DNA from: an uncultured Nesterenkonia sp.
GTDB taxonomy: Bacteria > Actinomycetota > Actinomycetes > Actinomycetales > Micrococcaceae
Length of the DNA stretch: 64,000 nucleotides
Direction: 5' to 3'
NCBI GenBank assembly: GCA_947494195.1
Contig: CANLUC010000002.1
Coordinates: forward strand, 310,001 to 374,000
This document shows, one piece after another, positions 1-64,000 of the stretch. Position 1 is the first letter of the stretch, and every line of letters begins with the position of its first letter. The position numbers and the translations under genes are program-made. The notes under the pieces were generated by a model. The model searched no databases. It saw only the letters and a program-made list of their open reading frames with translations, and was not told where the DNA came from.

Positions 1-654
1 CTCGGCCAGTTCGATCCCTTCGGACAGAACCGGCTGATCCTGGTCGCGCCGAACATCGTGGAGATCAGCACCGAGCTCAATGTGGTGCGCGAAGACTTCC
101 GACTCTGGGTCTGCCTGCACGAGCAGACCCACCGGGTGCAGTTCGCCGCCGCGCCCTGGCTGGCCGACCATCTCCGGTCCAAGATCACCGAACTGAGCTC
201 CTCCACCATGGGGATGGCCACCGGCTTCGGTGAGCGTCTCGGCGAGATCATCTCCGAGGTGCGCAAGGGTCGCGGACTCATCGAAGTCATCCAGTCCCCG
301 GCCGACCGCGAGACCATGTCCCATCTGACAGCCGTGATGAGCCTGCTGGAGGGCCATGCCAACGTGATCATGGACTCGGTGGACTCCTCGATCGTGCCCA
401 GTGTGAAGACCATCCGCCGACGCTTCGAGGCGCGCGGCAAGACCCGCACCCCGCTGGAGAAGTTCATCCGCAGGCTGCTGCAGCTCGATCTCAAGGCCGC
501 GCAGTACCGCGACGGCCAGAAGTTCGTCGGGCACATCGTCGACGCCGTGGGCATGGACTCCTTCAACACCATCTGGGAGTCCCCGGAGCATCTGCCCACC
601 GAGCACGAGCTGCACCATCCGCAGGAGTGGATCGAGCGCATGGGGCTGGTGTGA
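1..654 (+). CDS. Zinc-dependent metalloprotease, DUF2342/zincin_2 family (5'-truncated)
   Basis: The reading frame is open from base 1, so the gene starts upstream and only its C-terminal ~217 residues are present. The motif HEQTHRVQF is visible about 40 residues into the fragment and matches the HExxH zinc site of the actinobacterial DUF2342 (zincin_2, 'F420 biosynthesis associated') family. A later stretch with LLEGHANVIMD is also typical of that family. In M. tuberculosis the homologue lies next to the tilS gene, as here. The substrate is unknown. The stop codon overlaps the GTG start of tilS, so the two are probably cotranscribed. Confidence 0.88.
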   Translation, partial: LGQFDPFGQNRLILVAPNIVEISTELNVVREDFRLWVCLHEQTHRVQFAAAPWLADHLRSKITELSSSTMGMATGFGERLGEIISEVRKGRGLIEVIQSPADRETMSHLTAVMSLLEGHANVIMDSVDSSIVPSVKTIRRRFEARGKTRTPLEKFIRRLLQLDLKAAQYRDGQKFVGHIVDAVGMDSFNTIWESPEHLPTEHELHHPQEWIERMGLV

Positions 655-1673
655 GCCCGCGCTTCCCAGATTCACTCAACCGCGCCCGCCGTGCCGTCGA
701 AGCGGTCCTCGATCCTGCGGGGCTGACCCTGGTGGCCTGTTCTGGGGGCGCCGACTCCCTGGCGCTCGCGGTGGCCGCCGCCTTCCACCACCAGCGCAGC
801 TCGGGGCCGCTGGCGCAGGCGAGGGTGGGCGCCGTCGTCGTGGACCACCAGCTGCACCCGGACAGTGAAGCCGTCACCACGACGGCGCTGCGCCAGCTGG
901 AGGCTCTCGGCCTGGAACCGCTGATCTCACTGCAGGCCTCCGTGGACCCCAGCTCCGGCACCGGGCCCGAGGCCGCCGCACGCACGGCCCGATACCACGC
1001 CTTCGAGCAGGCGCTCACCCAGAGCGGTGCCAGCCGGATGCTGCTCGCCCACACGCAGGACGATCAGGCAGAACAGGTGCTGCTGGGCCTGGCCCGCGGC
1101 TCCGGCACCCGCACCCTGGCAGGGATCCCGGCCGAGCGGGGTCCTTTCCGCCGTCCCCTGCTCGGGCTCAGCCGCGCCGAGACCGAGGAGATCTGCGCCC
1201 ACGCCGGCCTGACCCCTTGGCAGGACCCGGCCAACGCGGATCCGCGGTACCTGCGCTCCCGGGTGCGCACCCGGATCCTTCCCTTTCTGCAGGCCGAGCT
1301 CAGCGGCTCGATCCGCGAGTCGCTGGCGCGCACCGCGCAGATCGCCGCCGAGGACGCCGCCTATCTCGAGCAGGAGGCCAAACAGGTCTTCGCCGCCCTG
1401 CTCGAGGACCCAGGGGCCGAGGGGCAGCTGCGCATGGACCTCGCCGCCCTGCACCGTGCGCCGCCGGCCATCCGCCGCCGGGTGATCGCGCTCGCCGTCG
1501 TCGCCGCGGGAGGGTCCGTACCGTCCTTCGAACGCCTCGGCGCGGTCGAGAAGCTGCTGATCACCGAAGGCTCCGCGGGCCCCGTGGAGCTCGAGGGACA
1601 CCTGAGCGCGCACCGTGGCACACGCGAAAGCCCGGACTATGGGAAACTTGTCCTCGTTCCACGCCTGAACTGA
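651..1673 (+). CDS. tilS: tRNA(Ile)-lysidine synthetase
   Basis: TilS attaches lysine to C34 of the CAU-anticodon tRNA-Ile, so that it reads AUA and is charged with isoleucine. The ATP-pyrophosphatase loop SGGADS lies at residues 31-36, followed by the N-type PPase fold with DHQLHPDS and HTQDDQAEQ. The 340-residue length fits actinobacterial TilS. I chose the GTG at 651, which overlaps the preceding stop (GTGA), over the in-frame ATG at 627 that would overlap the upstream gene more deeply. It is followed by hpt, the usual actinobacterial order. It is expected to be essential and cytoplasmic. Confidence 0.93.
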   Translation: MSPRFPDSLNRARRAVEAVLDPAGLTLVACSGGADSLALAVAAAFHHQRSSGPLAQARVGAVVVDHQLHPDSEAVTTTALRQLEALGLEPLISLQASVDPSSGTGPEAAARTARYHAFEQALTQSGASRMLLAHTQDDQAEQVLLGLARGSGTRTLAGIPAERGPFRRPLLGLSRAETEEICAHAGLTPWQDPANADPRYLRSRVRTRILPFLQAELSGSIRESLARTAQIAAEDAAYLEQEAKQVFAALLEDPGAEGQLRMDLAALHRAPPAIRRRVIALAVVAAGGSVPSFERLGAVEKLLITEGSAGPVELEGHLSAHRGTRESPDYGKLVLVPRLN

Positions 1674-1712
1674 GGAACGCGAGACTTATCTACGAGGAGC
1701 TGGACACCGCCC

Positions 1713-2264
1713 ATGGACGCTCAGGATGTCAGTGCAGATCTCACCGAGGTGCTCTACACCAAGGACGAGATCGACGCGAAGATAAAGGAACTGGCCGCGC
1801 AGATCGATCGCGACTACGCAGACAAGGACGTGCTGCTGGTCGGCGTGCTCAAGGGTGCGGTGATGGTGATGGCCGATCTCGCCCGCGCCATGAAGTCACA
1901 CGTGACCATGGACTGGATGGCGGTGTCCTCCTACGGCTCGGGCACCAAATCCTCCGGTGTGGTGCGCATCCTCAAGGACCTGGACGCGGATCTGATGAAC
2001 CGACATGTGCTCATCGTCGAAGACATCATCGACTCCGGGCTGACTCTGTCCTGGCTCAAGACGAACCTGGAATCGCGCGGACCCGCTTCCCTGGAGATCT
2101 GCACCCTGCTGCGCAAGCCCGAAGCGGTCAAGGTCGAGATCGACGTGAAATACGTCGGCATGGACATCCCGAACAAGTTCGTGGTCGGCTACGGCCTGGA
2201 TTTCGCCGAGAAGTACCGCAACCTCGACTGCGTCGGGATCCTGGCTCCGCACGTCTACCAGTGA
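1713..2264 (+). CDS. hpt: Hypoxanthine phosphoribosyltransferase
   Basis: The enzyme converts hypoxanthine or guanine plus PRPP to IMP or GMP in purine salvage. The PRPP-binding signature [11 protein letters not shown] is at residues 99-109, and the 183-residue length is normal for the family. A GAGGAG ribosome-binding site sits a short distance upstream of the ATG at 1713. The gene lies between tilS and ftsH, the standard neighbourhood in Actinobacteria. The C-terminal half keeps the conserved [17 protein letters not shown] segment that helps bind the purine base. Confidence 0.95.
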
Positions 2265-2375
2265 GCTGGCGGCGAACGTCGCCGGACCGGTTACCCGCGT
2301 GCCGCCCGGCCCGAGTACCTTTAGAGGCCCTAGCACCCTAGACAGGCTAGGCACATCTGCGTCTGACGGAGCTGC

Positions 2376-4337
2376 ATGAACTTCAAGAAGATCTTCACCG
2401 GACCGCTGTTCTGGATTCTCCTGGCAGTGGTGCTGCTGCTGCTCGTCGTGCCCATGATGTTCTCCTCCTCGGCCAACGGCCAGCGCGTGGACACCAATGT
2501 CGGCCTGGAGCTGCTCGCTGACGGCGAGGTCGAAGAGGCCCAGGTCGAGGATGGGGACCAACGGGTCACGCTGAACCTGAGCTCGCCCTATGAGCAGGAC
2601 GGCGAAGAGGTCGGCGACGTCGTCCACTTCTTCTACTCCACCGCCCGCGCCGAGAATGTGGTCAACGCGATCTCCGACGCCGACCTCGATGGATACACCG
2701 ATGAGCCGGAGCAGTCGAACTGGCTGCTGTCCATGCTCGGCTTCATGATCCCCTTCCTGATCATCGCGCTGCTGTTCATCTGGCTGATCGGGAGGATGTC
2801 CGGCGGCAACTCCCGAGTCATGCAGTTCGGCAAGTCCAAGGCCAAGATGTTCGACAAGGACATGCCCCAGGTCAACTTCGGCGATGTCGCAGGCGCCGAG
2901 GAAGCCGTCGAAGAGCTCCACGAGATCAAGGAGTTCCTCTCCGAGCCCGAGAAGTTCCAGCGCCTCGGCGCCAAGATCCCCAAGGGCGTGCTGCTCTACG
3001 GGCCGCCCGGCACCGGCAAGACCCTGCTGGCGAAGGCCGTGGCGGGCGAGGCCGGCGGCGCCTTCTACTCCATCTCCGGCTCGGACTTCGTGGAGATGTT
3101 CGTCGGCGTGGGCGCCTCCCGCGTCCGTGACCTGTTCAAGCAGGCCAAGGAGAACGCGCCGGCCATCATCTTCGTCGATGAGATCGACGCCGTGGGCCGC
3201 CAGCGCGGCGCCGGCGTGGGTGGAGGCAACGACGAGCGTGAGCAGACGCTGAACCAGCTGCTGGTGGAGATGGACGGCTTCGACGCCAACACCAACATCA
3301 TCGTGATCGCCGCCACCAACCGTCCCGACGTCCTGGACCCGGCGCTGCTGCGTCCCGGTCGCTTCGACCGGCAGATCCCGGTGGAGGCCCCCGATTTCGC
3401 CGGGCGCCGCGCGATCCTCGAAGTCCACGCCAAGGGCAAGCCGATGGTCGATGACGTGGACCTCAGAGCCGTGGCGCGCAAGACACCGGGCTACACCGGC
3501 GCCGACCTCGCCAACGTGCTCAACGAGGCCGCCCTGCTCACCGCTCGGTCCAACGCCGACCTGATCGACGACCGCGCGATCGACGAGGCCATCGACCGGG
3601 TCATGGCCGGACCGCAGAAGCGCACCCGCCTGATGAAGGATCACGAACGTCGGGTCACCGCCTATCACGAGGGCGGGCACGCGCTTGTGGCGGCGGCGCT
3701 GAACTATTCCGCGCCGGTCACCAAGATCACGATCCTCCCGCGCGGACGCGCCCTGGGTTACACCATGGTGGTGCCCGAGGAGGACAAGTACTCCACCACC
3801 CGCAATGAGCTGCTCGACACGATCGCCTACGCCATGGGCGGCCGTGTGGCCGAGGAGATCGTCTTCCAGGACCCCTCCACGGGCGCGGCGAATGACATCG
3901 AGAAGGCCACCGACACGGCGCGCAAGATGGTCACCGAGTATGGCATGAGCGCCAAGATCGGCTCCGTGAAGCTCGGCACCGGGGACACCAGCCCGTTCCT
4001 GGGACGCGAGATGTCCAACGGCAAGGAGTACTCCGAGGAGCTTGCGGCCGTGATCGACACGGAGGTCCGCGCCATCATCGACGAGGCGCACGATGAGGCG
4101 TACCACGCCCTGCATGAGAACCGGCATGTGCTGGACCGACTGGCCGAGGAGCTGCTGCGCGTAGAGACGCTCAACGCCCACGAGGTCGCTGCCATCTTCA
4201 CCGATGTGGTCAAGCGTCCGGTGCGCCAGGTCTGGGAGTCCTCTCCCGGGCGTCCGGTCACGATCACCTCCGAGGTGGTGCCCGAGGGCGAGCGGGACCC
4301 CGAGTATCAGTTCGACGGTGAGCGCAGCGATGGCTGA
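2376..4337 (+). CDS. ftsH: ATP-dependent zinc metalloprotease FtsH
   Basis: This is a membrane-anchored AAA+ protease that degrades misfolded membrane and regulatory proteins. Transmembrane segments lie near residues 8-28 and 108-130, flanking a short extracytoplasmic domain. The Walker A motif GPPGTGKT starts at residue 209. The AAA second region of homology ([17 protein letters not shown]) follows, and the zinc site HEGGH begins at H431. The length of 653 residues is a little shorter than many actinobacterial FtsH proteins, which carry longer disordered tails. The 3' end overlaps the folE start by 8 nt, implying translational coupling to the folate operon. Confidence 0.96.
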
Positions 4338-4935
4338 TCGACCCGCCACGGACCTGAGAGAGCCGGTCGATCTGCCCCGCATCGAGGCAGCAGTGCGCGA
4401 GATCCTCCTCGCCGTGGGCGAGGACCCGGAGCGCGACGGACTCAAGGGCACCCCGTCCCGCGTGGCGCGGGCCTATGAGGAGGCCTTCCAGGGCCTCCGC
4501 GAGGACCCCGCCGAACTGATGTCCACCACCTTCGACATCGGCCACGAGGAGCTCGTGCTGGTCCGCGACGTGCCGTTCTATTCCATGTGCGAGCACCACC
4601 TGGTGCCGTTCTTCGGCCACGCGCACATCGGCTACATCCCCTCCCCGGAGGGCAAGGTCACCGGCCTGAGCAAGCTCGCCCGGCTGGTGGACATCTTCGC
4701 CAAGCGCCCCCAGGTCCAGGAGCAGCTCACCACGCAGGTGGTCGACGCCCTGGTGGAGCACCTTGCCCCGGGCGGGGCCATCGTCGTCGTCGAGGCGGAG
4801 CACCTGTGCATGTCGATGCGCGGGGTGTCCAAGCCCGGTGCGCGGACCATCACCTCGGCAGTGCGCGGTCAGCTGCGTGACGCGGCCACCCGCTCCGAGG
4901 CGATGAGCCTGATGCTCCACGGCCGCCCGAGCTGA
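4330..4935 (+). CDS. folE: GTP cyclohydrolase I
   Basis: FolE catalyses the first step of folate synthesis, GTP to 7,8-dihydroneopterin triphosphate. The zinc-site signature [10 protein letters not shown] is visible with Cys87 and the adjacent histidines, and the second zinc cysteine is Cys160 in the segment LCMSMRG. I chose the ATG at 4330, which overlaps the ftsH stop and gives the usual 201 residues; a longer in-frame ORF from 4204 lies inside ftsH and is not family-like. It is followed by folP and the folBK fusion. Confidence 0.95.
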
Positions 4936-4971
4936 TCCACCCCGACCTCGTACATCGGAGCACCCCAGGGG

Positions 4972-4977
4972 CATAAT
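4972..4977 (+). promoter_or_regulatory. Candidate -10 box upstream of folP
   Basis: The hexamer CATAAT lies in the 108-nt gap between folE and folP and could start a transcript for folP-folBK independent of ftsH-folE. I do not see a convincing -35 box. Confidence 0.35.
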
Positions 4978-5043
4978 GGGAGCCCAGCCATCGCGGCTGT
5001 TCTGCCATGCCTGTTGCCCAGTCCCAGCCGAAGCGAGAGTCAG

Positions 5044-5952
5044 ATGCGCACCTCCATCATGGGGATCCTCAACCTCACCCCCGACTCCTTCTCCGACGGC
5101 GGCCGGTTCGACGACGGCGCGGGGTCGCCCGACGTCGTGGCCGCGGTGACCGAGGCGATGCGCATGACGCAGGAGGGAGCCGAGATCATCGACGTCGGCG
5201 GGGAATCCACCCGGCCCGGGGCCCAGCCCACTGCTGTCGAGGAGGAGCAGCGCAGGATCCTGCCGGTGCTCAGTGAACTCTTCGGATGCGGCATCCGCGT
5301 CTCCGTGGACACCCGCCGCGCCGCGACGGCGCTGGCCGCACTGAAATGCGCCGACGAGGCGGGAGTGGATCCGCGGGAACTGATCATCAACGATGTCTCC
5401 GGGCTGCTCACCGACCCTGCGATGCCCGATCTGATCGCCGAGACCGGTGCGCAGATCGTGATCACCCATAACCGCGGCGACTCCCAGACCATGGGCTCGC
5501 TCACCGGCTACGACTCCCTGCTCGAGGACGTCATCGCGGAGCTCACCGGGCTGCGCGACCGCTATCTGGCGGCCGGGGCCCGTCGGGAGCAGATCATCCT
5601 GGACCCGGGGATCGGCTTCTCCAAGACCCACGAGCAGAACTGGGAACTCGTCCGCGGCCTGGAGAACTTCGTCAGGCTCGGACACCGAGTGCTCTTCGGG
5701 GCCTCTCGGAAGGGCTTCCTCGGCGCGGTCTCGGCTCCGGACACCGGTGCCGCCGCGAGAGGCCCATCCGGGGCTGATGAGACCGGTGCGACCGTGTCCA
5801 GCGCTGCATTGACCGGGCCGGCCCATCCGCGCGACGCGGCCACTGCCGTGCTCTCCGCAGTGGCGGCCGAGGCCGGAGTCTGGGGCGTTCGGGTCCACGA
5901 CGTGCAGGGAAGCCGAGATGCTGTGCAAGTGATCTCCAAGCTGAGAAGCTAG
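5044..5952 (+). CDS. folP: Dihydropteroate synthase
   Basis: FolP condenses 6-hydroxymethyl-dihydropterin pyrophosphate with p-aminobenzoate and is the sulfonamide target. The TIM-barrel signature MGILNLTPDSFSDGG sits at the N-terminus and the DVGGESTRPGA loop follows. SRKGFLG and the C-terminal AVSAVAAEAGVWGVRVHDV segment are also conserved. I chose the ATG at 5044, which places the conserved strand at the N-terminus as in homologues; a TTG at 5014 would add ten residues. A Gly/Ala-rich insertion after SRKGFLG looks like a variable loop. It is followed directly by folBK. Confidence 0.93.
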   Translation: MRTSIMGILNLTPDSFSDGGRFDDGAGSPDVVAAVTEAMRMTQEGAEIIDVGGESTRPGAQPTAVEEEQRRILPVLSELFGCGIRVSVDTRRAATALAALKCADEAGVDPRELIINDVSGLLTDPAMPDLIAETGAQIVITHNRGDSQTMGSLTGYDSLLEDVIAELTGLRDRYLAAGARREQIILDPGIGFSKTHEQNWELVRGLENFVRLGHRVLFGASRKGFLGAVSAPDTGAAARGPSGADETGATVSSAALTGPAHPRDAATAVLSAVAAEAGVWGVRVHDVQGSRDAVQVISKLRS

Positions 5953-5956
5953 GGGC

Positions 5957-6889
5957 ATGTCCAGCAGGAGCGATCTCAGCGACACCATCCGGCTCACAGG
6001 CCTCACCGCGACCGGCCACCATGGTGTCTTCGACTTCGAGAAGCGCGAGGGGCAGCCCTTCCGGATCGACGCCGAGCTGACCCTGGACTTCCGGGCAGCG
6101 GGCCGCAGCGATGAGCTGCAGGACACCGTCTCCTACGTCGAGATCGCCGAGCTGATCGAAGCAGCGATCACCGGCGAGCCCTTCGACCTCATCGAGGCGC
6201 TGGCCGATCATCTCGCCCGTCAGATACTGCGCAGCGACGAACGCCTGCTCGCCGCCGAGATCACAGTGCACAAGCCCCAGGCGCCGCTGTCTCAGAGCTT
6301 CCACGATGTCTCCGTGACCGCTCGCCGGACACGCTCGGACCTGGACTCGCCGGCCGGGGGCGCCGAGGTGCGCGCCATCCTGGCGCTGGGGTCGAATCTC
6401 GGGGATTCCGCGGCGACCCTCGCTTCCGCCGTGACCTCGCTGCGCAGCCGTGCCGGGCTGCGCGTGCTCGCCGCCTCACCGCTGGCCCGCACACGCCCGG
6501 TCGGCGGGCCGCAGGATCAGCCGGACTTCCTCAACCAGGTGATCGAGATCGCGACGACCAAGAGCCCCCAGGAGCTGCTCGCGCTGACCCAGCAGGTCGA
6601 AGCAGAACACCACCGCGCCCGGGGCGCTCAGAACGGAGAGATCCGCTGGGGCCCGCGCACGCTGGACATCGACATCATCACCTACGCCTCCGCGCGCGTC
6701 TCCACACCCTCCCTGCAGATCCCTCATCCGCGTGCCGCCCAGCGTGGCTTCGTGCTGGTGCCCTGGATGTGGATGGACCCGCAGGCCACCCTCGACGGAG
6801 CCTCGGTGGCCGAGCTCGCCGCTCAGGCCGCGGACTCCGGCACCGTGGAATTCGTCGAGGAGCACACGAACGCTGTGGTGAGACCATGA
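5957..6889 (+). CDS. folBK: Bifunctional dihydroneopterin aldolase / HPPK (FolB-FolK fusion)
   Basis: The protein carries two consecutive folate enzymes. FolB occupies about residues 1-120 (GHHGVFDFEKREGQPF, then DTVSYVEIAELI). It cleaves dihydroneopterin to 6-hydroxymethyl-dihydropterin, which FolK pyrophosphorylates. FolK occupies about residues 133-300, with ALGSNLGDS, RTRPVGGPQDQPDFLNQ and the catalytic RWGPRTLDIDII block. In many Actinobacteria these are two adjacent genes; here they are one 310-residue ORF with no stop between. The stop overlaps the next start (ATGA). Confidence 0.93.
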   Translation: MSSRSDLSDTIRLTGLTATGHHGVFDFEKREGQPFRIDAELTLDFRAAGRSDELQDTVSYVEIAELIEAAITGEPFDLIEALADHLARQILRSDERLLAAEITVHKPQAPLSQSFHDVSVTARRTRSDLDSPAGGAEVRAILALGSNLGDSAATLASAVTSLRSRAGLRVLAASPLARTRPVGGPQDQPDFLNQVIEIATTKSPQELLALTQQVEAEHHRARGAQNGEIRWGPRTLDIDIITYASARVSTPSLQIPHPRAAQRGFVLVPWMWMDPQATLDGASVAELAAQAADSGTVEFVEEHTNAVVRP

Positions 6890-7449
6890 GCCGGCTGCGT
6901 CCGCTGTGGCTGCTGATCATCGCCGCCGCCGCGGCGCTCGGCGGCCTGTTCGCGACCATGCTCATGGCATCGGCGGGATTCGGGTCCCCGGTGCTTCCGC
7001 GCACCTCACTGATCACGCTGCTCGGCATCGCTGCGATCATCCTGACCCTGGGGCTGCTGGTCTACAGGGACCAGCGGCAGATCGCCCGTGCCGCCGAACA
7101 GGGGCTCCGCGCACCGCGCACTCCGCGCAGGCTGCACCCGCTGCAAGCGGTCCGAGTGGTCGCCGCGGGCCAGGCAGGCGCCTACGCGGGAGCGCTGATC
7201 GCTGGCTGGCATGCGGGAGTCCTGATGGATCTGATGCCGTCCGTCTCGCTCACGGCACCTACCGTGATCTCATCCCTGCTGATGATCACCGGGGGAGCGA
7301 TCTGGGTCATCATAGGATTCGTCGTGGAGCTGCTCTGCCGCATACCCCCGGATGAGAATCCCCCAGGGGGGAACCGGGCGAAGAGCAGGGGACCCCGCCG
7401 CAGCACAGGACCGATACCAGAGGGGGGCTATGCCCGCGGAACCCATTGA
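6886..7449 (+). CDS. DUF3180 domain membrane protein
   Basis: The protein has 187 residues with four predicted hydrophobic segments: the N-terminus, around GIAAIILTLGLLV, around AGAYAGALIAGWHAG, and around ISSLLMITGGAIWVIIGFVVEL. A basic, Pro/Gly-rich tail follows. It matches the actinobacterial DUF3180 family by position (immediately after folK, as in mycobacteria) and by its YRDQRQIAR and AGQAGAYAGA segments. The function is unknown. The start overlaps the folBK stop as ATGA, so it belongs to the folate transcript. Confidence 0.8.
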   Translation: MSRLRPLWLLIIAAAAALGGLFATMLMASAGFGSPVLPRTSLITLLGIAAIILTLGLLVYRDQRQIARAAEQGLRAPRTPRRLHPLQAVRVVAAGQAGAYAGALIAGWHAGVLMDLMPSVSLTAPTVISSLLMITGGAIWVIIGFVVELLCRIPPDENPPGGNRAKSRGPRRSTGPIPEGGYARGTH

Positions 7450-7942
7450 CCCCACAGGTGTCACCTGGACCCGGGTGGATGATCGGTACATCACCGTCAA
7501 GTTCATCACCGGAATCGTCGGATGGGTGATCACCCTGGCAGCAGTGGCGACGCCCATAGTCTTGGATGTTCTCGGAGTGATCGGCAACATCCCCGGATGG
7601 ATCGAGATCCTCGTCGTCGCGGTGCTGCTGCTCTGGGCTGCGGCGGATCTGCTTCTGATCCCGCGGCGCATCCGCTCGATCGGCTACCACGAGCGCGAGG
7701 ACGACCTCCTGATCCGGCGAGGGATCCTCTTCCAGCGGGTCGTCGCTGTGCCCTACGGTCGGCTTCAGTACGTCGACATCGAGGCGGGTCCGCTCATGCG
7801 GCGCTTCGGTCTCTGCACAGTGCAGCTCAAGACCGCCGCCGCGGCCACCGATGCGGTCATCCCCGGGGCCTCGCGCCAGGAGGGTGCCCGGCTGCGTGAA
7901 GAGCTCTCCGTCCGTGGCCAGGCACGACTGGCTGGGTTGTGA
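7430..7942 (+). CDS. Bacterial PH-domain membrane protein (YdbS-like)
   Basis: The 170-residue protein has two transmembrane helices (about residues 20-75) followed by a bPH2 domain with the motif YHEREDDLLIRRGILFQRVVAVPYGRLQYVD. The ATG at 7430 has a strong AGGGGGG ribosome-binding site and lies inside the end of the DUF3180 gene. Its stop overlaps the start of the larger PH protein, a pairing equivalent to Bacillus YdbS-YdbT. The function of the family is poorly defined; YdbST affect resistance to some bacteriocins in Bacillus. Confidence 0.85.
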   Translation: MPAEPIDPTGVTWTRVDDRYITVKFITGIVGWVITLAAVATPIVLDVLGVIGNIPGWIEILVVAVLLLWAAADLLLIPRRIRSIGYHEREDDLLIRRGILFQRVVAVPYGRLQYVDIEAGPLMRRFGLCTVQLKTAAAATDAVIPGASRQEGARLREELSVRGQARLAGL

Positions 7943-9756
7943 GCTCGCACATGACCGAAGGAGCCACCGGCCAGCCCCCGGACATGCAGTCCCCAGATCT
8001 GCAGCCTTCAGCCACGCAGTCCGAGAGCCCCGACTCCGGTCCCGAACGCTGGTTCGATCCCAGCTGGACCAAGGTTCATCCGCTGAGCCCGTTCGTGCGT
8101 GGCTGGGTCACGGTGCTCGCGATTCCTGGCATCATCTTCGGCTACAACTGGCAGATGTGGGCGGATGCCTGGCAGGCCGTCCAGAGCGGTGAGATCCAGC
8201 GAGATGTCTCAGCGAACCCGATGCCCTTCATCCTCGGTGGAGTCGGCGCGCTGCTGATCATCGTGCTGATCTTCGGCAGCTTCGTGCTCTCCTGGTGGTT
8301 CACCCGATACAAGATCACCACCGAGCACGTGATGGTGAAGTCGGGTGTCTTCGTTCGTCAGCACCGCCAGGCACGCATCGATCGGGTCCAGGCGGTGGAC
8401 CTTCGCCAGCCTCTGGCGGCGAGGATCACCGGTCTGGCCGAACTGAAGTTCGAGGTGGCCGAGGGTGACGGGACCGCTGCCACCCTGGCGTTCCTGAAGA
8501 AGGCGCAGGCCGAGGAGCTCCGCGCCGAGATCATGGACCGCGCCGCGGGCAACACGTCCAGCGCCGCAGCGACCGAACAGGTCTCGACCGGGCCAGGCGC
8601 CGGCCCGGACGGCACCGCGACCGCTAACGGTGAGCGGCTCGCGCCGGAGCTGCACCACCAGACGACGGCGCCCTCCGGGAGCCCCGACCGGCTCGTCGCG
8701 AAGGTGCCCACGGGACGGCTGATCGGTTCGGTGCTCAGCGGCTGGGGGACGGTCTTCGTGCTGCTGCTGATCCTCGTTGCGGTCGGCGCCCTGATCGTTG
8801 GACTGATCACCGCCTCGCTCGACCCGACTGAGGGATTCGGAGCGGTCTGGCCAGTGGTCGCCGCCCTCGGTCTTCCCACTTTTCTTCCCATGGCGATCGC
8901 CGCGATCACCATCTATTACCAACAGTTCAGCTCCGGCTTCGGATTCACCTCCACGGCCACCAGCGCGGGGCTGCGGATCCGCTACGGACTGCTGGAGACC
9001 ACCAACCAGACCATTCCCCCGGGCAGGGTCCAGGCGCTGCAGATCCAGCAGCCGGTGCTCTGGCGGCCCTTCCATTGGTTCCGCATCGTGGTCACTGTTG
9101 CCGGCTATGGGATCGGCGAGAAGCGCTCGGTGCTGCTTCCGGTCGGACGGATCGAGGACGTCATGGCCACCGCGGCCGAGATGTTCCCCGACCTGCAGGT
9201 GGAGAACCCGGAGGAGGTCTTCACCGCGGGGCTGTTGAACAGCGGCACCGAGCTGAACTTCACCGAGGTCCCCCGCCGAGCCCGGCTCTTCGACCCATAC
9301 GTGCGTCGTCGTCGTGGGTTCCGCACCACCCCGGCCGCACTGATGTTCCGGGACGGCCGCGCCGCGCGACGCCTGACGATGATCCCGCATGAACGGATCC
9401 AGTCGCTGAGCATGCACCAGGGACCGCTGCAGCGCGGTCGGGCGGTGGCGGACATCTTCGTCCATTCCCCCGCGGGCCCCTTCCAGGCGCGGCTGAAGAA
9501 CCAGGACCTGGACGCGGCGCGGGAGCTCTTCGAGTACGAGTCGGCTCAGGCCGCGACCGCCCGACGCTACAGCGATCGCAACCACTGGATGCGCCCGGAG
9601 GAGTTGCAGGAGTTTGAACGCAAGGCCGCAGAGGCGATCGCCCCGGCCGGCGGCGCCGCCGAGACCCCAGCCGGCACTGAAGGCCAGCCGGTACAGGCAC
9701 ACCACGAGACCCCCGCAGCCCACCAGGCAGAGGAGCAGCATCTCCGTGAACGCTGA
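7939..9756 (+). CDS. Large PH-domain membrane protein (YdbT-like)
   Basis: The 605-residue membrane protein has repeated bPH2 domains. The first follows two N-terminal helices (ITTEHVMVKSGVFVRQHRQARIDRVQAVDLRQP), and the second follows two central helices (RIRYGLLETTNQTIPPGRVQALQIQ). A third, weaker copy near the C-terminus is marked by RRLTMIPHERIQSLSMHQGPLQR. The start is a GTG overlapping the preceding stop; an ATG 12 nt downstream is an alternative. A Pro/Ala/Gln-rich tail ends the protein. It is predicted to act with the small PH protein upstream as a membrane complex. Confidence 0.86.
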   Translation: MSSHMTEGATGQPPDMQSPDLQPSATQSESPDSGPERWFDPSWTKVHPLSPFVRGWVTVLAIPGIIFGYNWQMWADAWQAVQSGEIQRDVSANPMPFILGGVGALLIIVLIFGSFVLSWWFTRYKITTEHVMVKSGVFVRQHRQARIDRVQAVDLRQPLAARITGLAELKFEVAEGDGTAATLAFLKKAQAEELRAEIMDRAAGNTSSAAATEQVSTGPGAGPDGTATANGERLAPELHHQTTAPSGSPDRLVAKVPTGRLIGSVLSGWGTVFVLLLILVAVGALIVGLITASLDPTEGFGAVWPVVAALGLPTFLPMAIAAITIYYQQFSSGFGFTSTATSAGLRIRYGLLETTNQTIPPGRVQALQIQQPVLWRPFHWFRIVVTVAGYGIGEKRSVLLPVGRIEDVMATAAEMFPDLQVENPEEVFTAGLLNSGTELNFTEVPRRARLFDPYVRRRRGFRTTPAALMFRDGRAARRLTMIPHERIQSLSMHQGPLQRGRAVADIFVHSPAGPFQARLKNQDLDAARELFEYESAQAATARRYSDRNHWMRPEELQEFERKAAEAIAPAGGAAETPAGTEGQPVQAHHETPAAHQAEEQHLRER

Positions 9757-10672
9757 GCAGCCCGTCGACCCCTATGCGGCGGAGCTGCCGCCTTCTCGAC
9801 GGGAGGGTCGTCTCGGTGTCGGCATCATCTCTGCCGGAAAGGTGGGTGCAGTGCTGGGATCCGCGCTGCGCGGCGCCGGGCACTCGGTCCTCGGGGTCCA
9901 CGCCGTCTCCGAGGACTCCCGGACGCGCGCCGAGTCCCTGCTCGGCGGTGTTCCGGTGCTGGAGATCCCGGAGATCATGCGCCGAGCCGAACTTGTGCTG
10001 CTTGCTGTCCCCGACGATGCGCTCGGGGAGCTCGTCTCCGGTCTGGCCGAGGCCGGGCACGTGCAGGCCGGACAGCTGATCGTGCACACCTCCGGGCGCT
10101 TCGGCACCGAGGTGCTTGCACCGGCGATGGGCCGCGGAGCCATCGGTCTGGCCATCCATCCTGCGATGACCTTCACCGGGCTGAGCATGGACCTGCAGAA
10201 GCTGCACACCTGCGCCTTCGGAGTGACCGCCCCGGCACCGGTGCTGCCCATTGCGCAGGCCCTGGTGGTGGAGATGGGCGGCGAGCCTGTCGTGATCCGG
10301 GAGGCCGACCGGCTGATCTATCACGCCGCGCTGGCGCATGCCTCGAATCATCTGAACACGATCACCGGCCAGTCCGCCGAGATGCTGCACCGCATCGGGG
10401 TCGAGAACGCCGAGACGGTGCTCCGACCGCTCATGCAGGCCTCCCTGGACAATGCGCTGGCCTCGGGTGAGGGTGCGCTGACCGGACCGGTCGCGCGCGG
10501 AGACGTGGGCACGGTCAGCCACCATGTGCGGCTGCTGGCCTCCTCGGACCTGCCGGCCGATATCCGCACCGCCTATCTGACCATGGCTCGGGCGACGACC
10601 CAGCGCGCTCTGGACCGGGGACTGATCTCCGCCGGCAAGGCCGCCGAGCTGCTCGACGTCCTCGGGGACTGA
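9746..10672 (+). CDS. Rossmann-fold/DUF2520 oxidoreductase-like protein
   Basis: The N-terminal half is an NAD(P)-binding Rossmann fold (LGVGIISAGKVGAVLGSALRGAGHSVLGVH). The C-terminal half is a helical DUF2520 domain (YHAALAHASNHLNTI). The family resembles 6-phosphogluconate dehydrogenase-type reductases and is found just upstream of panC in many bacteria, including mycobacteria. It is sometimes proposed to substitute for ketopantoate reductase, but that is unproven. I chose the GTG at 9746, overlapping the previous gene by 11 nt with a GGAG-like site upstream. Confidence 0.84.
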   Translation: MNAEQPVDPYAAELPPSRREGRLGVGIISAGKVGAVLGSALRGAGHSVLGVHAVSEDSRTRAESLLGGVPVLEIPEIMRRAELVLLAVPDDALGELVSGLAEAGHVQAGQLIVHTSGRFGTEVLAPAMGRGAIGLAIHPAMTFTGLSMDLQKLHTCAFGVTAPAPVLPIAQALVVEMGGEPVVIREADRLIYHAALAHASNHLNTITGQSAEMLHRIGVENAETVLRPLMQASLDNALASGEGALTGPVARGDVGTVSHHVRLLASSDLPADIRTAYLTMARATTQRALDRGLISAGKAAELLDVLGD

Positions 10673-10711
10673 GACGCAGGTGCTCGTCTCGGACGCCTCG
10701 CCCAGCGGACC

Positions 10712-10717
10712 TACACT
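10712..10717 (+). promoter_or_regulatory. Leaderless-type -10 box of panC
   Basis: TACACT ends exactly 6 nt before the GTG at 10724, so transcription would start at or next to the start codon. No Shine-Dalgarno sequence is visible. Confidence 0.55.
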
Positions 10718-10723
10718 GGATCG

Positions 10724-11683
10724 GTGACTCAGCCGAAGGTTCCCACCACCATCGCCAGCTTCCGGGCCGCGCTCGCCGAAGCGGTCGCCGCACACGTTCG
10801 TGACGGCAGGAACGCCCCGGTCGTCGGGCTCGTCCCGACCATGGGCGCGCTGCACTCCGGTCACGCCGCACTGATCGACGCCGCCCGGCAGCACTCCGAC
10901 ATCGTGGTCGCCTCGATCTTCGTGAATCCGCTGCAGTTCGACGACGACGCCGACTACCTCCACTATCCGCGTACGCCGGAGAAGGACATCGCGCTGCTGG
11001 GACATCACGGCGTGGACCTGGTCTTCGCACCGGAGATCGAGGAGATGTACCCGGGCTACCCGGACGCGCCGCTGGTGAGGCTCAGCGCCGGCGAGCTGGG
11101 ACGGCGCTGGGAGGGCGCAGCCCGCCCGGGACACTTCGACGGGGTGCTCACCGTGGTCGTCAAGCTCTTCCACATCATGGCTCCGCCCGCCCCGGCGGTG
11201 TTCGAGGCCTGGTTCGGCGCGAAGGACGCCGAGCAGGTCGCGATCGTCTCCCGCATGGTGGCCGACCTCGACCTCGAAGTGGGCATCCGGACGGTCCCGA
11301 TCGTGCGCGATGAGAATGGATTGGCGCTCTCCAGCCGCAACCAGCGCCTCCAGGAGGAGGACTACGCCGCGGCGCTGGCGCTGCCCTTCGCGTTGAGCGC
11401 CCTGGCCGAGGACGCGGCCGCCGGCAGACCCCTGGGACTGGCGGACCAGGTCGCAGAGCTCAGCTCCGCCGACGGTGTCGAACTGGACTACCTCGTGGTC
11501 CTGGATCCAGCCTCGCTGCGCGAGATCGAACCCGGAGATCAGCTGCAGAACCACGACGGGGTCCTGCGCGGGGAAGCCCTGGCGCTCATCGCTGCACGAG
11601 TGGGCCCGGTCCGCCTGATCGACAACGTGCTGCTCGTCCCAGGAGGATCCGCCGGGGAAAGCTCGACGCCTCGCCCGGAGTAG
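10724..11683 (+). CDS. panC: Pantothenate synthetase
   Basis: PanC ligates pantoate to beta-alanine with ATP to form pantothenate, the coenzyme A precursor. The nucleotidyltransferase HIGH-type motif PTMGALHSGH sits near residue 40. FVNPLQFDDDADY and the NGLALSSRNQRL loop that contacts ATP are present. The length of 319 residues is typical. The ORF starts at a GTG with a leaderless-type -10 box. In mycobacteria panD follows panC; here an M13 peptidase gene follows instead, so beta-alanine must be supplied by a gene elsewhere or another route. Confidence 0.95.
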   Translation: MTQPKVPTTIASFRAALAEAVAAHVRDGRNAPVVGLVPTMGALHSGHAALIDAARQHSDIVVASIFVNPLQFDDDADYLHYPRTPEKDIALLGHHGVDLVFAPEIEEMYPGYPDAPLVRLSAGELGRRWEGAARPGHFDGVLTVVVKLFHIMAPPAPAVFEAWFGAKDAEQVAIVSRMVADLDLEVGIRTVPIVRDENGLALSSRNQRLQEEDYAAALALPFALSALAEDAAAGRPLGLADQVAELSSADGVELDYLVVLDPASLREIEPGDQLQNHDGVLRGEALALIAARVGPVRLIDNVLLVPGGSAGESSTPRPE

Positions 11684-11686
11684 GCT
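11681..11686 (+). promoter_or_regulatory. Leaderless-type -10 box of the M13 peptidase
   Basis: TAGGCT overlaps the panC stop codon and lies 6 nt before the ATG at 11693, the spacing expected for a leaderless transcript. Confidence 0.5.
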
Positions 11687-11692
11687 GGGCAG

Positions 11693-13732
11693 ATGACTGA
11701 GACCGCCAGCACCACCCCCCGCACAGCCAGCGCCGCGAGCTCGTTCCCCTATATCGATCGCAGCGTGCGCCCTCAGGACGATCTGCAGAAGCACGTCAAC
11801 GGCGAGTGGCTCAAGACCGCCGAGATTCCCGCCGACATGGACGCCTATGGTTCATTCCACGAGCTGCGCGACAAGGCCGAAGCGGATGTGCGCGAGATCC
11901 TGGAGCAGGCCGCCGCCTTCAGCGCCGGACCCGAGACCGCCGCACGGGCCGATGCCGAGCGCGAAGACGCCCCGATCGAGGATCCCGCCATCGCCGCACG
12001 CATCGGGTCCTTCTACGCCTCCTTCATGGACGCCGAGGCTGCCGAACGCCGCGGTCTGACCCCGATCGAGCCGATGCTCGCCCAGCTCGAGTCGCTGAGC
12101 AGCATCGAAGACCTCATCCGACTCTCCACGGCCTGGCAGCGTCAGGGAGTCGAAGGGATCTTCGTCGCCGGAGCCATGCGCGATGCGGGCGACCCCACCC
12201 GGATGCTCTGGCACATCATGCAGTCCGGCCTCGGTCTTCCCGATGAGTCCTATTACCGCGAGGAGAAGCTCACCGACATCCTCGGCGCCTATCAGGACTA
12301 CCTGGTGCAGATGCTGCAGATCAGCGGGATCGAGGATGCAGAACGCGCGGCCGCCGCCGTCGTCGGCCTGGAGTCCGCCATCGCCGACCAACATTGGGAC
12401 AAGGTGACCACCCGCGATGCGCAGAAGCGCTACAACCTGGTGACGGAGTCAGAGGCGCTGGCCCTGATGCCCCTGCTGCGCGAAGCGTTCACCGGGTGGG
12501 GCCTGCAGCAGCGGCACACCGAAGAGCTCGTGCTCGCCCAGCCCGATGTGCTCCCCGGCATGCAGACCGTGCTCACCGAGCGCCCGCTCGAGACCTGGAA
12601 GCTCTGGCTCAGGGTCCAGCTCATGCGCTGGGCCGCGCCGCTGCTGCACAGCGACCTCGTGGAGCAGAACTTCGACTTCTACTCCAAGAAGCTCTCCGGA
12701 GCCCAGGCGCTCAAGGAGCGCTGGAAGCGCGGGGTGGCGCTGACCAACGCGAACCTCGGCGAAGACGTGGCCCAGATCTATGTCGCCCGGCACTACCCGG
12801 AGCAGGCCCGGGCAGCCATGGATGAGCTGATCGCCTCGCTCATCGCGGCCTACCGAGCGTCCATCAGCGAGCTGAGCTGGATGGGTGAGGAGACCAAGGC
12901 CAAGGCACTGGAGAAGCTCGATGCCTTCACGCCGATGGTGGGCTTCCCCGATCGGTGGATCGACTACTCCCGCGTGGAGGTGGACGCCGACGACGTGGTC
13001 GGCAACGTCCGTCGGGCAGCCGAGTTCGAGTGGGGCCGGGACATCGCCAAGCTGGACGAGGGGCCGGACCCCGAGGAATGGCATATGACCCCGCAGACGG
13101 TCAACGCCTATTACTCGCCGCTGGAGAACGTCATCTGCTTCCCCGCCGCCATCCTCCAGCCGCCGTTCTTCTCCGCCGAGCGGGACATGGCGCAGAACTT
13201 CGGAGCCATCGGCGCCGTCATCGGACATGAGCTTGGTCACGGCTTCGACGACCAGGGTTCGCGCTACGGGGCAGACGGCTCGCTGCAGAACTGGTGGACC
13301 GAGGCCGACCGCGAGGCCTTCGAGGAGCGCACGGCGAAGCTCGTCGACCAGTACAGCGCTCTCTCGCCCTCCCAGGCTCCGGAACACACGGTCAATGGTG
13401 AGCTCACCCTCGGGGAGAACATCGGTGACCTCGGTGGACTCGGAATCGCACATAAGGCGTACCGACTCTGGCTCGAGCAGCAGGACATCGAAGCCCCGGA
13501 GCTTGAGGGCTACACCGCCGATCAGCGCTTCTTCTTCGCCTGGGCCCAGGCGTGGCGCAACCTCACGCGTCCGGAACGGGCGGTCACCCTGATCAGCATC
13601 GATCCCCACGCCCCAGCGGAGTTCCGAGCGAGCCAGGTGGTGCGGAATCTCGACGCCTTCCACGCGGCCTTCGAGACTCAGCCAGGTGATGGGATGTATA
13701 TGCCTGAGCAGGAGCGCGTCACGATCTGGTGA
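11693..13732 (+). CDS. M13 family (PepO/neprilysin-like) zinc metallopeptidase
   Basis: The 679-residue oligoendopeptidase has the zinc site HELGH starting at His512 (within GHELGHGFDDQGSRYGADG) and the third ligand Glu575 in the GENIGDLGG motif. The N-terminal half is the helical M13_N domain that closes over the active site. The substrate-binding NAYYSPLENVICFPAAIL stretch is conserved. No signal peptide or membrane anchor is visible, so a cytoplasmic location is likely, as for other actinobacterial PepO-type enzymes that trim short peptides. The C-terminus ends in a penicillopepsin-like MYMPEQERVTIW, usual for the family. Confidence 0.93.
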   Translation: MTETASTTPRTASAASSFPYIDRSVRPQDDLQKHVNGEWLKTAEIPADMDAYGSFHELRDKAEADVREILEQAAAFSAGPETAARADAEREDAPIEDPAIAARIGSFYASFMDAEAAERRGLTPIEPMLAQLESLSSIEDLIRLSTAWQRQGVEGIFVAGAMRDAGDPTRMLWHIMQSGLGLPDESYYREEKLTDILGAYQDYLVQMLQISGIEDAERAAAAVVGLESAIADQHWDKVTTRDAQKRYNLVTESEALALMPLLREAFTGWGLQQRHTEELVLAQPDVLPGMQTVLTERPLETWKLWLRVQLMRWAAPLLHSDLVEQNFDFYSKKLSGAQALKERWKRGVALTNANLGEDVAQIYVARHYPEQARAAMDELIASLIAAYRASISELSWMGEETKAKALEKLDAFTPMVGFPDRWIDYSRVEVDADDVVGNVRRAAEFEWGRDIAKLDEGPDPEEWHMTPQTVNAYYSPLENVICFPAAILQPPFFSAERDMAQNFGAIGAVIGHELGHGFDDQGSRYGADGSLQNWWTEADREAFEERTAKLVDQYSALSPSQAPEHTVNGELTLGENIGDLGGLGIAHKAYRLWLEQQDIEAPELEGYTADQRFFFAWAQAWRNLTRPERAVTLISIDPHAPAEFRASQVVRNLDAFHAAFETQPGDGMYMPEQERVTIW

Positions 13733-13800
13733 GCCCAGCGCTCCGCGTCGCGTTGCCCGCGGGGCACTGCGCTCCGCAAGGCCACCAGGCGCCGGGCACG

Positions 13801-13806
13801 TAGAAT
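13801..13806 (+). promoter_or_regulatory. Candidate -10 box of lysS
   Basis: TAGAAT lies 8 nt before the GTG at 13815. This would give an mRNA with essentially no leader. Confidence 0.4.
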
Positions 13807-13814
13807 GGCGGACT

Positions 13815-15344
13815 GTGACCGATCAGACTCCCGCCCCAGCCGGCAAAAAAGACATCGACAACAACGATCAGCGCGCGGTGCGCCTGGACAAGCGTGAGCG
13901 CCTGCTCGAATCCGGTGTCCAGGCCTACCCGGTCACGGTCGAGCGGACCGCTTCGCTCACCGAGGTGCGCGAACGTTTCCCCGACCTTGAGCCAGGCGCC
14001 TCCACCGGGGAGACGGTCTCCGTGGCCGGTCGTGTGATGTTCGTGCGCAATACCGGCAAGCTGTGCTTCGCCACGCTGCAGGAAGGCGGTCCCGACGGCA
14101 CCGGCACTCGGCTGCAAGCCATGCTCTCACTGGCCGAGATCGGGGAGGATGCGCTTGCCCAGTGGAAGTCGCTGATTGATCTGGGTGACCACGTGCAGGT
14201 CACCGGAGAGGTGATCGCCTCCCGCCGCGGTGAGCTCTCCATCATGGCGAGCTCCTTCGAGATCGCATCCAAGTCGGTGCGACCGCTGCCGGTGCTGCAC
14301 GCAGAGCTCAATGAAGAGACTCGTGTGCGCCAGCGCTACGCGGATCTGATCGTCCGCGATGAGGCTCGCCACATGGTCTATCAGCGCGCGGCGATCACTC
14401 GTTCGATTCGTGAGACCCTGCATGGCCGCGGCTATGTGGAGGTCGAGACCCCCATGCTCCAGCTCATCCATGGAGGCGCCCAGGCTCGTCCATTCCAGAC
14501 CCATCTCAACGCCTTTGATCAGGACATGACACTGCGAATCGCCACCGAGCTCTACCTCAAGCGTGCGGTGGTCGGCGGGATTGACCGAGTCTTCGAGATC
14601 GGCCGGGTCTTCCGCAATGAAGGCGTGGACTCCACACATTCACCAGAGTTCACCACGCTTGAATCCTATGAGGCGTGGGCGGACATGTACGTGATGGCCG
14701 AACGCATGCGCGAGATGATTCTGGCTGCCGCGGACGCCGCAGGGGTCAGTCGACAGATCCAGACCGAGGCCGGTGTCATCGACCTCGACGCCGAATGGAA
14801 GTGGCTCTCGGTCTACCCGGGACTCTCCGAGGCGGTGGGACAGGAGATCACGCCCGAGACGCCTGCGGCCCAGCTGCGTGAGATCGCTCAGACCCATGAC
14901 GTCTCCGTGGACCCGGCGTGGGACGCGCAGAAGCTGGTCATCGAACTCTTCGGTGAGATCGTCGAGCCGCAGCTGATCCAGCCCACCTTCGTCTGTGACT
15001 ACCCTCCGGCGGCCCAGCCGCTTGCTCGTGCTCATCGCGAGAAGCCAGGCGTCATCGAAGCCTGGGACCTGATCATCGGTGGCATGGAACGTGGAACGGC
15101 GTTCTCCGAGCTGGTGGATCCGGTGCTGCAGCGCGAGCGCCTCGTGGAACAGTCTCGGCTCGCCGCCGCCGGCGATGACGAGGCCATGCAGCACGACGAG
15201 GACTTCCTGCGCGCGCTGGAGTACGGGGCCCCGCCGATGGGCGGCATCGGTCTGGGAATCGACCGCCTGGTCATGCTGTTCACCGGCGCCGGTATTCGCG
15301 AGACGATCCTGTTTCCGCTGCTCAAGCCTGAGGCTCAGGCCTGA
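13815..15344 (+). CDS. lysS: Class II lysyl-tRNA synthetase
   Basis: The enzyme charges tRNA-Lys. An N-terminal OB-fold anticodon-binding domain (about residues 60-170) precedes the class II catalytic core with motif 2 (FRNEGVDSTHSPEFT) and motif 3 (GGIGLGIDRLVMLF). The GTG at 13815 gives 509 residues. An upstream in-frame extension to 13686 would overlap the M13 peptidase gene and is not family-like. The gene is followed by a small membrane protein gene and lsr2, as in related Actinobacteria. Confidence 0.95.
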   Translation: MTDQTPAPAGKKDIDNNDQRAVRLDKRERLLESGVQAYPVTVERTASLTEVRERFPDLEPGASTGETVSVAGRVMFVRNTGKLCFATLQEGGPDGTGTRLQAMLSLAEIGEDALAQWKSLIDLGDHVQVTGEVIASRRGELSIMASSFEIASKSVRPLPVLHAELNEETRVRQRYADLIVRDEARHMVYQRAAITRSIRETLHGRGYVEVETPMLQLIHGGAQARPFQTHLNAFDQDMTLRIATELYLKRAVVGGIDRVFEIGRVFRNEGVDSTHSPEFTTLESYEAWADMYVMAERMREMILAAADAAGVSRQIQTEAGVIDLDAEWKWLSVYPGLSEAVGQEITPETPAAQLREIAQTHDVSVDPAWDAQKLVIELFGEIVEPQLIQPTFVCDYPPAAQPLARAHREKPGVIEAWDLIIGGMERGTAFSELVDPVLQRERLVEQSRLAAAGDDEAMQHDEDFLRALEYGAPPMGGIGLGIDRLVMLFTGAGIRETILFPLLKPEAQA

Positions 15345-15420
15345 ACCTGCTCCTATACTCGGGGTAGGCTGAAAAATAGCCAGGAATGCCCATGAAACCT
15401 GAATGTAGGCAAGGAATTTA

Positions 15421-15630
15421 ATGGAAAACTTCTGGACGTACTTTGAAGTTCTTGTCCCCTCCATCGGTGTTGGCCTCGTCTTCTGGTTTGCCATGCGTGC
15501 CATCTTCCGCGCCGACCGCAACGAGCGCGCGGCAGAGGCGCAGGTGCGTAAAGATGCTTCTCAGCAGGCTTTGCATCGCAGCCACGAGACAGCGGAGAGG
15601 TCTGCCCATTCTGCGCCCAGCCCACGCTGA
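15421..15630 (+). CDS. Small single-pass membrane protein
   Basis: The 69-residue protein has one N-terminal transmembrane helix (FEVLVPSIGVGLVFWFAMRAIF) and a charged, basic cytoplasmic tail ending in Ser/Pro. Similar small proteins are found between lysS and lsr2 in other Micrococcales, which supports it as a real gene, but no function is assigned. A purine-rich AAGGAAT precedes the ATG. It lies 76 nt after lysS and could share its transcript. Confidence 0.6.
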   Translation: MENFWTYFEVLVPSIGVGLVFWFAMRAIFRADRNERAAEAQVRKDASQQALHRSHETAERSAHSAPSPR

Positions 15631-15721
15631 AAAAGTCGCGCGTCAGTAGTGTCTTGGTGGCAGAGCCTGGTTACTGACGAGAAACTTGTTCTGAGCTGAA
15701 GAAAACCTGAAAGCTTCCAGC

Positions 15722-15751
15722 TTGACCGCGAATTGTATTTATTGAAATACT
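15722..15751 (+). promoter_or_regulatory. Putative lsr2 promoter in an AT-rich island
   Basis: TTGACC (15722-15727) and AATACT (15746-15751) are separated by 18 nt. They lie in a stretch (about 15690-15775) much richer in A and T than its surroundings. The resulting leader would be about 95 nt. AT-rich DNA upstream of lsr2 would suit autoregulation by Lsr2, an inference from the known behaviour of the protein. Confidence 0.45.
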
Positions 15752-15853
15752 CACTTTGACATAGATCGTTTTTGGTCTGTCGTCGTGGGATAAGCGTCGG
15801 AAGAGATGAATTGGATCGCTTCTGACGTGTGAGTGAGGAGTGAGGTGTTAGAG

Positions 15854-16156
15854 ATGGCTCAAAAGGTAGAAGTGGTTCTCGTTGATGATCTCGACGGCAG
15901 CGAAGCCAAGGAGACTGTCACATTTGGCCTGGACTCCAGGTTTTATGAGATAGATCTCAGCGATGACCATGCCAAGGAGCTCCGCGAGACGCTCAAGAAG
16001 TACATCCGGAAGGGTCGGGCCATCGCCCCGCCCTCGCCGCAGAACGAGGCCCGTCAGATTCGCGACTGGGCCGTGAAGAATGGGTATCAGGTCTCCAGCC
16101 GAGGTCGTTTGCACCGCGACATCGTTGAGGCCTATCGCAACGCCAAGAAGCGATAA
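15854..16156 (+). CDS. lsr2: Nucleoid-associated protein Lsr2
   Basis: Lsr2 is the H-NS-like xenogeneic silencer of Actinobacteria; it binds the minor groove of AT-rich DNA and bridges it. The N-terminal dimerisation domain reads MAQKVEVVLVDDLDG then YEIDLS. The C-terminal DNA-binding domain keeps IRDWAVKNGYQVSSRGR, whose RGR is the AT-hook-like minor-groove contact. The linker is short, giving 100 residues rather than the roughly 112 of mycobacterial Lsr2. I chose the ATG at 15854 because family members start with this methionine; an upstream start at 15833 is in frame but not conserved. Confidence 0.94.
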   Translation: MAQKVEVVLVDDLDGSEAKETVTFGLDSRFYEIDLSDDHAKELRETLKKYIRKGRAIAPPSPQNEARQIRDWAVKNGYQVSSRGRLHRDIVEAYRNAKKR

Positions 16157-16323
16157 AGCACCAGACTTTTCACCGTTCTGCGTGGAGCCCGGATGCAGCA
16201 TGACGCTGCGCCGGGCTCCACGCATGTCCGGGAGGACTTTCCCCTATGGCGAACAGCGGCGACGCGGCCGCGGAAGGCCCGTAGCCTTGAGGCAGAGCAC
16301 CAACGCTAGGAGTGTCTGTGGCT

Positions 16324-18840
<2,517 letters not shown>

Positions 18841-18866
18841 GCAGACTCAGCCGGACCCTTGCGGTC

Positions 18867-18916
18867 GAGATGAGTGAAGCGCCGTCGGAATCTTCCGGCG
18901 GCGCTTCACTCATCTC
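18867..18916. terminator. Strong bidirectional terminator hairpin between clpC and the DUF3817 gene
   Basis: An 18-bp perfect inverted repeat (arms 18867-18884 and 18899-18916) surrounds a 14-nt loop that can itself pair. It lies between the convergent clpC and DUF3817 genes. There is no long T tract on either side. Confidence 0.8.
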
Positions 18917-18969
18917 TGCGGCATTGCACCCTTCGGCTCGGGTGCCCCCGCGCGCGCATGGGCGGTGGT

Positions 18970-19467
18970 TCAGGAGCCGGGCGGGCCGATCACCAGCAGC
19001 GCCACGAACACCAGGACGACGACGCCGGCCAGCGCCCCGCCGATCAGCGCAGGCTTCTGCAGCAGCACTCGCAGTGCTCGGTCATGCCAGCTGTGATCCT
19101 TGGGATCGGCGGTGGCCTCGGTGCGCCATGGCCCGTCGAGGCGACCGCTGCGCGCGAGCCACAGGTCCACCGGGATGGTCGCATAGGGAATGACGGCGCT
19201 GATCAGGGCGATAGCCGTCGGCCCGGGGGACCAGCGCTGATTCTTCGCGACGATCACGGCAGTGGCTCCGTAGGCCAGGAACACGAAGCCGTGGATGCCT
19301 CCGCCGATGCTCACTGCGATGTCGAGGTCGTTGGTGGCGCGCAGGATCATCCCACCGATGAGCAGGGTCCAGGACACCGCCTCGGCGAAGGCCAGCACGC
19401 GGAAGAAGATCTTGGGGGAGCGGAACACGGATCTCCTGAGAGTCGGCGGGGATAGGTCTTCGAGCAT
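18970..19467 (-). CDS. DUF3817 family membrane protein
   Basis: The 165-residue protein has four hydrophobic helices. The DUF3817 core contains FRVLAFAEAVSWTLLIGGMI and IGGGIHGFVFLAYGATAVIV, the latter with the conserved HGFVF motif. A final C-terminal helix precedes the end (GALAGVVVLVFVALLVIG). The family is widespread in Actinobacteria and its function is unknown. The gene is divergent from radA with about 70 nt between the starts. ATG at 19467. Confidence 0.82.
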   Translation of the reverse strand: MLEDLSPPTLRRSVFRSPKIFFRVLAFAEAVSWTLLIGGMILRATNDLDIAVSIGGGIHGFVFLAYGATAVIVAKNQRWSPGPTAIALISAVIPYATIPVDLWLARSGRLDGPWRTEATADPKDHSWHDRALRVLLQKPALIGGALAGVVVLVFVALLVIGPPGS

Positions 19468-19539
19468 CGTACGGGGTCCGCCTGAGGCGGGCAGCAGGTG
19501 CGCCGGAATATGTCAGTGCCCGGCGGTAACGTAGGAGAC

Positions 19540-20958
19540 ATGGCAACTCGCACCGCTTCACGGAGCAGCTCGCGCTCCAAGGGGTCCCCAGCTTTCGAAT
19601 GCACCGAATGTGGTTGGCAGACCGTCAAATGGGTCGGCCGCTGCCCCGAATGCCAGGCCTGGGGCTCCGTGGAGGAGAAGGGCCAGGTCACGTCCAGGAC
19701 GACGGCGGCCAGTCAGCTCGCCACCCCAGCGCGGGTCATCCATGAGGTGGATGCCTCCGAGGCAGAGTTCCGACCCACCTCCATCGGGGAGTTGGACCGC
19801 GTCCTGGGCGGAGGCCTGGTCCCCGGGGCCGTGATTCTCATGGCCGGCGAGCCTGGGGTCGGAAAGTCCACGCTGCTGCTGCAGGTGGCAGCGGCCGTGG
19901 CCCGGGCGCACACCAGCTCACCGGTGCTCTACATGACCGGAGAGGAGTCGGCCGCCCAGGTGAAGAAGCGCGCCGAGCGCATCGACGCCATCTCGGACGG
20001 ACTGTATCTCGCGGCAGAGTCCGATCTCGGCCAGGCGCTGGGTCAGGTGGAGAAGCTCTCCCCGCAGCTGACCATCATGGACTCGGTGCAGACCTTCTCC
20101 TCCGCCGAGGTGGACGGCGCCGCAGGTGGGGTGACCCAGATCCGCGAGGTCACGGCCTCCATGATCGAGGCCGCGAAGCGCAAGAACATGACCACCATCC
20201 TTGTCGGGCATGTGACCAAGGACGGCAACATCGCCGGGCCGCGGATGCTTGAGCACCTGGTGGACGTGGTCTGCCAGTTCGAAGGAGATCGGCACTCCCG
20301 GCTGCGCCTGCTGCGCGCGGTGAAGAACCGCTACGGACCCACCGATGACGTGGGCTGCTTCGACCTCAACGAGGACGGGCTCACCTCCCTCGCCGATCCC
20401 AGCGGCCTCTTCGTCTCGGCGATGACCGAACGGGTTCCGGGCACCTGCATCACGATCACCCTGGAGGGTCGGCGTCCGCTCACCGCCGAGGTCCAGGCGC
20501 TGGTTGCTGAGTCTCAGGCGGCACAGCCGCGCCGGGCCGTCTCGGGGCTGGATTCGCCGCGCGTCTCGATGCTGCTGGCGGTGCTGCAGCGCCGTGCGAA
20601 GCTGACCGCTCTGATGAAGTCCGAGGCCTACGTGGCCACGGTCGGTGGGGTCAAGATCACCGAGCCGGCGGCGGATCTCTCCATAGCCCTGGCGGTGGCC
20701 TCTGCTGCGTTGGAGAAGCCGCTGCCGAATCGTTTCGTGGCCTTCGGTGAGGTCGGACTGGCGGGGGAGGTGCGCCCTGTCCCCGGGCTTCGCCAACGGT
20801 TGGAGGAGGCTCAGCGGCTGGGATTCACCCACGCCATCGTCCCGCGGAAGTCCACCGGGACCGAGAAGGAAGCGGTGCCAGAGGGCATGCGGGTCCGCGA
20901 GGTGGGCTCCCTCTCCGAGGCACTGAGCCTGGTCCTCGACGGCGGTCAGTCAGGCTGA
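19540..20958 (+). CDS. radA: DNA repair protein RadA
   Basis: RadA is a RecA-like ATPase that helps process recombination intermediates. The C4 zinc finger (CTECGWQTVKWVGRCPEC) is at the N-terminus. The RecA core has Walker A GEPGVGKS starting at residue 103. The RadA-specific KNRYG motif is present, and the C-terminal Lon-protease-like domain is complete. I chose the ATG at 19540, which has GGAG just upstream and is also preceded, 7 nt away, by TAACGT, a possible leaderless -10. Unlike in mycobacteria, no disA gene follows; the convergent mutY begins 51 nt after the stop. Confidence 0.95.
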   Translation: MATRTASRSSSRSKGSPAFECTECGWQTVKWVGRCPECQAWGSVEEKGQVTSRTTAASQLATPARVIHEVDASEAEFRPTSIGELDRVLGGGLVPGAVILMAGEPGVGKSTLLLQVAAAVARAHTSSPVLYMTGEESAAQVKKRAERIDAISDGLYLAAESDLGQALGQVEKLSPQLTIMDSVQTFSSAEVDGAAGGVTQIREVTASMIEAAKRKNMTTILVGHVTKDGNIAGPRMLEHLVDVVCQFEGDRHSRLRLLRAVKNRYGPTDDVGCFDLNEDGLTSLADPSGLFVSAMTERVPGTCITITLEGRRPLTAEVQALVAESQAAQPRRAVSGLDSPRVSMLLAVLQRRAKLTALMKSEAYVATVGGVKITEPAADLSIALAVASAALEKPLPNRFVAFGEVGLAGEVRPVPGLRQRLEEAQRLGFTHAIVPRKSTGTEKEAVPEGMRVREVGSLSEALSLVLDGGQSG

Positions 20959-20969
20959 TCCGTAGGACG

Positions 20970-21000
20970 TTCAGCCGACTTGCCTTTCAGCCGACTTGCC
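20970..21000. repeat. 15-bp tandem direct repeat between radA and mutY
   Basis: TTCAGCCGACTTGCC occurs twice, at 20970-20984 and 20986-21000, in the short gap between the convergent genes. Confidence 0.8.
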
Positions 21001-21009
21001 GTCAGACGT

Positions 21010-22020
21010 CTAGGCTCCGGGCAGGCTGACGCGGGTCCCGAGCTGCCCGGCGAGCCCGTCACCGATCAGAGAATCCAGGCAGCGCGCGCGCTGCTCGGCT
21101 GAGGCCTCGGGAAGCGGGAGACCCTCCAGCAGCTGATCTCGCTCCACGGCCTCTCCGGTGCGCAGCACGGCCATGATGGCTCCTCGCACCTGCCGGTCGG
21201 TCCCGGCCCAGCCCTGCCCGCGGGTCTGCTGCTCCTCGGTGGGGGCCGGGGATCCGGCAGCCCTCCAGGCGCAGAGATCCGCCACGGGGCAGATTCCGCA
21301 CTGTGGGGCACGAGCGGTGCAGATCAGCGCGCCGAGCTCCATGGCCGAGGCGTTCCAGGCACAGGCAGCCGCTCCGCCGTCGGGCGCCGTGGCCGGCATC
21401 AGCTCAGCGGCGAGCCTGCGCTGCGCGGAGGTATAGGTCTTGCCGGGAAGCGCATGTCCGGTGAACGCGCGGGCGTGCACGCGGCGGATGTTGGTGTCGA
21501 CCACGACCTCGGGCTGGTTGAACGCGAAACAGGCCACCGCGGCTGCGGTGTATTCCCCCACGCCTGGCAGGTCCCGCAGCGCACCGACGGTGTCGGGCAC
21601 CTCACCGGAGTGCCGCTCCACCATCGCCTGGGCCGCGGCCTGCAGGCGCAGCGCCCGACGCGGATAGCCCAGCCGGTCCCAGGCTGTGAGCACCTCAGCC
21701 GTCGGAGCCTGGGCGAGATCTCTCGGGCTCGGCCAGCGCTGCATCCAGTCCCGCCAGCGCGGCAGGACGCGCACCACCGGGGTCTGCTGGAGCATGACCT
21801 CGCTGATCATGACGCCCCAGGGCGAACATTCGGGGGCGCGCCAGGGCAGGTCTCTGGCGTGGACCTCGAACCAGTCGATCACGCGCTCATGGACCAGCGT
21901 GGGCTCCGGGGTGAACACGATGTCCGCCCGGGCTGCGGCAGCTGCCGTGGCGGGGTCAGCTGGGGGTACCGAGGCAGGGACAGCTGAGCTCAGGTCCTCG
22001 GTCGTGGCGCTAGATGTCAT
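21010..22020 (-). CDS. mutY: A/G-specific adenine DNA glycosylase
   Basis: MutY removes adenine mispaired with 8-oxoguanine. The catalytic glutamate lies in ISEVMLQQTPV, and the helix-hairpin-helix with its aspartate region follows (LPGVGEYTAAAVACFAF). The [4Fe-4S] cluster motif C-x6-C-x2-C-x5-C is present (CTARAPQCGICPVADLC). The C-terminal NUDT1-like oxoG-recognition domain seems very short. I chose the ATG at 22020 because TAGACT (22028-22033, minus strand) precedes it by 7 nt; an in-frame ATG at 22047 would add nine residues. Confidence 0.92.
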   Translation of the reverse strand: MTSSATTEDLSSAVPASVPPADPATAAAAARADIVFTPEPTLVHERVIDWFEVHARDLPWRAPECSPWGVMISEVMLQQTPVVRVLPRWRDWMQRWPSPRDLAQAPTAEVLTAWDRLGYPRRALRLQAAAQAMVERHSGEVPDTVGALRDLPGVGEYTAAAVACFAFNQPEVVVDTNIRRVHARAFTGHALPGKTYTSAQRRLAAELMPATAPDGGAAACAWNASAMELGALICTARAPQCGICPVADLCAWRAAGSPAPTEEQQTRGQGWAGTDRQVRGAIMAVLRTGEAVERDQLLEGLPLPEASAEQRARCLDSLIGDGLAGQLGTRVSLPGA

Positions 22021-22068
22021 CGTCCTGAGTCTAGAGACCCGGGGCATCGGCCGTGGCGCGTGAACGCT

Positions 22069-22479
22069 CTAGACCTTCACGTTCAGTGAGCCCACCAGCT
22101 TCTGCACCCGGCCCCGGATGTCATCTCGGATGATGCGTACCTGCTCGATGCTCTGGCCTGCCGGGTCGTCGAGCTTCCAGTCCTCGTAGCGTTTGCCGGG
22201 GTAGAAGGGGCATTCGTCACCACAGCCCATGGTGATGACCACGTCTGATTGCTTCACCGAATCGTCGGTGAGCTTCTTCGGCAGGTTCTCGGAGATATCG
22301 ATTCCCAGTTCGCCCATCGCCTCCACGGCAACGGGATTCACCGAATCCTTAGGTGCAGTTCCGCCGGAGAAGACCTCCACGGAATCTCCCGCAATCTCAC
22401 GCAGGAACCCGGCCGCCATCTGTGATCGCCCAGCATTGTGGACACAGACGAAGAGCACAACGGGCTTGGAGGTGTTCAT
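22069..22479 (-). CDS. arsC: Arsenate reductase, thioredoxin-type (LMW phosphatase fold)
   Basis: The enzyme reduces arsenate to arsenite for export. The phosphatase-like loop VCVHNAGRS carries the nucleophilic Cys12. A downstream pair of cysteines in MGCGDECP provides the redox relay that distinguishes thioredoxin-coupled enzymes from mycothiol-dependent ones. The YEDWKLDDPAGQ segment is conserved. The 136-residue protein lies about 50 nt downstream of the acr3 stop on the same strand, so the two are probably cotranscribed. Confidence 0.9.
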   Translation of the reverse strand: MNTSKPVVLFVCVHNAGRSQMAAGFLREIAGDSVEVFSGGTAPKDSVNPVAVEAMGELGIDISENLPKKLTDDSVKQSDVVITMGCGDECPFYPGKRYEDWKLDDPAGQSIEQVRIIRDDIRGRVQKLVGSLNVKV

Positions 22480-22530
22480 GGGTTTCCTTCCGGAGACGTG
22501 TGGTGGTTGGGGCAGGCGCCACGGCTGCAG

Positions 22531-23658
22531 TCAGACGGAGTGTGGGGGTGTCGCAGCCAAGGCGCCGACCTGGTCGGCGGGGCTCTTGGGGCCGGTGAAG
22601 AACCGCCGGGTCCACAGTGCGACATAGACCAGAGCGACGAGGACAGGCACCTCGATCAGCGGGCCGACGACGCCGGCCAGGGCCTGTCCGCTGGTGGCGC
22701 CGAAGGTCGCGATGGACACGGCGATGGCGAGTTCGAAGTTGTTGCCGGCGGCGGTGAAGGACAGGGTGGTGGTGCGCTCATAGCCCATCCGCAGCAGCCA
22801 GCCGATGACCATGGAGGCGCCGAAGATCACCACGAAGTAGACCAGCAGCGGCAGCGCGATCCGCGCCACGTCCAAGGGATTGGTCAGCACCTGTTCACCC
22901 TGCAGGGCGAAGAGCACCACGATGGTGAAGAGCAGGCCGTAGAGCGCCCAGGGACCGATCTTCGGCAGAACCTTGGACTCGTAGTATTCGCGGCCGCGAA
23001 CGCGTTCGCCCAGCGTGCGGGTCAGGAACCCGGCGACCAGGGGTATGCCGAGGAAGACCAGCACCGAGACGGTGATGGCGACGATGGAGAACTCCGCGGA
23101 CGTGGTTTCCAGGCCCAACCAGCTGGGCAGGACCTGGAGGTAGAACCAGCCCAGGACCCCGAACATGAACACCTGGAAGACCGAGTTGATCGCGACCAGC
23201 ACGGCGGCCGCCTCGCGGTCCCCGCAGGCGAGGTCATTCCAGATCAGCACCATCGCGATGCAGCGGGCGAGGCCCACGATGATCAGACCGGTCCGATACT
23301 CCGGCAGATCGGGCAGGAAGACCCAGGCCAGGACGAACATGAAGGCGGGTGCCAGCAGCCAATTGATCAGCAAGGAGGTGACCACGAGCTTCTTGTCCGT
23401 GAGCACCCGTCCGGTCTCGTTGTAGCGGACCTTCGCCAGAACGGGATACATCATCACCAGCAGCCCGATCGCAATGGGAAGCGAGACTCCGGCGACCTCC
23501 ATGGATTCCATCGCGACGCCCACCTGGGGAACGATGGCTCCCAGAGCGAGCCCCAGCCCCATGGCGGCAAGGATCCACACCGGCAGGAACCGGTCCAAGA
23601 GCGAGAGCTTGGCCACCACGGCTGAGGTGTCGGGGACGGGCGGGGCAGACTGACTCAC
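22531..23658 (-). CDS. acr3: Acr3-family arsenite efflux transporter
   Basis: The 375-residue protein has ten predicted transmembrane helices and the Acr3 signatures VGLARCIAMVLIWNDLACGD (with its functional cysteine) and TTLSFTAAGNNFELAIAV. It exports arsenite using the proton motive force. I chose the GTG at 23658, preceded by a well-spaced CAGGAG, rather than an ATG at 23712 that falls inside the promoter/operator. It is divergent from arsR and followed by arsC. Confidence 0.94.
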   Translation of the reverse strand: MSQSAPPVPDTSAVVAKLSLLDRFLPVWILAAMGLGLALGAIVPQVGVAMESMEVAGVSLPIAIGLLVMMYPVLAKVRYNETGRVLTDKKLVVTSLLINWLLAPAFMFVLAWVFLPDLPEYRTGLIIVGLARCIAMVLIWNDLACGDREAAAVLVAINSVFQVFMFGVLGWFYLQVLPSWLGLETTSAEFSIVAITVSVLVFLGIPLVAGFLTRTLGERVRGREYYESKVLPKIGPWALYGLLFTIVVLFALQGEQVLTNPLDVARIALPLLVYFVVIFGASMVIGWLLRMGYERTTTLSFTAAGNNFELAIAVSIATFGATSGQALAGVVGPLIEVPVLVALVYVALWTRRFFTGPKSPADQVGALAATPPHSV

Positions 23659-23695
23659 GGCACTCCTGAAGAGATCGACAAACTTCGATGCTCCG

Positions 23696-23731
23696 AGTAT
23701 CGTCAGAAACATCGATGGATGTCAATCCATC
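23696..23731 (-). promoter_or_regulatory. acr3 promoter with overlapping ArsR-type operator
   Basis: On the minus strand TTGACA (23720-23725) and GATACT (23696-23701) are 18 nt apart. A perfect 7-bp inverted repeat, GATGGAT-GTCA-ATCCATC (23714-23731), lies over the -35 box. Binding of ArsR here would block RNA polymerase until arsenite releases it. Confidence 0.65.
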
Positions 23732-23769
23732 CGTTTCGTTGTGCTGCAAGCAGGATCGAAGGAGATGCC

Positions 23770-24108
23770 ATGACCACTCAGATCGACTGCCAGGCTACCG
23801 CGCTGGCAACCGTCTCCATCGATCCTGAGCAGGCTGCCGAGCTGGCGGTGGGCTTCAAGGCGCTCGCCGACCCCAACCGGATCACCCTGCTGACGCTGAT
23901 CGCCGCGGAGCAGAAGGGCGAGGCCTGTGTCTGCGACCTCACCGAACCGCTGGGCCTGGGTCAGCCCACCGTGTCCCATCACCTCAAGGTCCTGGTCGAC
24001 GCCGGCTTCCTCTCCCGGGAGAAGCGCGGGACCTGGTCCTATTATTCTCTCGTGCCGGGCGCGCTGCCCGAACTCTTCCACGCCATGACCGAAAGGACCG
24101 ATCAGTGA
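23770..24108 (+). CDS. arsR: ArsR/SmtB-family arsenic-responsive repressor
   Basis: The 112-residue winged-helix repressor has the metalloid-binding motif ACVCDL (canonical ELCVCDL) at the start of helix 3 and the recognition helix QPTVSHHLKVL. Arsenite binding to the paired cysteines is expected to release it from DNA. I chose the ATG at 23770, with GGAGATGCC just upstream. It is divergent from acr3 and overlaps the next gene by 4 nt, so it should control both arms of the cluster and its own synthesis. Confidence 0.92.
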   Translation: MTTQIDCQATALATVSIDPEQAAELAVGFKALADPNRITLLTLIAAEQKGEACVCDLTEPLGLGQPTVSHHLKVLVDAGFLSREKRGTWSYYSLVPGALPELFHAMTERTDQ

Positions 24109-24638
24109 CAGAGCGAGCCTCCCTGAACAGCCAGGATGCCTCCACCCACCCCGCCGATCAGCCGGTTCGCGGGGCTGAGGAGGAGATCGCTCCGGTCGCC
24201 GCGGCGGCTCCGCGCACGGAGACCCCTGCGGTGCTCTTCGTCTGTGTGAAGAACGGCGGCAAGTCCCAGATGGCCGCCGGGCTGCTTCGCCATGATCTGG
24301 CGACCGCCGGAGAAGCAGGCGCCGTCGTCGTCTCCTCGGCTGGCACACAGCCCGGCTCGAAGATCAACGCGCTCTCCGCCGAGGTGCTTCAAGAGATCGG
24401 TGCAGACATCACCGGTGAGACCCCCACCCAGCTGACTCCCGAAGCAATGCGTGAGGCTGGGCACGTCGTGGTCATCGGTGCCGAAGCCGAGGTGGAGGAG
24501 CTCGACGGGGTCACCCTCGAGCGCTGGGAGATCGATGAGCCCAGCGACCGCGGCATCGAGGGGCGCGAGCGCATGGAGCTTGTCCGCGACGACATCCACC
24601 TGCGGGTGCGCGAACTGCGGGAACGGCTGCTCAGCTGA
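24105..24638 (+). CDS. Arsenate-mycothiol transferase-type ArsC
   Basis: This is an LMW-phosphatase-fold protein with the loop VCVKNGGKSQMAAG, which matches the mycothiol-dependent arsenate reductases described in Corynebacterium glutamicum. It has the single loop cysteine and no relay cysteines; the products would be resolved by mycothiol and mycoredoxin. A 40-residue Ala/Glu-rich N-terminal extension precedes the domain and looks disordered. A GTG start overlaps the arsR stop. With the redox ArsC across the divergent promoter, the cluster carries both enzyme types. Confidence 0.85.
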   Translation: MTERASLNSQDASTHPADQPVRGAEEEIAPVAAAAPRTETPAVLFVCVKNGGKSQMAAGLLRHDLATAGEAGAVVVSSAGTQPGSKINALSAEVLQEIGADITGETPTQLTPEAMREAGHVVVIGAEAEVEELDGVTLERWEIDEPSDRGIEGRERMELVRDDIHLRVRELRERLLS

Positions 24639-24661
24639 GAATCACCCCCGGTGACCTCGGC

Positions 24662-24667
24662 TAACCT
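24662..24667 (+). promoter_or_regulatory. Leaderless-type -10 box
   Basis: TAACCT ends 6 nt before the ATG at 24674; no ribosome-binding site is visible. Confidence 0.5.
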
Positions 24668-24673
24668 GGGGCC

Positions 24674-25387
24674 ATGGGTTCGAAGCGAAGGCGGCAGTCT
24701 GCCGAGGTGTACAGGCGTCGGCGCATCCTCGTAGGAACCCTGGCGGTATTGCTGATGGCCCTCGGCGGTCTGCTCACACTTCTCGTGGTCGGCTGGTTCA
24801 GCGATGAGGACCAGTCCGAGGATGGATCGAATTCCGCACCTGCCAGCGTCTCCGGCTCCGCGGACGAAGGAGCTTCAGAGGCAGAGAACGAAGAGGGAGA
24901 CTCGACCGGCTCCGGCGAGGAGAGCCCCGACGCAGAGGACTCTGGGAACGAGTCTCCTAAGTCCGAGGAATCTGAAGACGAGGCTCCGGAGGACGGCAGC
25001 TGCCGCAGCGGCGATCTGCTGGTCCGCGCAGAGACGGGTTCGGAGTCCTACGGGCCTGGATTCGCGCCGATGCTCGTCATGGAGGTGGAGAATTCCGCCG
25101 ACTATGCCTGCACCGCAGATCTGGGAACCGCCGAACAGGAGTTCGTCGTCTCCCATGCCGGTGCCATCGTCTTCTCCACGGCAGAGTGCTCGCTGTCTCG
25201 AGAGAACCTCGAGGTGAAGCTGGAGCCCGGGCAGATTGAACGCGCGAACTTCACCTGGCCGCGCTCCGACTCTTCGGAGGACTGCACCCAGCCGGACAGC
25301 TCGCTGAGCCCTGGCAGCTACGAGCTGACCGTGAGTCTGCGCGGAGTCCGCTCGGAGCCGCAGGAGTTCATCCTCAGCGAGGGCTGA
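24674..25387 (+). CDS. Membrane-anchored protein with acidic linker and extracytoplasmic beta domain
   Basis: The 237-residue protein has a basic N-terminus (KRRRQSAEVYRRRR) and one transmembrane helix (about residues 18-42). A roughly 65-residue Ser/Glu/Asp-rich linker leads to a C-terminal domain with four cysteines that could form two disulfides (around SCRSGDLLVRAE, ADYACTADLGT, STAECSLS and SSEDCTQPDS). The domain resembles the actinobacterial surface domains of DUF4232 type in general character, but I cannot assign a family. It is probably exposed outside the membrane. Confidence 0.72.
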   Translation: MGSKRRRQSAEVYRRRRILVGTLAVLLMALGGLLTLLVVGWFSDEDQSEDGSNSAPASVSGSADEGASEAENEEGDSTGSGEESPDAEDSGNESPKSEESEDEAPEDGSCRSGDLLVRAETGSESYGPGFAPMLVMEVENSADYACTADLGTAEQEFVVSHAGAIVFSTAECSLSRENLEVKLEPGQIERANFTWPRSDSSEDCTQPDSSLSPGSYELTVSLRGVRSEPQEFILSEG

Positions 25388-25400
25388 GTGTTCCGCCGCC

Positions 25401-25406
25401 TAGACT
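25401..25406 (+). promoter_or_regulatory. Leaderless-type -10 box
   Basis: TAGACT ends 6 nt before the ATG at 25413. Confidence 0.5.
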
Positions 25407-25412
25407 GAGCAG

Positions 25413-25919
25413 ATGGGTTCCTTCATCACCAGGCCTGCGCGCACAGCCGATGTCTCAGCGATCATGGGGATGGCGGAGCCGCTGGTCGATCAGCGGGTGC
25501 TCGTGCCCAAGGAGGCCGTCGCCTACTACGAGGCCATCCAGGAATTCATGGTGGCCGAGGCAGAGGACGGCACCCTCGTCGGCTTCGGTGCGCTGCATGT
25601 GATGTGGAAGGACCTCGCCGAGGTGCGGACCCTGGCCACGGATTCACGCTGGCGCGGCCACGGAGTGGGTTCCGCGCTGCTGCAGGAGCTGACCAGTCGC
25701 GCCGGGCAGCTCGGCGTCAGCCGCGTCTTCTGTCTGACCTTCGAGGTCGAGTTCTTCACCCGCCACGGGTTCGGCATCATGGACGACCAGGAGACCCTCG
25801 ACCCCGAGGTCTATACCGAGCTGCTCCGGTCACCCGATGAAGGCGTGGCCGAGTTCCTCGACCTCGCCCGGGTCAAGCCGAACACACTGGGCAACACCCG
25901 CATGATCCTGCAGCTCTGA
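25413..25919 (+). CDS. argA: GNAT amino-acid N-acetyltransferase (N-acetylglutamate synthase type)
   Basis: The single-domain GNAT protein of 168 residues resembles the short ArgA of mycobacteria, which makes N-acetylglutamate for arginine synthesis. The acetyl-CoA loop is DSRWRGHGVGSALLQEL. ARTADVSAIMGMAEPLVD opens the domain, and VFCLTFEVEFFTRHGF is the characteristic ArgA beta5-helix region. The start fits the leaderless -10 box upstream. The substrate assignment rests on family resemblance; another amino-acid acetyltransferase activity is possible. Confidence 0.8.
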   Translation: MGSFITRPARTADVSAIMGMAEPLVDQRVLVPKEAVAYYEAIQEFMVAEAEDGTLVGFGALHVMWKDLAEVRTLATDSRWRGHGVGSALLQELTSRAGQLGVSRVFCLTFEVEFFTRHGFGIMDDQETLDPEVYTELLRSPDEGVAEFLDLARVKPNTLGNTRMILQL

Positions 25920-25956
25920 GACCTGGAGTCACAGAGCCGAGGCCTTCCCGCAGGGC

Positions 25957-27102
25957 TCAGAGCTCGGGAAGCTGATCGCGGGCATCTTCGTGGGTGGACC
26001 CGGCTGCCTGCAGCAGATCCACGACCAGCGTGCGCAGCAGCAGCACCACTGTCTCACCCTCCAGGGTCACGATCCCGAGCGACTTGGGGTGCAGGCGCTG
26101 CGCCAGCGCTGCCAGCGCCTCCTGGGCGGTCTCCATGCGTTGCGCGTAGGCGGAACCAGGCTCAGAGACGGCCTGGGAGAGCAGGAGCGAGGCGTCGGCG
26201 AATTCATCCAGCACCGCCGAGAGGTTCTCCACGCCGGCGTCGGTCAGGGACGCGTTGTCCACAGTGCTGATGATCCGCCGCGCAACCACCCGCATGCTGC
26301 GCACAGACAGATCCACCTGATCGGCGACCTCGGCCATGTGCCGGACGTAGTGCCGGTGCTTGCGGTAGGCGGGGGAGAAGCTGGTGAGCTCCTTGGCCGA
26401 GTTCACGGCCGTGCGCAGCTCGTCGATCTGCGGCTGCAGCCCACGGCAGCGGATCAGTGAGTGCCAGGCCTGCCGGGAGTCGGAGCTGCGCACGGCTTCG
26501 GCCACGTCGCGCAGTGAGGCGGTCATCGAGTCCACGACGCTCTTGAGCTCGGCGATGGGCTCCCGTCGGGGGTCCTTCGGGGTCAGCAGGGTGATCAGCA
26601 GAGCCACCGCCCCGCCGACTATGGCATCGGCGCTGCGGGTGAAGGGGCCGAGCAGGCCCACCTCCGGCGGCGGGATCAACACCACCAGCAGAGCTTGGAG
26701 GCCCATCTGCATCGCAAGCACCGGACCCGGATCGAGGAACCGTGCCAGCATGATCGAGAGGAACAGGACCAGCGCCGCAGTGGCCAGGTTGGAGCCCAGC
26801 AGCTGCAGCAGCACATCGCCGATCAGAATGCCGAGAGTGCACCCCACACTGACCTCGAGCACCTTGCGCATCCGGGGTTCCTTGGAGAACCCCAGGGCGA
26901 TCAGCGCCGCGATGGCGGCGAAGAGGGGAGCATCATGCCCCAGAACCTGTTCCGCCACGGTGTAGGCCCCGACCCCGGCCACGGTCATCTGCAGAGCGGG
27001 GAGCACCGAATGCCGTGCCCTGCGGAGTCCCACCCGCGCCCGACGTGTGGTGAAACGGCGCGCACGAGTCAGCGAGGAGTCGGTGCTGCGCTCAGATGTC
27101 AC
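25957..27102 (-). CDS. FUSC/aromatic-acid-exporter family membrane protein
   Basis: The 381-residue protein has an N-terminal block of about six transmembrane helices (roughly residues 35-170) and a long cytoplasmic helical domain. This layout is seen in the FUSC and ArAE exporters; the AAIAALIALGFSKEPRMRKVLEVSVGCTLGI stretch is characteristic. The substrate is unknown. The start is a GTG at 27102 with TAGACT 6 nt upstream on the minus strand. The gene converges on argA. Confidence 0.8.
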   Translation of the reverse strand: MTSERSTDSSLTRARRFTTRRARVGLRRARHSVLPALQMTVAGVGAYTVAEQVLGHDAPLFAAIAALIALGFSKEPRMRKVLEVSVGCTLGILIGDVLLQLLGSNLATAALVLFLSIMLARFLDPGPVLAMQMGLQALLVVLIPPPEVGLLGPFTRSADAIVGGAVALLITLLTPKDPRREPIAELKSVVDSMTASLRDVAEAVRSSDSRQAWHSLIRCRGLQPQIDELRTAVNSAKELTSFSPAYRKHRHYVRHMAEVADQVDLSVRSMRVVARRIISTVDNASLTDAGVENLSAVLDEFADASLLLSQAVSEPGSAYAQRMETAQEALAALAQRLHPKSLGIVTLEGETVVLLLRTLVVDLLQAAGSTHEDARDQLPEL

Positions 27103-27167
27103 CCCCAGAGTCTATTCCGCAGGACGGATCGGGGATACGAGCCGGCTCACACCTGAACCCGAAGCTT

Positions 27168-27189
27168 GTTCACCAACCGTTCACCCAAC
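27168..27189 (+). promoter_or_regulatory. PHO box upstream of pstS
   Basis: Two adjacent 11-nt direct repeats each begin with GTTCACC, at 27168 and 27179. This is the layout of the PhoP binding site described for Streptomyces and related Actinobacteria. It lies about 155 nt before pstS. Confidence 0.75.
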
Positions 27190-27341
27190 GTGGGCAAGCG
27201 GGACACCTGAGCAGGGTCGCCAAGTCACCTGCACTGCCTAATGTGAATCGAGGTTCGCCGGGACGCACCTCCGGCCTGCCGCACAGACTCCTTCAAACGG
27301 CGCGATCAGTGCCTGATGAAACCTCAGAGAGGCAATTAAAC

Positions 27342-28451
27342 GTGAAGATGAAGAGCTTCGGTCGCGCAGCGACCATCCTGTCCGTGGCATCCCTGGCCCT
27401 CGTGGGCTGCGGAGAATCCAACACCCCCACCTCGGAGGGTGACGATGAGAACGCAGCGAGCAGCGACGTCTCGGGCACCTTGGTCGGCGGTGGCTCGTCC
27501 GCTCAGGAAGCAGCCATGACGGCATGGACCGACGGCTTCACCTCGGTTGCTCCCGACGCGCAGGTCAACTATGCCTCGGTCGGCTCCGGCGGCGGCCGCG
27601 ACGGCTTCCTCGGAGGCGAGTACTCCTTCGCTGGCTCCGACGCTGCCATGAGCGACGAAGAGTGGGAGTCATCCAAAGAGGTCTGCGGACCGGACGGTGC
27701 CTTCCATGTGCCTGCGTACATCTCTCCCGTGGCAGTGGCGTTCAATGTCGAAGGTATCGACGAGACCCTGAACCTCGATGCAAACACCATCGCGTCCATC
27801 TTCGCCGGGGAGATCGACAGCTGGGACGATGAGGCCATCGCCGAGCACAATCCAGACATGGACCTGCCGTCGACCCCGATCTCGGTGGTGCACCGTGCCG
27901 ATGACTCCGGCACCACCGAGAACTTCGTCGACTATCTCGCCACGGCTTCCGATGTCTGGGACTACGAAGTCTCCGGTGAATGGCCGGGCGAGATCGCGGC
28001 CGAGTCCGCACAGCAGACTTCAGGCGTGGTCGGCCTCACCTCCGAGACCGATGGCGCCATCACCTACGCCGACGCCTCCCAGATCGGGGACCTGAACACG
28101 GTCGCCGTGCAGGTCGGTGAAGAATACGTCGAGTACTCTCCGGAAGCCGCTTCCCAGGCTGTCGCATCCTCCTCCCGGGTGGAGGGGCAGGCGCCGAACA
28201 ACATGGCCTTTGAACTGGACCGTCGCACTGAAGAGTCCGGCGCTTACCCGATCGTGCTGGTGAGCTACCACATCTTCTGCAGCGAGTACCCTGACCAGGA
28301 GACTGCAGACCTGGCGATGGCCTTCGAGGAGTACGTCCTCTCCGAGGACGGCCAGGCGACTGCTGAGGCAGCAGCAGGCAACGCTCCTATCTCGGATGAA
28401 CTGCGCGATGGGGCCATGGAGTCCCTCTCCGCCATCACCGTCGCCGAGTGA
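27342..28451 (+). CDS. pstS: Phosphate-binding lipoprotein PstS
   Basis: This is the periplasmic-type solute-binding lipoprotein of the high-affinity phosphate ABC importer. A signal peptide ends in the lipobox LVGC, so the mature protein is anchored by a lipidated cysteine. The ligand-site motifs TLVGGGSSAQEAAMTAW, GSGGGRDGFL and HRADDSGTTENF are typical of PstS. I chose the GTG at 27342, with AGAGAGG upstream; an ATG two codons later is an alternative. It heads pstSCAB behind a PHO box, and a long hairpin separates it from pstC. Confidence 0.95.
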   Translation: MKMKSFGRAATILSVASLALVGCGESNTPTSEGDDENAASSDVSGTLVGGGSSAQEAAMTAWTDGFTSVAPDAQVNYASVGSGGGRDGFLGGEYSFAGSDAAMSDEEWESSKEVCGPDGAFHVPAYISPVAVAFNVEGIDETLNLDANTIASIFAGEIDSWDDEAIAEHNPDMDLPSTPISVVHRADDSGTTENFVDYLATASDVWDYEVSGEWPGEIAAESAQQTSGVVGLTSETDGAITYADASQIGDLNTVAVQVGEEYVEYSPEAASQAVASSSRVEGQAPNNMAFELDRRTEESGAYPIVLVSYHIFCSEYPDQETADLAMAFEEYVLSEDGQATAEAAAGNAPISDELRDGAMESLSAITVAE

Positions 28452-28476
28452 GCTTGAGTCGTCACCGCAGCGCGTA

Positions 28477-28545
28477 GTGCACATGGACGTCGGTCGGGGG
28501 AGTCTGAACCAGATTCCCGCCGCCCGACGTTCATGCATGCTGCAC
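28477..28545 (+). ncRNA. Long intercistronic hairpin between pstS and pstC
   Basis: The arms starting GTGCACATGGACGTCGG (28477-28493) and ending CCGACGTTCATG...TGCAC (28524-28545) pair with small bulges. The intervening sequence also pairs (GAGTCTG with CAGATTC). Together they would fold most of the 130-nt gap. It may protect the pstS 3' end or attenuate read-through, giving more PstS than permease. Confidence 0.6.
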
Positions 28546-28581
28546 CAGGAAGAATGTTCCAAGATTTGAGAGGCAGACCAG

Positions 28582-29517
28582 GTGAGCAGCTCACTGACTC
28601 AGTCGGATAAACGAGGGGTTGCCGGAGATCGAGTCTTTTCGGCCCTGACCGTGACAGCAGGCGTCATCATTCTCCTGACCCTGACCTTCGTCGTGTTGTT
28701 CCTTGCCGCGAACTCTCGAGGCGCGGTATATCAAGAAGACCAGGGTGGATGGATCGTCGGTGCGTTCTTCGACTACGCGTACCCGCTGGTGATCGGTACG
28801 CTCATCGCCTCCCTCATCGCGCTCCTGCTCGCCGCACCGGTAGCGGTCGGTGTGGCACTCTACATCTCGCATTACGCACCACCGCGCTGGTCGAAGTCCA
28901 TCGGCTACGTGATCGATCTTCTGGCTGCGATCCCCTCCGTGGTCTATGGCGCGTGGGGCATGAGCTTCTTGGGTCCGGAACTGATCCCGGTCTACAACTG
29001 GCTGCACGAGAACCTCGGATTCATTCCCTTCTTCGCCGGCGACCCTTCGCAGACCGGTCGCACAATCTTCACCGCAGGCATCGTGCTGGGCGTGATGATC
29101 CTTCCGATCATCACCTCGGTTTGTCGAGAGATTTTCATTCAGACCCCCAAACTGCATGAAGAGGCCGCCCTGGCGCTGGGAGCGACGCGCTGGGAGATGA
29201 TCAAGATGTCTGTCTTCCCCTTCGCCAGGGCCGGCATCATTTCAGGCATCATGCTGGGACTCGGTCGCGCGCTGGGCGAGACCATGGCGGTCGCACTCGT
29301 TCTTTCGCCCGGGATGCTCACCGCCTCACTGATCTCGAACGGAAACAGCACCATCCCGGCTGAGATCGCCCTCGGCTTCCCCGAGGCCCCGCCTGGCTCC
29401 GAGCGGCAGGCTCAGCTCATCGCCATCGGCCTGGTGCTGTTCGTAATCACCTTGCTGGTGAACATGACGGCACGCTGGATCGTCAATCGCCATAAGGAAT
29501 TCTCGGGAGCCAACTGA
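28582..29517 (+). CDS. pstC: Phosphate ABC transporter permease PstC
   Basis: This is one of the two inner-membrane permeases of the Pst importer. The 311-residue protein has six predicted transmembrane helices. The cytoplasmic EAA loop, EEAALALGATRWEMIKMSVFPFARAGI, contacts PstB. PIITSVCREIF and GRALGETMAVALVL are typical PstC segments. The GTG start lies a short way downstream of the long hairpin. The last base is shared with the pstA start (TGATGA overlap), so the permeases are translationally coupled. Confidence 0.95.
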   Translation: MSSSLTQSDKRGVAGDRVFSALTVTAGVIILLTLTFVVLFLAANSRGAVYQEDQGGWIVGAFFDYAYPLVIGTLIASLIALLLAAPVAVGVALYISHYAPPRWSKSIGYVIDLLAAIPSVVYGAWGMSFLGPELIPVYNWLHENLGFIPFFAGDPSQTGRTIFTAGIVLGVMILPIITSVCREIFIQTPKLHEEAALALGATRWEMIKMSVFPFARAGIISGIMLGLGRALGETMAVALVLSPGMLTASLISNGNSTIPAEIALGFPEAPPGSERQAQLIAIGLVLFVITLLVNMTARWIVNRHKEFSGAN

Positions 29518-30707
29518 TGACACAGACGCCTACTCCTACCTCCGTTCAGAGTCCCGCGGGTCCGCCGCAGATCAGCGAGCGCACCTCACGTCGAAGCTCG
29601 CTCACGCAGAACGTTCTGCCTTCCTGGCTGTGGATGGCACTGCTCGGCGCCGCAGTTGTGCTTGGCGCGGCGCTCTCCGCACTGCTCGGCTTCAACCTTG
29701 CGACCTGGTTCATCTTCACTGCTGTGATCTATGTGGTCAGCAGCTACATCGTGACGCGGACCCGCGTGAACAAGCGCCGGGCGACGGATGCACTGTGGAT
29801 GAATCTCATCTATCTTGCCTTCGCGCTGGCGATCCTTCCGCTCATCTCGGTCATCTGGTCCGTTGCGTCCGTCGGCATCCAGGGTCTGATGGCACCGGGC
29901 TTCCTGGCCTCCGATATGCAGGGCGTCACGGGGCTTACCGATCAGTCGTCTCAGACGGAAGGTGCTCCCGTCCTCGGCGGAATTCGCCATGCGATGATCG
30001 GCTCGCTGCTGATCACCATCGCCGCTACCGTGATCTCCGTGCCGATCGGGCTGATGACCTCGATCTACCTTGTGGAATACTCCCGCGGGGGCCCGCTTTC
30101 TCGCGCCATCACGTTCTTTGTGGACGTGATGACGGGTATTCCCTCCATCGTGGCCGGTCTGTTCGCCGGTGCCGCGATGGCATGGTTCCTCTCCGTCTTC
30201 AGCGGCGTCACCGGGCTTCTCTCCACACAGCGCTCCACGCTGGGCATCACAGCGGCCATTGCACTCGCCGTGCTGATGGTGCCCGTCGTGGTCAGGACCA
30301 CCGAGGAGATCCTCCGCGTGGTGCCCAACGAGCTGCGCGAGGCGTCATACGCCCTTGGTGTGCGCAAGTGGCGCACCATCCTGAAGGTGGTCCTTCCCAC
30401 GGCGATCTCCGGGATCGCCTCAGGTGTCACCTTGGCCATTGCACGCGTCATCGGTGAGACCGCTCCCATCCTGGTCACTGCCGGCTTCGTGGTGAATACG
30501 AACTGGAACCTCTTCCAGGGCTGGATGACCGCCCTGCCGGTCTACATCTTCCGTCAGTTCCAGAACCCCACCTCGCCGAACTTCTCGGACCCCTCGGAAC
30601 AGCGCGCCTGGGCTGCGGCCCTGGTGCTGATCCTGATTGTGATGGGGCTGAATCTCTTCGCCCGCCTCATCGCCACCCTCTTCGCTCCCAAGCAGACCGG
30701 GCGCTGA
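29517..30707 (+). CDS. pstA: Phosphate ABC transporter permease PstA
   Basis: This is the second Pst permease, 396 residues. It is longer than the usual ~300 because of an N-terminal Thr/Ser/Pro-rich extension and two extra hydrophobic helices before the conserved domain. The EAA loop is REASYALGVRKWRTILKVVLPTAISGI, and VDVMTGIPSIVAGLF and VIGETAPILVTAGF are family hallmarks. It overlaps pstC and precedes pstB by 55 nt. Confidence 0.94.
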   Translation: MTQTPTPTSVQSPAGPPQISERTSRRSSLTQNVLPSWLWMALLGAAVVLGAALSALLGFNLATWFIFTAVIYVVSSYIVTRTRVNKRRATDALWMNLIYLAFALAILPLISVIWSVASVGIQGLMAPGFLASDMQGVTGLTDQSSQTEGAPVLGGIRHAMIGSLLITIAATVISVPIGLMTSIYLVEYSRGGPLSRAITFFVDVMTGIPSIVAGLFAGAAMAWFLSVFSGVTGLLSTQRSTLGITAAIALAVLMVPVVVRTTEEILRVVPNELREASYALGVRKWRTILKVVLPTAISGIASGVTLAIARVIGETAPILVTAGFVVNTNWNLFQGWMTALPVYIFRQFQNPTSPNFSDPSEQRAWAAALVLILIVMGLNLFARLIATLFAPKQTGR

Positions 30708-30762
30708 CCGCCACTGCGCGGACTGCCCCTTGATCCACCCACAGAAAGTGTGATGACCAGAT

Positions 30763-31542
30763 ATGTCTAAGCGTGTAGATGCCGTTGATCTCAACGTCTA
30801 TTACGGTGATTTCCTTGCTGTGGAAGGCATCAACATGAGCATCGATGCCCGTGCGGTGACAGCGTTCATCGGCCCCTCCGGCTGTGGCAAGACCACCTTC
30901 CTGCGGTCGCTGAACCGCATGCACGAGGTGCTTCCCGGTGCCCGTGTCAAGGGGGAGCTGCTGCTCGACGGGGAGAATATCTATGACCCCGGAGTCGACC
31001 CGGTGACTGTCCGCACTCAGGTCGGCATGGTGTTCCAGCGTCCGAACCCCTTCCCCACCATGAGCCTGCGGGAGAACGTCCTGGCAGGTTATAAGCTCAA
31101 CGGCGCCCGACTCTCGAAGTCTGAATCCGATGACATCGTGGAGTCTGCGCTGAGCAGCGCAAATCTCTGGGCCGAGGTCAAGGACAGGCTGGACAGGCCA
31201 GGTTCCGGCCTCTCCGGCGGCCAGCAGCAGCGTCTGTGCATCGCGCGCACGATCGCTGTGAAACCCGATGTCATCCTCATGGACGAGCCCTGCTCGGCGC
31301 TCGACCCGATCTCGACGCTGGCCATCGAGGATCTGATCGGTGAGCTGCAACGGGATTACACGGTGATCATCGTGACCCACAACATGCAGCAGGCGGCCCG
31401 CGTCTCGCAGAAGACCGCATTCTTCAACATCGCCGGCACCGGCAAACCCGGCAAGCTGATCGAGTATGACGACACCACGGCGATCTTCAACACTCCGAAG
31501 GAGAAGTCCACCGAGGACTACGTCTCGGGTCGCTTCGGCTGA
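30763..31542 (+). CDS. pstB: Phosphate ABC transporter ATPase PstB
   Basis: This 259-residue ATPase energises phosphate import. Walker A is GPSGCGKTT, the signature is LSGGQQQR and Walker B is [13 protein letters not shown], followed by the switch histidine in [10 protein letters not shown]. The PstB-specific [21 protein letters not shown] and [16 protein letters not shown] segments make the assignment secure. It ends the pst operon. No phoU follows; the only PhoU-like gene here is the DUF47 gene of the convergent Pit locus. Confidence 0.96.
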
Positions 31543-31575
31543 TCCGGGGCGGGTGGCCCTGGTCGGGTGGCTCCT

Positions 31576-31599
31576 GGTCGGCTGGCGGACCGGCCGACC
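31576..31599. terminator. Possible terminator hairpin between pstB and pit
   Basis: GGTCGGC and GCCGACC pair across a 10-nt loop between the convergent genes. There is no T tract, so the call is weak. Confidence 0.4.
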
Positions 31600-31620
31600 C
31601 TGATTCGGTGCTGCGTGGTC

Positions 31621-32637
31621 TCAGCCCAGCAGCGGGCTCATGGCCAGTGTGAAGATGGCGGTAGCCAGACCAGCCGCCAGCGGCGTCAGCATCCAGTAGA
31701 GGCAGATCCGCCGAAACTGTCGCCAGTGCACCGTGGCGAACCGCTGGTTCGACCCGGCTCCGATGATGGTCGAGGCGGCTGTCAGCGAGGTCGACAGTGG
31801 CAGCGCAAAGCCCAGTGAACCGATGAACAGCAGCGCGGAAGTCGTCGTCGTGGCGACCATGCCGCGGAGCGGATCGATGTCCACCAGACGGTGTCCCAAC
31901 GTATGTCCGATGCGCCACCCGCCCGTCAAGCAGCCGGCGCCGATCAGGACGGCGAAAGCGACATAGACATAAGGTAGCCACTGCTGAGCATCCTCCACCT
32001 GAGCGGCGAGCAGTGCAGTGAGCAGGACGAAGGACAGTCGCTGGCCCTGCTGCAGCCCGGTGCCCAACGAGGTCACTCCGACGCTGACCGACTGTGCCAT
32101 CCGAGAGGTGGTGTTCACCGCGTCGGGATCCTCCCCGCGGGCGAAGCGGACGGCGAGAAAGACCAGCAGGTAGGCGAGGCCGAAGGCGACCAGAGGCGAG
32201 AGCAGCAGCGTCATGGCTACGCCGATCCATGGCATCGCCAACACCTCAGCGATGTCTAGGTCAGCGATGGCGGAGGCGGCTACAGTACCGCCGAGAAGGG
32301 CCGCGAGCAGCGCGTGCGTGGTGGAGGTGGGCATTCCGCGCATATAGGTGAACAGGTTCCAGCCCAGCAGGGAGACCGAGGCCGAGAGCACGACGGCGAG
32401 CAGCAGACTCGGTTCCATGCTCGGGAACTCGAACCAGGTGTAGAGGTAGATGCCCAGCGGGAGCGCCAACAGGACGCCCAGGGCGTTGAACATGGCGGCC
32501 ATCCGGGTCGCGGCGCGAGCCGTGAGTGCACGTGTGCGCACCGGTATGGCGATCGCATTGGGAACATCATGCAGGCCTGCGACGAACGCGTTCGGGACCA
32601 GCAGAACGCAGATGAGACCCAGCAGAATCGACTCCAC
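31621..32637 (-). CDS. pit: Low-affinity inorganic phosphate transporter (PiT family)
   Basis: The 338-residue membrane protein has the two inverted PiT halves: GLHDVPNAIAIPVRTRALTARAA near the N-terminus, and VSVGVTSLGTGLQQGQRLSFVLL with GWRIGHTLGHRLVDIDPLRG in the second half. PiT proteins import metal-phosphate complexes using protons. The first motif keeps the paired DVPNA residues of the transport site. The gene lies 9 nt downstream of a DUF47 gene, the normal actinobacterial pairing, and converges on pstB. Confidence 0.9.
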   Translation of the reverse strand: MESILLGLICVLLVPNAFVAGLHDVPNAIAIPVRTRALTARAATRMAAMFNALGVLLALPLGIYLYTWFEFPSMEPSLLLAVVLSASVSLLGWNLFTYMRGMPTSTTHALLAALLGGTVAASAIADLDIAEVLAMPWIGVAMTLLLSPLVAFGLAYLLVFLAVRFARGEDPDAVNTTSRMAQSVSVGVTSLGTGLQQGQRLSFVLLTALLAAQVEDAQQWLPYVYVAFAVLIGAGCLTGGWRIGHTLGHRLVDIDPLRGMVATTTTSALLFIGSLGFALPLSTSLTAASTIIGAGSNQRFATVHWRQFRRICLYWMLTPLAAGLATAIFTLAMSPLLG

Positions 32638-32646
32638 GGAGCCGCC

Positions 32647-33264
32647 TCAGGACTCGCGGACGATGATGGACCCGGCAGTGACCGCGACGCTCCGCTGGTC
32701 TTCGACCGCCGCTAACAGCGCATCCGCGACCTGGGCCTGCTGCAGTGCGATGTTGGGCTGGAAGGCATTGTCACTCGACGTCATCCACACGCGATGAGTA
32801 CGGTTCGCCTGCTTGGTCAGCCGCTGCATCTGAATCCAATATTCCTCGAGGAGATCGAAGTCCTCCAGACGGGACATGGCTGCCACCGTGAGGTCCAACT
32901 GACGGCTGAGCGTCTCCAGCTGGTCAGCGCTCTGCGTAGGAAGGATGAGGTTGGGGCGCGCCAGAATGAGGTCACCGGCGGCCACCACGTGCTCCATGGT
33001 GCGGTTCAGCTGCTGGGAGAGGGCGTAGATGTCCTGACGCGGCAGCGGAGTCAGGAACACGCTGCGGATATGGGTCATCAGGCTGAAATGCAGGTCCATC
33101 GCGCGACCCTCGAACTCGATCAGCTGCTCCCGCAGAGCTGCTCGATCGTCCTGGGTGCTCCCCAGGAGCTGGGAGATCAGCTGGACACCAGCGCGCACTT
33201 CACGAGCGATGCTCGCGAGAAGGTCGGTGGCCTCAGGCTTGCGCTGGCCTCTGCGTACGATCAT
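32647..33264 (-). CDS. DUF47 / PhoU-like protein, partner of Pit
   Basis: The 205-residue all-helical protein is of the TIGR00153/DUF47 family, distantly related to PhoU. It typically sits upstream of a pit gene and is thought to regulate it. Visible features are the opening MIVRRGQRKPEATDLLASIA and the helical core HFSLMTHIRSVFLTPLPRQDIYALSQQLN. I chose the ATG at 33264 because it gives the family-length protein; a longer in-frame ORF to 33543 would run through the structured leader region. Confidence 0.82.
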   Translation of the reverse strand: MIVRRGQRKPEATDLLASIAREVRAGVQLISQLLGSTQDDRAALREQLIEFEGRAMDLHFSLMTHIRSVFLTPLPRQDIYALSQQLNRTMEHVVAAGDLILARPNLILPTQSADQLETLSRQLDLTVAAMSRLEDFDLLEEYWIQMQRLTKQANRTHRVWMTSSDNAFQPNIALQQAQVADALLAAVEDQRSVAVTAGSIIVRES

Positions 33265-33667
33265 GCGGTGCGTGTCCCCAGGGTGAACGAGTGTCGACGT
33301 GTCGGCCCCGAGTGTATAGCGCGCAGATGAACACCACTGAGACGTTGAAGCAGGGAGCGGCAGGTCAGCGGCCAGACGCGAGGAAACACGGCCCGCAAGG
33401 CGACTGCGCATTAAGAGTGGGGGTGTGCCGGGCTGGGAACGCCTCACGGCGCGTGGCCGCTCGAAGCGGCTCGAGAATGGAGCCCGGGGGTTACCGCAGC
33501 CCGGCACATCTCCAGTGTGCTCCCTGTCCGGGGGCGAGGTCAACTGCGTCCTGAGCGTCTGAGAGGAAGCGGTTCCGGGCGCCTCATCTGCGCTGGAGAA
33601 TGAGTGATGCCCAGGTCAACGCCGTAGCGTGGACCTGGGCATCACTGTCATCTTCGGCATGCGCCGG
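33265..33667. other. 400-nt gene-free region upstream of the DUF47-pit operon
   Basis: I find no convincing gene. On the minus strand a TATACA box (33313-33318) could serve as the -10 of the DUF47 promoter. A single GTTCACC lies between it and the start. A strong structured element occupies 33422-33510. Confidence 0.5.
33422..33510 (-). ncRNA. Structured element with a 14-bp closing stem (unidentified)
   Basis: Arms 33422-33435 and 33497-33510 pair almost perfectly (11 bp exact, 14 with a wobble). They enclose about 61 nt that hold a second perfect stem, GCCGC-TCGAA-GCGGC (33456-33470), and a smaller GCC/GGC stem (33441-33450). It resembles a multibranched regulatory RNA or a terminator. I do not recognise a known riboswitch class; the minus strand is inferred from the downstream operon. 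Confidence 0.4.
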
Positions 33668-33740
33668 TGGGCCCTGCGGGACTCGAACCCGCGACCAGCG
33701 GATTAAAAGTCCGATGCTCTACCAACTGAGCTAAAGGCCC
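33668..33740 (-). tRNA. tRNA-Lys (TTT anticodon)
   Basis: The 73-nt cloverleaf has acceptor GGGCCTT pairing with AGGGCCC, the D-arm AGCTCAGTTGGTAGAGC, and an anticodon loop CTTTTAA (anticodon TTT). The T-arm is GCGGGTTCGAGTCCCGC and the discriminator is A. CCA is not encoded. Confidence 0.96.
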
Positions 33741-33868
33741 CTTCAGAAGCCCCTGAAGACGTGCCCTATGGTATCGCCGCCGCGGCCTGCGGCATAATGA
33801 CGGACACCATGCGAGCACGGCGATGATGCCGACGACGGACCGAAGCGAATCTCTTCAAGGAGGACGCG

Positions 33869-34498
33869 ATGAGCAGCCAGCCTCGCCACCGCAGGCCCAG
33901 GTACACCGAACCAGCAGCATTCGATCAGCGGGAGGGCGGGGCTGACCCCGCCATCATCTCCCAGGCGGCCCACGACACGGCACACGCGCTGGTGTTCCAC
34001 GGTCGGGACTCCGATGATCCCGAGGTGACCGAGCGCTTCATCCGGCTGGCCGAGACCGAAGGCATCGAGGCGATCGCCGAGCTCTGGTCCGATTCACCCG
34101 CGCACTCGTTGGCAGGCGGTCTCTGGAGGATCTACGCGATCCGTGCCGCCGTGAACAAGGACCCGCAGCGGATGAGCGAGTACTACACACTTGGCAAGAC
34201 CGACTCCGCGCCGCATGCGATCGCCGGTGTGGCCGAGCCGCCCACCGCCCAGGAGATGGACCGCCTGGCGGACCTGGTGCTTGCCGGGATGTATCGCGGT
34301 GACATCGACTCAGCCTTCGACCGGGCCGGTGCCTTCTGCCGTGTGGTCGCTCGAGGTCAGGCTCTCTGGGCCGGAGGCTCGGAGCGTCACAGTCCCGAGT
34401 CCGCCCGTCGGCTGACCGAGCGGGCGAACCAGCTGCTGCGCACGGCCGAGGAGCTGGAGAGCGCCGCCCGCGGCTTCCGCGCCGGCACGCTGGATTAG
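33869..34498 (+). CDS. Conserved hypothetical protein of Micrococcales
   Basis: The 209-residue soluble, mostly helical protein has no signal peptide or membrane segment. The N-terminus is polar and basic (QPRHRRPRY). The core has an SPAHSLAGGLWRIYAIRAAVNKDP segment. I recognise it only as the kind of hypothetical protein conserved among Micrococcaceae and cannot name a domain. An AAGGAGG ribosome-binding site precedes the ATG, and CATAAT at 33792-33797 may be the -10 box. Confidence 0.7.
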   Translation: MSSQPRHRRPRYTEPAAFDQREGGADPAIISQAAHDTAHALVFHGRDSDDPEVTERFIRLAETEGIEAIAELWSDSPAHSLAGGLWRIYAIRAAVNKDPQRMSEYYTLGKTDSAPHAIAGVAEPPTAQEMDRLADLVLAGMYRGDIDSAFDRAGAFCRVVARGQALWAGGSERHSPESARRLTERANQLLRTAEELESAARGFRAGTLD

Positions 34499-34580
34499 AG
34501 CCGAGCCGGCCACAGTGGCGGCGCGGCCGAGGCGTGCGTGAAGCCGATGACGCAGAGCTCGGTGGCCAGGCCCGGTGGCT

Positions 34581-34586
34581 TACACT
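34581..34586 (+). promoter_or_regulatory. Leaderless-type -10 box of the MFS gene
   Basis: TACACT ends 6 nt before the GTG at 34593, which decides between that start and the GTG at 34575. Confidence 0.55.
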
Positions 34587-34592
34587 CTCCTC

Positions 34593-35960
34593 GTGCACCA
34601 GAACACCTCGACGCCTTCGACGGCGCTGCCTACGGGAGAATCGGTCCTGCAGAACCTGCCCTGGCGGTGGAACACGCAGGGGCGGATCTTCATCGTCGGC
34701 GGGCTCGGGTTCATGTTCGACGCCTGGGACGTCTCGCTCAACGGGATCCTGATCCCGCTGCTCTCCGAGGAGTGGAATCTCACCTCCTCGGACGCCGCCT
34801 GGATCGGCACCGCGAACCTGATCGGCATGGCCGTCGGGGCGGTTCTCTGGGGCACCATCGCGGACCGGATCGGGCGCAAGAAGGCCTTTGCCTGGACCCT
34901 GCTGATCTTCTCGGTGTTCACGCTGGCGGGGGTGATGACCGGCAGTCTCGAATGGTTCGTGCTGTTCCGCTTCCTCGCCGGGGTGGGACTCGGTGGCTGC
35001 ATCCCGGTGGACTACGCCCTGGTGGGCGAGTTCACCCCGGCCAAGCACCGGGGGCGGGTGCTGACCGCGATGGACGGCTGGTGGCCGCTGGGAGCCGCGC
35101 TCGCGGGGTTCGTCTCGGCCTGGCTCATCGGCACCTGGGGAGATTGGCGGCTGCCGCTGCTGGCCATGATCCTGCCCGCGCTCCTGGTCTTCGCCGTGCG
35201 GCTCTTCGTCCCCGAATCCCCGATGTACCTGATGCGGCAGGGGCAGATGAACGAGGCCCGCAAGGTCATCGACTCCATGGTGGCGCGGACCGGCGCAGAG
35301 GTGCGCGAGTATGTGCTGGCACCCACCCAGGCTCCGCCGAAACTGAGCTTCAGCGCGATCGGCGAGCAGCTCAAGCTGGTGTGGGCGCACAGTTGGCGGG
35401 TCACCACCGTCTCCTGGGTGCTCTTCCTCGCGATCATGACCGTCTACTACATCGCCATCCAGTGGATGCCCACACTGCTGATCGAAGCCGGTTATGAGCA
35501 GGACCAGGCCTTCATCCGGACGGCGGGGATGGCCGCCGTCGGACTTCTCGGCGTGGTGATCTCCACGGTCCTGGTCGAGCTCACCGGGCGCCGGGCACTC
35601 CTCGCCGTCTCCGCTCCGGTCGCCACGGCGATGCTGGTGGTGCTCGGGTTCTCGATGCATCTTCCCACCGCAGTGCTGCTGCTCCTGCTGGGGTTCGGCA
35701 TGGTCATCCAGATCAGCATTCCGGTCCTCTACACCTATGTCTCAGAGCTCTATCCCACCGAGCTGCGCGGCTCGGGATTCGGCTGGGCCTCGACCATCTC
35801 TCGAATCGGAGCCGGGCTGGGCCCACTGGTCTTCATCGCCTGGATGGAACCGACCTTCGGACTGGCCGGAGCCTTCGGAATCTGCCTCATCGGCGTGATC
35901 GCAGCCGTGCTGCTGATGCTCAGACTCGCCCCCGACACCACCTCCAAGCAGCTTGACTGA
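34593..35960 (+). CDS. MFS transporter, sugar/organic-acid (SP/ACS-like) type
   Basis: The 455-residue protein has twelve predicted transmembrane helices. The MFS loop motif GTIADRIGRKKAF lies between helices 2 and 3, and FVPESPMYLMRQGQ ends the first half as in the sugar porter and NiaP-like families. FMFDAWDVSLNGI in helix 1 also fits the metabolite:H+ symporter group. The substrate cannot be deduced. It is transcribed alone, with a leaderless-type promoter. Confidence 0.85.
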   Translation: MHQNTSTPSTALPTGESVLQNLPWRWNTQGRIFIVGGLGFMFDAWDVSLNGILIPLLSEEWNLTSSDAAWIGTANLIGMAVGAVLWGTIADRIGRKKAFAWTLLIFSVFTLAGVMTGSLEWFVLFRFLAGVGLGGCIPVDYALVGEFTPAKHRGRVLTAMDGWWPLGAALAGFVSAWLIGTWGDWRLPLLAMILPALLVFAVRLFVPESPMYLMRQGQMNEARKVIDSMVARTGAEVREYVLAPTQAPPKLSFSAIGEQLKLVWAHSWRVTTVSWVLFLAIMTVYYIAIQWMPTLLIEAGYEQDQAFIRTAGMAAVGLLGVVISTVLVELTGRRALLAVSAPVATAMLVVLGFSMHLPTAVLLLLLGFGMVIQISIPVLYTYVSELYPTELRGSGFGWASTISRIGAGLGPLVFIAWMEPTFGLAGAFGICLIGVIAAVLLMLRLAPDTTSKQLD

Positions 35961-36069
35961 ACCCTGCATCGGCCAGGGAGCCGGTCATTTCGCGGTGAAC
36001 ATCCCAGAAACATCCGCGCAATGTTTGATGTGAAAATGTGTCGTACTATTGCCTGCATCACTCGTTTCA

Positions 36070-36094
36070 CGGCACCCACCTGGGTGCCGTTCTT
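36070..36094 (+). promoter_or_regulatory. Terminator-like hairpin in the leader of the BMP gene
   Basis: CGGCACCCA-CC-TGGGTGCCG is followed by TTCTT and ends about 20 nt before the start codon, just upstream of the GAGGAG site. A TACTAT box at 36044-36049 could be the promoter that reads into it. Confidence 0.5.
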
Positions 36095-36114
36095 GCACCA
36101 TGAGGAGCATCCCC

Positions 36115-37212
36115 ATGAAGAGGTCCTTCAAGACCAGCGGCGCGTTCGCCGTCACCGCAGCTGCCGCACTCGTCCTGTCATCCTGCGGCGAAGCACCCGA
36201 GGAAGAGTCCGAGGGCGGCGACGCCGCAGCCGCGGAGGAAGTCGACTACAAGGCTTGTGTGGTCTCGGATGAAGGCGGCTGGGACGACCGTTCCTTCAAC
36301 CAGTCGGCCTACGAGGGCCTGCAGATGGCCATCGATGAGATCGGCATCCAGCACGCAGAGGCACAGTCCACCGCCGAATCCGAGTACGCGCCCAATGTGG
36401 ACACTATGGTCCAGCAGGACTGTGACCTGGTCTTCGGTGTTGGCTTCCTGCTCGAGGAGGGTCTGCGCCTCGCCGCTGAGTCCAATGAAGACACCAACTT
36501 CGCGCTGATCGACTCCTACTTCAATGAGGAAGAGCTGGAGGGTGAGCTGGAGAACGGCAAGCCGCTGGTGTTCAACACCGGCGAGGCCGCCTACCTGGCG
36601 GGCTATGTCGCCGCCGCCATGACCGAGACCGGAACCGTCGGCACCTGGGGTGGTATCCAGATCCCCTCGGTGACCGTGTTCATGGATGGCTACGCCGATG
36701 GCGTGGACCGTTACAACGAGGACAATGACGGCGACGTCGAGCTCGTCGGCTGGGACAAGGAAGAGCAGTCCGGCACCTTCTCGGGCGACTTCAGCGACCA
36801 GACCCAGGGAGGCGAGGTCACCGAGCAGCTGCTCAGCCAGGGAGCTGACATCGTCATGCCGGTGGCAGGCAATGCCGGAGTCGGCGCAGGACCGGTTCTG
36901 GAAGACGCCGACGCGAAGATGATCTGGGTCGACTCCGATGGCTACGAGTCCACCGACTTCCCGGACATCATGCTCACCTCGGTGATGAAGGAGATCGGCC
37001 AGTCGGTGTACGCCACCATCGAAGAGGGCGTCGCCGGAGAGTTCACCAGCGAGCCCTACGTGGGCACCCTGGAGAACGACGGCGTCGGCCTGGCACCGTT
37101 CCACGACTTCGAGGATGAGGTCCCCTCCGAGGTGCAGGATGCGATCGAGCAGCTTCGCCAGGAGATCATCGACGGCGAGACAGTCGTCGAGTCCGAGAAC
37201 GCCCCTTCCTGA
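36115..37212 (+). CDS. BMP-family substrate-binding lipoprotein of a nucleoside-type ABC importer
   Basis: The 365-residue protein has a signal peptide ending in the lipobox LSSC. A PBP1-like basic membrane protein (Med) domain follows: VVSDEGGWDDRSFNQSAYEGLQ, VFGVGFLLEEGLRLAAE, then IVMPVAGNAGVGAGPVL. Family members bind purine nucleosides (PnrA, BmpA). The ATG at 36115 has a clear GAGGAG site. The ATPase and two permeases follow on the same strand with short gaps. The ligand is not proven by the sequence. Confidence 0.9.
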   Translation: MKRSFKTSGAFAVTAAAALVLSSCGEAPEEESEGGDAAAAEEVDYKACVVSDEGGWDDRSFNQSAYEGLQMAIDEIGIQHAEAQSTAESEYAPNVDTMVQQDCDLVFGVGFLLEEGLRLAAESNEDTNFALIDSYFNEEELEGELENGKPLVFNTGEAAYLAGYVAAAMTETGTVGTWGGIQIPSVTVFMDGYADGVDRYNEDNDGDVELVGWDKEEQSGTFSGDFSDQTQGGEVTEQLLSQGADIVMPVAGNAGVGAGPVLEDADAKMIWVDSDGYESTDFPDIMLTSVMKEIGQSVYATIEEGVAGEFTSEPYVGTLENDGVGLAPFHDFEDEVPSEVQDAIEQLRQEIIDGETVVESENAPS

Positions 37213-37244
37213 CCCACGCTGAGCTGATTGGTGACACCGCAGAG

Positions 37245-38834
37245 ATGAAGCTTGAGCTGAGAGGGGTCACTAAGCGGTTCGGCTCCTTCACCGCGAACGA
37301 CCGGATATCACTCACCGTCGAACCGGGGGAGATACACGCTCTCCTCGGCGAGAACGGGGCCGGCAAGTCAACCCTGATGAACACCATCTATGGGCTTTAC
37401 GCCCCTGATGAAGGTGAGATTCGGCTGGATGATGAGCCGGTCAGCTTCAATGGTCCCGGAGACGCTGTGGCCGCCGGGATCGGCATGGTGCACCAGCACT
37501 TCATGCTGATCCCGGTGTTCACCGTCACCGAGTCGGTGGCGCTGGGCTACGAGCCCACCCGTGCCGCTGGCATCATGGATATGAAACAGGCGCGTGAGAA
37601 GGTGCTGGAGATCTCGGGCCGCTTCGGCTTCGATGTGGACCCCGATGCCCGCATCGAGGACCTGCCGGTCGGCGCTCAGCAGCGCGTGGAGATCATCAAG
37701 GCGCTCTCCCGTGACGCGAAGGTACTCATCCTCGATGAGCCCACCGCGGTGCTGACCCCGCAGGAGACCGATGAGCTGATCACCATCATGGGACAGCTCC
37801 GGGATTCCGGCACCTCCATCGTCTTCATCACGCATAAGCTGCGCGAGGTTCGCGCCGTGGCTGATCGCATCACGGTGATTCGACGCGGAGCAGTGGTGGG
37901 GGAGACCACTCCCGAGTCCACTGAGACCGAGCTCGCGGGCCTGATGGTGGGCCGCGAGGTCAATCTCACCACCGCCAAAGAGCCCGGCGTGCCGGGAGAT
38001 GTCAGTTTCTCGGTCCAGGGACTGACGGTGCTCAGCCCGATGGACAAGGTCGTGGTCGACAACGTCGACCTTGAGGTCCGGCGCGGAGAGATCCTCGTCA
38101 TCGCTGGCGTCGACGGCAACGGTCAGAGCGAACTTGCCCAGGCGATCCTGGGCATCCGCGAACCCGTGGCCGGCCGAATCCTGCTCGATGATCAGGATCT
38201 GGCCCCGCTCAGTGTCAAGCAGCGGCTCGCTGCAGGACTGGGCTTCGTGCCGGAGGATCGCAGCACCGACGGCGTGATCGGTGCCTTCACCGTCACCGAG
38301 AACTATGGGCTGGACATGTATGACACCGCTCCCTATGCCGGTGGTCCCGGAAACGTGGCGCTCCGTCTGCCGGTGATGCGGAAGGCCGCGCAGACCCAGG
38401 CGGAACGTTTCGACGTCCGCATGGGCAGCGTGGATGACCCGATCTCCACGCTCTCCGGAGGCAATCAGCAGAAGGTCGTCCTGGCCCGAGAGATGAGCCG
38501 GGACCTCCGCCTGTTCGTGGCCAGCCAGCCCACTCGAGGCCTCGATGTCGGCTCCATCGAGTTCGTGCACCGCACGGTCATCGAGGAGCGCGACAAGGGC
38601 ACTCCGTGTGTGATCGTGTCCACCGAGCTTGACGAGGCGCTGAACCTCGCTGATCGAATTGCGGTGATGTACCGCGGGCGGATCGTGGGGATCGTTCCGG
38701 TGACCACCAGCCGGGATGTGCTGGGTCTGATGATGGCCGGCGTTCCTTTGGATGAGGCCAAGCAGCAGGCGGCAACCCACCACACCATGCTGTCCGAGGC
38801 CGATGAGACGGCCGAAGCAGAGGAGAACAAGTGA
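37245..38834 (+). CDS. ABC transporter ATPase with two nucleotide-binding domains (nucleoside type)
   Basis: The 529-residue protein fuses two ABC domains, as in YufO/NupA and the sugar ATPases RbsA/MglA. The first domain has the intact Walker A GENGAGKST and Walker B VLILDEPTAVLTP. Its signature (LPVGAQQRVEI) is altered. The second has a degenerate Walker A (GVDGNGQSE) but a good signature LSGGNQQK, so only one composite site may hydrolyse ATP, as is usual in this group. The stop overlaps the next start by 4 nt. Confidence 0.93.
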   Translation: MKLELRGVTKRFGSFTANDRISLTVEPGEIHALLGENGAGKSTLMNTIYGLYAPDEGEIRLDDEPVSFNGPGDAVAAGIGMVHQHFMLIPVFTVTESVALGYEPTRAAGIMDMKQAREKVLEISGRFGFDVDPDARIEDLPVGAQQRVEIIKALSRDAKVLILDEPTAVLTPQETDELITIMGQLRDSGTSIVFITHKLREVRAVADRITVIRRGAVVGETTPESTETELAGLMVGREVNLTTAKEPGVPGDVSFSVQGLTVLSPMDKVVVDNVDLEVRRGEILVIAGVDGNGQSELAQAILGIREPVAGRILLDDQDLAPLSVKQRLAAGLGFVPEDRSTDGVIGAFTVTENYGLDMYDTAPYAGGPGNVALRLPVMRKAAQTQAERFDVRMGSVDDPISTLSGGNQQKVVLAREMSRDLRLFVASQPTRGLDVGSIEFVHRTVIEERDKGTPCVIVSTELDEALNLADRIAVMYRGRIVGIVPVTTSRDVLGLMMAGVPLDEAKQQAATHHTMLSEADETAEAEENK

Positions 38835-40192
38835 CCGATTCAGGGCCCCAGCCGGGGACTTCCCCTGCCCAGACATCAAAGCAGGAGGGTCCATGGGCTG
38901 AGGCCGAGGGGCGGCTCTCGCGTGCCCTCCGCGACCTGAGCCAGACCTCCTGGCTGGTGACGGTGCTCTCCGTCGTCGTCGCGCTGGTGGTCGGGGCGGT
39001 GCTGATCCTCGGCGCGAACGAGGAGGTCCAGGGGAGCCTGAGCTACTTCTTCGCCCAGCCCACCGACTTCCTCGAGACCTCCTTCCAGGTGCTTCGTGAG
39101 GCGTACTCCTCGCTGTTCCGCGGTGCCGTCTTCGACTGGCAGGCCTCCTCGGTGGAACGCGCGATCCGCCCGTTGACCGAGACGATGGTCTACTCCGTGC
39201 CGCTGATCCTGGCGGGCCTGGGCATCGCCATCGGCTTCCGCTCCGGAATGCTGAACATCGGTGGACAGGGACAGATCATCCTGGGTGCCACCTCCGCCGG
39301 TTTCCTCGGCTACGCCCTCTCACTCCCAGCCGGGCTGCATGTGCTCCTGGCTCTCGCCGGAGGCATCATCGGCGGCGCCATCTGGGGCGGCATCGCCGGT
39401 GTGCTCAAGGCACGCACCGGGGCCAACGAGGTCATCGTGACCATCATGCTCAACAACATCGCTATCTACCTGCTGGCCTGGCTGCTGAAGCAGGATTGGT
39501 TCAAGCAGACAGGCTCCAACCAGCCGCTCTCCAGCTCGGTGGACGAATCGGCCCAGCTCTTCTCGCTGCTGGGCTCGGGCTTCAGGATCCACGCCGGGTT
39601 CCTCATCGCCATCCTCGCGACGGTCTTCGTCTGGTGGCTGCTGGAGCGTTCCACGATCGGATTCGAGTTCCGAGCCATCGGAGAGAACCCCGAGGCGGCC
39701 CGCACCGCAGGGATCAACGTCACCAAGGCCACTGCTCTGGTCCTGATCGTCGCCGGTGGACTCGCCGGGCTCGGTGGAGCAGCGCATGTGCTGGGCACCG
39801 AGTACCGCATCGCCGGAGGCATCGCGGGCTCGCTCGGCTTTGATGCGATCACCGTGGCGCTGCTCGGACGATCCAAACCGCTGGGGACTTTCCTGGCGGG
39901 GCTGCTGCTGGGCGGTCTGCGCGCCGGCGGCGTGCTGATGCAGGCCCAGACGGGCACCCCGATCGACATCGTCCTGGTGCTCCAGGCAGTGATCGTGCTG
40001 ATGATCGCCGCCCCACCGCTGGTGCGCACGATCTTCTTCCTGCCCCGCGCTGACGGACGACCACGACTGAAGAAGAAGCACCGCCGCCGGCCCCAGGCCG
40101 CCGGAACCGACGAGTCAGCTTCGCGCGAGTCCACCCTCGCCACGGCCGATTCCGGTTCAGCGCCGACTACGACACAGGAGGCGGACAAGTGA
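38831..40192 (+). CDS. ABC transporter permease (nucleoside type, NupB/YufP-like)
   Basis: The 453-residue permease belongs to the branched-chain/monosaccharide fold with about ten helices. GQGQIILGATSAGFLGY and GANEVIVTIMLNNIAIYLLAWLL are typical, as is FRAIGENPEAARTAGINV, the coupling loop. The N- and C-termini carry long polar, probably cytoplasmic tails. The GTG start overlaps the ATPase stop, and its own stop overlaps the next permease, so the system is translationally coupled. Confidence 0.92.
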   Translation: MTDSGPQPGTSPAQTSKQEGPWAEAEGRLSRALRDLSQTSWLVTVLSVVVALVVGAVLILGANEEVQGSLSYFFAQPTDFLETSFQVLREAYSSLFRGAVFDWQASSVERAIRPLTETMVYSVPLILAGLGIAIGFRSGMLNIGGQGQIILGATSAGFLGYALSLPAGLHVLLALAGGIIGGAIWGGIAGVLKARTGANEVIVTIMLNNIAIYLLAWLLKQDWFKQTGSNQPLSSSVDESAQLFSLLGSGFRIHAGFLIAILATVFVWWLLERSTIGFEFRAIGENPEAARTAGINVTKATALVLIVAGGLAGLGGAAHVLGTEYRIAGGIAGSLGFDAITVALLGRSKPLGTFLAGLLLGGLRAGGVLMQAQTGTPIDIVLVLQAVIVLMIAAPPLVRTIFFLPRADGRPRLKKKHRRRPQAAGTDESASRESTLATADSGSAPTTTQEADK

Positions 40193-41487
40193 GTCAGACC
40201 GTTGAGACCACTGCCGTCAGGGCAGAACCGTCCGAGGGGCCTTCCACCGGAGTGCGACCCATCTCCTGGAAGTACCCCATCACCTATGCGATCCTCGCGG
40301 TGCTGGGGCTGATCTTCGCGCTGACCAATCCCGCGGGAGCGCGCACGCACTTCAGGTTCGCCTCTGCCGGGGACTTCTTCGAGATCCCGATCATCGAGTT
40401 GCCCTCTCGTCCCGCGGGATGGGTGCTCGCCATCGTCCTGCTTGCCCTCGCGGTGTTCGCATTCCGGCAGGCTGCTCGCCGAGCGCGCACCGGACTCTGG
40501 CTGCCGCTGCTCTTCGGGATCCTCTTCGTGCTCGCATTCTTGGTCTGGGCCGGCGCCGACCGCGGCGCCGTGATCCCGCTGGTCACCATGCTCACCGGGG
40601 CCCTGGCACTCTCGGTTCCGCTGATCTTCGGGGCCATGTGCGGACTGGTCGGTGAGCGCTCCGGCGTCATCAACATCGCCATCGAGGCCCAGCTGCTGGC
40701 AGGCGCGTTCCTGGCCGCCGTCGCCGCCTCGGTCTTCACCAACGCCTATATGGGCCTGCTGTTCTCGCCGCTGGCAGGCGCCATGGTCGGCGCCGTGCTG
40801 GTCTTCTTCTCGGTGAGGTACCAGGTCAACCAGATCATCGTCGGTGTGGTGCTCAACGTGCTCATCATCGGCCTGACCGGGTTCTTGTTCTCCACTGCAC
40901 TCTCGGACAACCCGGGCCTGTGGAACACCCGGCAGCAGCTGCCTGAGCTGCCGATCCCGCTGCTCTCGCAGATCCCCGTGCTCGGTCCGGTGCTCTTCGA
41001 CCAGACCATCCTGGTCTACCTGATGTACGTCCTGGTGGCTGTCCTGAACGTCTTCCTGTTCCGTTCCCGCTGGGGGCTGCGCACCCGCGCCGTGGGTGAG
41101 CACCCCAAGGCTGCAGACACTGTGGGCATCAAGGTCAACCGGATGCGCGTCTACAACGTCATCCTCGCCGGCGGCATCGCCGGACTCGGCGGCTCCTTCT
41201 TCACCATCGGCCAGGGACTGGCGTTCGGCAAGGAGATGTCGGCGGGAGCTGGCTTCATCGCCCTGGCCGCCATGATCCTGGGACGTTGGAACCCCATCGG
41301 CGCGGTGCTCGCCGCCCTGCTCTTCGGGTTCTCCACCTCACTGGGCAACGTGCTGGCAGCCATCGGCACCCCGGTGCCCTCCGAGGCGCTGCTGATGCTG
41401 CCCTACGTGATCACCATCTTCGCGGTGGCAGGCTTCGTGGGGCGGATCAGGCCCCCGGCCGCGAACGGCACGCCGTACGTGAAGTAG
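40189..41487 (+). CDS. ABC transporter permease (nucleoside type, NupC/YufQ-like)
   Basis: The 432-residue second permease has about ten to eleven helices. GLVGERSGVINIAIEAQLLAGAF and RYQVNQIIVGVVLNVLIIGLTGF are conserved, with the coupling loop TRAVGEHPKAADTVGIKVNRMR. It pairs with the upstream permease to form the channel. The 3' end shows a local tandem duplication around the stop codon (41476-41506). Confidence 0.92.
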   Translation: MSQTVETTAVRAEPSEGPSTGVRPISWKYPITYAILAVLGLIFALTNPAGARTHFRFASAGDFFEIPIIELPSRPAGWVLAIVLLALAVFAFRQAARRARTGLWLPLLFGILFVLAFLVWAGADRGAVIPLVTMLTGALALSVPLIFGAMCGLVGERSGVINIAIEAQLLAGAFLAAVAASVFTNAYMGLLFSPLAGAMVGAVLVFFSVRYQVNQIIVGVVLNVLIIGLTGFLFSTALSDNPGLWNTRQQLPELPIPLLSQIPVLGPVLFDQTILVYLMYVLVAVLNVFLFRSRWGLRTRAVGEHPKAADTVGIKVNRMRVYNVILAGGIAGLGGSFFTIGQGLAFGKEMSAGAGFIALAAMILGRWNPIGAVLAALLFGFSTSLGNVLAAIGTPVPSEALLMLPYVITIFAVAGFVGRIRPPAANGTPYVK

Positions 41488-41506
41488 CGCCCTATGTGAA
41501 GTAGCG
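41476..41506 (+). repeat. Tandem duplication of the permease stop-codon region
   Basis: A 14-nt unit, TACGTGAAGTAGCG, at 41476-41489 recurs at 41493-41506 with one mismatch. The second copy supplies the TAGCGT hexamer positioned 6 nt before the next gene. Confidence 0.8.
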
Positions 41507-41513
41507 TGGCGGC

Positions 41514-42356
41514 ATGAGAATTGCAGTCACAGGATCAACAGGCAAGCTCGGAAGTGTCGTGGCCCGGGAGCTCCGCGCGGCAGGACACGAGGTTCTCGGT
41601 CTCGACGTGGCGGGTGCCCGCGGGCCTGGCTTCGTGAAGCTGGACCTGACTGACTACGGGCAGGTGATCGACGCTCTCGGCGGAGTCGGTGATCAGCACG
41701 ACGGCGTGGATGCCGTGGTGCACCTGGCCGCGGTGCCCGCTCCCGGGATCCGTCCGGACGCCGCCACCTTCCACAACAACATGACCGCGAGCTTCAACGT
41801 CTTCTGGGCTGCGATCCGGCTGGGCATCGAGCGCATCGTCTACGCCTCGTCCGAAACCGTGCTCGGTCTGCCCTTCGATACTCCTCCTCCCTATATCCCG
41901 GTGGACGAGGAGTATCCCGCCCGCCCCGAGTCGACCTACTCGCTGGTGAAGCACCTCGAGGAGCAGATGGCGATCGAGCTTGTGCGCTGGAACCCGCAGG
42001 TCTCCATCACCGCGCTGCGCTTCTCCAACGTCATGAACCCTGAAGACTATGCAGAGTTCCCAGACTTCGACGCCGACGCGATGGCGCGCAAGTGGAACCT
42101 GTGGGGGTATATCGACGCCCGCGACGGCGCGCAGGCCATCGAACGTGCGCTGCAGACGGCAGGTCCCGGCTTCGAGCGCTACATCATCGCCGCCGCCGAC
42201 ACCGTCATGTCCCGCCCCAATGCCGAGCTCGTCGCCGAGGTCTTCCCCGACGTGCCGCTGAAGGGTGACCTCGGCACCCACGACACGCTGCTCTCCATCG
42301 AGAAGGCCCGGCGCGAACTCGGCTACGAGCCGCAGCACTCCTGGCGCGAGGCCTGA
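41514..42356 (+). CDS. NAD-dependent epimerase/dehydratase (extended SDR)
   Basis: The 280-residue protein has the nucleotide-binding TGSTGKLGSVVARELRAAGHEV at the N-terminus. VVHLAAVPAPG is the SDR segment after strand 4. The catalytic tyrosine and lysine lie in STYSLVKHLEE (YxxxK). It resembles UDP-glucose 4-epimerase-like and uronate-dehydrogenase-like enzymes; the substrate is unknown. TAGCGT lies 6 nt before the ATG, suggesting a leaderless transcript, and the gene ends at a strong bidirectional terminator. Confidence 0.86.
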   Translation: MRIAVTGSTGKLGSVVARELRAAGHEVLGLDVAGARGPGFVKLDLTDYGQVIDALGGVGDQHDGVDAVVHLAAVPAPGIRPDAATFHNNMTASFNVFWAAIRLGIERIVYASSETVLGLPFDTPPPYIPVDEEYPARPESTYSLVKHLEEQMAIELVRWNPQVSITALRFSNVMNPEDYAEFPDFDADAMARKWNLWGYIDARDGAQAIERALQTAGPGFERYIIAAADTVMSRPNAELVAEVFPDVPLKGDLGTHDTLLSIEKARRELGYEPQHSWREA

Positions 42357-42412
42357 TCACCCACCCCCGGCGCTTGATCCAGACTCGAGCACAGCGAGCA
42401 CAGTGAGCACAG

Positions 42413-42458
42413 AGACAGGTGGCCCCCGCTCCATCACCGGAGCGGGGGCCACCTGTCT
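42413..42458. terminator. Strong bidirectional terminator
   Basis: A perfect 20-bp stem (42413-42432 with 42439-42458) and a 6-nt loop lie between the convergent epimerase and symporter genes. Confidence 0.85.
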
Positions 42459-42490
42459 ATCTGGAACTGACTGACTCAGCCAGCCGGGTC

Positions 42491-44164
42491 TCAGGACCGC
42501 GCAGCAGCTCGCGTCTGCGGATAGCGGATCTCTTCGACCATCTCCTGAACCACCTGGCTCGGCGGGGCGGTCAGCTTGGAGACCACCACGGTGACGATGA
42601 AGTTCACCGCAGCACCCACAGCGCCGATCCCCTCGGGGGAGACGTTGAGGATGTGATCGTTCGCGCCGGTGCCGAAGACCTCCAGCGTGTAGATCATGTA
42701 GGTCGAGGTGAACACCAGGCCGCTGAGCATGCCTGCTGTCGCTCCGGGGCCGTTCGCCTTCTTCCAGAAGATGCCCAGTATCAGGATCGGGAAGAAGGTG
42801 GAGGCCGCGAGTCCGAAGGCGAACGCGACCACCTGGGCCACGAAAGCCGGCGGGTTGATGCCGGCCCAGATGGCCACCAGGATCGCCACAGCCATCGCGA
42901 TGCGTCCCACCAGCATCTGCTCCTTGTCGGTGGCGCCGGTCTTCTTGATGACCCGGAAGTACAGGTCGTGGGAAGCCGCCGAGGAGATGACCAGAAGCAG
43001 ACCAGCCGCAGTCGACATTGCGGCCGCCATGCCGCCTGCAGCCATCAGGCCGACGATCGGGGCGGGGAGTCCGCCGATCTCCGGAGAAGCGAGGACCAGG
43101 ATGTCGTTGTTGACGATCAGGTCCGCGCCCGAGGTTGCGATGTTGGACACCGTCTGGATCGTCTCTGCGTCCTCGTTGACCGTCACCAGCCCCGTGGCTC
43201 CCCAGGTGTTGATCCAGTTCGGAAGGGTGTCAGGGCTCTGCCCCTGGACTCCCTGGAGCAGGTTCAGCTTGGTGAAGGCGCCCACTGCGGGAGCCGTGAG
43301 GTAGAGCAGCGAGATGAAGAACAGCGCCCAGAATGCTGAGTAGCGAGCACCGCGGACCGTCTTGGTCGTGTAGAAGCGGATGATCACATGAGGCAGACCG
43401 GCCGTGCCGAGCATCAGTGAGAGTGTCACCAGGAAGACGTCGACCTGACCGCCGGCGCGTCCGGCGAAGGCCTCGGTGAAGGCAGACAGTCCGAACTCCG
43501 CGCTGAGTGCGTCCAGCTCGCTGAGGATCTGTCCGTAGGAGATCTGCGGAATCGGGATGCCGGTGGTCTGGTAGGCGACGGCGAACGCGGGGATCAGGTA
43601 GGCGATGATCAGCACTGTGTACTGCGCCACCTGGGTGTAGGTGATGCCCTTCATGCCGCCGAGCACTGCGTAGAAGAAGATCACGACGGCGACCAGCACC
43701 ACGCCCCACTCGATGGACAGTCCGAGGAATCGACTGAACACGATGCCGCCGCCAGCCATCTGACCGACGACATAGGTGAAGGAGACGACGATCGCGCAGA
43801 TCGCGGCGACCAGGCGCACCGACTCCGAATAGCGGTCCCCGACGAACTCGGGAACCGTGAACTTGCCCCATTTACGCAGGTAGGGGGCCAGCAGCAGTGC
43901 AAGCAGGACGTAGCCGCCGGTCCAGCCCATCAGGTAGACCGAGCCGTCCGATCCCAGGAACGCGATCAGACCCGCCATGCCGATGAAGCTCGCAGCACTC
44001 ATCCAGTCGGCCGCGATGGCCGCGCCGTTGGCGAGTGTGGGCACACCCTGAGAGGCGACGTAGAACTCCTTGGTCTCCTTCACCCGGGAACGCCACGCGA
44101 TGATGATGTAGATCCCGAAGGTCAGGATGATGAAGAAGAAGGTCCAGAACTGTGTCTCAGTCAC
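42491..44164 (-). CDS. Sodium:solute symporter large subunit (VC_2705/acetate-type)
   Basis: The 557-residue SSS-family carrier has about 13 helices. EFYVASQGVPTLANGAAIAADWMSAASFIGM is the conserved first half, and QYTVLIIAYLIPAF and GLPHVIIRFYTTKTVRGAR follow. The class that pairs with a DUF4212 small subunit includes acetate- and other monocarboxylate-type carriers. It overlaps the stop of the DUF4212 gene by 4 nt. A CRP/GlxR-type site lies upstream of the pair. The substrate is inferred only as a short carboxylate. Confidence 0.9.
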   Translation of the reverse strand: MTETQFWTFFFIILTFGIYIIIAWRSRVKETKEFYVASQGVPTLANGAAIAADWMSAASFIGMAGLIAFLGSDGSVYLMGWTGGYVLLALLLAPYLRKWGKFTVPEFVGDRYSESVRLVAAICAIVVSFTYVVGQMAGGGIVFSRFLGLSIEWGVVLVAVVIFFYAVLGGMKGITYTQVAQYTVLIIAYLIPAFAVAYQTTGIPIPQISYGQILSELDALSAEFGLSAFTEAFAGRAGGQVDVFLVTLSLMLGTAGLPHVIIRFYTTKTVRGARYSAFWALFFISLLYLTAPAVGAFTKLNLLQGVQGQSPDTLPNWINTWGATGLVTVNEDAETIQTVSNIATSGADLIVNNDILVLASPEIGGLPAPIVGLMAAGGMAAAMSTAAGLLLVISSAASHDLYFRVIKKTGATDKEQMLVGRIAMAVAILVAIWAGINPPAFVAQVVAFAFGLAASTFFPILILGIFWKKANGPGATAGMLSGLVFTSTYMIYTLEVFGTGANDHILNVSPEGIGAVGAAVNFIVTVVVSKLTAPPSQVVQEMVEEIRYPQTRAAARS

Positions 44165-44487
44165 TTGTAGCCTCCCTCGTCATTGCGCTCGGCCACGCCG
44201 AACTCGTCGTCGATCTTGTCCATCCACAGCGCGTAGACGAGGATCAGGATCAGGAACGTGTAGACGGACCCCTGCTGCGCGAACCAGAGCCCCAGCGGGA
44301 AGCCAAAGATGACGATGTTGTTCAGCGGCTCGATCAGCAGGATGCCGAAGCCGAAAGAGACGGTGAACCACACCGCCAGGAGCACGAGCATCAGCCGCAG
44401 GTTCTTCTTCCAGTAGCGCTGCCGCCAGCTGATGTCCTCCGCTTCGGGCGGTACGCCGGAGTTTCCCTCATGTGCCACATCGGACAT
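44161..44487 (-). CDS. DUF4212 small subunit of the sodium:solute symporter
   Basis: The 108-residue protein has two transmembrane helices: LRLMLVLLAVWFTVSFGFGILL and the region around GFPLGLWFAQQGSVYTFLILILVYALWMD. The WFxxxFG and FPLGLWFAQQG motifs define DUF4212. I chose the ATG at 44487, with AGGGAG 7 nt upstream; the ORF extends to 44529 without a better start. It is translationally coupled to the large subunit. Confidence 0.9.
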   Translation of the reverse strand: MSDVAHEGNSGVPPEAEDISWRQRYWKKNLRLMLVLLAVWFTVSFGFGILLIEPLNNIVIFGFPLGLWFAQQGSVYTFLILILVYALWMDKIDDEFGVAERNDEGGYK

Positions 44488-44563
44488 GGGAGTCTCCCTT
44501 CTTATCTGTGCGAGGCGATTCACCCGCACGGGATGCGCGGGGCCATGTCTAAGCCACTCAAAA

Positions 44564-44579
44564 TGTGAAACAGATCACA
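44564..44579. promoter_or_regulatory. CRP/GlxR-type binding site upstream of the DUF4212-symporter operon
   Basis: TGTGA-AACAGA-TCACA is a perfect match to the CRP-family palindrome (5-6-5). It lies 77 nt before the DUF4212 start on the minus strand. Confidence 0.75.
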
Positions 44580-44734
44580 AGGGCAATGCCTCCCAGTGGT
44601 GCATCTGTGTTTGCCAACGGCAGATATTCCTCGACGAGCGGAGAATCGGCTCCGGGGAGCCGCTCGGCGGCTGATTGACGCCGTTCAGCGCCGCATATCA
44701 ACCGCTGGCTGGGTTTTCGGCCGAGGATTGCTGC

Positions 44735-44758
44735 TGTGGCATCGATCACATCTAGGAT
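44735..44758 (+). promoter_or_regulatory. CRP/GlxR-type site and leaderless promoter of the 44765 gene
   Basis: TGTGG-CATCGA-TCACA (44735-44750, one mismatch) is immediately followed by TAGGAT (44753-44758), which ends 6 nt before the ATG at 44765. Binding would cover the core promoter, which favours repression. Confidence 0.6.
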
Positions 44759-44764
44759 GGCCGC

Positions 44765-45247
44765 ATGACCACGACTGCTGACAAGGGCATCTACGGCGGC
44801 ATCTCTGCCCGCCTCAAGGCTGGACGCGCCACCGGCTGGGGAGTGTTCCATCCCGGCAGCCGTGCCATGATCCTGGGCGGGCTGATGCTGATCGTCTCGG
44901 CGTTCCTGCCCTGGGTCTATCTGCCCTTCATGGAGCAGGTCACCGGTGAGACCTATGCTCTGCGGGGCACGGACGGTCCCGGTGTGATCACGCTCGCAGT
45001 GGGCTTCCTCGCCTTCGCCGGAGCGTTCGTCCCCCGGCGCCGGCTTGCCATCGCCCACGCAGTCGTCCCTGGCCTGCTCGTCGCGGCGATCGTGCTGCTC
45101 CAGGCCTGGAACATCGTGGCGTTCTCGGCCCAGGCCGACGCCTGGGGCGGCTTGCTGCCCGGCATGGGACTCGTGCTCGCGGGTGGCGGAGCCGTCGTGC
45201 TGATCAAGTCCGCGTGGAACATGTACCGCACGTGGATGCCCGCCTGA
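44765..45247 (+). CDS. Four-helix membrane protein of unknown function
   Basis: The 160-residue protein has hydrophobic segments around SRAMILGGLMLIVSAFLPWV, PGVITLAVGFLAFAGAFV, IAHAVVPGLLVAAIVLLQAW and GMGLVLAGGGAVVLIKSAW. The first-helix W and the loop after it resemble a generic actinobacterial membrane protein family that I cannot name. It lies 18 nt before a DUF485-like gene and may belong to the same transcript as the symporter and LytS/LytTR genes. The leaderless-type promoter has a CRP-like site next to it. Confidence 0.7.
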   Translation: MTTTADKGIYGGISARLKAGRATGWGVFHPGSRAMILGGLMLIVSAFLPWVYLPFMEQVTGETYALRGTDGPGVITLAVGFLAFAGAFVPRRRLAIAHAVVPGLLVAAIVLLQAWNIVAFSAQADAWGGLLPGMGLVLAGGGAVVLIKSAWNMYRTWMPA

Positions 45248-45264
45248 ACCGAAGCGAGATCTAG

Positions 45265-45618
45265 GTGACGCTTCCCGAGGTCGGCGCGTCCTCCGACCGA
45301 GAGGTGCGCGACACTCCCGCCGAGGTCGACGCCGCCTTCCGTGCCCAGCGTGCGATTGCGCTGGCCTACTTCTTCCTGTTCCTCATCCTCGTCGCCGCGT
45401 TTCCACTGCTGACCCTGACCCTGCAGTGGTGGACCGGGGCGCGTGTGCTCGGCGGGCTCAGTCCCGGCTTCGTGGCTGCGGCCGGTGGGCTCTACCTGAT
45501 CTTCGCGGTCGTCGGCATAGCCGCCGCCCGGCTCAGCGCCTCCGTCGAATCACGCATGCTCGGAGGACAGCAGGAGCTGGACGACCCCGAGATCTCAGCC
45601 GAGGAGGTGTCCCGGTGA
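45265..45618 (+). CDS. DUF485-like small membrane protein
   Basis: The 117-residue protein has two transmembrane helices (AIALAYFFLFLILVAAFPLLTLTL and FVAAAGGLYLIFAVVGIAAARL) with polar ends. DUF485 proteins are typically encoded just before acetate-permease-type symporters (YjcH before ActP in E. coli), and here the next gene is such a symporter, overlapping by 4 nt. The assignment to DUF485 rests on size, topology and context more than on exact motifs. Confidence 0.75.
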   Translation: MTLPEVGASSDREVRDTPAEVDAAFRAQRAIALAYFFLFLILVAAFPLLTLTLQWWTGARVLGGLSPGFVAAAGGLYLIFAVVGIAAARLSASVESRMLGGQQELDDPEISAEEVSR

Positions 45619-47300
45619 CCTCCACAGCGGTGGTCACCCTGGCAGCTGTCCTGGTGATCGTACTCGGGGTGTCTTTCCTCAGCCGCCCCCGCGGTCCGTC
45701 CACCGTGGACTTCTACCTCGCCGGCCAGCGAGTGGGTGTGATGACCAACTCCTGGGCCATCTGCGGGGACTATCTCTCCGCCGCCTCTTTCCTCGGCGTT
45801 GCCGCAGCCGTCTATGTCTCGGGGCTGGACGGCGCCTGGTACGCAGTGGGCTTCGCCGCAGGCTTCGTGCCAGTGCTGCTGCTGATCGCCGCACCGCTGC
45901 GCCGGTTCGGAGAATTCTCGCTGGCTGACTTCCTCGGGCGTCGAATGGAGTCGGCCCCGGTCCGACTGGCCTCGGTGGGGGTGGTTCAGCTGGTCATCCT
46001 CTGTTACCTCGTCCCACAGTCCGTGGGCGGGGGGATCACCTGGGAGCTGCTCGTCGGACAGGGACTGCTCGGACTCTCCCCTTATGCGACAGGGGTGCTG
46101 CTCTCCACGGCTGTGGTCGCCGTCGTCGTCGCCTTCGGCGGCATGCGCGGGACCACCTGGAATCAGGCAGTCCAGTTCCTGCTGCTCTTCGCCGCGCTGG
46201 TCTGGCTGGCCGTGGTGGTGACCGCGGACGGCTTCCGCTACGGCGACGCGGTGCACAGTCTCAGTCAGGCGCCGCTGGCCAACCCCACGCTGGGTGGGCC
46301 TGCAGGTCAGGAGTGGGTGTTGACGGAGGAGACGAACCAGATGCATCCCGGAGAGCCCGCGCTCTTCGGGGAACCTGGAGCGCGCTACGGCCCTCTGGGG
46401 CAGGTGGCGCTGGTGGTGACCCTGGGACTCGGCACGGCAGGACTGCCGCATGTGATGAACCGATACTTCACCTCGCCCACGGGCAAGGCGGCCCGCACCA
46501 CCACGGTCTGGGTGCTGATGCTGATCGGCGCCTTCTACGCCATGGCGATCATGCTCGGCACCGCCGCGCGAGACATCATCCCCGACGCCGTCGCCGGCCG
46601 GCCCTGGCTGGAGGAGCTCACCATCAACGGCGTGCTGCATACTCCGGAACACGCGCTGCCGGTGCTGGGGCGCATCTACGGGGAGCAGTCTGGACTGGGC
46701 CTGATCGCCGCCGCCGCGCTGATCGCCGCCATGTCCACCGTCGCCGGACTGCTGCTCGCCTCGGCAGCGACCTGGGGGCACGACGTCTATGAGCGCCACA
46801 TCAATCCCAAGGCCACTCAGCGTCAGGCCGTCTGGGCAGGGCGGATCACCACTCTGCTCGGAGCCGCCCTCGCGGCAGGCCTGGCCATCGCGCTGCGGCC
46901 CGAGGCCTTCGCCCCCGCCATGCCCTCGCTGGTCGCCACCATGGTGACCTGGGCCTTCGCCGTCGCCGGGTCGGCTCTGACACCGGTGCTCGTGCTGGCC
47001 ATCTGGTGGCACAGGACGACGGCGGCCGGGTCTCTGGCCGGTCTGCTCACCGGCGCGGGACTTTCGGTGAGCATGTTCCTCACTGCCGGCCTGATCGAGG
47101 TCACCTGGCTGCGCGAGCTGCTTGCCGCGCCCACCCTGGTGGTGGCCCCGATCACCGTGGCGGTCGTGGTGCTGGTCTCGCTGCGCACCAGCGCGCCGGT
47201 CGGCGTGCAGGCACACTGGGTGCAGATGCATGGGACCGCGGCGGATCGCCGGGCGGAACGCATGGCCCGACTGACGCGAGGGGGAGTGGATGCGCGGTAG
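45615..47300 (+). CDS. Cation/acetate-type sodium:solute symporter
   Basis: The 561-residue SSS-family protein has about 13 helices. STVDFYLAGQRVGVMTNSWAICGDYLSAASFLG is the conserved N-terminal block of the ActP/MctC group. GTTWNQAVQFLLLFAALVWLAV and GTAGLPHVMNRYFTSPTGKAAR also match. The GTG at 45615 overlaps the DUF485-like stop. The stop overlaps the histidine kinase start, suggesting that carrier and sensor are made together. Confidence 0.9.
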   Translation: MTSTAVVTLAAVLVIVLGVSFLSRPRGPSTVDFYLAGQRVGVMTNSWAICGDYLSAASFLGVAAAVYVSGLDGAWYAVGFAAGFVPVLLLIAAPLRRFGEFSLADFLGRRMESAPVRLASVGVVQLVILCYLVPQSVGGGITWELLVGQGLLGLSPYATGVLLSTAVVAVVVAFGGMRGTTWNQAVQFLLLFAALVWLAVVVTADGFRYGDAVHSLSQAPLANPTLGGPAGQEWVLTEETNQMHPGEPALFGEPGARYGPLGQVALVVTLGLGTAGLPHVMNRYFTSPTGKAARTTTVWVLMLIGAFYAMAIMLGTAARDIIPDAVAGRPWLEELTINGVLHTPEHALPVLGRIYGEQSGLGLIAAAALIAAMSTVAGLLLASAATWGHDVYERHINPKATQRQAVWAGRITTLLGAALAAGLAIALRPEAFAPAMPSLVATMVTWAFAVAGSALTPVLVLAIWWHRTTAAGSLAGLLTGAGLSVSMFLTAGLIEVTWLRELLAAPTLVVAPITVAVVVLVSLRTSAPVGVQAHWVQMHGTAADRRAERMARLTRGGVDAR

Positions 47301-48615
47301 CGCGATACTGGCGGCGGCTGTGACGCTGATCTGGGTGCTGGTCTACGTGGGCACCCAGGTCCTGGCCGATCCGGCGCTGCCCATGGTCCCCACCCTGGGG
47401 CTCGGGCTGTTCCTGACCGTCGGAGCCGTGCTGGGATATCCCTCCGCGCTGCGCGGGGCCACCGGGCGGCGCCGACAGCGACCGGTCTCCCCGCGTGAGG
47501 TCGAGGTCAGCCGGGGGGTGCGAGATCTCGCCGCCGCAGGACGTTCCATGCCGCTGCGTGCAGGCCTCACTCCGGAGGCCGCACGGCGCACCTGCGAGCT
47601 GCTGCGCCCGATGCTCTCCGGCGACGCGGTCTCGATCACGGACCGCGAGCAGATTCTCGCCTATGTCGGCCCTGGGGCGGACCACCACCGTGAGGGTGCG
47701 CAGATGCAGACCTCTGCGGCCCCTCGCACGATCGCCCGGGGCAAGACCCAGGTGGTCCGTGATCGCGCGTCCGTGGGCTGCCGCACCACCGACTGTGAGG
47801 TGACCTCAGCCGTGATCGTCCCGCTGCGCGTGGGCAGTCGCGTGATCGGAACGCTGGGGGTCTACCAGGCCGAGACGGAGATCCCGCCGCGCCGGCTCGT
47901 GGAGGATATGGCCGCAATGCTGTCACTGCACCTGGAGCTCGCGGAGCTGGACCGGGAGAAGCAGCTCGCCACGGACGCACGGTTGAACGCGCTGCGGGCC
48001 CAGATCAATCCACATTTCCTCTTCAACATCCTCAACACCATCGCCTCGAAGGCGCGCACCCGGCCGGACGAGGCCCGTGAGCTGCTGCTGCGGCTCTCCG
48101 AGTTCTTCCGCTATGCGGTGCGGCAGGAGGGCCACTACGCGGAGTTCGCGCAGGAGTACTACTTCGTGCGCACCTATGTCTCGCTGGAGCAGGCTCGTTT
48201 CGGGGATCGACTCAAGGTCCGCTACGACATCGACCCGCAGGTGCTCACCACGCGGGTACCGGTGCTGATGATCCAGCCGCTGGTGGAGAATGCAGTCAAA
48301 CATGGGATCGCCGGCAAGCCGGAAGGCGGCACGGTGCATCTGCGTGCCCGGGTGGACCCGCTGGCCCGGACGACCAGCATCAGGGTCAGTGACGACGGCG
48401 TCGGCATGGCCCCAGAGGTGCTGGCCAAGATGGCCGACAGTGCCCAGGAGCTTCGGGGCCTGGAATCGATCCAAGAAGACCCCAGCCACGCCGGCGTAGG
48501 GCTGCAGAACATCACCGAACGGCTCAACTCGCTGTTCGGGGATCGTTACGACCTCTCCATCTCCACCCCGCGCTCCGGCGGCACCGTGGTGGAACTGACC
48601 ATTCCACTGCGGTGA
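47290..48615 (+). CDS. LytS-type sensor histidine kinase
   Basis: The 441-residue protein begins with two hydrophobic helices (about residues 1-55). A GAF-like domain follows (about 100-220, with VSAVIVPLRVGSRVIGTLGVYQ region). The His_kinase domain has phospho-acceptor His242 in INPHFLFN, and an ATPase domain follows (VENAVKHGI, then DDGVGM, then GVGLQNITERL). This is the arrangement of the BtsS/LytS family. The ORF overlaps the symporter end by 11 nt and is followed by its LytTR partner. Confidence 0.92.
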   Translation: MRGSAILAAAVTLIWVLVYVGTQVLADPALPMVPTLGLGLFLTVGAVLGYPSALRGATGRRRQRPVSPREVEVSRGVRDLAAAGRSMPLRAGLTPEAARRTCELLRPMLSGDAVSITDREQILAYVGPGADHHREGAQMQTSAAPRTIARGKTQVVRDRASVGCRTTDCEVTSAVIVPLRVGSRVIGTLGVYQAETEIPPRRLVEDMAAMLSLHLELAELDREKQLATDARLNALRAQINPHFLFNILNTIASKARTRPDEARELLLRLSEFFRYAVRQEGHYAEFAQEYYFVRTYVSLEQARFGDRLKVRYDIDPQVLTTRVPVLMIQPLVENAVKHGIAGKPEGGTVHLRARVDPLARTTSIRVSDDGVGMAPEVLAKMADSAQELRGLESIQEDPSHAGVGLQNITERLNSLFGDRYDLSISTPRSGGTVVELTIPLR

Positions 48616-48651
48616 TGCGAATCACATGGAGCTGAACATCAGCTCTATACT
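48611..48651 (+). promoter_or_regulatory. CRP/GlxR-type site and leaderless promoter of the LytTR regulator
   Basis: GGTGA-TGCGAA-TCACA (48611-48626, one mismatch) overlaps the kinase stop codon. TATACT (48646-48651) ends 6 nt before the ATG at 48658. The site centre is about 40 nt before the predicted transcription start, a class II activator position. Confidence 0.55.
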
Positions 48652-48657
48652 GAGCGG

Positions 48658-49473
48658 ATGCACCCCCGGGCCCTGATTGTCGACGACGAGGCGCCGGCCC
48701 GTGAAGAGCTGCGCTTTCTCCTGGAGGAGATCGGCGGTGTCCAGGTGGTCGGCGAGGCCACCAATGGTGAAGAGGCCCTCCTTCTGCTGAACTCGCTGGC
48801 CTATGACCTCGTCTTTCTGGATATCCGGATGCCCGGGCTGACCGGACTTCAGGTAGCGGAGCGGCTGCGCGGGTCGGTGGGCGTCGAGGGCACCCGGAGC
48901 CCCCAGGTCATCTTCACCACAGCCTATCCAGACCACGCCGTCGAGGCCTTCGACCTGGCGGCGGCGGACTATCTGGTCAAACCCTTCTCGGCGGAGCGAC
49001 TGCAGCGGTCTGTGGAACGAGCGCTCGCCGGGGCGGAACCCCCAGCGACCCCGGCCTCGACCCCGGCGTCGTCTGCTCGGTCTGCGCCAGCCGCGGCGGC
49101 CCCTGGAGAGACTGCTCCTTCGGAACGCGCGGGGCAGCATCAGCTGGTGCGGATCCCGGTCCAGAAGGACGGGCGCACCGTGCTGGTGGAGGGCGACGCG
49201 ATCGCCTACGCCGTCGCAGCGCGCGGCTACGCCTCGCTGAAGCTGGCGGATGACCGTGTGCTGGTCTCCTTCTCGCTCAACGAACTCGAGCGACGGCTGC
49301 AGGGTCACTTCTTTCGTGTTCACCGCTCATATCTGGTGAATCTGCGCTACGTCCGTGAACTCGTGCCGGACTTCCGCGGCACCCTGGTGCTGGTGCTCAA
49401 CGATCGCCAGCGCAGCAGGGTAGAGGTCTCCCGTCGGCATGCGCCGGAGCTGCGAAGACGCCTGGGCCTGTGA
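48658..49473 (+). CDS. LytTR-family response regulator
   Basis: The 271-residue protein has a receiver domain (residues 1-120) with phospho-acceptor Asp55 in DLVFLDIRMPG, acidic pocket VDDE and the switch threonine in FTTAY. A Pro/Ala/Ser linker of about 45 residues leads to a C-terminal LytTR DNA-binding domain (VQKDGRTVLVEGDAIAYAVA, FFRVHRSYLVNLRYV). It is the partner of the upstream LytS kinase. Regulators of this type in other bacteria control carboxylate or pyruvate transporters, which fits the neighbouring symporter. Confidence 0.92.
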   Translation: MHPRALIVDDEAPAREELRFLLEEIGGVQVVGEATNGEEALLLLNSLAYDLVFLDIRMPGLTGLQVAERLRGSVGVEGTRSPQVIFTTAYPDHAVEAFDLAAADYLVKPFSAERLQRSVERALAGAEPPATPASTPASSARSAPAAAAPGETAPSERAGQHQLVRIPVQKDGRTVLVEGDAIAYAVAARGYASLKLADDRVLVSFSLNELERRLQGHFFRVHRSYLVNLRYVRELVPDFRGTLVLVLNDRQRSRVEVSRRHAPELRRRLGL

Positions 49474-49506
49474 ACCGCTCTCGCGGCCACCAGGCCAACT
49501 GCCGGC

Positions 49507-50112
49507 TCAACTGCGCGGGCGGTCCTCCGGCAGGCTCTGCGGCATCGGTTTGGTGGGCTGAGCCTGCCGCGCCGGGGCAGACTGCTGACGTGGCGCCGAG
49601 GCCGGCGCCGGGGAACCAGGATCTCGTTCCAGTCCCTTGCGCTGCTCGGTCTCGGCTGCGGGCTTCTTCCCGGACTCCTTCGCGGCACTGTGATCCTTGG
49701 CCGAGTCCTTCCGCTCCACTGGCGTGCTCTGCCGGCCCCATGCCTTGATGCAGCCGAGCATCACGTAGGCGATCAGCAGCGCCAGTGTCAGCAGCCCATG
49801 GAGCACCATGTTTGCGGTGGAGCCAGCTGCATCCTGATTGCTGAACGCCAGCACGAACATGCCGGCACTGTGCAGGATGGTCAGTTCCATCAGTCCCGGG
49901 TAGGCCCGCGGGCGCCACGCGACCAGCGCGAAGAGGCCCGCAAAGACGACCAGACCGAAGGCGTGCCACGCTTCGGCGAGGAACGTCTCGGGGCCGGACT
50001 GCTGGAGCTGGGCCATGGACCAGCCGGCGAATCCAGCGGTGCCCAGGGCTGAGATGATCAGCAGGGTCCGCCCCGTGGCGCGGCGTCGTGATGTGGTGAC
50101 CTCTGCTGGCAT
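49507..50112 (-). CDS. Membrane protein of unknown function with disordered tail
   Basis: The 201-residue protein has four hydrophobic segments in the first 125 residues (LLIISALGTAGFAGWSM, HAFGLVVFAGLFALVAW, LTILHSAGMFVLAF, VLHGLLTLALLIAYVMLGC). A highly charged Lys/Glu/Gln/Pro-rich tail of about 75 residues follows and looks disordered. I do not recognise the family. The ATG at 50112 has AGAGGAAA upstream. The gene converges on the LytTR regulator with only 33 nt between. Confidence 0.68.
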   Translation of the reverse strand: MPAEVTTSRRRATGRTLLIISALGTAGFAGWSMAQLQQSGPETFLAEAWHAFGLVVFAGLFALVAWRPRAYPGLMELTILHSAGMFVLAFSNQDAAGSTANMVLHGLLTLALLIAYVMLGCIKAWGRQSTPVERKDSAKDHSAAKESGKKPAAETEQRKGLERDPGSPAPASAPRQQSAPARQAQPTKPMPQSLPEDRPRS

Positions 50113-50184
50113 GGTGTTTCCTCTGCGATCGGCGTGGGGCGGATTCCTCCGGTGCTGATCTCAGCTTAAGCCCGCTGACACCTG

Positions 50185-50212
50185 CTGACCAGTGAGGACA
50201 GGCTCGTATGAT
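50185..50212 (+). promoter_or_regulatory. Candidate promoter of the aldo/keto reductase gene
   Basis: CTGACC (50185-50190) and TATGAT (50207-50212) are 16 nt apart, which would give a leader of about 120 nt. Confidence 0.45.
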
Positions 50213-50336
50213 GCCTGAAGGGGCATTCAGGAGTGTCTGCGACTCATCACATGGAATGAACCTGTCCACGCGGTGGTTCGCAGATTACGAGAGCAAGGAT
50301 GCTCCCCAACATGCACGGAGTACTAGAAAGGTTTCC

Positions 50337-51167
50337 ATGGCTACTGTTCCCACCATCACACTCAACGACGGCGCTGAGATCCCTCAGCTCGGCTTCGGCG
50401 TCTGGCAGGTCCCCGCGGATGATGCCGAGACGGTCGTCACCGAAGCGCTGAAGGTCGGCTACCGGCACATCGACAACGCTGCCGTCTACGGCAACGAAGA
50501 GGGCGTGGGCCGCGCGATCGCCGCATCCGGCGTGCCCCGTGAAGAGCTGTTCATCACGACGAAGGTCTGGGTCAACGACTTCAAGGCGGGCCGCACCCGA
50601 CAGGCCCTGGAGACCTCCCTGCAGAAGCTGGGCCTGGACTACGTGGATCTGTTCCTGATCCACTGGCCTTCACCGGCGGACGAGGCGTACCTCGACGCCT
50701 GGAAGACCATGGAGGACCTGCAGTCGGAGGGACTGACGCGCAGCATCGGTGTCTCGAACTTCCTCCCGGAGCACCTGGACCGGGTCCTCGAGGCTGGCAC
50801 CATCGTGCCTGCGATCAACCAGGTGGAGATCCACCCGGCGCTGCAGCAGCGCGAGATCCAGGAGGCCAATGACAAGCACGGCATCAAGACTCAGGCCTGG
50901 AGCCCCTTGGCTCAGGGCGCGGTCTTCGAGGATGAGCCGGTCAAGGCCGCAGCCGAGGCGCACAATGTCTCACCTGCACAGGTGGTCATCCGCTGGCATC
51001 TGCAGCGTGGTCGCATCCTCTTCCCCAAGTCTGTGACTCCGGAGCGCATCGCCTCGAACTTTGACGTCTTCGGCTTCGAGCTCAGCGAGGACGAGCTCTC
51101 AGCCATCGATTCCCTGGAGCGGGACGGTCGCACGGGCCCCAACCCGGGCGAGTTCAACCCCTCCTGA
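50337..51167 (+). CDS. Aldo/keto reductase (AKR5, 2,5-diketo-D-gluconate reductase-like)
   Basis: The 276-residue NADPH-dependent (alpha/beta)8 reductase has the conserved GYRHIDNAAVYGNEEGVGRAI block with the catalytic Asp and Tyr. The lysine lies in the ITTKVW strand and the histidine in LFLIHWPSP. GVSNFLPEHL and QVEIHPALQQREI follow, and the C-terminal IPKSVTPERI equivalent is present. I chose the ATG at 50337, with AGAAAGG upstream. The natural substrate is unknown; such enzymes reduce sugars, aldehydes and methylglyoxal. Confidence 0.9.
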   Translation: MATVPTITLNDGAEIPQLGFGVWQVPADDAETVVTEALKVGYRHIDNAAVYGNEEGVGRAIAASGVPREELFITTKVWVNDFKAGRTRQALETSLQKLGLDYVDLFLIHWPSPADEAYLDAWKTMEDLQSEGLTRSIGVSNFLPEHLDRVLEAGTIVPAINQVEIHPALQQREIQEANDKHGIKTQAWSPLAQGAVFEDEPVKAAAEAHNVSPAQVVIRWHLQRGRILFPKSVTPERIASNFDVFGFELSEDELSAIDSLERDGRTGPNPGEFNPS

Positions 51168-51240
51168 ATCGGGAGGGTGATGGTTCGGCCAACAAGCTGA
51201 AACAGCACCAAACCTGATCAGCAGCTAATAGCAGCACGAA

Positions 51241-51286
51241 AAAGAGCAGGGCCCCAGTTCGATGAGAACTGGGGCCCTGCTCTTTT
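51241..51286. terminator. Bidirectional intrinsic terminator
   Basis: A 20-bp stem (51241-51260 with 51266-51285) has a 5-nt loop and T-rich tails on both strands. It lies between the convergent aldo/keto reductase and BCCT genes. Confidence 0.9.
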
Positions 51287-51309
51287 ATGCGACCGAGTCG
51301 CTCAGCGGG

Positions 51310-53406
51310 TCAGCGCTGAGTCTTGTCCTCGGTCGTCTTCGGGTCAGTCTGCTCGACGTCGCCGTTGCTGACTGCCTCGTCGTAGATCTGCTCGGACTCC
51401 CACTGCTGGCCGGTGGCCGATTCAGCGAACTCGGGAGTCTCGAAGACCTGATCCGCGATCGGATCGTTGAACGCCACGTCCTCGTCCCAGCCGATGGTGC
51501 CCGTCTCCGGGTTGACCGTGGTGGAATGCGACGGCACATCCTGGATGGCGAACACCATGTCGTCGGAGGCGAAGGGAGTGGAGATGCCCGATTCCTTCGA
51601 GGTGGGCTTGTCCAGGCCGGCCAGGGTCGCCGAGGTGTTGCCCAGGAAGCCCTTCAACGCAGTGCGCTGACCGCTGAGGATCGAGCGCAGATTGCGATGT
51701 ACGCCGGGGGCGGAGTTCCCGCCGCCCGGTGCACTGCGCGCGGTGTCCACCAGGGCCGCCTTGCTCGCCGTCGGGCGGATCCGCACGTAGCGCGGCATGG
51801 TTGCGGTCTCGTAGTTGAACATCCGCACCTGGGCGATCACGGCGAGGACCATCACGATCGAGAGCGGGGCTGCCGCAGCGATCGAGGTGACCTGCAGGAC
51901 GCGCAGCGCCGCGTCGGCGGCTTCGCCTCCTGCTGCCAGCAGCACGATCGCAGTGATGGCGATGAAGACGGTCCAGAAGACCCGCGTGAGCTTCGGCGTG
52001 TCGGTGCGTCCGCCGTAAGCGAGCACATCGGTGACCAGCGAGCCGGAGTCCCCGGAGGTCACGAAGAAGATCGCGATCACCAGGATCGCCACCACGGCCG
52101 TGATGGAGGCCAGCGGCAGCTGCTCGAGCAGAGTGAAGGTGGCCCCCACGGTGTCGATGTTGCCGTCCTGGACCATGACGCCCTCGGTCATCTGGTACCA
52201 GATGCCGGAGGAGCCGAAGATGGTGAACCAGAGGAGGCTGACCAGGGTCGGCGCCAGCAGCACGCCCATGACGAACTGGCGGATGGTGCGGCCGCGGGAG
52301 ATCCGCGCGATGAACATGCCCACGAAGGGTGACCAGCTCATCCACCAGCCCCAGTAGTAGATCGTCCAGTCAGCAGACCAGCCAGCCTCATCCCCACCGA
52401 CGTAGTTTGCGCCGGTCTCGAACATGAGCTGCGGGAAGGCCATGAAGTACTCACCCAGGTTCCCGACGAAGGACTGCAGCAGGAACAGGGTGGGTCCGGC
52501 GATCAGCACGAACAGTGCGAGGAGCGCGGCAATCACCATGTTGAAGTTGGAGAGCCACTTCAGGCCCTTGTTCACGCCGGTGATGACCGAGAAGGTGGCG
52601 ATGGCCATGATGATCACAATGATCGCGGTGAGCAGCACGGTGTTGGCCGGGTCCTCGATCCAGCCCATGAAGCCCAGGCCCGCTGCGATCTGCTGCGTGC
52701 CGATGCCCAGTGAGGTGACGATGCCGAAGACGGTGCCGACAATGGCGACCACATCGATGACGTGGCCCACCCAGGACTCGATGAGCTTGCGTCCGAAGAT
52801 CGGCTCCAGCAGCCAGCGGATGGACAGCGGACGTCCGCGGCGGAAGGTCATATACGCCAGACCAAGTCCGACGACCACGTAGATGGCCCAGGCGTGCAGG
52901 CCCCAGTGGAAGGCTGCCTGACCCATGGCGGTTCCGGAGAGCGCGGATTCAGAGGCCGAGACGATCTCACCGTTGGCATCCATGCCCGTTGACCCCGTGA
53001 CATCCGGGGGAGCGATGAAGTGCCACAGCGGTTCGGCCACGCCCCAGAAGACGAGTCCGATGCCCATGCCGGCGGCGAAGAGCATGGTGAACCATGAACC
53101 GAGCGAGAATTCAGGCTTCTCGTCGTCGCGGCCCAGACGGATGTTGCCGGCCTTGGACAGACCCGCCCACAGTGCAAAGACCACGAAGCCGGTGGCGATC
53201 AGGACGTACCACCAGCCGATGGTGTCCACGATGGTGGAGTTCAGGGTCTCGAACGCGTCAGCGCCGTTCGCCGATCCCCAGATGGTGGCGAAGATCAGTC
53301 CGATGACGATGATGAGCACCGCCGGAATGAAGACGGGTTTGTTCAGGCCGCGCCAGGCATCAGCCGGCGACCAGTCCCGTAGTCGAGCTTCGGGTTCCGA
53401 AGCCAT
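51310..53406 (-). CDS. BCCT-family choline/glycine-betaine transporter
   Basis: The 698-residue carrier has twelve helices and the BCCT signature region WTIYYWGWWMSWSPFVGMFIARISRGRTI. FAAGMGIGLVFWGVAEPL holds the glycine-rich substrate helix. A C-terminal cytoplasmic domain of about 150 residues is acidic and may sense osmotic stress, as the shorter tails of BetP do; that is an inference. I chose the ATG at 53406 with a strong GAGGA site. An operator-like palindrome lies about 45 nt upstream. Confidence 0.92.
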   Translation of the reverse strand: MASEPEARLRDWSPADAWRGLNKPVFIPAVLIIVIGLIFATIWGSANGADAFETLNSTIVDTIGWWYVLIATGFVVFALWAGLSKAGNIRLGRDDEKPEFSLGSWFTMLFAAGMGIGLVFWGVAEPLWHFIAPPDVTGSTGMDANGEIVSASESALSGTAMGQAAFHWGLHAWAIYVVVGLGLAYMTFRRGRPLSIRWLLEPIFGRKLIESWVGHVIDVVAIVGTVFGIVTSLGIGTQQIAAGLGFMGWIEDPANTVLLTAIIVIIMAIATFSVITGVNKGLKWLSNFNMVIAALLALFVLIAGPTLFLLQSFVGNLGEYFMAFPQLMFETGANYVGGDEAGWSADWTIYYWGWWMSWSPFVGMFIARISRGRTIRQFVMGVLLAPTLVSLLWFTIFGSSGIWYQMTEGVMVQDGNIDTVGATFTLLEQLPLASITAVVAILVIAIFFVTSGDSGSLVTDVLAYGGRTDTPKLTRVFWTVFIAITAIVLLAAGGEAADAALRVLQVTSIAAAAPLSIVMVLAVIAQVRMFNYETATMPRYVRIRPTASKAALVDTARSAPGGGNSAPGVHRNLRSILSGQRTALKGFLGNTSATLAGLDKPTSKESGISTPFASDDMVFAIQDVPSHSTTVNPETGTIGWDEDVAFNDPIADQVFETPEFAESATGQQWESEQIYDEAVSNGDVEQTDPKTTEDKTQR

Positions 53407-53447
53407 GAAGTCCTCCTCAGTCAGGTGAGAGTGTTCTCTAGTTTCGT

Positions 53448-53468
53448 GCAAGGTGATTCACCTCTTGC
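53448..53468. promoter_or_regulatory. Operator-like palindrome upstream of the BCCT gene
   Basis: AGGTGA-T-TCACCT (53451-53463) is a perfect 6-bp inverted repeat extended by GCAA/TTGC flanks. It could bind a dimeric repressor such as a TetR- or GntR-type protein. Confidence 0.45.
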
Positions 53469-53820
53469 GCATGCGATTCAGGCCAGACACGCAAAAACGA
53501 CGCCGACTCTGTTGCCTCACCAGGTGGGTATGGGCCCAGCCCGGTGTGACAGGCGGCAGAGATCCTGCGTCGTCGTCAGAAGGGTCTTGACACCTGCGTT
53601 CCTGCGCGGGTGAATCGGTAGCGTCCACCTACTATTTACACACTCAATGCGCTTATAATGCAACTGCCGTTCCCCGTATGAGACCGCCGGAGGGGTTCCG
53701 CAGAGCGGCCCCGACCAGGCCAGGGACCTCTTGGATGGCGACTGTCACGCCTTCATAACTGTTTCCCCAAGACCGCTTCTGGGGTTGGCAGCGAGAGGCC
53801 ACGGCGTTACGGTGTAACCC
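53469..53820. other. Gene-free region between the BCCT and EEP-like genes
   Basis: No convincing gene is visible. A consensus TATAAT lies at 53654-53659 on the plus strand, but without a well-placed -35 box. A hairpin with CCCCA/TGGGG stems lies at 53764-53783. TACGGT (53808-53813) precedes the next ATG by 7 nt. Confidence 0.5.
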
Positions 53821-55122
53821 ATGCCCACTGGCCCGATGCACCCTGCGTTTTGCACCAGGGGAGTCCTCAAAGGCGCCACGTCTGCCTGCCTGCTGGCCTC
53901 GTTGATGGTGGCAGGGTCCGCCTCGGCGCAGGCGTCCACGTCAGAGTCCGCAGTCACCGCACAGCTTCCGGGCTACCCGACTCCCGGCCAGCCAGTGTCT
54001 CCTGCTGCCGAGGAGCGGCCCTCTACGACCGTGGAGAAGGATGAGAGCGACATCCGAGTGGCGACGCTCCACGCGGGCCTGAGGGCCGGGTCCTCTGCTG
54101 AACTCCTGGACGAGCTTGAGGGGGGAATGCATCCTGCGGCGCGGGTGCTCGCGGAGACCGTGCAGGCCAACGCCCCGGATGTTCTGGTGCTCACCGGCAT
54201 CAGCTATGACGAGAATGAGAAGATCGCGGAGACCCTGAACAGCCAGTACCTCGCCCGCGGCCAGAACGGGCAGACGGGCATGCAGTACTCCTACACCTAC
54301 ACGGCTCCCACGAACTCGGGGATCGATTCAGGTGCCGACCTCGACGGTGACGGCCGCGTGGGCGGGCCTGCCGACGCGATCGGCTACGGAAATCACCCCG
54401 GGGAGCGCGGAATGGCAGTGTTCTCGGCCCACCCCATCGTTCAGGACGAGGTTCGCACCTTCCAGGAGTTCCTCTGGGAGGACATGCCCGAGAACTCGAT
54501 CCCCGAAGGTCAGTTCTCCAACCTCGAGAAGTCCGTGCTGCGACTTCCCAGCACCAGCATGTGGGACGTCCCGATCGAGGTCCCGGGCGAACCCGGACAC
54601 GTCCACGTGGTCGCCACCGACCTCAACAGCTCACCACGGTCCGCGCGCCCCGACGAGGCGCGCAACGAGGACCAGCGTCGCATGGTCACAGATTTCGTCT
54701 CCGGCTCAGCCTGGTATCTCTACGACGACGACGGCGCCCGCGGCGGTCTCGGGGCAGAGGATTCCTTCGTGATCGCCGGCAGCCTGGCCGACGAGCAGGA
54801 GCTGATGACTTCGCCAGCTGAGAAGGTGCCCGAGCTTTCCACTCTGCTGAAGAGCGAAGTGCTGCAGGACCCAGCCCCGGAGGCCGTGACGGATGAGCCG
54901 CTGCCAGAGCGTGACGGGGATGCGGATCCGAAGGCTACTCAGGGACTGAGCAACGGTGAAGCGGTGCGATCTTCTTATGTGCTTCCCGCCACCGCCCTCG
55001 AGGTGGATGGCACGGGGGTCTTCTGGCCCGCAGAGGGCGAGTTCGGCTTTGACCTGGTGGACCCGGCAGAGTCGGCTTCGCCCTCGGGCCGGCTGGTCTG
55101 GCTCGACATCGCCACCAGCTGA
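53821..55122 (+). CDS. Secreted endonuclease/exonuclease/phosphatase-fold protein with lost active site
   Basis: The 433-residue protein has a signal peptide (residues ~1-40, ending ASAQAS). It then follows the plan of actinobacterial secreted EEP proteins: IRVATLHAGL, a GDLDGDGRVGGPADAIGYGNHPGERGM-type block, FQEFLWEDMPENSIP and GVFWPAEGEFGFDLVD. Residues that carry catalysis in the family are replaced: the NEF position reads TGI, the SHPTPP histidine position reads TDLNSS, the AGDxN motif reads AGSLA, the RVDYVLPS motif reads RSSYVLPA, and the final SDH motif reads PSG. It is therefore probably a non-enzymatic paralogue. Location outside the membrane is inferred. Confidence 0.78.
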   Translation: MPTGPMHPAFCTRGVLKGATSACLLASLMVAGSASAQASTSESAVTAQLPGYPTPGQPVSPAAEERPSTTVEKDESDIRVATLHAGLRAGSSAELLDELEGGMHPAARVLAETVQANAPDVLVLTGISYDENEKIAETLNSQYLARGQNGQTGMQYSYTYTAPTNSGIDSGADLDGDGRVGGPADAIGYGNHPGERGMAVFSAHPIVQDEVRTFQEFLWEDMPENSIPEGQFSNLEKSVLRLPSTSMWDVPIEVPGEPGHVHVVATDLNSSPRSARPDEARNEDQRRMVTDFVSGSAWYLYDDDGARGGLGAEDSFVIAGSLADEQELMTSPAEKVPELSTLLKSEVLQDPAPEAVTDEPLPERDGDADPKATQGLSNGEAVRSSYVLPATALEVDGTGVFWPAEGEFGFDLVDPAESASPSGRLVWLDIATS

Positions 55123-55152
55123 ACCGCTCACCTCGCAGTCAGGGTGAAGCCC

Positions 55153-55158
55153 TAGACT
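55153..55158 (+). promoter_or_regulatory. Leaderless-type -10 box
   Basis: TAGACT ends 6 nt before the ATG at 55165. Confidence 0.5.
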
Positions 55159-55164
55159 GAAGCC

Positions 55165-56121
55165 ATGGCACCGACAAAACGGACGCTCATGCGCACTGCA
55201 GCCACCGGTTTCTTCGTCCAGCGGACGGTGTCCGCGGTCAAGGACCACGCCTTCGATGACCGCGGGAGCCTGACCCCCCGCGCCGAGAGCATGTTGACCC
55301 GGGCGGTGACCGTCCAGCGTCCGATCGTGCTGGCCAATCTGCGCAGGCTGCGCAAGGCCCATCCAGACTTCTCCAACCGGCAGCTCGCAGCTCAGCTGGA
55401 GCGCGAGTTCGTGCGCGGCCTGACCGGCGGCGGCGCGCTCATCGGAGCCACGGCGGCGGTTCCCGCGGTGGGGACGCTGACCTCGTTGGGTCTTTCCGCG
55501 GCTGCGACAGGCACCTTCCTCGAAGCCTGCGCCCTGTATGCCCAGTCCATGGCCGAGCTGTCCGGAATCAGCACCGAGGACCCGGAACGGGCGAAGCTGC
55601 TCGTCATGGGCGTGATGCTCGGAGATCAGGGCCGCAAGCTGCTCAGTGAGCTTTCACAGCAGGCCGGCGGCAAGGGGACAGGACCCTTCGCCTCACTGGT
55701 GCCGATGAACTCATCGTCCAGCTCCCCAGGGATGACCGGTGTGCTGGTCAACCAGATCAAGCGGCAGTTCGTCCGCCGGTTCTTCATCCGTCAGGGCACC
55801 TCCATGGTCGGCCGAGCGATTCCCTTCGGGATCGGGGCCGTCGTCGGTGGAGCCGCCAATCACAGCCTCGCGCGTCAGATCGTGAAGTCGGCTCATCTGA
55901 CCTTCGGCGACCTCCCCGAACACACGCCGGACTCCCTGCTGCACGACATGAAGCGCGCCAAGGAACGTGAGCGACAGCGCGCCGAGCGCCGGCAGCGGCG
56001 GGGGCGCAAACGCGAGATCCTCGCCCAGCGCGGGGCGGCTGGACGGAACAGCGGCAACGCCACGCCTGAGCTCACAGCGGAGAGCAGCTCCGCGACGCCC
56101 GCCAAGACCGCCAGGCGCTGA
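55165..56121 (+). CDS. EcsC-like protein of unknown function
   Basis: The 318-residue protein has a central hydrophobic, Gly/Ala-rich part (GGGALIGATAAVPAVGTLTSLGLSAAATGTFLE and MVGRAIPFGIGAVVGGAANHSLARQIV) like the glycine-rich regions of EcsC-family proteins. A strongly basic Arg/Lys tail follows (KRAKERERQRAERRQRRGRKRE). The second segment, ending in GxxxNHxLAR, is particularly EcsC-like. No function is established. The basic tail may bind nucleic acid or acidic lipid, but that is speculation. Confidence 0.66.
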   Translation: MAPTKRTLMRTAATGFFVQRTVSAVKDHAFDDRGSLTPRAESMLTRAVTVQRPIVLANLRRLRKAHPDFSNRQLAAQLEREFVRGLTGGGALIGATAAVPAVGTLTSLGLSAAATGTFLEACALYAQSMAELSGISTEDPERAKLLVMGVMLGDQGRKLLSELSQQAGGKGTGPFASLVPMNSSSSSPGMTGVLVNQIKRQFVRRFFIRQGTSMVGRAIPFGIGAVVGGAANHSLARQIVKSAHLTFGDLPEHTPDSLLHDMKRAKERERQRAERRQRRGRKREILAQRGAAGRNSGNATPELTAESSSATPAKTARR

Positions 56122-56217
56122 GGCGCCTTCCGGCGACGAACCCTCAGTCACACGATGTTCATCTGCTCTTCTCCGGAGATGCCGCCAGACGGACGTGTCC
56201 CCTTGTCCCCCGAGGCG

Positions 56218-56223
56218 CAGAAT
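56218..56223 (+). promoter_or_regulatory. Candidate leaderless -10 box of the GDPD gene
   Basis: CAGAAT ends 6 nt before the GTG at 56230. Confidence 0.35.
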
Positions 56224-56229
56224 GAGCGT

Positions 56230-57258
56230 GTGACCACTGATCTTGCGCAGACCCACGACCTTCCCAGCGCGTTGCCTGTGGCGCCCCCGGTCGGTCGGAG
56301 TTCACGACACCGCGACCTGTTCTCTCCGGCAGACGCTCCTCATGTGAGACCTGGGGCCGAGTCCCGCCAAGCGATCATCTTCGCCCATCGCGGCTCATCG
56401 GGGCTCTTCCCCGAGCACAGTCGGGCCGCCTATCAGCGCGCCATCGAAGAGGGTGCAGACGGGCTGGAGATCGACCTGCACCTGACCGCCGACGGGGAGC
56501 CGGTCTGCTTCCATGACGCGACCGTGGACCGCACCAGCAACGGCACTGGAGCCGTTGCCGAGCTGAGCCTGGCCCAGCTGCGGTCCCTGGACGTGACCAG
56601 CTGGAAGACCCCCCGTCTGCCCGCGGAGTATGGGGCTCGCCACCAGCAGCTGATGACGCTCTCCGATGTGCTGGAGATGCTTCTTGACGCCGGGCGCGAC
56701 ATCAGCCTCGCCATCGAGTTCAAGCATCCGTCCCCGTATGGCGATCGACTCGAGACCAAAGTGCTGCGGACCCTCCTGCACTTCGGGTGGGATCCCGAGA
56801 CGTCCGTGATCCCCGCCGGAGATGCGGCCGCGCACTCGGTGACGGTCTCTTTCATGAGCTTCTACCCGGGATCGCTGCTCTACCTCACGGAGATGGTGGC
56901 TCCGGACAAGCTGTGCGCCCTGATGAGCGACGTCACCGAGGCGCAGGTGCGGAAGCGGCTGCGTGGGGTGCCGATGGCCTTCGCGGTCCGGCCCGTGGTG
57001 GCCGCAGTGATGCGCGGGACCCTGCGAGATTCAGAGGCCCTGGTGTGGAAGGGGCGCGCCGGCATCGCCGGTCCGGGGCTCGCCTACCTGAGGAAGCACC
57101 GGGCCGAAGTGAAGGCGTGGCTCGCGCGGGGGACGCGTCTGCGGGTCTGGACCGTGGATGATCCGCAGGACGCCCGATTCCTGCTGGACCTCGGCGTTCA
57201 GGAGATCACCACGAACTATCCCGCTCGGCTGCTGGAGGCCGTGACGCCGGCCCGCTGA
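56230..57258 (+). CDS. Glycerophosphodiester phosphodiesterase
   Basis: The enzyme hydrolyses glycerophosphodiesters to glycerol-3-phosphate plus an alcohol. The GDPD TIM barrel begins with IIFAHRGSSGLFPEHS, whose HR pair and glutamate are catalytic. EIDLHLTADGEPVCFHDATVDRTSNGTG supplies metal ligands and the second catalytic histidine. A 45-residue N-terminal extension precedes the domain without a clear signal peptide. The start is uncertain: I chose the GTG at 56230, while an ATG at 56155 is also in frame. Confidence 0.88.
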   Translation: MTTDLAQTHDLPSALPVAPPVGRSSRHRDLFSPADAPHVRPGAESRQAIIFAHRGSSGLFPEHSRAAYQRAIEEGADGLEIDLHLTADGEPVCFHDATVDRTSNGTGAVAELSLAQLRSLDVTSWKTPRLPAEYGARHQQLMTLSDVLEMLLDAGRDISLAIEFKHPSPYGDRLETKVLRTLLHFGWDPETSVIPAGDAAAHSVTVSFMSFYPGSLLYLTEMVAPDKLCALMSDVTEAQVRKRLRGVPMAFAVRPVVAAVMRGTLRDSEALVWKGRAGIAGPGLAYLRKHRAEVKAWLARGTRLRVWTVDDPQDARFLLDLGVQEITTNYPARLLEAVTPAR

Positions 57259-57338
57259 AGCACGGGCAGATGTCCCAGCGGGCACGTGAGCGATATCATG
57301 GGCGCAAGCTGACCGCCTACGGCCTTCAGGAGTTCGCC

Positions 57339-58421
57339 ATGACTGACCCACGAATCCACGAACCAGATGAGGCTGCCCCGGGGAGGAAGTCCCGCGGCGT
57401 CGTCGTCGGGGTCGACGGCTCCGAGCAGTCTCTGCGCGCCGCACATTGGGCGGCCGCCGAGGCGCATCGTCGGATGCTTCCGCTGACGGTGGTCACCGCC
57501 TATTCGATCCCCGCCTTCGCGGCCTCGTCCATGGACGGCGGGTATGCCCTGATGGACGACTCAGCGCTGCGGCAGGGGTCCGAGAGGGTCATCGAACAAG
57601 CGGCCGAGTTCCTGCGGGACTACCCCGGTGAGGTCCACTATGAGGTGGAATCGGGTGATCCCGCGGGGGTCCTGCTGGACTACTCTCACGAGGCCGTCGT
57701 GCTGGTCGTCGGCAGCAGGGGACGGGGAGGCTTCCTCGGCCGTCTGCTCGGCTCGGTCTCCTCCGCGCTGCCGGCCCACGCCAAGTGTCCGACGGTCCTG
57801 GTGCCGCTGAAGTTCTCTGCCAAAGAGTCCAACGCCGTCACCACGTCCACCGGCGCGATCCCGATCGTCTCGGCATCGCAGCGCCCGGGCACGGCTGTGC
57901 CGGAGTCCGTCATCGCAGAGGGCGCCCACCCCATCCGTTCCAAGGACGCCCGTCCGGTCGCGGCAGGCGTGGACGGTTCAGACTTTGGTCGCGTCGCGGC
58001 ATTGGTGGCGGCGCGGGAGGCCAGTGAGCGGGGGACCAGGCTGCGCATCGTCTGCGCGCTGCCCCCCGTGGGCGCCACGCTGGTGTGGATCCCGACCAAC
58101 ATCGACAACGACGCAGCGCTCAAGGAGCTCCGCGAGAAGCTCGAGGCGGGGAAGCGGTGGCTGCACAGCCACTACCCGGAGCTGCAGATCGACGCCGAGG
58201 TCATCGACGGCACCGCGGTCGATGTCCTGGTGCAGGAGACCCGGGGCGCGCAGCTCACGGTGATCGGCACGCGCGGCCGTGGCGGATTCGCAGGGATGCT
58301 GCTGGGATCTACGTCCCAGGGCGTCCTGCACCACGCGGAGGGGCCGCTGATGGTGGTTCCCGATCACGAAGACACCCGACTGGGCAACCGCGGCGAGTTC
58401 GGACCCGTGCTGGGCGGATGA
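57339..58421 (+). CDS. Tandem universal stress protein
   Basis: The 360-residue protein has two UspA domains. The first (about residues 20-160) begins VVVGVDGSEQSLRAAHWAA and carries the ATP-binding GSRGRGGFLGRLLGSVS. The second (about 210-350) begins VAAGVDGSDFGRVA and carries GTRGRGGFAGMLLGSTSQGVLHHA. Both keep the G-x2-G-x9-G-S/T nucleotide motif. I chose the ATG at 57339, with CAGGAG upstream. TATCAT at 57293-57298 may be the promoter -10. Such proteins accumulate in stress or stationary phase. Confidence 0.92.
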   Translation: MTDPRIHEPDEAAPGRKSRGVVVGVDGSEQSLRAAHWAAAEAHRRMLPLTVVTAYSIPAFAASSMDGGYALMDDSALRQGSERVIEQAAEFLRDYPGEVHYEVESGDPAGVLLDYSHEAVVLVVGSRGRGGFLGRLLGSVSSALPAHAKCPTVLVPLKFSAKESNAVTTSTGAIPIVSASQRPGTAVPESVIAEGAHPIRSKDARPVAAGVDGSDFGRVAALVAAREASERGTRLRIVCALPPVGATLVWIPTNIDNDAALKELREKLEAGKRWLHSHYPELQIDAEVIDGTAVDVLVQETRGAQLTVIGTRGRGGFAGMLLGSTSQGVLHHAEGPLMVVPDHEDTRLGNRGEFGPVLGG

Positions 58422-58484
58422 GTCTACGGAGCGGACACGCCGAAGACTGACAGACCGACCACGGCTGAACAACCCCGGAGACCC

Positions 58485-58530
58485 AAAGAAGAGGGCTCCC
58501 GGTGTCCGACGCCGGGAGCCCCCTTCTTTT
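58485..58530. terminator. Terminator between the USP and NlpC/P60 genes
   Basis: GGGCTCCCGG (58493-58502) pairs with CCGGGAGCCC (58512-58521), with further A/T pairing outside, and is followed by TTCTTTT. It separates two convergent genes. Confidence 0.85.
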
Positions 58531-58600
58531 CAGATCATCTCAGCGCCCTACCGCGAGCGCGAGAATCCAGTGAGAGGTTATTCAGTTGTGGGTCTTCTGA

Positions 58601-60793
58601 TTAGACCACTCGGCGGACTGCCGAGGGCGTCTCATACAGCGAGCGAACGGTGAGTCCGCGGGAGGGGTTCGAGGCGTCGACCATCTGCCCGTTGCCGAGG
58701 TAGATGCCCATATGTCCTGGGGCGCTCGCGCTGCCGAAGAACACCAGGTCGCCGCGGCGCATGTCACCGACGGAGACTGCCTGCCCCTCGTTGACCTGGG
58801 TGTAGGTGGTCCGACTGAGGCCGACCCCGGCCTGGGCGAAGGCCTGCTGCACGAGCGAGGAGCAATCGAAGGCGTTCGGCCCGTTGGCGCCCAGCACGTA
58901 GCGGACATCGCTGCGGTTGGCCTGTGACACGGCCCAGTTGATCGCGATCTCGGCAGCGTTCGAGTTGCTGCTGGCCGGGACCACATTCGCCGAGGGCTGA
59001 GACTGACTCTGCGACTGAGTCGGAGCAGTAGCCTCACGACGCTCCGGCTCTGGTTCTGGCTCCGGCTCTGGTTCGGGTTCCGGCTCGACCTGGTCCCGCA
59101 GGTAGTCCACGTGCCAGCGCATCTGGGTCCAGGAGGCGTTGCCGTCGGCGTTGGTCAGCGAACCGTTGCTCAGCACGGCCCGGTAGTAGTCCTGGGCTCC
59201 GCCGTTGAAGCCGGACTCAAGCTCGGCGCCCTGACGCATCAGAGTCTGCATGCTGGTGCTGAGGTCGCCGAAGGACGCGATGACGGGCTCTGGCGCTGGC
59301 TCGGGCTCAGGTGCCGGCTCGGGCTCCGGCGCTCGCTCAGGTTCTGGTTCGGGCTCAGGTTCTGGTTCGGGCTCTGGTTCAGCCTGGTCGCGCAGGTAGT
59401 CCACGTGCCCACGAAGCTGGGTCCAGGAGGCGTTGCCGTCGGCGTTGGTGAGCGACTCGTTGCCGAGCACCGTCCGGTAGTAGTCCTCGGCGCTGCCACT
59501 GGACTCAAGCTCGGCACCCTGGCGCAGCAGAGTCTGCATGCTGGTGCTGAGATCACCGAAGGAGGTGATGACCGGCTCCGGTGTGGGTTGTGGTTCCTCG
59601 GAAGGTGCGGCTTCCCCATCCGCACCTTCCGAGGAAGTCTCTTCGGCCTCTGCAGCGGCTGCTTCTTCGGCGGCCTCGGCCTCGTCCTCCGCCTCGGCGG
59701 CGGCAGCGGCCTCAGCTTCAGCCTGCTCTGCTGCGGCAGCTTCTGCTTGAGCGGCCTCGGCTTCAGCAGCCTCTTCAGCTGCGGCTGCCTCCTCGGCGGC
59801 TTCGGCTTCAGCAGCTGCTGCTTCTTCCTCAGCTTCCTCTGCTGCCTCTGCCTCTGCCTCGGCGGCTGCGGCAGCCTCAGCTTCTGTAGCCTCTGCCGCG
59901 TCGGTGGCCTCAGCTTCTTCATCCTCGGCGGGTGCCTCTTCGGCATCCTCGTCCGTGACCTGAGCCTGCTCGGCGTCGGCGCGAAGGGCGGTGATGCGGT
60001 ACGTCAGCTCCTCGTTGTCGACCTGACCGTCCTCGTCGACGAAGTCCGCGTTTCCAAGGACGTTCTCGAAGAAGGACTGCAGATCGCCCTCCCAGCCCTC
60101 GAGCTCCATGAGCGTCTTCAGCAGCTCCTGGAGGTTCTCACCCACCTGCTCGACGTCGGTGCGTGTGGTCTCGGTGGCGCGCTCGGCATTCTCCCGGGCC
60201 TCGGCGGCGCTGGTGGAGTTCTGTCGAGCCTGCTCGGCGAGGCTCTCCGCCTCCTGAGCGGCCTGTTCGGCAGAGACCGCGTCCAGTTCAGCCTGGTCCT
60301 CCAGCTGAGTGTCGGTCGCGGCGTCGGCCAGGCTGTCCTCTTCGGTGAGCAGGACCTCCGCGGCGGAGGTATCGGGCTCCTGGTACTCTTCGGCGGCAGC
60401 GGCCTGTGACTCTTCAGCTGCGGCGCGCGCCTCATCGGCGGCGGCTGCGGCTTCATCGGCCTCGACCTGGGACTGCACAGCGGCCTGGTGCTGCTCCTGC
60501 ATGGCCGCTTCCAGTTCCAGTGCTCGCTGGCTGGCCTGGGAGATGCGATCGGCGATCTCGTCGATCATCTGCTCGGTGGCCTGGGAAGAGTCCCGGGCGG
60601 TAGAGATCTCTTTGGCGGAGGGAACGGCAGGGAGCTCGGTCAGGGCGACCGAGTCGGAGGCGTTGTTGTCATTTTGTTCGACAGAATTGGCGGCACGGTC
60701 TGCCACCAGATCGGGAAGAGTTGTCCCGACCAAGGCTGTCGTCACGACGGCGGCAGTAACTGCGGCCACCGCAAGATTGCGACGGTATTTCAC
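58601..60793 (-). CDS. Secreted NlpC/P60 peptidoglycan peptidase with three internal modules
   Basis: The 730-residue exported protein has a basic N-terminus and a signal helix (AVAAVTAAVVTTALVGTTL). An Ala/Glu/Gln-rich coiled-coil region (about 60-215) follows. The module GDLSTSMQTLLRQGAEL...DYYRTVLGNESLTNADGNASWTQL... occurs at about 405-465 and 503-560, and a diverged copy lies at about 216-270 (DLQSFFENVLGNADFVDEDG). A long Ala/Glu-rich block separates the first two, and Glu-Pro repeats flank the third. The C-terminal NlpC/P60 domain has Cys644 (DCSSLV), His694 (GHMGIYLG) and Asp706. It probably cuts stem peptides during cell separation. Confidence 0.9.
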   Translation of the reverse strand: MKYRRNLAVAAVTAAVVTTALVGTTLPDLVADRAANSVEQNDNNASDSVALTELPAVPSAKEISTARDSSQATEQMIDEIADRISQASQRALELEAAMQEQHQAAVQSQVEADEAAAAADEARAAAEESQAAAAEEYQEPDTSAAEVLLTEEDSLADAATDTQLEDQAELDAVSAEQAAQEAESLAEQARQNSTSAAEARENAERATETTRTDVEQVGENLQELLKTLMELEGWEGDLQSFFENVLGNADFVDEDGQVDNEELTYRITALRADAEQAQVTDEDAEEAPAEDEEAEATDAAEATEAEAAAAAEAEAEAAEEAEEEAAAAEAEAAEEAAAAEEAAEAEAAQAEAAAAEQAEAEAAAAAEAEDEAEAAEEAAAAEAEETSSEGADGEAAPSEEPQPTPEPVITSFGDLSTSMQTLLRQGAELESSGSAEDYYRTVLGNESLTNADGNASWTQLRGHVDYLRDQAEPEPEPEPEPEPEPERAPEPEPAPEPEPAPEPVIASFGDLSTSMQTLMRQGAELESGFNGGAQDYYRAVLSNGSLTNADGNASWTQMRWHVDYLRDQVEPEPEPEPEPEPEPERREATAPTQSQSQSQPSANVVPASSNSNAAEIAINWAVSQANRSDVRYVLGANGPNAFDCSSLVQQAFAQAGVGLSRTTYTQVNEGQAVSVGDMRRGDLVFFGSASAPGHMGIYLGNGQMVDASNPSRGLTVRSLYETPSAVRRVV
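59040..59086 (-). repeat. Glu-Pro-coding repeat before the peptidase domain
   Basis: Alternating Glu-Pro codons follow the third module (residues about 570-585). The six-base units are imperfect at the DNA level. Confidence 0.75.
59284..59381 (-). repeat. Glu-Pro/Ala-Pro-coding repeat between modules two and three
   Basis: About 33 residues of alternating Glu-Pro with Ala-Pro interruptions form a stiff spacer. Confidence 0.75.
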
Positions 60794-61249
60794 GGTAGAT
60801 CCTCACTTAGTCCTCACTGGGGCAGCGCCGCAGCCCTTCTCAGGGGGCCGGTCGAATCGCGGGTGCCTCAGCTCCTGAGCCCACATGGCCAGGCGGGACT
60901 TAGGAGGAAAGTCTGGGAAACCCTCATCCATCAAGTGATCGCCGTGCGGTGCTAGCCATGTGATTCAGAGGCCGAAGCGGAACTATGGGAACCGCGATTC
61001 GAGCCTTTTGGCGCTACGCCGGCAACGATAGTTGTGGATTTGTCATCTTGGCAACAGGTCGTGTCGTTCCTGTGATCAAGCTGTGAACGCTACTTCCTCG
61101 TCATTCCGGGGATGTAGAGGCGAAAGCTGCTTGTCTCAACCTTCAAGTAGGTTGAAGGTTGAAGCTTCCGAGACATTGGGATCACTCTGTGCTAAGGCTT
61201 TTTGATACACAAATTTGATAGTGCAATTGACTCAGCGTTCTGGCGGCGC
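60794..61249. other. Gene-free region upstream of the NlpC/P60 gene
   Basis: This 456-nt region holds no supported gene and is relatively AT-rich at its right end (about 61080-61230). A 10-bp perfect hairpin, CAACCTTCAA/TTGAAGGTTG (61137-61161), may terminate the metallopeptidase transcript. A possible minus-strand promoter TTGCCA-18-TATCGT lies within about 61020-61060. I looked for a ydaO-type c-di-AMP riboswitch and did not find its conserved segments. Confidence 0.45.
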
Positions 61250-61615
61250 TCAGCCCCAACCGAGGCGATGCAGCGTCTGGTCATCGATGCCGAAGAAGTG
61301 CGCGACCTCGTGGATCACGGTGATCGTGACCTGGGTGATGACCTCTTCCCTGCTGTGGCACATCTGCAGGATGGGTTCCTTATATAACGTGATGCGATCC
61401 GGCATGGACCAGCCTTCGCCGCCGCGTTCGGTCATCGGGATTCCTTCGTAGAGGCCCAGCAGCACGGTGGAAGGGTCCTCCCAGGGCTCAGGCTCGTACG
61501 TGTCCTCCACGAAGATGGCGACGTTGTCCAGCTGATCGGCCAGATCCGGAGGGATCAGATCCAGGGCCTCAGTCGTGGCGGAGTCGAACTCCTCGTCGCT
61601 CATCTGAAAAGCCAT
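61250..61615 (-). CDS. Minimal metallopeptidase-like zincin (DUF1025 family)
   Basis: The 121-residue protein is the whole of the short Zincin_1/DUF1025 family. The zinc site HEVAHFFGIDD lies near residue 102, and VLLGLYEGIPMTERG and PDRITLYKEPI are the other family hallmarks. The family is widespread in Actinobacteria; proteolytic activity has not been clearly shown. ATG at 61615. It is cytoplasmic with no signal peptide. Confidence 0.9.
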   Translation of the reverse strand: MAFQMSDEEFDSATTEALDLIPPDLADQLDNVAIFVEDTYEPEPWEDPSTVLLGLYEGIPMTERGGEGWSMPDRITLYKEPILQMCHSREEVITQVTITVIHEVAHFFGIDDQTLHRLGWG

Positions 61616-61666
61616 GGGGCCAGTGTAAGGATCCCGCTCGTCGGGCGGCGTTGCCCGGCCCCGGAT

Positions 61667-61696
61667 TTGCTCTGCGGGAGCTGTTCGACCTAAACT
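61667..61696 (+). promoter_or_regulatory. Candidate promoter of the tRNA cluster
   Basis: TTGCTC (61667-61672) and TAAACT (61691-61696) are 18 nt apart, ending 25 nt before tRNA-Glu. Confidence 0.4.
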
Positions 61697-61721
61697 TTTA
61701 CAGTTCCCTTACAGGGATCGG

Positions 61722-61794
61722 GCCCCCATCGTCTAGCGGCCTAGGACACCGCCCTTTCACGGCGGCGGCACGGGTTCGAATCCCGTTGGGGGTA
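61722..61794 (+). tRNA. tRNA-Glu (TTC anticodon)
   Basis: The 73-nt cloverleaf has acceptor GCCCCCA with TGGGGGT, anticodon loop CTTTCAC (TTC) in a CCGCC/GGCGG stem, T-arm ACGGGTTCGAATCCCGT and discriminator A. It is the first of three tRNA genes. Confidence 0.96.
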
Positions 61795-61875
61795 CGCTTC
61801 AGCAATGAAGAGCAGTGATTTGGACAGCAAGGGTGAGACTGGTAAAGTTTTCCTCCGTGCCAAGGCACAAAGTAA

Positions 61876-61949
61876 GGCCCTGTAGCGCAGTTGGTTAGCG
61901 CGCCGCCCTGTCACGGCGGAGGTCGCGGGTTCAAGTCCCGTCAGGGTCG
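61876..61949 (+). tRNA. tRNA-Asp (GTC anticodon)
   Basis: The 74-nt cloverleaf has acceptor GGCCCTG with CAGGGTC, D-arm AGCGCAGTTGGTTAGCGC, anticodon loop CTGTCAC (GTC) and T-arm GCGGGTTCAAGTCCCGT. The discriminator is G, as expected for tRNA-Asp. Confidence 0.96.
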
Positions 61950-62010
61950 CTTCACTCTCTGTACAGAGGATCTGGCCGGAGAGCGAGTCGTCGCTTGAGA
62001 TGGCGTCGAT

Positions 62011-62083
62011 GGCTCTGTAGCTCAGTTGGTAGAGCGTTCGACTGAAAATCGAAAGGTCACCGGATCGACGCCGGTCGGAGCCA
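62011..62083 (+). tRNA. tRNA-Phe (GAA anticodon)
   Basis: The 73-nt cloverleaf has acceptor GGCTCTG with CGGAGCC, D-arm AGCTCAGTTGGTAGAGC, anticodon loop CTGAAAA (GAA) and discriminator A. The T-loop reads ATCGACG, with A rather than T at position 54. Confidence 0.95.
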
Positions 62084-62090
62084 CCGTTAC

Positions 62091-62122
62091 AAGAAAGCCC
62101 CTGGATTTCCAGGGGCTTTCTT
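62091..62122 (+). terminator. Intrinsic terminator of the tRNA cluster
   Basis: A perfect 15-bp stem (62091-62105 with 62108-62122) has a 2-nt central loop and ends in TTTCTT. Confidence 0.85.
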
Positions 62123-62224
62123 GCGTCTGAGGTCGAGTGGAGACCTCACCGATCTACACCGGGGTCAGCGAACTCTCAAGACCGGGCGCATAGAAGGGCG
62201 TACAACGGTGCCGGAACGCCCGCA

Positions 62225-63442
62225 TCAGCTCTTGATGTAGCCGTTGGGGTTGAGCACGAACTTCTTGGCCGCACCCTTGTCGAACTCCGCATAGGCGGCC
62301 GGCGCATCATCGAGCGGTATGGCAGTGGCTTTGACTGCTTTGGCGATCTCCACCTTGTCCTGAAGGATCGCCTGCATGAGGCGGCGGTTATACAACATCA
62401 CCGGGCATTGCCCGGTGGCGAATGACAGCGATTTTGCCCAGCCCAGGCCGAGACGGATGGAGAGCGAACCAACTTGGGCGGCCTGGTCGACTCCGCCCGG
62501 ATCACCGGTGACGTAGAGACCGGGAATGCCGAGCGCGCCACCGGCCTGGGTCAGGTCCATCAGTGAATTGAGGACGGTTGCCGGTGCCTCCTGTGCGGAA
62601 TCGGCTCCATGCCCACGGGCCTCAAAGCCGACGGCGTCAACGCCGCACTCGACCTCCGGCACGCCGAGGATCTGCTCAATCTGCTCGCGCGGATCACCCT
62701 TTGAGACATCCACGGTTTCACATCCGAATGACCTGGCCTGTGCCAATCTGTCCGCGTTGAGGTCACCAACTATCACGGCACTCGCGCCCAGCAGCTGTGC
62801 GCCGACGGCAGCGGCAAGCCCGACCGGCCCAGCCCCGGCGATGTAGACGGTAGAACCAGGCCCGACGCCCGCGGTGTAGGCACCGTGGAACCCGGTGGGA
62901 AAGATGTCCGAGAGCATGGTCAGATCGAGGATCTTCTCCAACGCCTGCTCACGGTCGGGGAACTTGAGCAGGTTCCAGTCGGCGTAGGGCGTCAGCACAT
63001 ATTCAGCCTGTCCTCCGACCCAGCCCCCCATGTCCACATATCCGTAGGCGCTTCCGGGGCGATCCGGATTCACGTTGAGGCAGATGCCGGTCTTGCGCTC
63101 CTTGCAGTTGCGACACCGTCCGCACGAGATGTTGAAGGGAACGGAGACGATGTCTCCGACCTTGATGAATTCGACGTCGGGGCCGACTTCAACGACTTCG
63201 CCGGTGATCTCGTGGCCGAGCACGAGCCCGGCCGGTGCCGTGGTTCGTCCTCGAACCATGTGTTGATCCGAACCGCAGATGTTCGTCGCGACGGTCCGAA
63301 GGATCGCGCCGTGTGGGACCTTGCGTCCGATGTTCGCAGGGTTCACCCCTGGGCCATCCTTGAGCTCGAACTCGGGGTACGGAGTATCCACAACTTCCAC
63401 CACGCCGGGGCTCTTATATGCGATCGCTCTGTTCTCAGACAT
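62225..63442 (-). CDS. fdhA: Zinc alcohol dehydrogenase, glutathione-independent formaldehyde dehydrogenase type
   Basis: The 405-residue medium-chain dehydrogenase resembles Pseudomonas putida formaldehyde dehydrogenase, which oxidises formaldehyde with tightly bound NAD. The catalytic zinc region is TNICGSDQHMVRGR, then LGHEITGEVVEVG. The structural zinc cysteines lie in CGRCRNCKERKTGIC, and the Rossmann loop is IAGAGPVGLAAAVGAQLLGA. I chose the ATG at 63442, with GAGG seven bases upstream. The substrate could be formaldehyde or another small aldehyde. It is divergent from the truncated gene at the window's right end. Confidence 0.88.
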   Translation of the reverse strand: MSENRAIAYKSPGVVEVVDTPYPEFELKDGPGVNPANIGRKVPHGAILRTVATNICGSDQHMVRGRTTAPAGLVLGHEITGEVVEVGPDVEFIKVGDIVSVPFNISCGRCRNCKERKTGICLNVNPDRPGSAYGYVDMGGWVGGQAEYVLTPYADWNLLKFPDREQALEKILDLTMLSDIFPTGFHGAYTAGVGPGSTVYIAGAGPVGLAAAVGAQLLGASAVIVGDLNADRLAQARSFGCETVDVSKGDPREQIEQILGVPEVECGVDAVGFEARGHGADSAQEAPATVLNSLMDLTQAGGALGIPGLYVTGDPGGVDQAAQVGSLSIRLGLGWAKSLSFATGQCPVMLYNRRLMQAILQDKVEIAKAVKATAIPLDDAPAAYAEFDKGAAKKFVLNPNGYIKS

Positions 63443-63569
63443 TGCTTGCCTCATTTCTCAACGGTGATCTACGGGCTGCATCACACGACTTGAGTCTCCA
63501 TCCGGGTCAGACGCGCCTCAATGACCCATCAGGCGGGCTTGAGCCCTACCTTTGGGCAGGTCATTTCTC

Positions 63570-63575
63570 TAGGAT
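63570..63575 (+). promoter_or_regulatory. Leaderless-type -10 box of the right-end gene
   Basis: TAGGAT ends 7 nt before the ATG at 63583. Confidence 0.5.
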
Positions 63576-63582
63576 CTGAAAC

Positions 63583-64000
63583 ATGGATCGCGCCGCGCTA
63601 TCCGATGGTCTGCTCCACCAGCTCTACGAGGTGCTCGCCTCTCCGCTGGGGTCGATCGGTCGTGGTCTCTCTGAGCTGCTGGCTCCGTTCGTGGCGCACT
63701 CGGCGTTGGTCCTGTTCACTGCCGATGTCAGCGGTGGTCGCCTCCACTGGTGGGGTGATCCCACGATTCACCAGGGGATGAGCGGGCTCGTTCTGGACCG
63801 CCTCCGCCGCACAAGTGGCAGCGTGGAGGGAATCCATCGGGCGGCTCTGCACATCGGTGACGCCCAGCGGCCTGTTCTGCAGATGACGGCTCGCAACGGC
63901 GCGCTTCTCCTGATCGTCGATCCTGGTCCGGTCTCGAGTCCGACGTCCGTGACGAACCTCTGGAACATCGTCTCGCTGCACGTGCAGGAGCGAGCCGATG
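63583..64000 (+). CDS. N-terminal part of a possible PucR-type or sensor regulator (truncated by window end)
   Basis: The frame is open from the ATG at 63583 to the last base, giving 139 residues of a longer protein. It starts MDRAALSDGLLHQLYEVLASP and contains a hydrophobic, sensor-like segment around SALVLFTADVSGGRLHWWGD. The N-terminal helical start and its position divergent from a dehydrogenase gene suggest a transcriptional activator of PucR/CdaR type, but no DNA-binding domain is in view. The GAF-like look is my reading only. Confidence 0.55.
   Translation, partial: MDRAALSDGLLHQLYEVLASPLGSIGRGLSELLAPFVAHSALVLFTADVSGGRLHWWGDPTIHQGMSGLVLDRLRRTSGSVEGIHRAALHIGDAQRPVLQMTARNGALLLIVDPGPVSSPTSVTNLWNIVSLHVQERAD

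Follow-up and report, generated by a model that had tools for sequence, protein, structure and literature searches.

The sphingomyelinase-like proteins Sph1, Sph3, and SphH of Leptospira, which we take to be proteins of the endonuclease/exonuclease/phosphatase (EEP) fold, offer a precedent for the loss of catalytic residues. According to the paper that describes them, a few catalytic residues are missing from Sph1 and Sph3, residual activity has been reported for both, and SphH is called a pore-former (PMC4537108). Pseudoenzymes are a recognised kind of protein and are defined by the absence of conserved catalytic motifs in sequence analysis (PMC10211241). NucH of Corynebacterium glutamicum is described as a nuclease, presumed to be secreted, that belongs to the phosphate-starvation response (PMC3353115). 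A literature search for inactive EEP proteins or EEP pseudoenzymes retrieved none, apart from one paper whose title looked unrelated; terms written with a slash are unsearchable, and the result is weak evidence of absence.

The window (the whole stretch of 64,000 nucleotides that was analysed) contains the following gene of Nesterenkonia.

53821..55122, + strand: degenerate EEP-family protein (putative pseudoenzyme), 433 aa, probably secreted; identified from the ORF, PF03372, and the intact-motif profile

The likeness of this protein to Sph1, Sph3, and SphH is one of description. The Leptospira proteins are paralogues beside an active enzyme and have lost few residues, whereas only the degenerate form was found in Nesterenkonia. 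Here the loss is complete and genus-wide, ten further genera have degenerate relatives, and the locus is occupied by an intact counterpart in three. NucH, compared here by its described role, is a plausible model for the ancestral role; it is described as a presumed active nuclease, unlike the degenerate window protein. The intact-motif actinobacterial EEP proteins share full-length homology, a DxDGDG-like loop, the block order, and, in genera g20, g22, and g27, the locus with the window protein (genera other than Nesterenkonia, g1, are designated by codes). They carry the NEFD, (S/A)HPTPP, GDxN, RVDYVLPS, and SDH motifs, whereas the window protein retains none of the eight residues concerned, and the YP(A/T)PGQP motif described below is confined to Nesterenkonia among the rows compared. 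We consider it likely that the window protein is a maintained, secreted pseudoenzyme of EEP (DNase I-like) descent with a non-catalytic binding role.

The reading frame is intact from the ATG start to the TGA stop, as the sequence-only reading had claimed. The protein matches PF03372 (Exo_endo_phos) with 42.2 bits against a cut-off of 24.5 and thus belongs by descent to the EEP superfamily. The match ends at model position 173 of 225, upstream of the last catalytic blocks, and the same family is recognised at E 0.01 or better in all 29 Nesterenkonia orthologues. A profile of the intact-motif rows (76 rows, representing 75 genes because one gene occurs twice) aligns with residues 20-431 at 326 bits, which bears out the earlier description of a full-length EEP relative with its blocks in order. 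Chance or misaligned motifs were rejected on the strength of this full-length alignment and of the 137 classified homologue rows, which form two well-separated groups by motif state with only two g31 rows between them. The alignment confidence drops near the HPTPP block and after GDxN; misalignment of these blocks in the window protein is unlikely. Sequence searches of the PDB with the window protein and one intact-motif homologue gave no match up to E 1, and a profile of seven intact-motif proteins gave a single chance-level match (E 0.69). Neither the window protein nor three homologues reached the cut-off of any NCBIfam family. The DNase I-like fold, a four-layer alpha/beta arrangement, is presumably retained.

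The 137 homologue rows comprised 29 from Nesterenkonia, 80 from other Micrococcaceae, and 28 from an order-level search. Two of them (L103 and L126) are the same gene of genome G059, so that the rows represent 136 genes; two further rows (L124 and L125) repeat genes already in the set and were not added. Twelve of the 92 family rows from outside Nesterenkonia (nine g23, two g11, and one g21) and the order-search matches in seven genomes of other families are unclassified. Three or more of the eight catalytic residues are missing from 61 of the 136 distinct homologues, although the Pfam family name denotes an enzyme. The degenerate rows are spread over 11 genera (g1, g2, g4, g11, g12, g13, g16, g17, g21, g23, and g31), and all 27 order-level rows from other families are intact. 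Matches came from 99 of the 197 family genomes, representing 17 of 32 genera, and from 41 of 297 order genomes. Because the other 98 family genomes had no match, the gene is dispensable in many relatives. Two g4 genomes (G032 and G157) hold a degenerate copy at the conserved locus and an intact-motif copy elsewhere. Two g31 proteins, L105 and L115 (loci L180 and L181; genomes G180 and G084), have a partly degraded active site, with 4 and 5 of the eight residues left, respectively; the other g31 copies examined retain the active site. Two observations concern the reading frames of intact-type homologues. One in genus g42 (G312:C6:31926-33145) matches as two pieces in different open frames and is a candidate broken gene or assembly error. 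Two g22 homologues, L045 and L046 (G200 and G189), have one TAA within the aligned stretch, which perhaps reflects only an upstream extension of the alignment.

Eight positions (N, E, H, D-x-N, D, and D-H) carry the metal and acid-base chemistry in EEP enzymes of the DNase I/APE1 type. They correspond to the following sites in the window.

54070..54072, + strand: catalytic Asn position, here His84; N in 76/76 intact-motif and 2/29 Nesterenkonia rows, H in 23/29
54193..54198, + strand: Asn-Glu (NEF) position, here Thr125-Gly126; N and E at 1.00 in intact-motif rows, TG in 29/29 Nesterenkonia rows
54619..54621, + strand: catalytic His (SHPTPP) position, here Asp267; H in 76/76 intact-motif and 0/29 Nesterenkonia rows
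54781..54789, + strand: D-x-N (GDxN) position, here Ser321 and Ala323; D and N in 76/76 intact-motif rows, 1/29 and 0/29 in Nesterenkonia
54973..54975, + strand: Asp of RVDYVLPS, here Ser385; D in 76/76 intact-motif and 28/30 other degenerate rows, S in 27/29 Nesterenkonia rows
55084..55089, + strand: Asp-His (SDH) position, here Ser422-Gly423; D in 76/76 and H in 75/76 intact-motif rows, 5/29 and 0/29 in Nesterenkonia

Every one of the eight residues is replaced in the window protein (N84H, E126G, H267D, D321S, N323A, D385S, D422S, and H423G). TGIS stands for NEFD, TDLNSS for (A/S)HPTPP, AGSLADE for LGDLNAD, VRSSYVLPA for LRVDYVLPS, and PSGRLVW for SDHRLVW. The sequence-only reading had proposed that the NEF, SHPTPP, AGDxN, RVDYVLPS, and SDH motifs are all replaced and had called for an alignment with active homologues; in the alignment with intact-motif EEP homologues, the catalytic residues are indeed absent at the aligned positions. 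All eight residues are kept in 75 of the 76 intact-motif rows and seven in the remaining one. The numbers fall to none in 21 and one in 8 of the 29 Nesterenkonia rows and, leaving aside the two from g31, to between 0 and 4 in the 30 other degenerate rows. All 61 degenerate rows have Gly or Asp in place of the Glu of NEF. The window protein has neither the metal-binding nor the catalytic residues of a catalytic EEP enzyme, and by the absence of the conserved catalytic motifs it is, at the sequence level, a pseudoenzyme. EEP-type phosphodiester hydrolysis is not expected because all metal-binding and acid-base residues are gone, and the protein is very probably dead as a catalyst in the EEP sense.

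Three further features lie in the N-terminal part of the protein.

53821..53934, + strand: putative signal peptide, approximately residues 1-38, with a hydrophobic core and an A-x-A end (hydropathy and inspection; cleavage site approximate)
53974..53994, + strand: motif YPTPGQP, residues 52-58, near the start of the mature protein; 27/29 Nesterenkonia copies
54337..54366, + strand: retained DLDGDGRVGG loop, residues 173-182; invariant positions in Nesterenkonia

The 15-residue mean Kyte-Doolittle hydropathy is 1.4-1.6 from residues 15-23, and ASAQA follows; residues 31-42 read AGSASAQASTSE. A hydrophobic leader with an A-x-A end fits a signal peptide, and the protein is probably secreted. It has no cysteine after residue 40. 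The pattern [YF]P[AT]PGQP is present in 27/29 Nesterenkonia copies, 0/76 intact-motif rows, and 0/30 other degenerate rows (the two g31 rows were not counted). The DLDGDGxxGG loop, which we take to resemble a Ca2+-binding loop, is unchanged across the 29 Nesterenkonia copies at D173, D175, D177, G178, G181, and G182. A DxDGDG-like loop is found in most, not all, of the other homologues shown; a highly diverged degenerate copy from g13 (L123, genome G041) is without it.

The genes that follow in the window are conserved neighbours.

55165..56121, + strand: EcsC-like protein, 318 aa, conserved downstream neighbour; PF12787 at 21.3 bits, below the cut-off of 30.4
56155..57258, + strand: GDPD (glycerophosphodiester phosphodiesterase family protein), 367 aa, second neighbour; PF03009 at 143.2 bits

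The gaps are 42 bp from the EEP gene to the EcsC-like gene and 33 bp from there to the GDPD gene. An EcsC-like gene is the next one found downstream on the same strand in 29/29 Nesterenkonia genomes. In 35 neighbourhoods, which were chosen by hand rather than at random, mostly span about 16 kb, and are in some cases cut by contig ends, the EEP gene has an EcsC-like gene nearby in 21 cases and a GDPD-like one in 18, at distances of up to several kb. The shared locus holds degenerate copies in g1, g2, g4, g11, g12, g16, g17, g21, and g23. Because it holds an intact-motif gene in three genera (g20, g22, and g27), catalysis was probably lost in place. On the other side of the locus, g4, g12, g17, g27, and g31 have genes that resemble a PHO4-family transporter and Pst-like ABC genes, named by a Pfam run in one g4 locus (L159) and by similarity in the remainder. 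Because these genes adjoin the locus in five genera, the ancestral enzyme may have belonged to phosphate scavenging, a link that comes from the neighbours alone. Six Nesterenkonia neighbourhoods (one a contig of only 8 kb) contained no Pst-block gene; the phosphate context is therefore ancestral at best. A pattern search for PhoP-box-like repeats upstream of 33 loci, intact and degenerate, found none, and the chance expectation is also near zero.

The number of losses was approached with trees built on thinned rows (88 of the 137; 52, after removal of four long or divergent rows; and 54). In the gene tree, from which the motif columns were excluded, the main degenerate lineages lie on one side of a branch supported at 98/92, and a quick gene tree with g23 added gave the same branch a support of 95. 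The loss in g31 is separate from the rest (AU p 0.0013). The rpoB tree places the degenerate g23 beside the intact g22 (100/99) and puts the degenerate g17 into the same group together with the intact g20 (90/89). It requires at least five state changes over 33 rows, of which four are forced by starred branches, in a count that mixes copies at and off the locus. Gene trees constrained to rpoB-like shapes were not rejected (AU p 0.198, 0.062, and 0.222). Several degenerate rows have long branches in the gene tree, and the placement of L123, with an end branch of 2.26, is unreliable. On these trees, the loss count would be one to three, plus the separate g31 loss. A single ancient loss would have been followed by transfer or a hidden duplication, whereas a count of two or three would mean losses in place. 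It is rather unlikely that a secreted phosphodiesterase at one Micrococcaceae locus was converted into a pseudoenzyme several times independently (in the main lineage, g17, g23, and g31). If this were true, repeated conversion would imply that a shared non-catalytic function was selected for, e.g., that of a phosphodiester sensor or teichoic-acid-binding protein, and that the losses were not due to chance.

The loss of every active-site motif could be the mark of a gene in decay, i.e., a former enzyme drifting once it was no longer needed; the partial loss in L105 and L115 of g31 and the shortening of one Nesterenkonia copy (L035) to 335 aa point in the same direction. The pattern within the genus argues against decay. 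The gene is present in 29/30 Nesterenkonia genomes, the sole genome without a match being 65% complete, and no stop lies inside the match in any of the 29, at identities down to 44%. For eight Nesterenkonia pairs, three of which share the same three genomes, dN/dS (NG86) is 0.068-0.22, and YN00 gives 0.08-0.12 for seven of the eight. The corresponding NG86 values are 0.119-0.265 for five intact-motif pairs, and 0.098-0.273 for five other degenerate pairs; three neighbouring genes compared within one pair of genomes gave 0.061-0.172. The intact-motif rows have 102 columns with a conservation of at least 95%, and 42 of these persist in 90% or more of the 29 Nesterenkonia copies. Another 29 of the 102 are kept in fewer than 10% of the copies, and these include seven of the eight catalytic columns (hypergeometric P = 0.0005). 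Fifty-two columns are conserved jointly, in at least 90% of the intact-motif rows and at least 93% of the Nesterenkonia copies. The gene is thus maintained by selection. The stop-free matches and dN/dS rule out sequencing error and tell equally against decay, a reading that is largely refuted and that we regard as very improbable. The sequence-only reading had favoured a maintained pseudoenzyme over decay and had asked whether dN/dS is below 1 in related genomes; purifying selection was found, and together with the 29/30 presence, the intact frames, and the same downstream gene in every copy, it supports that view.

Fixed replacements might instead belong to a re-invented enzyme, whose catalytic residues have migrated or changed (e.g., around His84, Thr125, Ser166, and Ser385) or which works without a metal. 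At seven columns that are conserved in the intact-motif rows, Nesterenkonia has a different residue fixed at a frequency of 85% or more (V123, T125, G126, S166, R286, T373, and S385). Among the new residues at former active-site or conserved positions, T125, G126, and S166 reach a frequency of 1.00, T373 0.97, S385 27/29, and H84 23/29. However, positions 267, 321, 323, 422, and 423 vary among several residues within the genus, and we hold a new enzymatic activity to be improbable. The conserved placement ahead of the EcsC-like and GDPD genes would suit a regulatory partner that binds an active secreted enzyme to tune it, or acts as its chaperone, much as pseudoenzymes with other folds serve their active relatives. 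Allosteric partnering is among the described pseudoenzyme modes (PMC10211241). In 29 Nesterenkonia genomes, a search for an intact family member to pair with found none; each had one match, always degenerate. We therefore consider a regulatory role a minor prospect, albeit a better one than renewed catalysis. The same result does not agree with the earlier term degenerate paralogue, since in Nesterenkonia no intact copy accompanies the degenerate one.

For the maintained, secreted pseudoenzyme that we prefer, the following course can be proposed. The ancestral enzyme at the conserved chromosomal position would have had its EEP motifs intact; it was probably a phosphodiesterase or nuclease that was secreted, and possibly served phosphate scavenging. 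The catalytic residues would then have been lost, with the scaffold, including the DxDGDG loop, kept under purifying selection. The old substrate cleft would now lie outside the membrane with other residues fixed in it (T125-G126, S166, S385, and often H84). The rebuilt cleft may bind a partner protein or a ligand, the latter perhaps a polymer or metabolite that contains phosphodiesters. A ligand-binding role is plausible at somewhat less than an even chance, and a partner-binding or scaffold role is a more tentative proposal. The pseudoenzyme may act together with the proteins that the two following genes encode, the EcsC-like protein and the GDPD. A pseudoenzyme throughout one genus, together with intact genes at the same locus in three others, amounts to a natural experiment in enzyme repurposing, and the matched intact and degenerate orthologues allow the function of the scaffold to be tested without the chemistry.

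The source genome has six PF03372 places, including that of the window. Four of the others (L001, L002, L003, and L006) carry GDxN and SDH and were considered as active close relatives. A search with the window protein at E 1e-5 matched none of the four, which are therefore not close relatives. None of the other 28 Nesterenkonia copies is as reduced as the shortened L035 (genome G013), which is without the region of the RxSYVLP block and part of the C-terminal region. Approximately 1.65 kb past the end of the window lies an EEP gene with GDFN and SDH motifs (G000:C2:375650-376417), which we take to be probably exonuclease III/AP-endonuclease-like.
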